This document shows positions 1-23,665 of a DNA stretch of 23,665 nucleotides, piece after piece. The stretch comes from a virus, in IMG/VR virus record IMGVR_UViG_3300037450_000167, positions 1-23,665 of that record; one strand, written 5' to 3'. The notes below the pieces were generated by a model. The model worked only from the letters and a program-made list of their open reading frames with translations, was not told where the DNA came from and did not search any database. Every line of letters begins with the position of its first letter. Position 1 is the stretch's first letter. Position numbers and translations under genes: made by a program.

Positions 1-110
1 ATGAGTGAGCCGAACAGCAGTTTCAAGCACGGCCATTTGTATTCCATGCTTGCGGCCCACTCAAAGACGGCGCATTGATCTTCATACTCTGATCGTTCAA
101 GTATCTTCAT
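1..110 (-). CDS. N-terminal fragment of a VRR-NUC-like nuclease (cut by window edge)
   Basis: This open frame starts at ATG 110 and runs off the left edge, leaving 36 residues. The visible N-terminus contains EDQCAVFEWA followed by YKWPCLKLLFGS. This matches the beginning of phage VRR-NUC proteins, where a Q-x-x-x-x-x-W helix precedes a P-x-L-K-L-L strand. From family knowledge, these are PD-(D/E)XK-fold nucleases used in phage replication, recombination or Holliday-junction processing. The catalytic residues would lie beyond the edge and cannot be checked. The start overlaps the end of the upstream small gene by 14 nt, so it is the last visible gene of the minus-strand recombination operon. 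Its company (SbcCD-like pair, ssDNA-binding protein) fits a recombination role. The family call rests on a short motif. Confidence 0.6.
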   Translation of the reverse strand, partial: MKILERSEYEDQCAVFEWAASMEYKWPCLKLLFGSL

Positions 111-267
111 TTTTGGGATGCCTGCGTTCGTTGATTTCCCGCCAAATATCATCGCAGCGTCGAATCACAAGGCGCCTGGCAATGCGCTCTTTGGGATCGC
201 CCAACTTGTCAAAAAGTGCCTCGCAACATTCCTCCAGCTCTTTTAAGGTTTTTTGAAAATTAGCCAC
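97..267 (-). CDS. Small charged helical protein of unknown function
   Basis: This is a 56-residue protein. The GTG at 267 is preferred over a GTG at 291 because a GGAGG lies 6 nt upstream of it. The sequence is rich in Lys, Arg and Glu, predicted mostly helical, with two cysteines in ELEECCEALFD. No domain is recognised. It overlaps the 3' end of the preceding small gene by 8 nt and the following VRR-NUC-like gene by 14 nt, so it is translated as part of the minus-strand operon. It could be an accessory subunit of the nuclease that follows, but that is inferred from position only. Confidence 0.6.
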   Translation of the reverse strand: MANFQKTLKELEECCEALFDKLGDPKERIARRLVIRRCDDIWREINERRHPKNEDT

Positions 268-451
268 CGTCTTCCTCCCCTGGCCGGTCACTCTCGAACC
301 CCGCTTCCTCCAAGGTTATTATTGAGATGCAAAGGCCCTGCTTATTCAGCTCTTTGTTTAAGCATTGAAATGATGAAAGCGGAAAGCGGCGAATAATAAC
401 CCCAAGCGCCTCCCGCTCGTACCTGGCTATTTCCTGCGTGTCTTTAATCAT
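260..451 (-). CDS. Small hypothetical protein in recombination operon
   Basis: This is a 63-residue protein starting at ATG 451, which overlaps the stop of the upstream gene as ATGA (positions 448-451). An in-frame GTG at 460 is also possible, but AGGTGG lies too close to it. Its middle (ALGVIIRRFPLSSFQCLNKELNKQGLCISIITLEEAGF) has alternating hydrophobic segments suggesting a small alpha/beta fold. The C-terminus is acidic and glycine-rich. No family is recognised. The tight overlaps on both sides support a real, translationally coupled gene. Confidence 0.55.
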   Translation of the reverse strand: MIKDTQEIARYEREALGVIIRRFPLSSFQCLNKELNKQGLCISIITLEEAGFESDRPGEEDGG

Positions 452-1173
452 CGCTCCCACCTAAACACGATATCGACGCGCCCACTAACTTTAACCTCTA
501 CGCCAAGGGCACTATTTATGGTTTTAGCAATGTCCTCGATTGCCTTTAACGAGCTGGTAGTTAATCGGCCGGCCTCTGATTCTCCCTCCCTGGGCGTCTT
601 AACACCGATTTTAACATTGAGTTTATCGAGCTTCTTTTGGCGATGTTGAGCAGCTCCAGCCAGCTTATACTTTTCGATGGCCTGTTCGACTGAGATATCG
701 ATACCGCGTTTCTTTTGATAGCGGAAAGTCCCATGCTCAGACGTCCGAGAAATAATGTCCAGGGCGCCCTCATGCATGTTTCCTAACCGATGCCAGATTG
801 TTGAAACCATTGCCGACAGTGAGCTGGTATTGCCTACAAATTGGATTTCTTTGCCAACCTCTTTGGGACTGAGTGGCCCTTTCTGCCATATTGACCAAAG
901 TGCGTTTTCAGCATTGCTCTCGAATGGTTTTTTCATAACTCCGAACTCCTTTCTTATTTCTCGATCACTGTAATATTTAACCCGTTTAGCCACTTTGCGC
1001 GTATCCTCTGCAGGCGTTTTCTCATCGCCATACACGACGGTAAACTTTTGGCGCTTCTCGCTTTGCTTTCGAACGTCCTCGATTTGCCTCGATTTATCGT
1101 CGCGCTCTTGATCCTCTAAGAATTGCTCCAGCGGCTTGCCCTCGACAAACACTCCCTCCAGGTTCTCGGGCAT
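448..1173 (-). CDS. Hypothetical protein with possible winged-helix core
   Basis: This 241-residue protein starts at ATG 1173, with AAAGGAGG 6 nt upstream. The first about 65 residues are highly charged and probably helical or disordered. Residues about 85-155 (ENALWSIWQKGPLSPKEVGK, later STIWHRLG, then GTFRYQKKRG) have the helix-turn-helix-wing pattern of a small winged-helix domain, ending in a basic stretch. The C-terminal third is lysine-rich. It lies 12 nt downstream of the SbcC-like gene and overlaps the next gene by ATGA, so it belongs to the recombination operon. A DNA-binding or nuclease-accessory role is an inference. No known family is claimed. Confidence 0.65.
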   Translation of the reverse strand: MPENLEGVFVEGKPLEQFLEDQERDDKSRQIEDVRKQSEKRQKFTVVYGDEKTPAEDTRKVAKRVKYYSDREIRKEFGVMKKPFESNAENALWSIWQKGPLSPKEVGKEIQFVGNTSSLSAMVSTIWHRLGNMHEGALDIISRTSEHGTFRYQKKRGIDISVEQAIEKYKLAGAAQHRQKKLDKLNVKIGVKTPREGESEAGRLTTSSLKAIEDIAKTINSALGVEVKVSGRVDIVFRWER

Positions 1174-1185
1174 GATAAACCTCCT

Positions 1186-3660
1186 TTAAACGATAGCTAT
1201 CCTCCCAGGGGTGAACCTCAATATATTATCGGCCAGAGCGACGGCCTCCGGACGATGCGTAATGTAAAGACAAAGATCCATATTCGCCATAGTTGAAAAC
1301 GATCGATATAATTCAATGAAGTGCATCGCGTTATCCGCCGATAGGGCCCCGTCTTCTTCATCCATGAGCGCGGTTTGAAAATGGCGACCGGATTTCTCCT
1401 GACTGATCAGTGTTTGTGCCAGTCTAAGCGATTTTAATATCCAGACCTTTTCACCTCCGCTCAAATACTGCAGATGGGTTTCCGATCCATCACTGGCAAT
1501 AACGATAATTGAAAGGATCTCTTTGCCTTCTTCATCCTGCGTCTCGAATCTAACACTGTAATTCGGTCCGAATGTCATGGTTAATAGATCGTTGCTGTTC
1601 TTTGTGATCATGGGAGCGACGGCCTCGATCTCCAATGCACGCATGCCGTCCTTGCTGCAGGCAATCCGCAAATAGTCCCATTCTTGCTTTTGACCCTGTA
1701 CCCAGGAATATTTATTCCGGAGCTTGTCGACCTCGGTTTCCAGATCCTCTTTCTGCTTAACTTCGGCAAAATACTTGGGGATTTCGATATTCCAACGGAC
1801 TTCGTTTTTTTCCTCTTGATCCTGGAGCCTCCGTAACTCTCTGAGTTCTTCGTGCGTCTCATCTAACTGCTTTTCAGCCTCCGGGATAATATTAATCGCG
1901 TTGATTCCCTCCTGGATCTCATCAAGCTCACCTCGGATTAAATTCTTATCAGCTTCATGACTCGTTTTCGCTTTTTCTGACAAAGAGACAATCTGCTCCA
2001 TTTGAGATTTTAAAGCAGCGCTCGCGCTTTCTGCAGCTAATAGATCTGTATGTCTTGCGGCTGCAGGCAGAGATTTTTCGATAACATTATTGATGATGTT
2101 TATTTGAGCTGAGATTTTATCTGCGCTATCTGATACCTTGTCGCTCTTGGCCTCCAGCTCCTCGATTATTGCCCGACTGGCTGTCTGTTTATCTTCCTCC
2201 AACTTGCGGGTAACAGCGGCCTTATCTTCGAGCCTTTTTAGCTCGGTTTCTGTGATGAGCAGCTTATCAATCTCGCTATCATGTTTAACCTTCAGATCTT
2301 TAAGCATTTGCGCTTTGAGCGTGGCCATTGCCTCTCTTGCATCGGGCAGCGCGTCGCGATTGTCCAGGGAAACCGTGATCAGCCCGCAAACCTCACTCGT
2401 ACACGCGGGATCGATGGTATCGAGGACGCCAGCGCTTTTCTCCATGGCCTCTATGTGTGCTTGGGCCTGAACTAATACCGGATTTTTTTCTATCTCAAAA
2501 ATCAGGGTATTCAGTTTCTCGCAGCTGGCATCCTGTTCGACCTTCACCCTCCGAACATGGGCGATAGTCTCATCAGAAGCGAGCTCTTGCAGCCGATTGT
2601 TCGAGTCATGTATTTCCAGGTTATGCTCTTGGATTTTGACTGATAATTGTTGCTTGACACTGAAAAAGCTATTCTGTTTTTCATGTAGAGCCTTGTTTTC
2701 CTTTTCGCCATCCGCCTTGACCTTAACGGCATTCTCGATCGAATCACGAATATCTAAGATGGCCTTGGATTTTTTTAAATCACGGTCTAATGTCTCCAGT
2801 TGCATCATTCTTTCGACGTTGTCAGACTGGAAAGTGTCATCATTCGCTTTCTGTCTTATAACGAGTTTAGCCTTTATTTTGTTGAGGTCGTCGAGCCTTT
2901 GCCGATTTAAGGCATTTTCAACGGATTGCTTTTTTAGCAACTCGGTGGCCTTGGTAACCGCGACCGTTTTACTGTCATACTCTTTGAGATTCTCCTCACA
3001 ATCGGCCAGCATCTTACGGGCACCTTTCAGATCGTTGGCCGGATCGCCCATCAACTTAATGCGCTCATTGAGCTGTTCGCCCTGGGCCTCCAGGGCAGAG
3101 GCGGCAAAGTCGCACGCCTTAAAGGCGCCCTTGGCGGTATCTTCCCATTTGACGTAACGATCAAGGCGTAAAAATTCGGCAAACAGGTTTTTAAGCTCGG
3201 CTGGGCGCATATCTGATAGCTTCTTGGAGTTTTGGGCACAGAAGATCGAGGAGAAATATAGCGCCGGCGTGCCGAGAAGATCCTCGATGTAAGCATCATA
3301 GTTTGATACTTTGCTATCAACCTCGCTTGCTGAGTTGCCGTTTTTGTAGATATAGCCCTCATCGCTTCGGGTTGTGGTGGCATCGATCTTGATTACGGTC
3401 CGATAGATGTCCCCATGAAATTCAAAGGTCAGCTCTTTCATGCTGTCTTTTAAAAAACAGTGAGATTTCAGGGTACCTGTCCGGGATGGCAGCATCCTGT
3501 AAGGCTGCAGATTCTCCAGGAAGGTAGTTTTCCCAATGCCGTTGGCGCCCTCCAGGGCAACCAGTCCGGCGAGCTGGCTAAAATCAACCGTTATTTCATC
3601 AGTTTCCAGGCCTTTTTTAATCCCAATAAAGCCCCTCAGTTTGACTTTTATCAACCTCAT
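1186..3660 (-). CDS. SbcC/Rad50-like ATPase, exonuclease subunit
   Basis: This 824-residue ABC-type ATPase is the predicted partner of the SbcD-like nuclease encoded just upstream. Motifs in order: Walker A GANGIGKT (38-45); long charged coiled coil (about 175-420 and 430-690); a Cys pair at the apex, DPACTSEVCG (C420 and C425); ABC signature LSGGEK (733-738); Walker B/D-loop LMDEEDGALS (about 766-775); and an H-loop-like YITHRPEA. Rad50/SbcC heads bind ATP and DNA and gate the nuclease; phage T4 gp46 is the best-known phage version. The length lies between T4 gp46 (about 560) and E. coli SbcC (1,048). The hook is CX4C instead of the classical CXXC. The start ATG overlaps the SbcD-like stop codon by 4 nt, so the two are translationally coupled. 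Confidence 0.9.
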   Translation of the reverse strand: MRLIKVKLRGFIGIKKGLETDEITVDFSQLAGLVALEGANGIGKTTFLENLQPYRMLPSRTGTLKSHCFLKDSMKELTFEFHGDIYRTVIKIDATTTRSDEGYIYKNGNSASEVDSKVSNYDAYIEDLLGTPALYFSSIFCAQNSKKLSDMRPAELKNLFAEFLRLDRYVKWEDTAKGAFKACDFAASALEAQGEQLNERIKLMGDPANDLKGARKMLADCEENLKEYDSKTVAVTKATELLKKQSVENALNRQRLDDLNKIKAKLVIRQKANDDTFQSDNVERMMQLETLDRDLKKSKAILDIRDSIENAVKVKADGEKENKALHEKQNSFFSVKQQLSVKIQEHNLEIHDSNNRLQELASDETIAHVRRVKVEQDASCEKLNTLIFEIEKNPVLVQAQAHIEAMEKSAGVLDTIDPACTSEVCGLITVSLDNRDALPDAREAMATLKAQMLKDLKVKHDSEIDKLLITETELKRLEDKAAVTRKLEEDKQTASRAIIEELEAKSDKVSDSADKISAQINIINNVIEKSLPAAARHTDLLAAESASAALKSQMEQIVSLSEKAKTSHEADKNLIRGELDEIQEGINAINIIPEAEKQLDETHEELRELRRLQDQEEKNEVRWNIEIPKYFAEVKQKEDLETEVDKLRNKYSWVQGQKQEWDYLRIACSKDGMRALEIEAVAPMITKNSNDLLTMTFGPNYSVRFETQDEEGKEILSIIVIASDGSETHLQYLSGGEKVWILKSLRLAQTLISQEKSGRHFQTALMDEEDGALSADNAMHFIELYRSFSTMANMDLCLYITHRPEAVALADNILRFTPGRIAIV

Positions 3661-4967
3661 ATAACCACCTCCCTTTTGATGCTTTCGTACAACTCCTCGG
3701 GTTCCAGTTCTTCGAGCATGTCCGCCTTTAGCAATACCGCCTCTGTAATGTCCTCATTGATGATCTTGGCCCTGGTTGTCAGCTTATCCCTCAGTGTCTC
3801 AACTTCCAGCACGAGGGCGGACCGGACATTCGGCCTGGGCAATCTGGCAATATTCATTTGATAATCGCGAGGACCGACCTTGTCGGCGACCAGGTCTTTG
3901 ATCCCCTGTTCGTTGATGGCGTGAGCCATGTCCTGATAGATTTTGATATCATGTCTAATAATCGCGTGGGGATTGCTGGTAAGCGTTTGGATCGTGCTGA
4001 TAATTGCGATTTTGACGGCCTCTTTAGTCCCAGTATTTAACAGATCGTCTTTTAGCCTGATAAGCAATGGCGACGGGGTATGAATGAAATCCTCTACTTT
4101 GAGCTCCCAATGACCGCCCATGTCGACCAGTTCGAGCCCATGGACATAAAAGCCTTTGGCCTCCATTTCGCCAAAGTCGGTGGCAAACAGCGAGCCCGGA
4201 TAAAAGATGTTGTCGCCTATCTTCTGTTGGGCGTGGATATGACCCATGCAAACAATATCGGGCTTGGCCAGAGCGATATGCTCGCGGGCAACCTCGATAT
4301 CCAGCCCGGTTAGCGCCTGGGAAGGATGGATAAACGCACCGCCTATCGACCAATGACCCATTAGAATATGGGGTACAATGGGCGAATGGCCTTGTTGCCG
4401 AAGATTGATATTGAATTGATTTCGATTTGCTCCCATCGATGCGAAGATGGAGCCCAACGCGGTTGCTATCTCTTGATCGGATGTTTGAATGTCAGAGCCG
4501 GATTGAAAATACTGTTTTGTGAACGCAGGCACTCCAGATATTAAAGCGACGGGTTCGAGATCGTCTCGCAGCGGCGGACTTTGCCAAGCCATAAACTCAT
4601 GATCGGCGCCAAACTTTTCAGCATACAGGCAAATTGTTTCCGGCTGATCCATTACATAGACCGGAAAGCCCTCATTGACATTGCGGATTAACAGCGGCGC
4701 TTTGCCGTCATGGCTGGGTGTACCTGATAAAATGATTACCGGAGCGACCCGGGCAAGCCGGCGGATTGTGCCGATCGCCAACCGGGCGGCCTCCGATTCT
4801 TGGCGGACCTGTCTATGATTATAGATGTCGCCTGCAATGACAACCAGCTCGGGGATAATCTTCTCGGTTTTAGCAACCAAAAAATCCAGGCAGGCCGTCG
4901 CGTCCTCTAAAAACTCATCGCATACATGCCAATCGGCTGTATGCACTATTGCTAATTCACTGTTCAT
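3657..4967 (-). CDS. SbcD/Mre11-like metallophosphoesterase nuclease subunit
   Basis: This is a 436-residue calcineurin-type nuclease. Start ATG 4967 is chosen because AAGGAG lies 5 nt upstream; an ATG at 4982 would lack one. Phosphoesterase motifs: DWH (D12, H14), AGDIYNHR (G46-D47), SGTPSHD (about 81-87), MGHWS and finally MGHIHAQQ (the GHxH motif). The first, second, fourth and fifth motifs match Mre11/SbcD. The third is GTPSHD where Mre11 has GNHD, so the metal-contacting Asn appears replaced while the catalytic His and Asp remain. With the SbcC-like subunit it should form a double-strand end-processing nuclease analogous to T4 gp47/gp46. The pair sits directly after a putative annealing protein, suggesting a complete phage recombination module. 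Confidence 0.9.
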   Translation of the reverse strand: MNSELAIVHTADWHVCDEFLEDATACLDFLVAKTEKIIPELVVIAGDIYNHRQVRQESEAARLAIGTIRRLARVAPVIILSGTPSHDGKAPLLIRNVNEGFPVYVMDQPETICLYAEKFGADHEFMAWQSPPLRDDLEPVALISGVPAFTKQYFQSGSDIQTSDQEIATALGSIFASMGANRNQFNINLRQQGHSPIVPHILMGHWSIGGAFIHPSQALTGLDIEVAREHIALAKPDIVCMGHIHAQQKIGDNIFYPGSLFATDFGEMEAKGFYVHGLELVDMGGHWELKVEDFIHTPSPLLIRLKDDLLNTGTKEAVKIAIISTIQTLTSNPHAIIRHDIKIYQDMAHAINEQGIKDLVADKVGPRDYQMNIARLPRPNVRSALVLEVETLRDKLTTRAKIINEDITEAVLLKADMLEELEPEELYESIKREVVI

Positions 4968-4978
4968 AAGCGCTCCTT

Positions 4979-6037
4979 TCAAAATGGGATATCATCATCC
5001 TCCGGTTTGTCTTTCAGTAGGTCCAGGTGGTCCTTGATTTTCAGCAGCTCTATATCCGTCATATCTGACAGATTATTTTTGCCCATCCTTTTGACCAAAC
5101 TTTCCAGATCATAACCCTTACTTTTGGCCAATGTTCCGATATGGGTGATCTGGCTTTTGGTGTCCCATAGGCCGAATTCGGCATCATCGGCGGGCGAATC
5201 GTTGCCCTCCTCGGAGGTATCATCATCCTCGGTTTCAACCTCGGTTTCAACTCCGTTGGCTTCTACGACTTCGGCATCGCCATTATAGGTGTCTTTGGGG
5301 GGTGTCCCTGGGAGTTGCAGTGGAGGTGTGTTCATGCCAAATATGGTGCTCTGAGCTCCCAAGGACATCATTGTCACAATGCGCTTAACCTCCGGATCAT
5401 CGTAATCCGGCTGATAAGTGATGCGCACCGCGACAAAGGGTTTTTGCAGCTCGACTTTCGTGTATTTGTTTTTGAGGCCCAACAGCGCCCGGATAACACG
5501 GTTACGAGCCCCGGACTCACAGCGGGCAGCTCGGTGTTTTCGAATCTGTCTCATATCACGACCGACGCAATAAGCGACATATTCCTCCAGCTCCTTGCCA
5601 TGCTTGGCGTAATCGCCCTTTTGGCCCTTTTCTCGGTATGAGTGTACGAGATCATCCTCATGGGCGATAAGATCCATGTCGTAATATGCTTTGACGGGTA
5701 CGAGTTGCCCGTCGCTTTTGCGGATCGCCCCAAAGGCCTCGAAGGCGATGTAATTCGGATCTTTCTTATCGTCGACGCGGCGCGATCCCGTTTGGTCCGG
5801 CCATAATATTCCAGCCAGGACAGCCAGCTTGTCGAGGCCCTGCTTTTTAACGATAAATGCGTTCTTTGAATTTCGGTCCTTGTAAACGTCTCCATAATCG
5901 GGATCTGGTGACAAAGAAACCGTCTCTACGGTCGCTTTATGATACTTTGACAGTCCCTCCAGGGTAATGGCAGGGGTTAAAATATTGTAGCCCTCATCCT
6001 GGTATTTTTTCAAAAGTTTGGCCGGGTCAGTTGCCAT
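4979..6037 (-). CDS. Putative single-strand annealing / ssDNA-binding recombination protein with SSB-like C-terminus
   Basis: This 352-residue protein starts at ATG 6037, with AGGAGG 7 nt upstream; a start at 6076 would add 13 residues but has no such site. The first about 235 residues are folded. They include GLDKLAVLAGI, a DPNYIAFEAFGAIRKSDGQ strand pair, and a basic segment with ARCESGARNRVIRALLGL followed by YTKVELQKPF. That segment resembles the conserved block of phage single-strand annealing proteins, in which an [ES]-x-A-x-x-R-A-[IL]-R helix is typical. Residues about 260-300 are acidic and flexible. A small C-terminal domain follows, and the protein ends in EDDDIPF. The last six residues, DDDIPF, are identical to the tip of E. 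coli SSB, which recruits SSB-binding repair proteins. Operon company (SbcCD-like) supports recombination. The exact family is uncertain. Confidence 0.6.
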   Translation of the reverse strand: MATDPAKLLKKYQDEGYNILTPAITLEGLSKYHKATVETVSLSPDPDYGDVYKDRNSKNAFIVKKQGLDKLAVLAGILWPDQTGSRRVDDKKDPNYIAFEAFGAIRKSDGQLVPVKAYYDMDLIAHEDDLVHSYREKGQKGDYAKHGKELEEYVAYCVGRDMRQIRKHRAARCESGARNRVIRALLGLKNKYTKVELQKPFVAVRITYQPDYDDPEVKRIVTMMSLGAQSTIFGMNTPPLQLPGTPPKDTYNGDAEVVEANGVETEVETEDDDTSEEGNDSPADDAEFGLWDTKSQITHIGTLAKSKGYDLESLVKRMGKNNLSDMTDIELLKIKDHLDLLKDKPEDDDIPF

Positions 6038-6078
6038 GTTTTCGCCTCCTGTGGTTTGGGTTAATAAATCGAACAATA

Positions 6079-6108
6079 TATAATTTCATATTTGAGAGAT
6101 CAGGTCAA
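6079..6108 (-). promoter_or_regulatory. Candidate promoter for the minus-strand recombination operon
   Basis: Read on the minus strand, TTGACC (6108-6103) is a five-of-six match to the -35 hexamer. ATTATA (6084-6079) at 18 nt, or AATTAT (6085-6080) at 17 nt, can serve as -10. It lies about 45 nt upstream of the start at 6037, with no other gene between. Confidence 0.45.
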
Positions 6109-6192
6109 CGAATATTTTAAATATGATTTTTATTCTTGCCTTTTGAATTTCAGCATGCTAATTCTGATATATGCAACTTGAATCATATTTGA
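6086..6192. promoter_or_regulatory. Candidate operator: three TCATATTT half-sites in the divergent control region
   Basis: TCATATTTGA occurs at 6086-6095 and again at 6183-6192. The inverse complement of its first eight bases, AAATATGA, sits at 6119-6126. A 13-bp palindrome, ATATTTTAAATAT (6112-6124), overlaps the middle copy. The copies bracket the minus-strand promoter and the start of the Cro-like gene, which is the layout expected of operators for a Cro/CI-type regulator. Binding is inferred. Confidence 0.4.
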
Positions 6193-6380
6193 AGCGCAAT
6201 AAACTAAAGCCGACTCCTTGGGCGGAAAAACATGGCATTTCGGCTGCATCCTTGCACCGATATCTCAAAGGAATTGGGACGATCGACGCCCGTAACGCTT
6301 TGAGGATCGAGGCGGCAACCGATGAGCAAGTGACCGTTAAGGAATTATTGGAACGGTACAAATACCAGCTCTCGGCATAA
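6171..6380 (+). CDS. Cro-like helix-turn-helix regulator
   Basis: This 69-residue protein has a lambda-repressor/Cro-type HTH (about residues 14-45). WAEKHGISAASLHRYLKGIG gives helices 2 and 3 with the usual A-x-x-x-G-I-S turn and a serine-rich recognition helix, followed by IDARNALRIEAATDEQVTVKELL, the standard closing helices. It is the first gene of the rightward cluster and is divergent from the recombination operon, the usual position of a Cro or early repressor. No gene for a full-length CI repressor is visible in this window. The upstream region carries three TCATATTT half-sites, one inside the start of this gene, suggesting autoregulation. No strong ribosome binding site precedes ATG 6171. 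Confidence 0.75.
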   Translation: MQLESYLKRNKLKPTPWAEKHGISAASLHRYLKGIGTIDARNALRIEAATDEQVTVKELLERYKYQLSA

Positions 6381-6398
6381 TGTATCCGGAGATAGCCT

Positions 6399-7127
6399 GT
6401 GAAGATCATCTACGAGCCCAAAGGGGCGGCGCTCGAATACTCAAAACTCGCGCTAAACCCATACTTGGGCTGCACGCATGCCTGTGTTTATTGTTACAAC
6501 AATGGACGCCATTCCAAAAAAGGGGAATTTTTCAAAAGCGCCAAGCCTCGCATGGGGATCATACTGGATATCATCAAAGACCTAAAAACACTCAAAGACA
6601 AATACGGTAATGATTGCCCGGAGATTCAAATATCCTTTCTTGGCGATGCTTACCAGCCTGCAGAATCGACCATCGGTTTAACCCGCCTGATTATCCAACA
6701 AATCATTCACAGCAATCTGCCCTTTACAATTCTGACAAAATCAAGTCTTATTCTTCGGGATCTTGATATCCTGGCACCATATCGAAAATTTCGCCTGGGG
6801 ATTTCCTTTACCACGGTTGACCAAAGAGAGGCGGCCGAATGGGAACCTGGGACCGGATACGTTGAGGACCGCATTAGCGTTATGCGAAAATTCAAAGACC
6901 TGGGAGTAAAAACCTGGGTTTCATTAGAGCCTGTTATGCGCGTCGAATCAACTATCAACGTGATAAAAAAAGTTCATTACCATACCGATCATTTTTGGAT
7001 CGGCGCATTAAATCACATGAGCCCACCGGAGCCTATAAATCTACCCGAAGCCCACCGCGATATCATGAAGGCTCTGGAATTCCGTCATTGTAAATATAAG
7101 TTTAAAGCGAGCTTCACAGATATGTGA
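6399..7127 (+). CDS. Radical SAM protein (SplB-related type)
   Basis: This 242-residue protein starts at GTG 6399, with GGAG 9 nt upstream. It carries the radical SAM cluster motif C-x3-C-x2-C at C25, C29 and C32 (GCTHACVYCYNNG). Downstream are a strand ending SFLGDAYQPAE, an FTILTKS strand and GISFTT, the order of conserved strands in the SplB/photoproduct-lyase-like branch. In the family, a [4Fe-4S] cluster cleaves S-adenosylmethionine to give a 5'-deoxyadenosyl radical; the substrate here is unknown. It is about two-thirds the length of Bacillus SplB. It sits 18 nt after the regulator gene and overlaps the replication initiator by 4 nt, so it is expressed early with replication genes. DNA base modification or lesion repair is a reasonable guess, not shown. 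Confidence 0.8.
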   Translation: MKIIYEPKGAALEYSKLALNPYLGCTHACVYCYNNGRHSKKGEFFKSAKPRMGIILDIIKDLKTLKDKYGNDCPEIQISFLGDAYQPAESTIGLTRLIIQQIIHSNLPFTILTKSSLILRDLDILAPYRKFRLGISFTTVDQREAAEWEPGTGYVEDRISVMRKFKDLGVKTWVSLEPVMRVESTINVIKKVHYHTDHFWIGALNHMSPPEPINLPEAHRDIMKALEFRHCKYKFKASFTDM

Positions 7128-8023
7128 AAATGCCGTCACGCGATTTTGACCCCAAGGAAGGGGGTTACACTCAAATCATGAACGAGTTTATCGATAACCT
7201 GACCAACTATCGCTTAGATTCAAACGAATGGTCCCTGGTAATGCTGATCATACGTAATAGCTGGGGAATCAAAGGGCAGGCCTGGGCTCAAAAACTGACA
7301 TGGGATAAGATGAAAGAAAAGACAGGCTTAGGCAACGGACCACTTGGATATGCCCGCGCTAAGCTGATTGCCCGTAATTTCGTTCATACCCGGAAAAACG
7401 GCCGTCGCACCCACTATAAAATCAACTCGAAGTATGAAACCTGGATACCCGAGGACCAATTACCAACCTACCGCAAGGCGCCCAAACTCCACTCCAGTGA
7501 AGTTAAAACCAAACTCCACTCCAGTGAAGTTTCAAACTCCACTCCAGTGGAGTTTGAACTCCACTCCAGTGGAGTTGTACCTTATAAAGAAAGAATAAAG
7601 AAAACTGTTAAAGAAACCCCTATAATCCCCAACGGAAATGGCGAGGGCGGATCTACCGTTTTGACGAAAAAACAGATCGTCGAGCAAGATGCTAAAGCCG
7701 TCGTCGATTATATGAATGAGCTCTCCGGAAAAACTTTCAAGCACTCCGATACCAGTCTATCAAAAATCCGGGGACGCCTCCGGGAAGGGTACACCCTGGA
7801 ACAATGCCTAACCGTATGCCTGAATAAATGGCTGGACCCGGATCATAAAGAGAAATACTATCGACCGATAACGCTCTTTCGTCCCAGTCTGTTCGAGTCG
7901 TATGTGAACGAAAAGGGCGCAAACCCGAAAATGTCAAAAAAGAAAGCCAAAATGTTTAGCACCATGGAGGCTTTTGCCAGGAGGTACCATGACCGACAGC
8001 AGGAAGCGCCAGGAAGCGATTGA
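7124..8023 (+). CDS. Phage replication initiator, O-like N-terminal domain
   Basis: This 299-residue protein starts at GTG 7124 overlapping the previous stop; ATG 7130 is an alternative start. Residues about 1-110 (YTQIMNEFIDNL, then LVMLIIRNSWGIKG, LTWDKMKEKTGL and GRRTHYKINSKY) match the winged-helix origin-binding domain of lambda O-type proteins. A linker (about 120-150) is encoded by four iterons and contains repeated LHSSEV-type peptides. The C-terminal about 190-275 segment (VVDYMNELSGKTFKHSD, then LFRPSLFESYVNE) matches a domain common at the end of phage replisome organizers. It should bind the origin within its own gene and recruit the helicase loader encoded next, by analogy with lambda O and P. 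Confidence 0.85.
   Translation: MKMPSRDFDPKEGGYTQIMNEFIDNLTNYRLDSNEWSLVMLIIRNSWGIKGQAWAQKLTWDKMKEKTGLGNGPLGYARAKLIARNFVHTRKNGRRTHYKINSKYETWIPEDQLPTYRKAPKLHSSEVKTKLHSSEVSNSTPVEFELHSSGVVPYKERIKKTVKETPIIPNGNGEGGSTVLTKKQIVEQDAKAVVDYMNELSGKTFKHSDTSLSKIRGRLREGYTLEQCLTVCLNKWLDPDHKEKYYRPITLFRPSLFESYVNEKGANPKMSKKKAKMFSTMEAFARRYHDRQQEAPGSD
7484..7620. repeat. Putative replication origin: four palindromic iterons plus AT-rich tract
   Basis: Four 21-bp copies of the core AACTCCACTCCAGTGRAGTT lie at 7484-7504, 7511-7531, 7534-7554 and 7556-7576, with starts 27, 23 and 22 bp apart. The last two copies have a perfect inverted repeat, CTCCACT-CC-AGTGGAG; the first two have one mismatch. An A/T-rich tract (about 7581-7620) follows. 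Four palindromic iterons inside an O-like gene followed by an AT-rich unwinding region is the organisation of lambda ori. Confidence 0.8.
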
Positions 8024-8645
8024 CAAGACGTTGCTGATTATGTGCCGGTATTATGAACAGCAATTAACCGATGATGTTATTGAGATTTATCATCTACTTT
8101 GGGCGAAATACGAAACAGAGGATATAACATCAGCCTGCTATATTTGGATGGAAAAAAGCCGATGGTTTCCCAAAGGTAATGAGATTATCGAGCTGATTGA
8201 AAAACAAAAAGGCCCACAGATAAGCCTCCAGACCCGAGCCCAACAGCAATGGCGCGTTATTCTCCAGCAGTTAAAACGCCATGGACCATATCACCCACCG
8301 AAATTCTCGGACCCCATCACGGCCGAACTGGTCAAAAATCAATTTTCATGGTCCTACCTGGCCAACATGAAAGAGTCGGAGGAGAACTGGGAGCAAAAAC
8401 GATGGTGCGAGGCTTTTGAGCTGGCAGCCGATCTCTATAAAGACGTGGAGCTCCTGGACGTTCCCGAGAGCCTAAAGAACCTTTTGGCGGATACCACAAA
8501 ACCTATCGCTGAAAAGGGCGAGCCGGTCCCACTCGATAAGATCACAGCGTTTAGAAAGATGTTAGAGTCCCAGGCCTTAAAAGATGATAAGGCTCTGGAT
8601 AAAACCAATGCGCGGCTTAGGGCGGATAAACTCGAAAATGAATAA
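7989..8645 (+). CDS. Putative helicase loader (lambda P position)
   Basis: This 218-residue protein starts at ATG 7989, because AGGAGG lies just upstream; a TTG five codons earlier contains that site and is unlikely. It is rich in aromatic residues and mostly helical (IMCRYYEQQLTDDVIEIYHLLW, then SACYIWMEKSRWFPKGNEIIELI). This is the pattern of short phage proteins that follow initiator genes and are often described as loader or replisome-organizer partners. No Walker motif is present, so it is not a DnaC-type ATPase. The 35-bp overlap with the O-like gene suggests coupled synthesis with the initiator. A role in delivering the host helicase to the origin is inferred from position and general character only. 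Confidence 0.6.
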   Translation: MTDSRKRQEAIDKTLLIMCRYYEQQLTDDVIEIYHLLWAKYETEDITSACYIWMEKSRWFPKGNEIIELIEKQKGPQISLQTRAQQQWRVILQQLKRHGPYHPPKFSDPITAELVKNQFSWSYLANMKESEENWEQKRWCEAFELAADLYKDVELLDVPESLKNLLADTTKPIAEKGEPVPLDKITAFRKMLESQALKDDKALDKTNARLRADKLENE

Positions 8646-8730
8646 AAAGCCTGACGTCTATAAGCCCGCCCCCATCGGCGAATACCTTGAAGGCCCTGGG
8701 GAACCATTAATCATAACACAAGGAGACAAT

Positions 8731-8979
8731 ATGACAGACAAATCGACCAAAGCCACAAACAACGAAATTGTAAAGGCGCTGATCGTCTTAGTGCAGGATT
8801 TTTTTGAGCATAACCCTACCGGCGCCAAGGTAGGCCACCCCGTTGCCGATTATACGGTGACCATCGATGAGGGTAACCTGGTGGCCCGGATCTCCATAGC
8901 CCTAAACTCATACCGCAGGCAGAAAGACCGGATCGCGGACCTGTTGGATAACATGAACAAAATCGCCAACGGCGGATAG
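8731..8979 (+). CDS. Small hypothetical protein
   Basis: This 82-residue protein starts at ATG 8731, chosen for AAGGAG about 5 nt upstream. The same frame is open back to ATG 8638, which overlaps the previous gene's end and would add 31 residues (NKKPDVYKPAPIGEYLEG and onward); that longer form is possible but lacks a clear ribosome binding site. The sequence has an N-terminal helix (EIVKALIVLVQDFFEH), a beta segment (DYTVTIDEGNLVARISIAL) and a basic helix (SYRRQKDRIADLLDNMN). No family is recognised. It lies among replication genes. Confidence 0.6.
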   Translation: MTDKSTKATNNEIVKALIVLVQDFFEHNPTGAKVGHPVADYTVTIDEGNLVARISIALNSYRRQKDRIADLLDNMNKIANGG

Positions 8980-8986
8980 GAGCTAC

Positions 8987-9145
8987 ATTAAAATAATTCC
9001 ATTTAAAAGACACTGTGTATCGTGTGGCAAAGAGGCCGAGAAGTTTGAAGACGGTCATTGCCTTGAATGTATAGAATATTTCCATAAGCAATGGCACGTT
9101 GACTATGGCGAATCGGCGAATAAGAAGCCGATATTCAAACCTTAG
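8987..9145 (+). CDS. Small two-CxxC zinc-finger protein with ATT start
   Basis: This is a 52-residue frame with no ATG, GTG or TTG anywhere between the preceding in-frame stop and its own stop. ATT 8987 lies 4 nt after AGGAG and is the only plausible start. The protein contains HCVSCGKEAEKFEDGHCLEC, two CxxC pairs 13 residues apart, the spacing of a small zinc ribbon, followed by an aromatic helix and a basic tail. ATT initiation is rare but known (E. coli infC). The well-formed zinc ribbon and tight placement 7 nt after the previous stop argue for a real gene. A sequencing error upstream or a decayed start are alternatives. Confidence 0.5.
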   Translation: MKIIPFKRHCVSCGKEAEKFEDGHCLECIEYFHKQWHVDYGESANKKPIFKP

Positions 9146-9166
9146 AACCTGATTGTTATTCAGGTT
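9146..9166 (+). other. Hairpin before the antirepressor gene
   Basis: AACCTGA (9146-9152) and TCAGGTT (9160-9166) form a perfect 7-bp stem with a 7-nt loop, starting right after the zinc-finger stop codon. An A-rich run rather than a T-run follows, so it is not a typical intrinsic terminator. It ends about 10 nt before the AGGAGGT of the next gene and may stabilise RNA ends or affect translation there. Confidence 0.45.
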
Positions 9167-9189
9167 CAAAAAACGAAAGGAGGTAGCCG

Positions 9190-10068
9190 ATGTCATTTGT
9201 TAATTTCGAAGGAATAGATTTCACTTACATCTGTGATGAGAATGGAGATCCCTGGTTTATCGCAAAAGAGCTTTGTAATTATTTAGATATCAAACACACT
9301 GGCAGGGCATGTAAGCATATCCCCGATTGTAATAAGCAATATATGATTTTTGAACACCTAAAAACCACCGGCAAAGGAAGCGGCCGAGGTGGCGACAATG
9401 GCAGGCGTCTTATTGTCAATGAGCCAGGCGCCTATCAATTGATTTTTCAATCCAAAAGGCCGGAAGCCACCAAACTTCAACAATGGCTTTACAGTGATGT
9501 TATGCCAGCCCTACGCAAGCACGGCGAGTATAAGATGCAGGAAAAGATCACCCAGGCGCCGCCCTCCGCTCGTTATATCGAGAGCGTCCCGGAAAATTTC
9601 CAAGAGGCCCTATTATTAGCCGCGTCAATCGAAGGTGCGCGGATGGAGCTTGCACACGAAAATATTGAGCTTAAAAAGGAAGTGTCCGAGAAAACCCATG
9701 GTCTCCGGGTGGCCGCGAAAACCGTCGAACAGGCAACTAAGACGGTTAAGCGAATCTCATGGAAGGCCGAGGGTTATGACAAGTTCCAAAATTATACCGG
9801 GGAATACACACTTAATGCCGCTGCAAAAATTTTTGGTATGAAACCTCACACTTTCACCGCCAAGCTAAGAGAGCACCATATTTTATATCTAATGCATGGC
9901 AAAAACATTCCCTACCAACAGTACGTAGAGCGTGGCTGGTTTGTTGTCAAAGAGGTTCAAGGGAGAAGTGATCGCGATACAAAAACCTATTTTCAGACTT
10001 TTGTAACACCCAAAGGGCTTAGAGGTCTGTGGAGAAAATTCGGACCCCAGCAAGATAAATTATTTTAA
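9190..10068 (+). CDS. Phage antirepressor, Bro-N plus KilAC domains
   Basis: This 292-residue protein starts at ATG 9190 after a strong AGGAGGT. The N-terminal about 110 residues are a Bro-N domain: DENGDPWFIAKELCNYLDIK, LIVNEPGAYQLIFQSKRPEA, then LQQWLYSDVMPALRKHGEY. A helical linker (about 135-185) leads to a C-terminal KilAC/ANT-type domain: YTLNAAAKIFGMKPHTFTAKL, then WFVVKEVQGRSD and TYFQTFVTPKGLRGL. Members of this combination bind DNA and antagonise phage repressors or redirect early transcription. Here it is in the middle of the rightward cluster between replication genes and the Tas region. The target is unknown; a repressor is not encoded in this window except the small Cro-like protein. 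Confidence 0.9.
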   Translation: MSFVNFEGIDFTYICDENGDPWFIAKELCNYLDIKHTGRACKHIPDCNKQYMIFEHLKTTGKGSGRGGDNGRRLIVNEPGAYQLIFQSKRPEATKLQQWLYSDVMPALRKHGEYKMQEKITQAPPSARYIESVPENFQEALLLAASIEGARMELAHENIELKKEVSEKTHGLRVAAKTVEQATKTVKRISWKAEGYDKFQNYTGEYTLNAAAKIFGMKPHTFTAKLREHHILYLMHGKNIPYQQYVERGWFVVKEVQGRSDRDTKTYFQTFVTPKGLRGLWRKFGPQQDKLF

Positions 10069-10082
10069 AAGGAGGTTGTCTA

Positions 10083-10517
10083 ATGCCTGAAGACTTTTTC
10101 GATTACAACAAATTTCCAAGCATTTATTATACGGATGAACAGCGGGAAGATTGGATTAAACATAATCCTTATTGTGCAATCACCAGGAAAGAATTTGACG
10201 AATTAAGAAAAATCATTGATTACATTGCCCATCAAGGTCGGCTGGTTACCTCCAAAGAGGTTAGCGAAGTATTTGGCATCCAAGAACAAACAACCGGCTG
10301 GATGAATACCAGGGCAACTATTAAAGACGGCATGCGTCATTATGCTGCAATAGCCGGCATACCGATCGGAGCTGGCAACAAAGGCTATTTTCTAATTGTG
10401 GACGCCGATGAAGTCGAACGATATGCCGAAAACCTTCATAGCAGAATCAGAGGGATGGAAGAAAGAATCGTACTTGTTACTGAGGCCTGGCAGAACAGAG
10501 CAACGGAGGTTATTTGA
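10083..10517 (+). CDS. Helix-turn-helix protein of phage early region
   Basis: This 144-residue protein starts at ATG 10083, with AAGGAGGT upstream. Residues about 48-80 (IIDYIAHQGRLVTSKEVSEVFGI) form a winged-helix start with an S-K-E-V HTH turn. IPIGAGNKGYFLIVDADEVERYAENLHSRIRGMEERI follows, a pattern seen at the end of many small phage DNA-binding proteins (a wing GNKGYFL, then a long closing helix). DNA binding is likely; the precise role is unknown. Its stop overlaps the start of the next gene (TGATG), so the two are coupled. Confidence 0.65.
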   Translation: MPEDFFDYNKFPSIYYTDEQREDWIKHNPYCAITRKEFDELRKIIDYIAHQGRLVTSKEVSEVFGIQEQTTGWMNTRATIKDGMRHYAAIAGIPIGAGNKGYFLIVDADEVERYAENLHSRIRGMEERIVLVTEAWQNRATEVI

Positions 10518-10819
10518 TGGGTAAAAAACCAGAGGATTTTAAGATTACCGGGGAAACCGGAGTCAAAACAGTCGAGGAGCCATTTTTCGGGTTCCCGGCC
10601 GAGTCGCGTATGACCGGCTGTATCTTGGAAAGCCAGGATTTTGGCAATGAAAAGCGATTTACCCTGGAATTCGAGCGCCATAATTCTAAAGCAGTATTCG
10701 ACCCTATCCGGGATTATATATCGTTTTACCGGCATCAAGAGGTTAATGAGATCATCAGAGAACTAATCAATCTGGCCGCCCGGCTGCAGGCCTCCTGTGT
10801 CGATGCGATCCAAGAATGA
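10517..10819 (+). CDS. Hypothetical protein
   Basis: This is a 100-residue protein. ATG 10517 overlaps the previous stop (TGATG), with GGAGG 8 nt upstream inside the previous gene. The middle has a beta segment ending KRFTLEFERHNSKAVFDPIRDYI, and the C-terminus is a helix (EIIRELINLAARLQASCVDAIQ). No family is recognised. Its stop overlaps the next start (ATGA), so it is coupled on both sides. Confidence 0.6.
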   Translation: MGKKPEDFKITGETGVKTVEEPFFGFPAESRMTGCILESQDFGNEKRFTLEFERHNSKAVFDPIRDYISFYRHQEVNEIIRELINLAARLQASCVDAIQE

Positions 10820-11211
10820 AACCAATCGTTTCGATACTGCTTATTTTAACAGTATGTACGTGCGCGTGCGCAGATTCGAAGCCGTCGACCTTAATCCGCC
10901 AGGGCGATGAAAACGTATGGGTTGAATGTCCTGAGTGGGACTGGAGCTTAGTCCCGCCCGAATGTCGCAGGCCCGCTTTCAACTGCGTGCCGACTTGTGG
11001 CAAGTGGCCAGGGGATAAAACCGATATTGGCGCCTATGAGTATGTCCCGGGCATCACCTCACAAAAGCCCTGGGGTATTTGGGAGGGAGTCCCGTTTGCC
11101 GTGGCGCCTGGCACCAAGCCCCTGGGCGATCCCAAAGCCCCAATAAACTTACGAGGCGCCAAGCCACCACCACCGACGGACCTCGTTATCACAGGAGTGA
11201 AAAGAGAATAG
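10816..11211 (+). CDS. Small secreted protein, proline- and cysteine-containing
   Basis: This is a 131-residue protein. The N-terminus MKPIVSILLILTVCTCACA is a Sec signal peptide with a possible cleavage after ACA; a lipoprotein-type cleavage at one of the cysteines is less likely because the lipobox is poor. The mature part is Pro- and Trp-rich (VWVECPEWDWSLVPPECRRP) with several cysteines that could form disulfides. It contains GDKTDIGAYEYVPG, which resembles the D-I-G-A-Y-E-Y end motif of right-handed beta-helix surface proteins. It overlaps the previous gene (ATGA) and immediately precedes the tas gene. A surface or superinfection-exclusion role is a guess. Confidence 0.6.
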   Translation: MKPIVSILLILTVCTCACADSKPSTLIRQGDENVWVECPEWDWSLVPPECRRPAFNCVPTCGKWPGDKTDIGAYEYVPGITSQKPWGIWEGVPFAVAPGTKPLGDPKAPINLRGAKPPPPTDLVITGVKRE

Positions 11212-11221
11212 GAGGGCTAAT

Positions 11222-12124
11222 ATGTCAGTCGATCACGAATTAAGAAGTATTGTTAATGGCATCTACGATTTACAACAGTTAAGAGTCAGCATAGGTAACC
11301 GGATTGTTTCCAGCTTCCGCATAAAATTAGGGATTAAACCCAGTGAAGACAAGAAAAAACGCAACAAAGAGGCCGAGAAACTGCTAAGAGCAATTCGGAA
11401 GGAATATAAAAGAATTACCGATGGGATTGTCAAAATCACGGTAAAATTTAAAATTCCTAAAGATACCTCGCTTATCGCCTCGGTGGCTGAGGTCATGCTA
11501 ATAAAGCAATATGAGGATGTTTTAAGCTGTGAGGAAATCGTCTTTGAAGATATGGGCGCAATCGTCAAAACCAGGCCTTTATGGAGCGCTTTTTTTCAGC
11601 ATGTAAAGGGATGCGGTCCGGTAGTCGCTGGCTTCCTTCTGGCCTATGTCGATATAGTGAAATCCGTAACCGTTTCGGCGCTTTGGTATTATTGCGGATA
11701 TGGCGTCGAAAAAGACGGGCTGGCAACGTCGCGGCGAAAAGAACACTTGATCGAGGTCGAATATCTCGACAAGGATGGAAAGACCCAAACTAAATGGGTA
11801 ATTCACCATAACCCAAGGGTTAGATCTAAATTGGCATTTGTCGGCGTCCGCGGACTCATGACGGCCAATGATTATTATAAAACCGATGTTTATGATCCCT
11901 ATAAGCATCGAATTAAATCTATGCCTAAGCACGCGAAAAAGACACCCTCACATATTGACAAAATGGCCAAGCGAAAAATGATCAAAGCGTTTTTACAAGA
12001 TCTTTGGCCGGTTTGGCGTGAATTAGAAGGCCTGTCAATAACCGATCCTTATGCCAAAGCCAAGTTGGGGATTAAACACGGCGATCACGCGACAATAACA
12101 GACGATCCAGCCAAGAGGATTTAG
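11222..12124 (+). CDS. tasA: TasA-like Nop-domain protein of a TIGR-Tas system
   Basis: This 300-residue protein starts at ATG 11222 with AGGAGGG upstream. Residues 1-115 are charged and mostly helical (a coiled-coil-like KKKRNKEAEKLLRAIRKEYK). Residues about 120-275 resemble the C-terminal (Transposase_20) domain of IS110 recombinases, the domain related to the Nop domain of box C/D snoRNP proteins. Features are FFQHVKGCGPVVAGFLLAYV (helix-hairpin-helix-like, GCGP at 130-133), ALWYYCGYG, HNPRVRSKLAFVGVRG, then DPYKHRI and a closing basic helix KMAKRKMIKAFLQDLW. There is no DEDD/RuvC or HNH nuclease domain, so it is not an active IS110 transposase. It matches the nuclease-less TasA type of TIGR-Tas. 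Its stop codon overlaps the first block of a 36-bp-unit guide array. It should bind array-derived RNAs and act in RNA-guided DNA recognition. The function in the phage is unknown. Confidence 0.8.
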   Translation: MSVDHELRSIVNGIYDLQQLRVSIGNRIVSSFRIKLGIKPSEDKKKRNKEAEKLLRAIRKEYKRITDGIVKITVKFKIPKDTSLIASVAEVMLIKQYEDVLSCEEIVFEDMGAIVKTRPLWSAFFQHVKGCGPVVAGFLLAYVDIVKSVTVSALWYYCGYGVEKDGLATSRRKEHLIEVEYLDKDGKTQTKWVIHHNPRVRSKLAFVGVRGLMTANDYYKTDVYDPYKHRIKSMPKHAKKTPSHIDKMAKRKMIKAFLQDLWPVWRELEGLSITDPYAKAKLGIKHGDHATITDDPAKRI

Positions 12125-13194
12125 AAAACCACCATCGCGTAGCGTGCCATACTCCCATAGAAACCCATACTCCACAAGCGTGCCATGATCACAAAGAAAC
12201 ACAACTGTGAAAAGCGAGCCAGGGAAAGCCAGAAACCCATGAATCCGTAGCGAGCCTGAAGGTGACAGTAACCCCTCGTGATTGAGCGAGTCAGGAACTT
12301 CGAGAAAACCGAAAAAGCACAGCGAGCCTGGGACTCACAGAAACCCTATGTCCCGGAGCGAGCCGAGAACTTTCAGAAACCCCAAAAATTTGAGCGAGCC
12401 TTGTAAATGGAGAAACCCAGCGATCTTCAGCGTGTCATGTTACAGCAGAAAACCATTATAAAAGAGCGTGCCAGAAATAGGGAGAAACCCATATTTCCAA
12501 AAGCGAGCCACCACGCAAGAGAAACCCTTACCACCAGAGCGAGCCGTTCAATCAGAGAAAACCAAGCCCGGAGAGCGAGCTATGAAATGTAAGAAACCCA
12601 TGAGACCTTAGCGTGCCAAATAACACAGATAAAAACAGAAATCTGAAGCGGGCCATAAACCGGTAGAAATCCACCAAAAAGGAGCGAGCCAGAAGTATAA
12701 AGAAACCCATTGAAGTATAGCGAGCCAGAGGTTCAAAGAAACCCTACACATTTGAGCGAGCCAGCCGTTCTTAGAAACCCATGAAGAGGAAGCGAGCCAA
12801 TGTCCGGTAGAAACCCTGAATGATTAAGCGAGCCTTTGAATGAAAGGAAACCTACATCGGTAAGCGAGCCACAAGCCCCGAGAAACCCATATACAAGAAG
12901 CGAGCCTGCCGGGGTAAGAAAACCCAGATCGAAAAGCGAGCCTTCGGTGCATAGAAACCCGCGATTTAGAAGCGAGCCAGACAATCGAAGGAAACCAGAC
13001 ATAGACAGCGAGCCGAATAGGTAGAGAAAACCATGTGTCTTTAGCGTGCCGATAACTCGGAGAAAACCAAAGTTTTACAGCGAGCCAGTGCCACATAGAA
13101 ACCCGTATCAAGTAAGCGAGCCCTATGTCGATAGGAAACCAAGCCGCGATAGCGAGCCAAGCAAAAAAAGAAAACCTACACCATCGAGCGTATG
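12123..13194 (+). repeat. TIGR array: 60 alternating 8-nt blocks, 59 spacers, 36-bp units
   Basis: Block X (AGCGAGCC) and block Y (AGAAACCC) alternate with spacers of exactly 10 nt, apart from two of 11 nt (before 12502 and before 12629), giving a 36-bp unit. X blocks number 30 (first 12141, last 13187): 20 are exact, five are AGCGTGCC and five are other variants, the last AGCGTATG. Y blocks number 30 (first 12123, last 13169): 15 are exact, eight AGAAAACC, three AGGAAACC and four others. The weakest unit is near 12574-12672 (AGCGAGCT, ATAAAAAC, AGCGGGCC). Spacers are all different. In TIGR systems a 36-nt guide with two short spacers is released per unit, and the paired repeats act like box C/D elements. 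The array is on the same strand as the Tas gene and is probably transcribed with it. Confidence 0.85.
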
Positions 13195-13350
13195 AAGCGG
13201 AAGCGTTGCCCTAATTATGAACAGTGTCGAGGCTGGGTACTTTGCAAAGGCCTGTGTCGATCCTGCTATGGCAAGGCCCATAAATTTTGGTATGCAAACC
13301 GCAAAGCAAGACAGAAAAATAAAGACCTGTCAAGTCAGACAGAAAAATAA
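13192..13350 (+). CDS. Cysteine-rich small protein at the end of the TIGR array
   Basis: This 52-residue protein has its ATG in the last, degenerate array block (AGCGTATG). It begins MKRKRCPNYEQC and continues RGWVLCKGLCRSCYGKAHKF, with five cysteines arranged as in a small zinc-binding knuckle, then a basic tail. A 14-bp direct repeat (AGACAGAAAAATAA at 13309-13322 and 13337-13350) makes up the 3' end; the second copy supplies the stop codon. No good ribosome binding site is visible, so translation may depend on the array transcript. The cysteine pattern suggests a real nucleic-acid-binding protein. Involvement in TIGR function is inferred from adjacency only. Confidence 0.5.
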   Translation: MKRKRCPNYEQCRGWVLCKGLCRSCYGKAHKFWYANRKARQKNKDLSSQTEK

Positions 13351-13612
13351 TTTTATATCTGGATAAAATTTGTAGGGTAAGATTTGCACTAAATCTGCAA
13401 ATTTCAGAGGCTTAAAACGGCTATTTTCGGCTTTAAAGCTCTTAAAACACTCAATAAAAAAGTATGGTAAGATTAGGCTTAATTTGGTGGGGAAAGTTTT
13501 GTTAAATTCTGACAGGGAATTACTAAATAACCAGCCCTGTCAAAATATTTATGAAGTGTTTACAAGGCTTTACAGTGGGGAAAATTTGTTAAATTAAAGT
13601 GGAAATTCCTAA
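13351..13612. promoter_or_regulatory. AT-rich intergenic control region with short repeats
   Basis: No gene is seen in these 262 bp. They hold a 7-bp hairpin (ATTTGCA / TGCAAAT, 13382-13402), an 8-bp inverted repeat (TGACAGGG 13510-13517 / CCCTGTCA 13535-13542) and two copies of a TGGGGAAA...TTTGTTAAATT stretch (13488-13508 and 13576-13595). There is also a pair of GTAGGGTAAGATT / GTATGGTAAGATT stretches (13372 and 13462). It is very AT-rich compared with the flanks and probably contains the promoter and operator for the helicase cluster. No single promoter stands out. Confidence 0.45.
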
Positions 13613-15268
13613 ATGAAGCGTCAACACCAAATAGAATTCGAAAAAACCATCGACGCTATCGTCGATGAGAGCTGCTCGGTATCGAGGATAGTTTGCAAGG
13701 TGACACCCGGCGGAGGTAAAAGCGCCCTTCCGATCATTGCCGGCAAGCTGATCGGCGCCGGCATCGTCGACAAGATTTTATGGGTGTGTCCGCGGATGGC
13801 CCTCCAGGTGCAGGGCGAAAGAAATTTCATCGATCCCTTTTTTCGTGCGATGTTTGTGCATAATCTCACCATTCGAGCCTCAACAAATGAGCATGATCCG
13901 AGTAGAGGCCTGGCTGGATTCATTACAACCTACCAGGCCCTTGCGGTCGACACACACGAAACGGCCCTGGCAGCTGTTCAAAAACACCGCTACGCTGTTA
14001 TCCTGGATGAATTCCATCATCTTGATCTAAACGGGGAATGGCACCGGGCTTTAGCAACGATCATGGAAGCGGCCAGTTTCTCCGTTCTGATGACTGGGAC
14101 TCTGGAGCGTGGGGATATGAATAAGATCGCCTTCATTGAATACAGTGAATCAGAATATCGATACGGGCAGCGGCCGGTTATGGTAGGCGATGGCGAAACG
14201 GCAATTATCACCTATGAGCGCGGCGAGGCCCTGGAGGATCGCGCTATCCTGCCCATTCATTTTGTATTTTCTGATGGCCGGAGCTCCTGGGAGACGGCAG
14301 CCGGAGACACGATCAACGCGGATTCCTTTTATAACGTGTTGCCCAAGGAAAAAGGCGCGGCCCTGTATGCGGCATTAAGCACCGAATTTGCAGAGGATTT
14401 GCTTGCCTTAACCCTGGAGCATTATCTCAAATATCAACGGGCGGTCCCGAGCGCCAAGCTGTTGATCGTAACCGCCAATATTGGAGAGGCCCAGCGGCAT
14501 TTCAAGACCCTTTTCGATAACGGGTACCGGGTAGGCCTGGCCACCTCGCATGATACCGATAACGCCGTCGAAATGATCGAGGATTTCAAGACCGGAAATG
14601 TAAACTTGCTCGTAACTATTGCCATGGCTTACGAGGGTTTAGACGTTCCGGAAATTTCCCATATAGCGTGCTTAACCCATATCCGTTCAAAGCCCTGGAT
14701 AGAACAGATGTTTGCGCGGGCGGTCCGAATCAACCGCGATGCCGGCGCCTGGGAAAACCAAGTGGCCTATGTTTTCGCCCCGGATGATATCCTGATGCGG
14801 GAGATCGTCGACGATATCGAGCGTGAACAGGTCAAAAGCGCGAGTGACAGCGATTACAGAAAGCCGATTCTAACCAAGGGGCACGGCAAGAAAAAGCCGT
14901 CGATCATCCCCATAGGATCAGCGGCCACCAGGCAGCGCGAGGCCAAGCTCAACAGTCAACCGGCTACCCCAAAACAGAAAGAGGAGGCCTTGCTTCGCGA
15001 TATCGAGGGACACATTCGGCGGTTTGCGTTTGACAATCGGCTGCAGCCAAGGGACATAAATACCGAGCTTTTTCGCACCTTTGGAAAACCCCGGAGATCG
15101 ATGCGCTATCCCGAGCTTGAAAAGCTGTTCGTACATATCCGGAAAGAGTATCCCCAGGGGCGTATTGTGCGCGGTACCGGAGTGGCCCGCCTGCCCACAC
15201 AAGCCACCTTTGTGGACAGCGATCAATTTGACGATTCATTTATGGATCAATTTGAGAGGTTTAAATGA
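13613..15268 (+). CDS. Superfamily 2 DNA helicase
   Basis: This 551-residue protein starts at ATG 13613, with only a weak AGTGG upstream. SF2 motifs in order: Walker A VTPGGGKSALP (30-40); a DEAH-type box DEFH (132-135) in AVILDEFHHL; motif III TGT (161-163); a C-terminal RecA-like domain with LLIVTANIGEAQ, LVTIAMAYEGLDVPE (motif V) and QMFARAVRIN (motif VI, with Ala where QxxGRxxR has Gly). The C-terminal about 120 residues are basic and may form a small helical DNA-binding extension. It resembles the phage ResIII/DEAD helicases found near replication genes. ATP-dependent DNA unwinding or translocation is likely. Its last codons are part of a direct repeat with the region at 15740, and the next gene overlaps its stop by ATGA. 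Confidence 0.88.
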   Translation: MKRQHQIEFEKTIDAIVDESCSVSRIVCKVTPGGGKSALPIIAGKLIGAGIVDKILWVCPRMALQVQGERNFIDPFFRAMFVHNLTIRASTNEHDPSRGLAGFITTYQALAVDTHETALAAVQKHRYAVILDEFHHLDLNGEWHRALATIMEAASFSVLMTGTLERGDMNKIAFIEYSESEYRYGQRPVMVGDGETAIITYERGEALEDRAILPIHFVFSDGRSSWETAAGDTINADSFYNVLPKEKGAALYAALSTEFAEDLLALTLEHYLKYQRAVPSAKLLIVTANIGEAQRHFKTLFDNGYRVGLATSHDTDNAVEMIEDFKTGNVNLLVTIAMAYEGLDVPEISHIACLTHIRSKPWIEQMFARAVRINRDAGAWENQVAYVFAPDDILMREIVDDIEREQVKSASDSDYRKPILTKGHGKKKPSIIPIGSAATRQREAKLNSQPATPKQKEEALLRDIEGHIRRFAFDNRLQPRDINTELFRTFGKPRRSMRYPELEKLFVHIRKEYPQGRIVRGTGVARLPTQATFVDSDQFDDSFMDQFERFK

Positions 15269-15618
15269 AATTTTCGTTGAAAAGATACACAATGCTCGAA
15301 GTCTCCAAAATATTGGATATGAACATTAATACTCTGAGGGAGTGGTTTAAGTTAGGTCTGATATCTCCCAAGAAACTCCCAAGCAAGCCAAGGGATGCAA
15401 AGAGGCTCGATGATAAAAATATAAACCAGGTGATTCTTTTCATCCATCTTTTGAAATTGGGATATTCCAGAAGCGCAGCGGCGTTTTTTGTGGATCAGGA
15501 AAAAGAGTTTGGGAATACCGTGGTTTTAAGGAACCGCGAGTCAACAATGCTGATTTTAAAATTCAAGAGAATTAAAGAGCGAAGGCTGCAATATGGCCGT
15601 CATGATATACATCCATAA
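15265..15618 (+). CDS. MerR-like helix-turn-helix protein
   Basis: This 117-residue protein overlaps the helicase stop by ATGA, with AGAGG 6 nt upstream. The N-terminal about 70 residues follow the MerR pattern: YTMLEVSKILDMNINTLREW (HTH), FKLGLISPKK, then a wing region RDAKRLDDKNINQVILFI and LLKLGYSRSAAAFFV. It lacks a recognisable effector-binding domain; the tail is short and basic. It likely binds DNA; the target is unknown. It is encoded in the cassette between the direct repeats together with the tRNA gene. Confidence 0.7.
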   Translation: MKFSLKRYTMLEVSKILDMNINTLREWFKLGLISPKKLPSKPRDAKRLDDKNINQVILFIHLLKLGYSRSAAAFFVDQEKEFGNTVVLRNRESTMLILKFKRIKERRLQYGRHDIHP

Positions 15619-15631
15619 ATCGGAGGTGTGG

Positions 15632-15738
15632 TTTATTTTGGGGTAGGGTTTGTGGCGTGGGTGGCGAAGTAGGTTAACGCGAGGGGTTGTGGCCCCCTTA
15701 TGCGCGGGTTCGAGTCCCGTCCCTCGCCCCAAAATAAA
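15632..15738 (+). repeat. 12-bp inverted repeat enclosing the tRNA gene
   Basis: TTTATTTTGGGG (15632-15643) is the exact inverse complement of CCCCAAAATAAA (15727-15738), with a further GGG/CCC pair inside. The right arm uses the last bases of the tRNA acceptor strand and its encoded CCA. The 5' flank therefore could pair with the tRNA 3' end and compete with the acceptor stem, or hold the precursor ends together for processing. Confidence 0.55.
15654..15731 (+). tRNA. tRNA-His (anticodon GTG)
   Basis: The cloverleaf can be drawn by eye. G-1 is at 15654; acceptor GCGTGGG (15655-15661) pairs with CCCTCGC (15721-15727) with one T-T mismatch at the fourth pair. The D arm is GCG / CGC with loop AAGTAGGTTAA. 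Anticodon stem AGGGG / CCCCT (15682-15686, 15694-15698) encloses loop TTGTGGC with anticodon GTG at 15689-15691. The variable loop is TATGC. The T arm is GCGGG, TTCGAGT, CCCGT. It is followed by discriminator C and an encoded CCA (15729-15731). The extra G-1 opposite C73 is the identity element of tRNA-His. The gene lies within the repeat-bounded cassette after the MerR-like gene. Confidence 0.9.
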
Positions 15739-15756
15739 ACAATTTAAGAGGTTTAA

Positions 15757-16086
15757 ATGAAATACTCATCCAATAAATTCGAGGATACCGCGTGCGACAT
15801 GCTCCCCAGTTTTCTTATCTTGCTCGAATATAGAACCGTTATGGACTCGGTCGAAGCCTCAGTCATGGATGCCGGTGATTTCCTACAGATAATCGAGTCC
15901 TTTCTGTTTTTGCTGATCAACATAGCCGATCCAAAGACGATGCTCCTGGGTAATTTCAACGTCAAGGAATACCTGTTACGGCGCAGAGAATTATTGACAG
16001 CCCTGGGACTCAAAGAATATTTAGCCGAAACAAGCCTGATCCCACCAGGGCATATAACACGTTCGCCGCTGGTTGGACCCAATTAA
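15757..16086 (+). CDS. Hypothetical protein
   Basis: This 109-residue protein has the same AGAGGTTTAAATG start region as the MerR-like gene because both sit on copies of the direct repeat. It contains a long hydrophobic-helical region (CDMLPSFLILLEYRTVMDSVEA, then LQIIESFLFLLINIADPKT) and a C-terminal LGLKEYLAETSLIPPG. The helices are amphipathic, and the hydrophobic runs are interrupted by acidic residues, so it is probably soluble. No family is recognised. Before cassette insertion its start codon would have overlapped the helicase stop. Confidence 0.6.
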   Translation: MKYSSNKFEDTACDMLPSFLILLEYRTVMDSVEASVMDAGDFLQIIESFLFLLINIADPKTMLLGNFNVKEYLLRRRELLTALGLKEYLAETSLIPPGHITRSPLVGPN

Positions 16087-16094
16087 GGAGAATC

Positions 16095-16439
16095 ATGGAA
16101 GGTGGTAGATTAAGAGGATTAAGCGCACTATTTGAAGACCCTGATCACTGGGACCGTGAAACGTGGTTACGGTATTTCAAAACATATCTGGCCTTTATGA
16201 CGGCTGAGCAGATGTCCGAAGCCAGCCAGCGGACCGGCATGAACCCCAAGGAGCTGATTGCAGCCATCGAGAGTTTTATTCTGGCACTCATCTATTACGA
16301 TAAGACCATCGCCAGTAACGACGAGTTGATGACCCGGAGAGCCCATTTTTTAAATGCTGTTAAAGGCATGCAGAACTATGCTAAGATTATTCAAATGGAT
16401 CGAGTCGAAGTGGTCCGGATAAACAAGAAAAAACAGTAA
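16095..16439 (+). CDS. Hypothetical helical protein
   Basis: This 114-residue protein starts at ATG 16095, with AAGGAG just upstream and 8 nt after the previous stop. It has WDRETWLRYFKTYLAFMTAEQM, SEASQRTGMNPKELIAAIES and a basic C-terminus ending KKKQ. The N-P-K-E-L-I segment could be an HTH turn, but this is weak. No family is recognised. Its stop codon lies in the first of three tandem AAACAGTA repeats. Confidence 0.6.
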   Translation: MEGGRLRGLSALFEDPDHWDRETWLRYFKTYLAFMTAEQMSEASQRTGMNPKELIAAIESFILALIYYDKTIASNDELMTRRAHFLNAVKGMQNYAKIIQMDRVEVVRINKKKQ

Positions 16440-16456
16440 AACAGTAAAACAGTAAA
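16431..16456 (+). repeat. Three tandem copies of AAACAGTA at a gene end
   Basis: AAACAGTA is repeated three times followed by AA. The first copy contains the TAA stop of the preceding gene. It is probably slippage-derived. The following stretch to 16721 (265 bp) contains no convincing gene; it has a TTAAGA / TCTTAA hairpin near 16490, a run of seven C (16621-16627) and a GGGCAG / CTGCCC stem (about 16634-16669), which may affect transcription before the lysis/packaging genes. Confidence 0.6.
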
Positions 16457-16721
16457 CCGGCCTCAGATGTTATAAATTCATTCACTAATTAAGATTAATT
16501 TCTTAAACCTTGTTATTCCCCGACGTTCGCAATATACTTCATAAAGAATTGGATCAAATTCGATGATGATTATAGCGGTACGTCTCTGGGAAATAATCAA
16601 GCGGCACGTAGAATCCAATTCCCCCCCAACAGGGCAGGATGACCTTAAAGGGTACTGCCCGCTTCCTAAAAGACGACCCCACAAACACAATTTTTTTCCA
16701 CATGATAAAGGAGGTTTATCT

Positions 16722-17120
16722 ATGAGCACTCCCGTTAGTCATGTGCTGGGAAATTGGCCCATTGTGGTGGCAGCTGTTTCCGGCTTTGGTTTGCTGGTCG
16801 CGGTGGTTCGATACAAGATCCCCGAACTGGTAAAAAAGATCGATAAGATGGAAAAGGCGGATTACCCCAGCACCTTAGATTTATCAAAAGCTCTGGAGAA
16901 TTTTCAGGTTGTTTGTAAATTCAACCAGGTAACGTGTCAGAAGGGTATCCATTGCGAGATCGACAAGGTGAAAGCGGATATTGATGGCAAATTGGCAGCC
17001 CTGTACGACCTCGTACATGCGCAGGCTGTCCTCATGGCCCGAGTGGATGAAAGGGTTGCGGCGTTACATTCGAGTTACGAACCCGCTTCCCAAGTGCCTA
17101 AAGCTATGATAAAGCAGTAA
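16722..17120 (+). CDS. Single-pass membrane protein, holin-like
   Basis: This 132-residue protein starts at ATG 16722 with AAGGAGG 7 nt upstream; an ATG at 16563 in the same frame has no such site. One transmembrane helix (about 9-28, LGNWPIVVAAVSGFGLLVAVVRY, where only the central part is strongly hydrophobic) is followed by a charged, likely coiled-coil stretch with KIDKMEK and LMARVDERVAAL. Three cysteines lie in the middle (CKFNQVTCQKGIHC). A short N-terminal segment, one membrane helix and a cytoplasmic or periplasmic coiled coil is the layout of several small phage lysis proteins, and its place just before the terminase genes is consistent. A holin or lysis-accessory role is tentative. 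Confidence 0.6.
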   Translation: MSTPVSHVLGNWPIVVAAVSGFGLLVAVVRYKIPELVKKIDKMEKADYPSTLDLSKALENFQVVCKFNQVTCQKGIHCEIDKVKADIDGKLAALYDLVHAQAVLMARVDERVAALHSSYEPASQVPKAMIKQ

Positions 17121-17122
17121 TT

Positions 17123-17737
17123 ATGCCCACGTATGACGATAGCGTTTGGAAGGAAATAAAGCATGAATGGCTTGCTGGCCAGCTCTCAAAGACCGATATA
17201 AGCCGGACATTCGGTCCGAGCCGGCAGGCCATTAATGCCAAGGCCGAACGCTTCAAATGGGGTAAGCGGGGAACCCTCGTCGATGAGGTCCGCAAAGAGA
17301 TCGATAGCCAACTTTTAGATGATGAGGGTGTTACGGCTGGTGTTCCCCCCCTGGAGGCCGATGAAATTATACAGAACGCGGCCAAGCGGGGCGTTGTCGT
17401 TGTAAGGCGTCAGCGTGAATTATTAACGCAACTTTTAGACATCGCGGGCGGAACACTTCGAGAGATCGAGGATATGCAAGTTATATCCCTGGAAGCATTG
17501 AGAAAAAAGCGCACCAAACACCAAGCGGCGCTTGTTACGGCCCTGTCAAAGGCCAGGCTGGACAGCATGAGGGTGGTTTCAGCTGTTTTAAGCCAGGCTA
17601 TACCCCTGGAAAGACAGTCATTTTCACTCGATGACGACAAGGGCAATGCCCAGGCTATCAGTTACACGGCCCCGGAGTATAAGAAGCCTAAAGGGACCGG
17701 ACTATCGGAGGATGATTGGGATGATAACAAGACGTAG
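17123..17737 (+). CDS. Terminase small subunit
   Basis: This is a 204-residue protein. The N-terminus has a HTH (about 20-50): LAGQLSKTDISRTFGPSRQAI, then FKWGKRGTLVDEVRKEI, typical of terminase small subunits that recognise the packaging site. Then follow helical regions (RRQRELLTQLLDIAGGTL, then KKRTKHQAALVTALSKARLDSMR), which fit the oligomerization core, and a short acidic C-terminus. It lies 3 nt after the previous stop and about 1 kb upstream of TerL, with two Tat-signal genes between. It should form a ring that delivers phage DNA to the large subunit. Confidence 0.8.
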   Translation: MPTYDDSVWKEIKHEWLAGQLSKTDISRTFGPSRQAINAKAERFKWGKRGTLVDEVRKEIDSQLLDDEGVTAGVPPLEADEIIQNAAKRGVVVVRRQRELLTQLLDIAGGTLREIEDMQVISLEALRKKRTKHQAALVTALSKARLDSMRVVSAVLSQAIPLERQSFSLDDDKGNAQAISYTAPEYKKPKGTGLSEDDWDDNKT

Positions 17738-18059
17738 GTTTATAGGGCTTTTAGCGGCTATTTTGCCTGCAGCCTGGTTGGGCATCGACCCCATGGAGAC
17801 GAAGGCGGCCGTTCCACAGCCAAAATCACATTGCGATTCCGCTCCCTGGGACTTAGATCAATACTGGATTGATCCGAGACATGAGCGCTATTGTCACATG
17901 CTGGACTCTTACAAGTATATGGTAGGTTCACAATGGAGTCAGGCCCAAAGGGCTCAGAGAGAACTTAATCACCGTAGGTCTTTAGTCCTAAACCGTATGG
18001 TTGGCCCGAAGGTCAAATTCGACGCCAAGCGCTATGGCGTAATCGAGATAAAATCGTAA
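17721..18059 (+). CDS. Small protein with twin-arginine (Tat) signal
   Basis: This is a 112-residue protein. ATG 17721 is chosen because GGAGG lies 9 nt upstream; an ATG at 17712 lies right on that site. The N-terminus MITRRRFIGLLAAILPAAW is a Tat signal peptide: basic R-R-x-F-I-G, hydrophobic core, then a possible cleavage near TKAA. The mature part is rich in Tyr, His, Arg and Trp (WDLDQYWIDPRHERYCHMLDSYKYM). No enzyme motif is recognised. It overlaps the end of the terminase small subunit. It is presumably folded in the host cytoplasm and exported. Confidence 0.6.
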   Translation: MITRRRFIGLLAAILPAAWLGIDPMETKAAVPQPKSHCDSAPWDLDQYWIDPRHERYCHMLDSYKYMVGSQWSQAQRAQRELNHRRSLVLNRMVGPKVKFDAKRYGVIEIKS

Positions 18060-18320
18060 CCGAAAACAGACACCCTGGGCAGGCGCCGGCGCCGATCCGG
18101 CCCGGTAACTTGCTAAGATGTCAAAAAGAATATACACTTTTATGGTCGGTCCCGTTAAATTGAACTAAAAACATAACCTTTAACTGATACGAGATTAATC
18201 GAGTTCCAGCGGGGGTGGTAGCTCATTAGCGCCCTTGGTTCAGGGAGGCGCGGGGGCAGTGAGCCTTTAGCTGGTTGGGACCGGCCATAAATAAATAACC
18301 CAGGGCCCCACGCGATAAAC
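18060..18320. other. Intergenic region with nested inverted repeats; no gene
   Basis: No convincing gene is seen. A 12-bp perfect palindrome GGCGCCGGCGCC lies at 18082-18093. A nested stem follows: outer GCTCA (18221-18225) with TGAGC (18260-18264), inner GCGCC (18229-18233) with GGCGC (18247-18251). The element starts GGTAGCTCATTAG, tRNA D-arm-like, but has no T arm. Possible roles include an RNA regulatory element or part of the packaging recognition region; neither is shown. Confidence 0.4.
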
Positions 18321-18374
18321 AGCGATGCTTTTTTAAAAAAACCGATGCTTTTTTAAAAAGACCGATGCTTTTTT
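18321..18374 (+). repeat. Three tandem 20-bp units, the last holding a start codon
   Basis: The units begin at 18321, 18341 and 18361; the second is ACCGATGCTTTTTTAAAAAG, the first begins AGCGATGC, and the third continues into the next gene as ATGCTTTTTTCACG. The first two units each contain ATG CTT TTT TAA, a three-codon frame (Met-Leu-Phe-stop). The duplication is probably slippage and may influence initiation at 18365. Confidence 0.7.
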
Positions 18375-18658
18375 CACGACGTAAATTTATAAAACACTTG
18401 GCTTTAGTATTGGGCGCGTGGAAAATCGCCCCGGAGCTCTCATCGGTAAATAGAGCGATACGAGATCCCGAACTGGAAACAGTCACTTTTAGCAGAGTCT
18501 CTCCTATTAGTCCCCATGGGATAAGCGGAGATTCGGCATTTGACGAGGCCGAAGAACGGTTAATCTTCTATCCAACGACCATTATCATCGATCAAAGGCG
18601 GGAAAAGCCCTATTCTGCCAGGAGATTATTTCGAGATCGTCGCTTAAATCGCAACTGA
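18365..18658 (+). CDS. Small protein with canonical twin-arginine (Tat) signal
   Basis: This is a 97-residue protein. The N-terminus MLFSRRKFIKHLALVLGAW contains SRRKFIK, an exact fit to the S-R-R-x-F-[LI]-K Tat consensus, followed by a hydrophobic core. The rest has TVTFSRVSPISPHG, then acidic EAEERLIFYPTTIIIDQRRE and a very arginine-rich tail (ARRLFRDRRLNRN). No enzyme motif is recognised. It has no convincing ribosome binding site; its start codon is in the third unit of the 20-bp repeat. It is the second of two different Tat-signal genes next to the terminase. The two proteins are not obviously related beyond the signal. Confidence 0.5.
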   Translation: MLFSRRKFIKHLALVLGAWKIAPELSSVNRAIRDPELETVTFSRVSPISPHGISGDSAFDEAEERLIFYPTTIIIDQRREKPYSARRLFRDRRLNRN

Positions 18659-18702
18659 CAGGCCTGGAGGCCGTCTAATCCATACCAAGGAAGGGTAAAA
18701 CA

Positions 18703-18762
18703 ATGGAATATTCGACCTCATGGCGTTTGCTGCAGAGCAAGAAGATTATGTCGAAAATATAG
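18703..18762 (+). other. Short out-of-frame leader ORF overlapping the TerL start
   Basis: ATG 18703, preceded by AAGGAAGGG about 6 nt upstream, opens a 19-codon frame ending at TAG 18760-18762. It overlaps TerL ATG 18720 in another reading frame. TerL itself has no good ribosome binding site, and its own frame has a stop at 18696-18698. The short frame may couple translation to TerL, or an indel may have separated the two. Confidence 0.35.
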
Positions 18763-20234
18763 ATTACCGGCCGGTACCGACCATTGACGCTTTTCATCTT
18801 CACCCTGGTCAGGTGCGCGGGATTGTCGGTCCGGTCGGTAGTGGCAAAACGACGGGCGCCACTTGGGAGGTGTGTCGATACCTTCCACAGCACTTGGCCG
18901 AATGTTGGGGTTATAAGCGCTCGAAATGGGTGGTTGTCAGAAATACCTATGACGAGCTCATCGATACAACCCAGGCGACCGTATTCGATTGGTTTGGCTG
19001 GGGAGATTATCAAAAGCAGCGCAAGATCTATACCCTCATCCATGACGATCCCGTCCTTGGCCGTTACCTTGTCGAGATTCTCTTTCGTTCCTGCGATCGG
19101 ATACAGGATCTAAAAAAGTTCAAATCCCTGGAAGTGACCGGCTACTGGATTGATGAAAGTATCGAGGTGGCCGGCGATATCAAGCGAATTTTAAAGACCC
19201 GTATCGGTCGATACCCAGCGGCCAAGATAGCCGAAAAATGGTATCAAGCTAAATTCGGCCCACCCTCTGAAGACCTATACGAAGAAAAAACGCTCCCAAC
19301 CGGCGAAACAATAAAGGTATTCAAGACCCCCCGCTTTGGCATCGAAACGACCAACCCTCCAGACGTAGAGCACGAAACCTATCACGAATTCAACTGGACC
19401 AACGACGTTCCTGGACCCGTATCCGAGAAAGAACCCCTGAAAAACCATTATGGCTTTTGGCAGCCTCCCCGGGAAAATGAGGCTAACCTGAGAGCCGGCT
19501 ACTATGACGACCTGATGGCCGATTATAAGGACCATCCGGATTGGTTGGAAATGTACGTCGACGGCAAGCCTGGCATCATTGTCACTGGCAAGCTGGTTTA
19601 TAATAATTTCCGACGAAACATCCATGTAGCCAAAGCGCCCCTTATTTGGGGCGGTATCCCCCTGTATCGCGGCTGGGACAATTCCGGCAATATTCCCGCT
19701 TGTGTGGTTGTCGGTGTTCCATCGCCCCGCGTGATTCACATATTTCGGGAATTCAACCATGACAAAATGAATATCGTCCAGTTTACCAAGTGGGCGATCA
19801 ACAAATGTAACATGGCTTTTCCTGGCGCCGAATGGGTAGATTACGGTGATCCGGCCGGAGAACAGAAGTTTTCCACCAAGGAAGGCGGTTGGACATCCAA
19901 TGCACGCTTAATGCGCGAGGAAGGCGTAGAGGTTAGCTCATCCGAGCAAAACCCAACGGCTCGTTATGACTCCGTCGACGATCAGCTTGCTATCATCGAC
20001 GGAGTTTTAATTGATCCGGGTTGCATCCGCCTTATTAACGGTTTCATGGGCGGCTATCATTACAAAGAGGTCGGCAGCAACACCGGCATTTATATGGACC
20101 AACCCAACAAAAACCGATTCTCCCATATTCACGATGCGCTGCAATATGTCATGGTGCGCCTCGTTTCAAATAATAAGAAAAAACCTAAATCCGGCGGTTG
20201 GAAACGTCGAAATAGAGGAGCAATGGCAGTATGA
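18720..20234 (+). CDS. Terminase large subunit
   Basis: This is a 504-residue packaging motor. N-terminal ATPase: Walker A GPVGSGKT (37-44), an adenine-region-like VVVRNTYDEL, Walker B GYWIDES (about 141-147). C-terminal nuclease domain: YRGWDNSGNIPACVVVG (first acidic Asp in RGWD), later WVDYGDPAG and the HIHDALQYVMVRL end helix. This order is typical of terminases of headful or P22/lambda-like phages. In the family the enzyme couples ATP hydrolysis to DNA translocation into the prohead through the portal and cuts concatemers. It is encoded upstream of the portal as usual, but five small and lysis-like genes lie in between or around. Its stop overlaps the next gene (ATGA). Confidence 0.92.
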   Translation: MAFAAEQEDYVENIDYRPVPTIDAFHLHPGQVRGIVGPVGSGKTTGATWEVCRYLPQHLAECWGYKRSKWVVVRNTYDELIDTTQATVFDWFGWGDYQKQRKIYTLIHDDPVLGRYLVEILFRSCDRIQDLKKFKSLEVTGYWIDESIEVAGDIKRILKTRIGRYPAAKIAEKWYQAKFGPPSEDLYEEKTLPTGETIKVFKTPRFGIETTNPPDVEHETYHEFNWTNDVPGPVSEKEPLKNHYGFWQPPRENEANLRAGYYDDLMADYKDHPDWLEMYVDGKPGIIVTGKLVYNNFRRNIHVAKAPLIWGGIPLYRGWDNSGNIPACVVVGVPSPRVIHIFREFNHDKMNIVQFTKWAINKCNMAFPGAEWVDYGDPAGEQKFSTKEGGWTSNARLMREEGVEVSSSEQNPTARYDSVDDQLAIIDGVLIDPGCIRLINGFMGGYHYKEVGSNTGIYMDQPNKNRFSHIHDALQYVMVRLVSNNKKKPKSGGWKRRNRGAMAV

Positions 20235-20662
20235 AAGTTAACTCTAAGAAAAATATCTTGTTTATTATCGTAGCTTTATCCCTACTGGTAATTTTGCCAT
20301 ATACGGCGGGCGCTGTTGATTACCAGGTTGCCAATCAGATCACACTCACATGGGACGCGACGGCGCCGGTTAATCCGGGCGAGGGCATGGAATACGCCAT
20401 CTTTATTGCGCCCAGTACCGATAAGGGCACTCCGACAAAGCTATGGCAAGGCCCGGAGCTGGAGTACACCGTAACTCTGACAAACGAAGGGCAATTCTTA
20501 TTTGGCCTGCAGACTTTCCGGATGGTGGACATCGCAGGCACTATGACGCCCGTATCTAATGCGGCCATCGGCTGGTCTGATGATCCCAACGTATCCCCGA
20601 CGCCTTTTGGCGTTCAACACTATTTACCGCCCCCGATGGGCGGAGGATTTAAACCTAAGTGA
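20231..20662 (+). CDS. Secreted FN3-like domain protein
   Basis: This 143-residue protein overlaps the TerL stop by ATGA. Residues 1-28 are a Sec signal peptide (MKVNSKKNILFIIVALSLLV, then PYTAGA, cleavage probably after AGA). The mature part has a single fibronectin type III-like beta sandwich: ITLTWDATAPVNPGEGMEYAIFI, then YTVTLTNEGQFLFGLQTFRMV and PVSNAAIGWSDDP. A proline- and glycine-rich tail (YLPPPMGGGFKPK) follows. Phages use such domains in decoration or surface-binding proteins; a signal peptide implies export through the host membrane instead. The role is unknown. Confidence 0.65.
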   Translation: MKVNSKKNILFIIVALSLLVILPYTAGAVDYQVANQITLTWDATAPVNPGEGMEYAIFIAPSTDKGTPTKLWQGPELEYTVTLTNEGQFLFGLQTFRMVDIAGTMTPVSNAAIGWSDDPNVSPTPFGVQHYLPPPMGGGFKPK

Positions 20663-20847
20663 TACAAAACAAAAACCATATCTATTGGCTGGAGAATACC
20701 CGGCCAGTAGAGGCTTTTCTGGCCGGCGGCGAATTCGAGTTAGTAGATTACCAGGAGGTAAAGGATGCAAATTGCAAGAGAGTTGGGATATTGGGAGAAA
20801 AAGCCTGCCATTATCTTAAAAGCATCGGTCCCACGATCAGCGAATAA
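20659..20847 (+). CDS. Small protein overlapping the next gene
   Basis: This 62-residue protein starts at GTG 20659, which overlaps the previous TGA (GTGA). It begins MIQNKNHIYWLENTRPVEAF, then LAGGEFELVDYQEV. Its last 83 nt overlap, in another frame, the start of the following gene, whose ribosome binding site lies inside this one. No family is recognised. The coupled start and lack of any other gene in 20663-20764 support it; confidence is moderate. Confidence 0.5.
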   Translation: MIQNKNHIYWLENTRPVEAFLAGGEFELVDYQEVKDANCKRVGILGEKACHYLKSIGPTISE

Positions 20848-21151
20848 AGATAAGCGATACGTCATACTTTTTGACCATATTTGGCAATACACCGAGGATT
20901 TCTACGAGCCCCTGGACGCCACTATGCCCAAAACATTCGAGGGCTTTATGATGGCCAAGGCGCTGGATCTTTATGAGCTGTTCGACCTGGGCACGCCGAA
21001 CTCTCGACAACTGGCCGAAGTTGCCTGGTTGATACAAGACAGTATCGATCAGCTAAAGGATATGCCTCCATACCACAAGCAGAAAAAGGTAGTGGGCGAG
21101 GCGACCATGGAGATCGATGGCACCCGCGTCGAGGCCGAAATATCAGAATGA
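20765..21151 (+). CDS. Hypothetical protein
   Basis: This 128-residue protein starts at ATG 20765 with AGGAGG about 6 nt upstream. It has an N-terminal helix-strand part (KKPAIILKASVPRS, then KRYVILFDHIWQY) and helical segments (MMAKALDLYELFDLGTPNSR, then LAEVAWLIQDSIDQL), ending acidic. No family is recognised. It overlaps the preceding small gene by 83 nt and the next gene by 4 nt (ATGA), as is usual in this late cluster. Confidence 0.6.
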   Translation: MQIARELGYWEKKPAIILKASVPRSANKDKRYVILFDHIWQYTEDFYEPLDATMPKTFEGFMMAKALDLYELFDLGTPNSRQLAEVAWLIQDSIDQLKDMPPYHKQKKVVGEATMEIDGTRVEAEISE

Positions 21152-21657
21152 AGCTGCAGCCAGGAGATATATTTTGTACCGAAAACCCTTTGATATTGGG
21201 AAAGGCCATTAATGTCGTTCAGCGCTTTATCAGCCCGGACTCCAAGGCCCAATATTCTCATTCCGGTTTGATCCTGGACGTAACCGGAGGCACATTCGAG
21301 GCTTTGTGGACCAATAAGCGTCAAGACCTATTTACGGCATACCAGGGCAAAAATATCCTGGTTGGCAGGCACCTCGGCATGACGGCCGAAAAGTTTACGG
21401 AAGGCTGGCTTCGTATCCAGCATCATGAAGGCAAGTGGTATGCCGGCCACCGATTGTTATTCTTTTTGGTTTGTCCGCCGCTGGCCAAGTATTTCAAGAT
21501 GGGAATAGGCGTGTGCTCTGAGCTTACCGCTAAACATTGGTACCGAGCCGGGCTTATAGATTTTTGGGCAGGCGTTTACCCCGATCAACTGGCCGATATG
21601 GTCCATAATTGGCGTGATATCGAAATCGTTTACGAGGGCGTGTGCCCTGTGAGGTAG
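21148..21657 (+). CDS. NlpC/P60-like (YiiX-type) hydrolase
   Basis: This is a 169-residue protein with a circularly permuted NlpC/P60 fold as in YiiX/YebB-type proteins. It starts MKLQPGDIFCT; the His appears in YSHSGLILDV (about residue 37-46) and the catalytic-type Cys in GVCSELTAKHWYRAGL (about 122-137). His before Cys is the permuted order. Family members cleave amide or ester bonds in peptidoglycan or lipids. There is no signal peptide, so a holin would be needed for export. A lysis or virion-entry role near the portal is plausible. Its start overlaps the previous gene by ATGA. Confidence 0.75.
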   Translation: MKLQPGDIFCTENPLILGKAINVVQRFISPDSKAQYSHSGLILDVTGGTFEALWTNKRQDLFTAYQGKNILVGRHLGMTAEKFTEGWLRIQHHEGKWYAGHRLLFFLVCPPLAKYFKMGIGVCSELTAKHWYRAGLIDFWAGVYPDQLADMVHNWRDIEIVYEGVCPVR

Positions 21658-21661
21658 AAAT

Positions 21662-23665
21662 ATGACCTTTGAAAATGTTGAAATCCATCGTTTTGATGAG
21701 CGCGTCCATTTGGGGATTACCGAGGAGGAAGAACTTGAAGACCTGAATTTACCCGAGGGCGCCAAGCGCGATCCGGTCCTGGACGGTCCGGAGGTTATGA
21801 AGAACCTCCGACGGCTTACGAATTGGTGGTATCGAGAGCGCCAACTGCAGGCCACAGCTCGAACCCAGCAGATGACCGATCACAAATTTTATGACGGTAA
21901 ACAGTGGGAAGATGACGACGAAGCCGAGCTTAAAAACCGTGGACAAAAAGCGCTCGTTTTCAATCAGATCAAGCCCGCCGTTGACTGGGTACTCGGTACC
22001 GAAAAGCGGACCCGTATCGATTACAAGATTCTACCGAGAAAAAAGGAATACGGACCGAGCGCCGAGACGAAAACCAAGGGCATGAAATATCTCAGCGATG
22101 TCAATAAAGAGACGTTTCAGCGATCCAGGGCTTTCGACGATTCGACCAAATGCGGTATCGGCTGGCTCGAGTATGGAGTGAGAGACGATGCGAGTGATGA
22201 GAAGATATTTTGCCGTTTCGAGGATTGGCGCCATATCTGGTATGACAGCCTGGCTATCGAGCTGGATATGTCGGACGCCCGCTATCTATTCCGCTCGAAA
22301 TACGTCGATTTAGACGTCGGCTGCGCGATGTTCCCCGAGCGTGCCCATTTGGTCAAGGCCGCGGCGATCAATGACCATAGTTACCATGATGAGGAAATGA
22401 CCGGACTGGATATTTCCCCGGTCGAAGGCGAGCAGGGTTTTCTCCTCGATCAATGGCATGGAATTGACACACCGTATTACCGTTCCCGCGTGCGACTGGT
22501 CGAAGGTTGGTATCGTCTCCCAATGCGAGCCAAAATAATGAAAGGCCCGGAGTTGGGCTCGCTAAACGGCGTGCGCTTCGATAAAGCCGATGAGGACCAT
22601 AATTATTTAGTCAATGGCGGATATGCAAGTTTGTATGATGCAATCCGCATGCAAGTCTATTGTATGCTGTTTTGCTCCACCGGCGCCCTGGCCAACCAGG
22701 AGAGCCCATATAATCACAACCGATTTCCGTTCATCCCCGTTGTTGCCTATCGCAAAAAGACCGACAACACGCCTTATGGAATAATCAGACAGTTACGCGA
22801 TCCCCAGGAGGATCTAAACAAAAGACGGTCAAAGGCCCTTTTCATCCTGCAGACCAATCAGACCATTGCCGATGACGATGCCACCGACGACTGGGACGAT
22901 TTCAAAAGCGAGCTGGACCGGCCGGATGGGCTCGTTAGGAAAAAGCGTGGATCTGAGGTCATTGTCAATAAGGAGACGCGCCTGGTCGAAGAACACGTCA
23001 TGCTCATGGGGCAAGATGCCGAATACATCGAACGGACCGCCGGCGTTAATGACGAAATGATGGGGCGCCAAACTAATGCCGTATCTGGAAAGGCCATATC
23101 GCAGCGTTATGAAATGGGAACCGTCATAACCGCGTCGATGTTCGACAACCTCCGTTTTGCATTTCAACTGTCCGGAGAGATAAAACTTTCGTTAATAGAG
23201 CAATTCTGGACCGAGGAAAAAGAGATCAGGATAACCGGCAAAAAAGGCCAGCCGGAGTTTATCCCCCTCAATACGCCGGACCCGGAAACGGGCGAAATGC
23301 TAAACGATATCACGCAAACCCAGGGCGATTTTGCCGTCGATGAACAGGCCCATAGTGCCACGGTCCGCCAAGCCATGTTTGATGCCATGATGGAGCTGAC
23401 CACCAAGATTCCGCCCGAGATCACCATTCAGATTCTGGACTTGATTGTCGAGCTGTCCGACGTCCCCTCCAAGGATGCCTTTGTCGAACGTATCCGCAAT
23501 TTCAACGGCCAAAAAGATCCATTCCGCGACCCGGACGATCCAGAAGTCATTGCAGAACAGCAGGCAGAGCAAGAAGCTGCAGAGCGCAAGGCAGCCGTTG
23601 AGAAGTTCCTGGAAGATCTGATGGTAGAAAAAGCCCGCTGGGAGTCCGAGAAGCTGAAAGCGGAA
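21662..23665 (+). CDS. Portal protein, P22-like, incomplete at right edge
   Basis: This frame is open from ATG 21662 to the window end (668 codons) without a stop. GAGGT lies 9 nt upstream, and the previous gene stops at 21657. Recognisable P22-type portal segments are FYDGKQWEDDDEAELKNRGQ, KALVFNQIKPAVDWVLGTEK (early wing), then FEDWRHIWYDSLAIELDMSD, and YGIIRQLRDPQEDLNKRRSK (residues about 370-395), followed by a QTNAVSGKAISQRYEMG clip/crown helix. The C-terminus visible is highly charged (EQQAEQEAAERKAAVEKF). Portals form dodecameric gates for DNA packaging and ejection. The length already exceeds 660, near the 725 of P22 gp1, so only the C-terminal part is missing. Confidence 0.85.
   Translation, partial: MTFENVEIHRFDERVHLGITEEEELEDLNLPEGAKRDPVLDGPEVMKNLRRLTNWWYRERQLQATARTQQMTDHKFYDGKQWEDDDEAELKNRGQKALVFNQIKPAVDWVLGTEKRTRIDYKILPRKKEYGPSAETKTKGMKYLSDVNKETFQRSRAFDDSTKCGIGWLEYGVRDDASDEKIFCRFEDWRHIWYDSLAIELDMSDARYLFRSKYVDLDVGCAMFPERAHLVKAAAINDHSYHDEEMTGLDISPVEGEQGFLLDQWHGIDTPYYRSRVRLVEGWYRLPMRAKIMKGPELGSLNGVRFDKADEDHNYLVNGGYASLYDAIRMQVYCMLFCSTGALANQESPYNHNRFPFIPVVAYRKKTDNTPYGIIRQLRDPQEDLNKRRSKALFILQTNQTIADDDATDDWDDFKSELDRPDGLVRKKRGSEVIVNKETRLVEEHVMLMGQDAEYIERTAGVNDEMMGRQTNAVSGKAISQRYEMGTVITASMFDNLRFAFQLSGEIKLSLIEQFWTEEKEIRITGKKGQPEFIPLNTPDPETGEMLNDITQTQGDFAVDEQAHSATVRQAMFDAMMELTTKIPPEITIQILDLIVELSDVPSKDAFVERIRNFNGQKDPFRDPDDPEVIAEQQAEQEAAERKAAVEKFLEDLMVEKARWESEKLKAE

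What the first reader, a model, noticed from the sequence alone, without database searches (positions are those of the whole stretch)
11222..13194. TIGR-Tas system in a phage genome: Nop-domain TasA-like protein followed directly by a 36-bp-unit guide array
Seen: a 300-residue protein with an IS110 C-terminal/Nop-like region and no RuvC, DEDD or HNH domain, then a 1,072-bp array of alternating 8-nt blocks (AGCGAGCC and AGAAACCC) and 10-nt spacers, giving 36 bp per unit. Known, from memory: TIGR-Tas systems carry arrays giving roughly 36-nt guides with two spacers and Nop-domain Tas proteins, with TasA lacking a nuclease. Inference: this is a TasA-type system inside a phage early region between an antirepressor and a helicase, so it may control host, rival phage or plasmid DNA without cutting.
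Basis: partly seen in the sequence, partly recalled or inferred. Interest (0 to 1): 0.95.

Follow-up and report, generated by a model that had tools for sequence, protein, structure and literature searches.

The report
Phage TIGR-TasA RNA-guided DNA-binding system
This virus carries a compact, recently described kind of RNA-guided system (TIGR-Tas), made of one DNA-binding protein with no detectable nuclease and an array of thirty two-part guides; it is a clear member of that known family, but what it aims at is still unknown.

Summary
ORF 11222-12124 encodes a 300-residue Tas protein: NCBIfam TIGR_Tas model at 106.8 bits (cut-off 100), profile matches to solved TasH (E 6e-75) and TasR (E 1e-45), and a confident AlphaFold model (pLDDT 90.5) closest to TasH and TasR, ahead of IS110 recombinases and Nop5. 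No RuvC, HNH or DEDD domain was found, so it is TasA-type, in a well-supported (100/99) clade. The array has 30 loop and 29 complete edge repeats at an 18-nt rhythm, plus half edges at both ends (chain score 414 against at most 17 in shuffles), with the expected box C/D pairs. Comparison with 198 loci adds detail: arrays near a tas gene always share its strand (165 of 165); the first half-edge often overlaps the tas stop codon, and here lies inside the gene; related arrays gain and lose mainly whole 36-nt units and reuse half-guides in register. The module sits in mostly unrelated viral backbones. No natural target was found above controls. Verdict: a new member of a known kind; its biological role is inferred.

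The parts
11222..12124 (+). tasA: 300-aa Nop-domain Tas protein without a detectable nuclease
   Evidence: NF052498 TIGR_Tas_endo 106.8 bits, cut-off 100; TasR 9mty E 8e-15 and TasH 21kl E 1.4e-7 by phmmer; profile hits 5.9e-75 and 1.5e-45; Foldseek TasH 1.8e-8, TasR 2.1e-8
11327..11482 (+). Clade-specific, mostly helical segment (about residues 36-87) between the two coiled-coil helices (residues 5-35 and 88-116)
   Evidence: Model secondary structure; shorter in other solo-Nop relatives; 22-member clade, support 100/99
11570..12085 (+). C-terminal Nop/IS110-like RNA-binding region (about residues 117-288)
   Evidence: Aligned to TasR 165-312 and TasH 144-295; conserved columns G159, K255, Y277
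12109..13190 (+). TIGR array: 30 guide units, from 5' half-edge AGCC to 3' half-edge AGCG
   Evidence: Chain of repeats, score 414 against at most 17 in shuffles
12109..12112 (+). 5'-truncated edge repeat inside the tasA coding sequence, in register with the array
12122..12130 (+). tasA stop codon TAG overlapping the first loop repeat AGAAAACC (12123-12130)
13187..13190 (+). 3'-truncated edge repeat ending the array
   Evidence: Read directly from the sequence, in register with the last unit

Best explanation
A TIGR-TasA system. tasA and the array lie on one strand and overlap, so they are very probably read as one transcript (inferred). A host RNase together with TasA would cut within each edge repeat, giving up to 30 guide RNAs of about 36 nt (inferred from published TasA, TasR and TasH data). 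A TasA dimer would hold one guide through the box C/D pairs of its edge and loop repeats. Spacer A then pairs with one target strand and spacer B with the other, over about 16-20 bp, opening and bending the DNA (inferred from the published TasR structure and targeting rules). With no nuclease domain, TasA would bind and block transcription or replication at the target rather than cut it. The likeliest targets are other mobile DNA or host genes, not the phage itself (inferred).
For: Family and fold. No nuclease domain. Array grammar: 30 loops and 29 full edges; edge pair 2-7 is G-C in 27 and G-U in 2 of 30, the extra edge pair 3-6 is C-G in 30 of 30, loop pair 2-7 is G-C in 28 of 30 and the loop interior is A-rich, as described for TasR. 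Truncated edges at both ends, as described. One strand for gene and array in 165 of 165 nearby pairs across related loci. No excess of own-contig matches for the window's guides.
Against: No expression, processing or binding data exist for this locus. No natural target was found, so what is silenced is unknown. No terminator-like site was seen on the + strand after the array, although published arrays usually have one. The NCBIfam family is named an endonuclease, although its 215-position model matches all 54 proteins scanned, and Pfam finds HNH in only 2 of them.
Confidence: 0.8

Rival explanations
1. The system serves the phage's own programme: guides bind the phage or prophage chromosome, or fixed host sites, to regulate genes or to bend DNA for integration or partition.
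For: Published suggestions include integrase help and ParB-linked TasA loci. One guide (spacers AAGCAAAAAA / TACACCATCG) has a 15 of 16 match in the window at 8392.
Against: The other 27 guides tested match the own contig no better than mispaired controls. A single 15 of 16 match is near chance once multiple testing is counted. No integrase or ParB was identified among the window proteins searched.
Confidence: 0.15
2. The protein cuts or nicks DNA, by itself or with a partner nuclease in trans, so that the system destroys its targets like TasH and TasR.
For: TasH proteins with HNH share the same repeat class; the NCBIfam name is endonuclease. The phage has SbcC/SbcD-like genes, but nothing links them to tasA.
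Against: No RuvC, HNH or DEDD domain by Pfam or in a confident model; the window belongs to a separate 22-member clade in which none was seen.
Confidence: 0.07
3. A degenerate IS110 transposase remnant next to an unrelated simple repeat.
For: PHROG 4285 is labelled transposase; 26 of 54 relatives also hit the IS110 model weakly.
Against: No DEDD domain; IS110 proteins are far weaker matches than Tas proteins by profile and fold; gene and array co-occur on one strand in many loci.
Confidence: 0.02

Closest known systems
TIGR-TasA (for example the Flavonifractor plautii locus; Faure et al. 2025, PMC12045711)
   Same: Solo Nop-domain protein, two alternating short repeats, 36-nt units, truncated edges at the array ends, phage setting.
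   Different: 30 units (most published arrays have 5-15); array start embedded in the tasA coding sequence; an extra mostly helical segment in the coiled coil of this clade.
TIGR-TasH (PDB 21kl, 9w04)
   Same: Nop fold; best structural match; HNH-bearing relatives share the repeat class AGCGAGCC / AGAAACCC.
   Different: No HNH domain in the window protein.
TIGR-TasR (PDB 9mty)
   Same: Nop fold, box C/D logic in edge and loop repeats.
   Different: No RuvC domain; box D begins AG here, not UG.
IS110-family RNA-guided recombinases (IS621, ISCro4)
   Same: Related Nop-like RNA-binding domain.
   Different: No DEDD domain; guide array instead of one bridge RNA.
Box C/D snoRNP protein Nop5
   Same: Nop domain and coiled coil.
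   Different: Weak fold match only; DNA rather than RNA is the expected target.

Membership tests
TIGR-Tas | Tas-family Nop-domain protein | tested here: met
   NF052498 above its curated cut-off; fold matches TasH and TasR
TIGR-Tas | Adjacent array of two alternating short repeats with about 8-12-nt spacers, about 36 nt per unit | tested here: met
TIGR-Tas | Box C/D motifs shared by edge and loop repeats, with an extra pair in the edge | tested here: met
   against the published description
TIGR-Tas | Truncated edge repeats at array ends | tested here: met
TIGR-Tas | Rho-independent terminator after the array | tested here: not met
   No + strand terminator-like site found after the array; described as typical, not obligatory
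TIGR-Tas | Processing into 36-nt tigRNAs bound by Tas | not testable with these tools
   Needs small-RNA sequencing
TIGR-Tas | Two-spacer DNA targeting | tested here: inconclusive
   No natural targets above controls
TasA subtype | No RuvC or HNH nuclease domain | tested here: met
   No Pfam domain; all-helical N-terminus in a confident model
IS110 transposase | DEDD domain | tested here: not met
   Absent from the Pfam search and from the model

The most novel reading that the evidence does not exclude
A phage-borne natural multiplex DNA-silencing machine: one nuclease-free TasA uses about thirty stored guides to block many sites in host or rival mobile DNA, and the guide store evolves inside phage populations by gain, loss and reshuffling of whole 36-nt units and half-guides, without any spacer-acquisition enzyme.
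Probability: 0.35. Interest if true: 0.75.

Novelty: new member of a known kind. Interest (0 to 1): 0.45.

Why it matters
What TasA does and how TIGR arrays gain guides are stated open questions in the founding paper. This locus is a clean, long example. The comparison made here gives about 2,100 distinct guide pairs from 198 loci and concrete patterns: same strand as the gene, half-edge at the stop codon, turnover mostly by whole 36-nt units, half-guides reused in register. These narrow how arrays evolve and give a data set for target searches with real hosts.

Tried and rejected
Target search. The predicted site (spacer A then reverse complement of spacer B) was derived from the published 8-nt 3' overhangs and the C-5 rule. 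It was tested with 9+9 and 8+8 bases and several gaps, with the opposite geometry as a check, on related loci: no excess over mispaired or rotated controls. An apparent excess at gaps 8 and 9 came largely from near-identical contigs. Window guides against the phage collection gave one hit at E 7, treated as chance. Two exact 18-bp scans of IMG/VR gave nothing.

Coding-sequence idea. Variant copies of one guide looked synonymous by eye, but differences showed no three-base rhythm within spacers (37 of 120 at multiples of 3) and none at the predicted phase across the junction (28 of 96). Rejected.

Palindromic targets. A and B of one unit are no more alike than in mispaired controls.

Swapped guides. 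No excess of guide pairs with A and B exchanged.

Relatives. No close relative of the protein or of the terminase by direct pattern scan of IMG/VR; none in plasmids; one isolated phage, Microcystis phage Mvi-JY20. No DNA match to the array in the phage collection. IS110-remnant and CRISPR-like readings rejected on fold and array grammar.

Full report
Observation. A chain search with two 8-nt seeds finds 30 loop-type (AGAAACCC) and 30 edge-type (AGCGAGCC) positions alternating every 18 nt from 12105 to 13176, scoring 414, against at most 17 in 200 shuffles and 9 in the rest of the window. The first edge position is only a half repeat (AGCC, 12109-12112) and a final half repeat (AGCG) stands at 13187-13190. 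So there are 29 complete edges, 30 loops and 30 guide units. Such 5' and 3' truncated edges are how published arrays begin and end.

The protein. Pfam finds nothing in it at E below 0.001. NCBIfam assigns it to TIGR_Tas (106.8 bits against a cut-off of 100), and the same model hits all 54 relatives examined. phmmer finds TasR (8e-15) and TasH (1.4e-7). A profile of the relatives finds TasH at 5.9e-75 and TasR at 1.5e-45, with IS621 and ISCro4 only at about 1e-6. AlphaFold2 with 54 sequences gives mean pLDDT 90.5 and pTM 0.84; the N-terminus is helical coiled coil with no RuvC-like sheet. Foldseek ranks TasH (1.8e-8) and TasR (2.1e-8) first, with IS110-family recombinases and Nop5 far behind. 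The protein is therefore TasA-type. In a tree of 54 relatives it falls on a long branch inside a 22-member clade with support 100/99; the HNH-type group, labelled by eye from the N-terminal sequences, is separate. Members of the window's clade carry a longer segment between the two coiled-coil helices than other solo-Nop relatives.

Array grammar. Within the window's edges, positions 2 and 7 can pair in 29 of 30 (G-C 27, G-U 2) and positions 3 and 6 are C-G in 30 of 30. Loops keep the 2-7 G-C pair in 28 of 30 and have an A-rich interior. This is the logic described from the TasR structure: one box C/D pair in both repeats, an additional pair in the edge only, and an A-rich tetraloop-like loop repeat. 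Across the units of this repeat class, spacer position 1 is A or G in about 95% and position 10 is mostly a purine, so the freely variable part is about 8 nt per spacer, like the 16-nt total reported for the TasH system. In the window itself these two biases are weaker.

Distribution. Further scans brought the held loci to 198, of which 195 hold arrays, with 3,085 units (near-identical contigs included) and 2,099 distinct guide pairs. Fifteen other window genes were compared with ORFs in these loci: apart from the replication-O-like protein (2 loci) and terminase (1 locus), none has a relative there, although only some kilobases on each side were held. The module thus sits in mostly unrelated viral backbones.

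Gene-array overlap. In 165 of 165 nearby gene-array pairs the array is on the tas strand, 115 downstream and 50 upstream. In many loci the first half-edge is formed with the tas stop codon (TGA followed by GCC, together like the second half of AGCGAGCC); in others a repeat contains the stop. In the window the half-edge ends three codons before the stop, and the TAG stop provides the first two bases of the first loop repeat. The last residues of the protein have low model confidence. This suggests one transcript whose processing starts at the end of the gene (inference).

How arrays change. Related arrays (for example L032, L086 and L057) share units in the same order, with gaps mostly of whole 36-nt units scattered along the array, not at one end. 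Copies of a guide pair differing at 1-4 positions number 86, against 8 in a mispaired control. Inside one locus the same spacer A occurs with a different B ten times, and the same B with a different A ten times, while A reused as B occurs once. This fits recombination at edge and loop repeats.

Targets. With the published geometry, in which spacers pair to opposite strands and cleavage leaves 3' overhangs, the site should read A followed by the reverse complement of B. No version of the search exceeded controls in the related loci or the window, and the phage collection gave only a chance-level match. The window's guides therefore do not obviously aim at the phage itself. One guide has a 15 of 16 match at 8392, near chance.

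Mechanism. Shown here: the family, the lack of a detectable nuclease domain, the array grammar and the one-strand layout. Inferred from published work on TasA, TasR and TasH (PMC12045711): processing to 36-nt guides, dimer binding, two-strand recognition and DNA bending. Inferred without direct support: blocking of transcription or replication on foreign DNA. The paper itself lists this, aid to integrases, and partition-like roles as open possibilities.

Verdict. This is a known kind of system, published in 2025, in a new phage. Its interest lies in the comparative patterns above and in the still open question of targets.

Noticed in passing
window 13192-13350: A 52-residue Cys-rich ORF (CPNYEQC...CKGLCRSC, zinc-finger-like) starts one base after the last truncated edge repeat. 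No Pfam match and no convincing relative in the TIGR loci.
   Followed up: partly
window 1186-4982 (-): A pair of genes resembling an SbcC/SbcD-type recombination ATPase and nuclease (AAA_23 weakly, Metallophos).
   Followed up: partly
window 6399-7127: A radical SAM protein (Pfam E 1e-12) in the phage replication region, just before a replication-O-like gene.
   Followed up: no
window 7482-7576: Four copies of a 23-27-bp tandem repeat inside the replication-O-like gene, possibly iterons of an origin.
   Followed up: no
window 8392 (+): 15 of 16 match to the predicted target of the last guide of the array, inside ORF 7974-8645; near chance.
   Followed up: partly
window 15655-15731: A tRNA-His gene (anticodon GTG) between the MerR-like gene and the terminase region.
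   Followed up: no
L121 4577-4895 (Microcystis phage Mvi-JY20, PP438412.1): An isolated phage carries the same repeat class with about 9 units beside a Tas gene annotated as hypothetical protein; a possible laboratory model.
   Followed up: partly
L019, L023, L045, L047, L117; L068: Some loci hold several separate arrays, and L068 has one of about 48 units.
   Followed up: no
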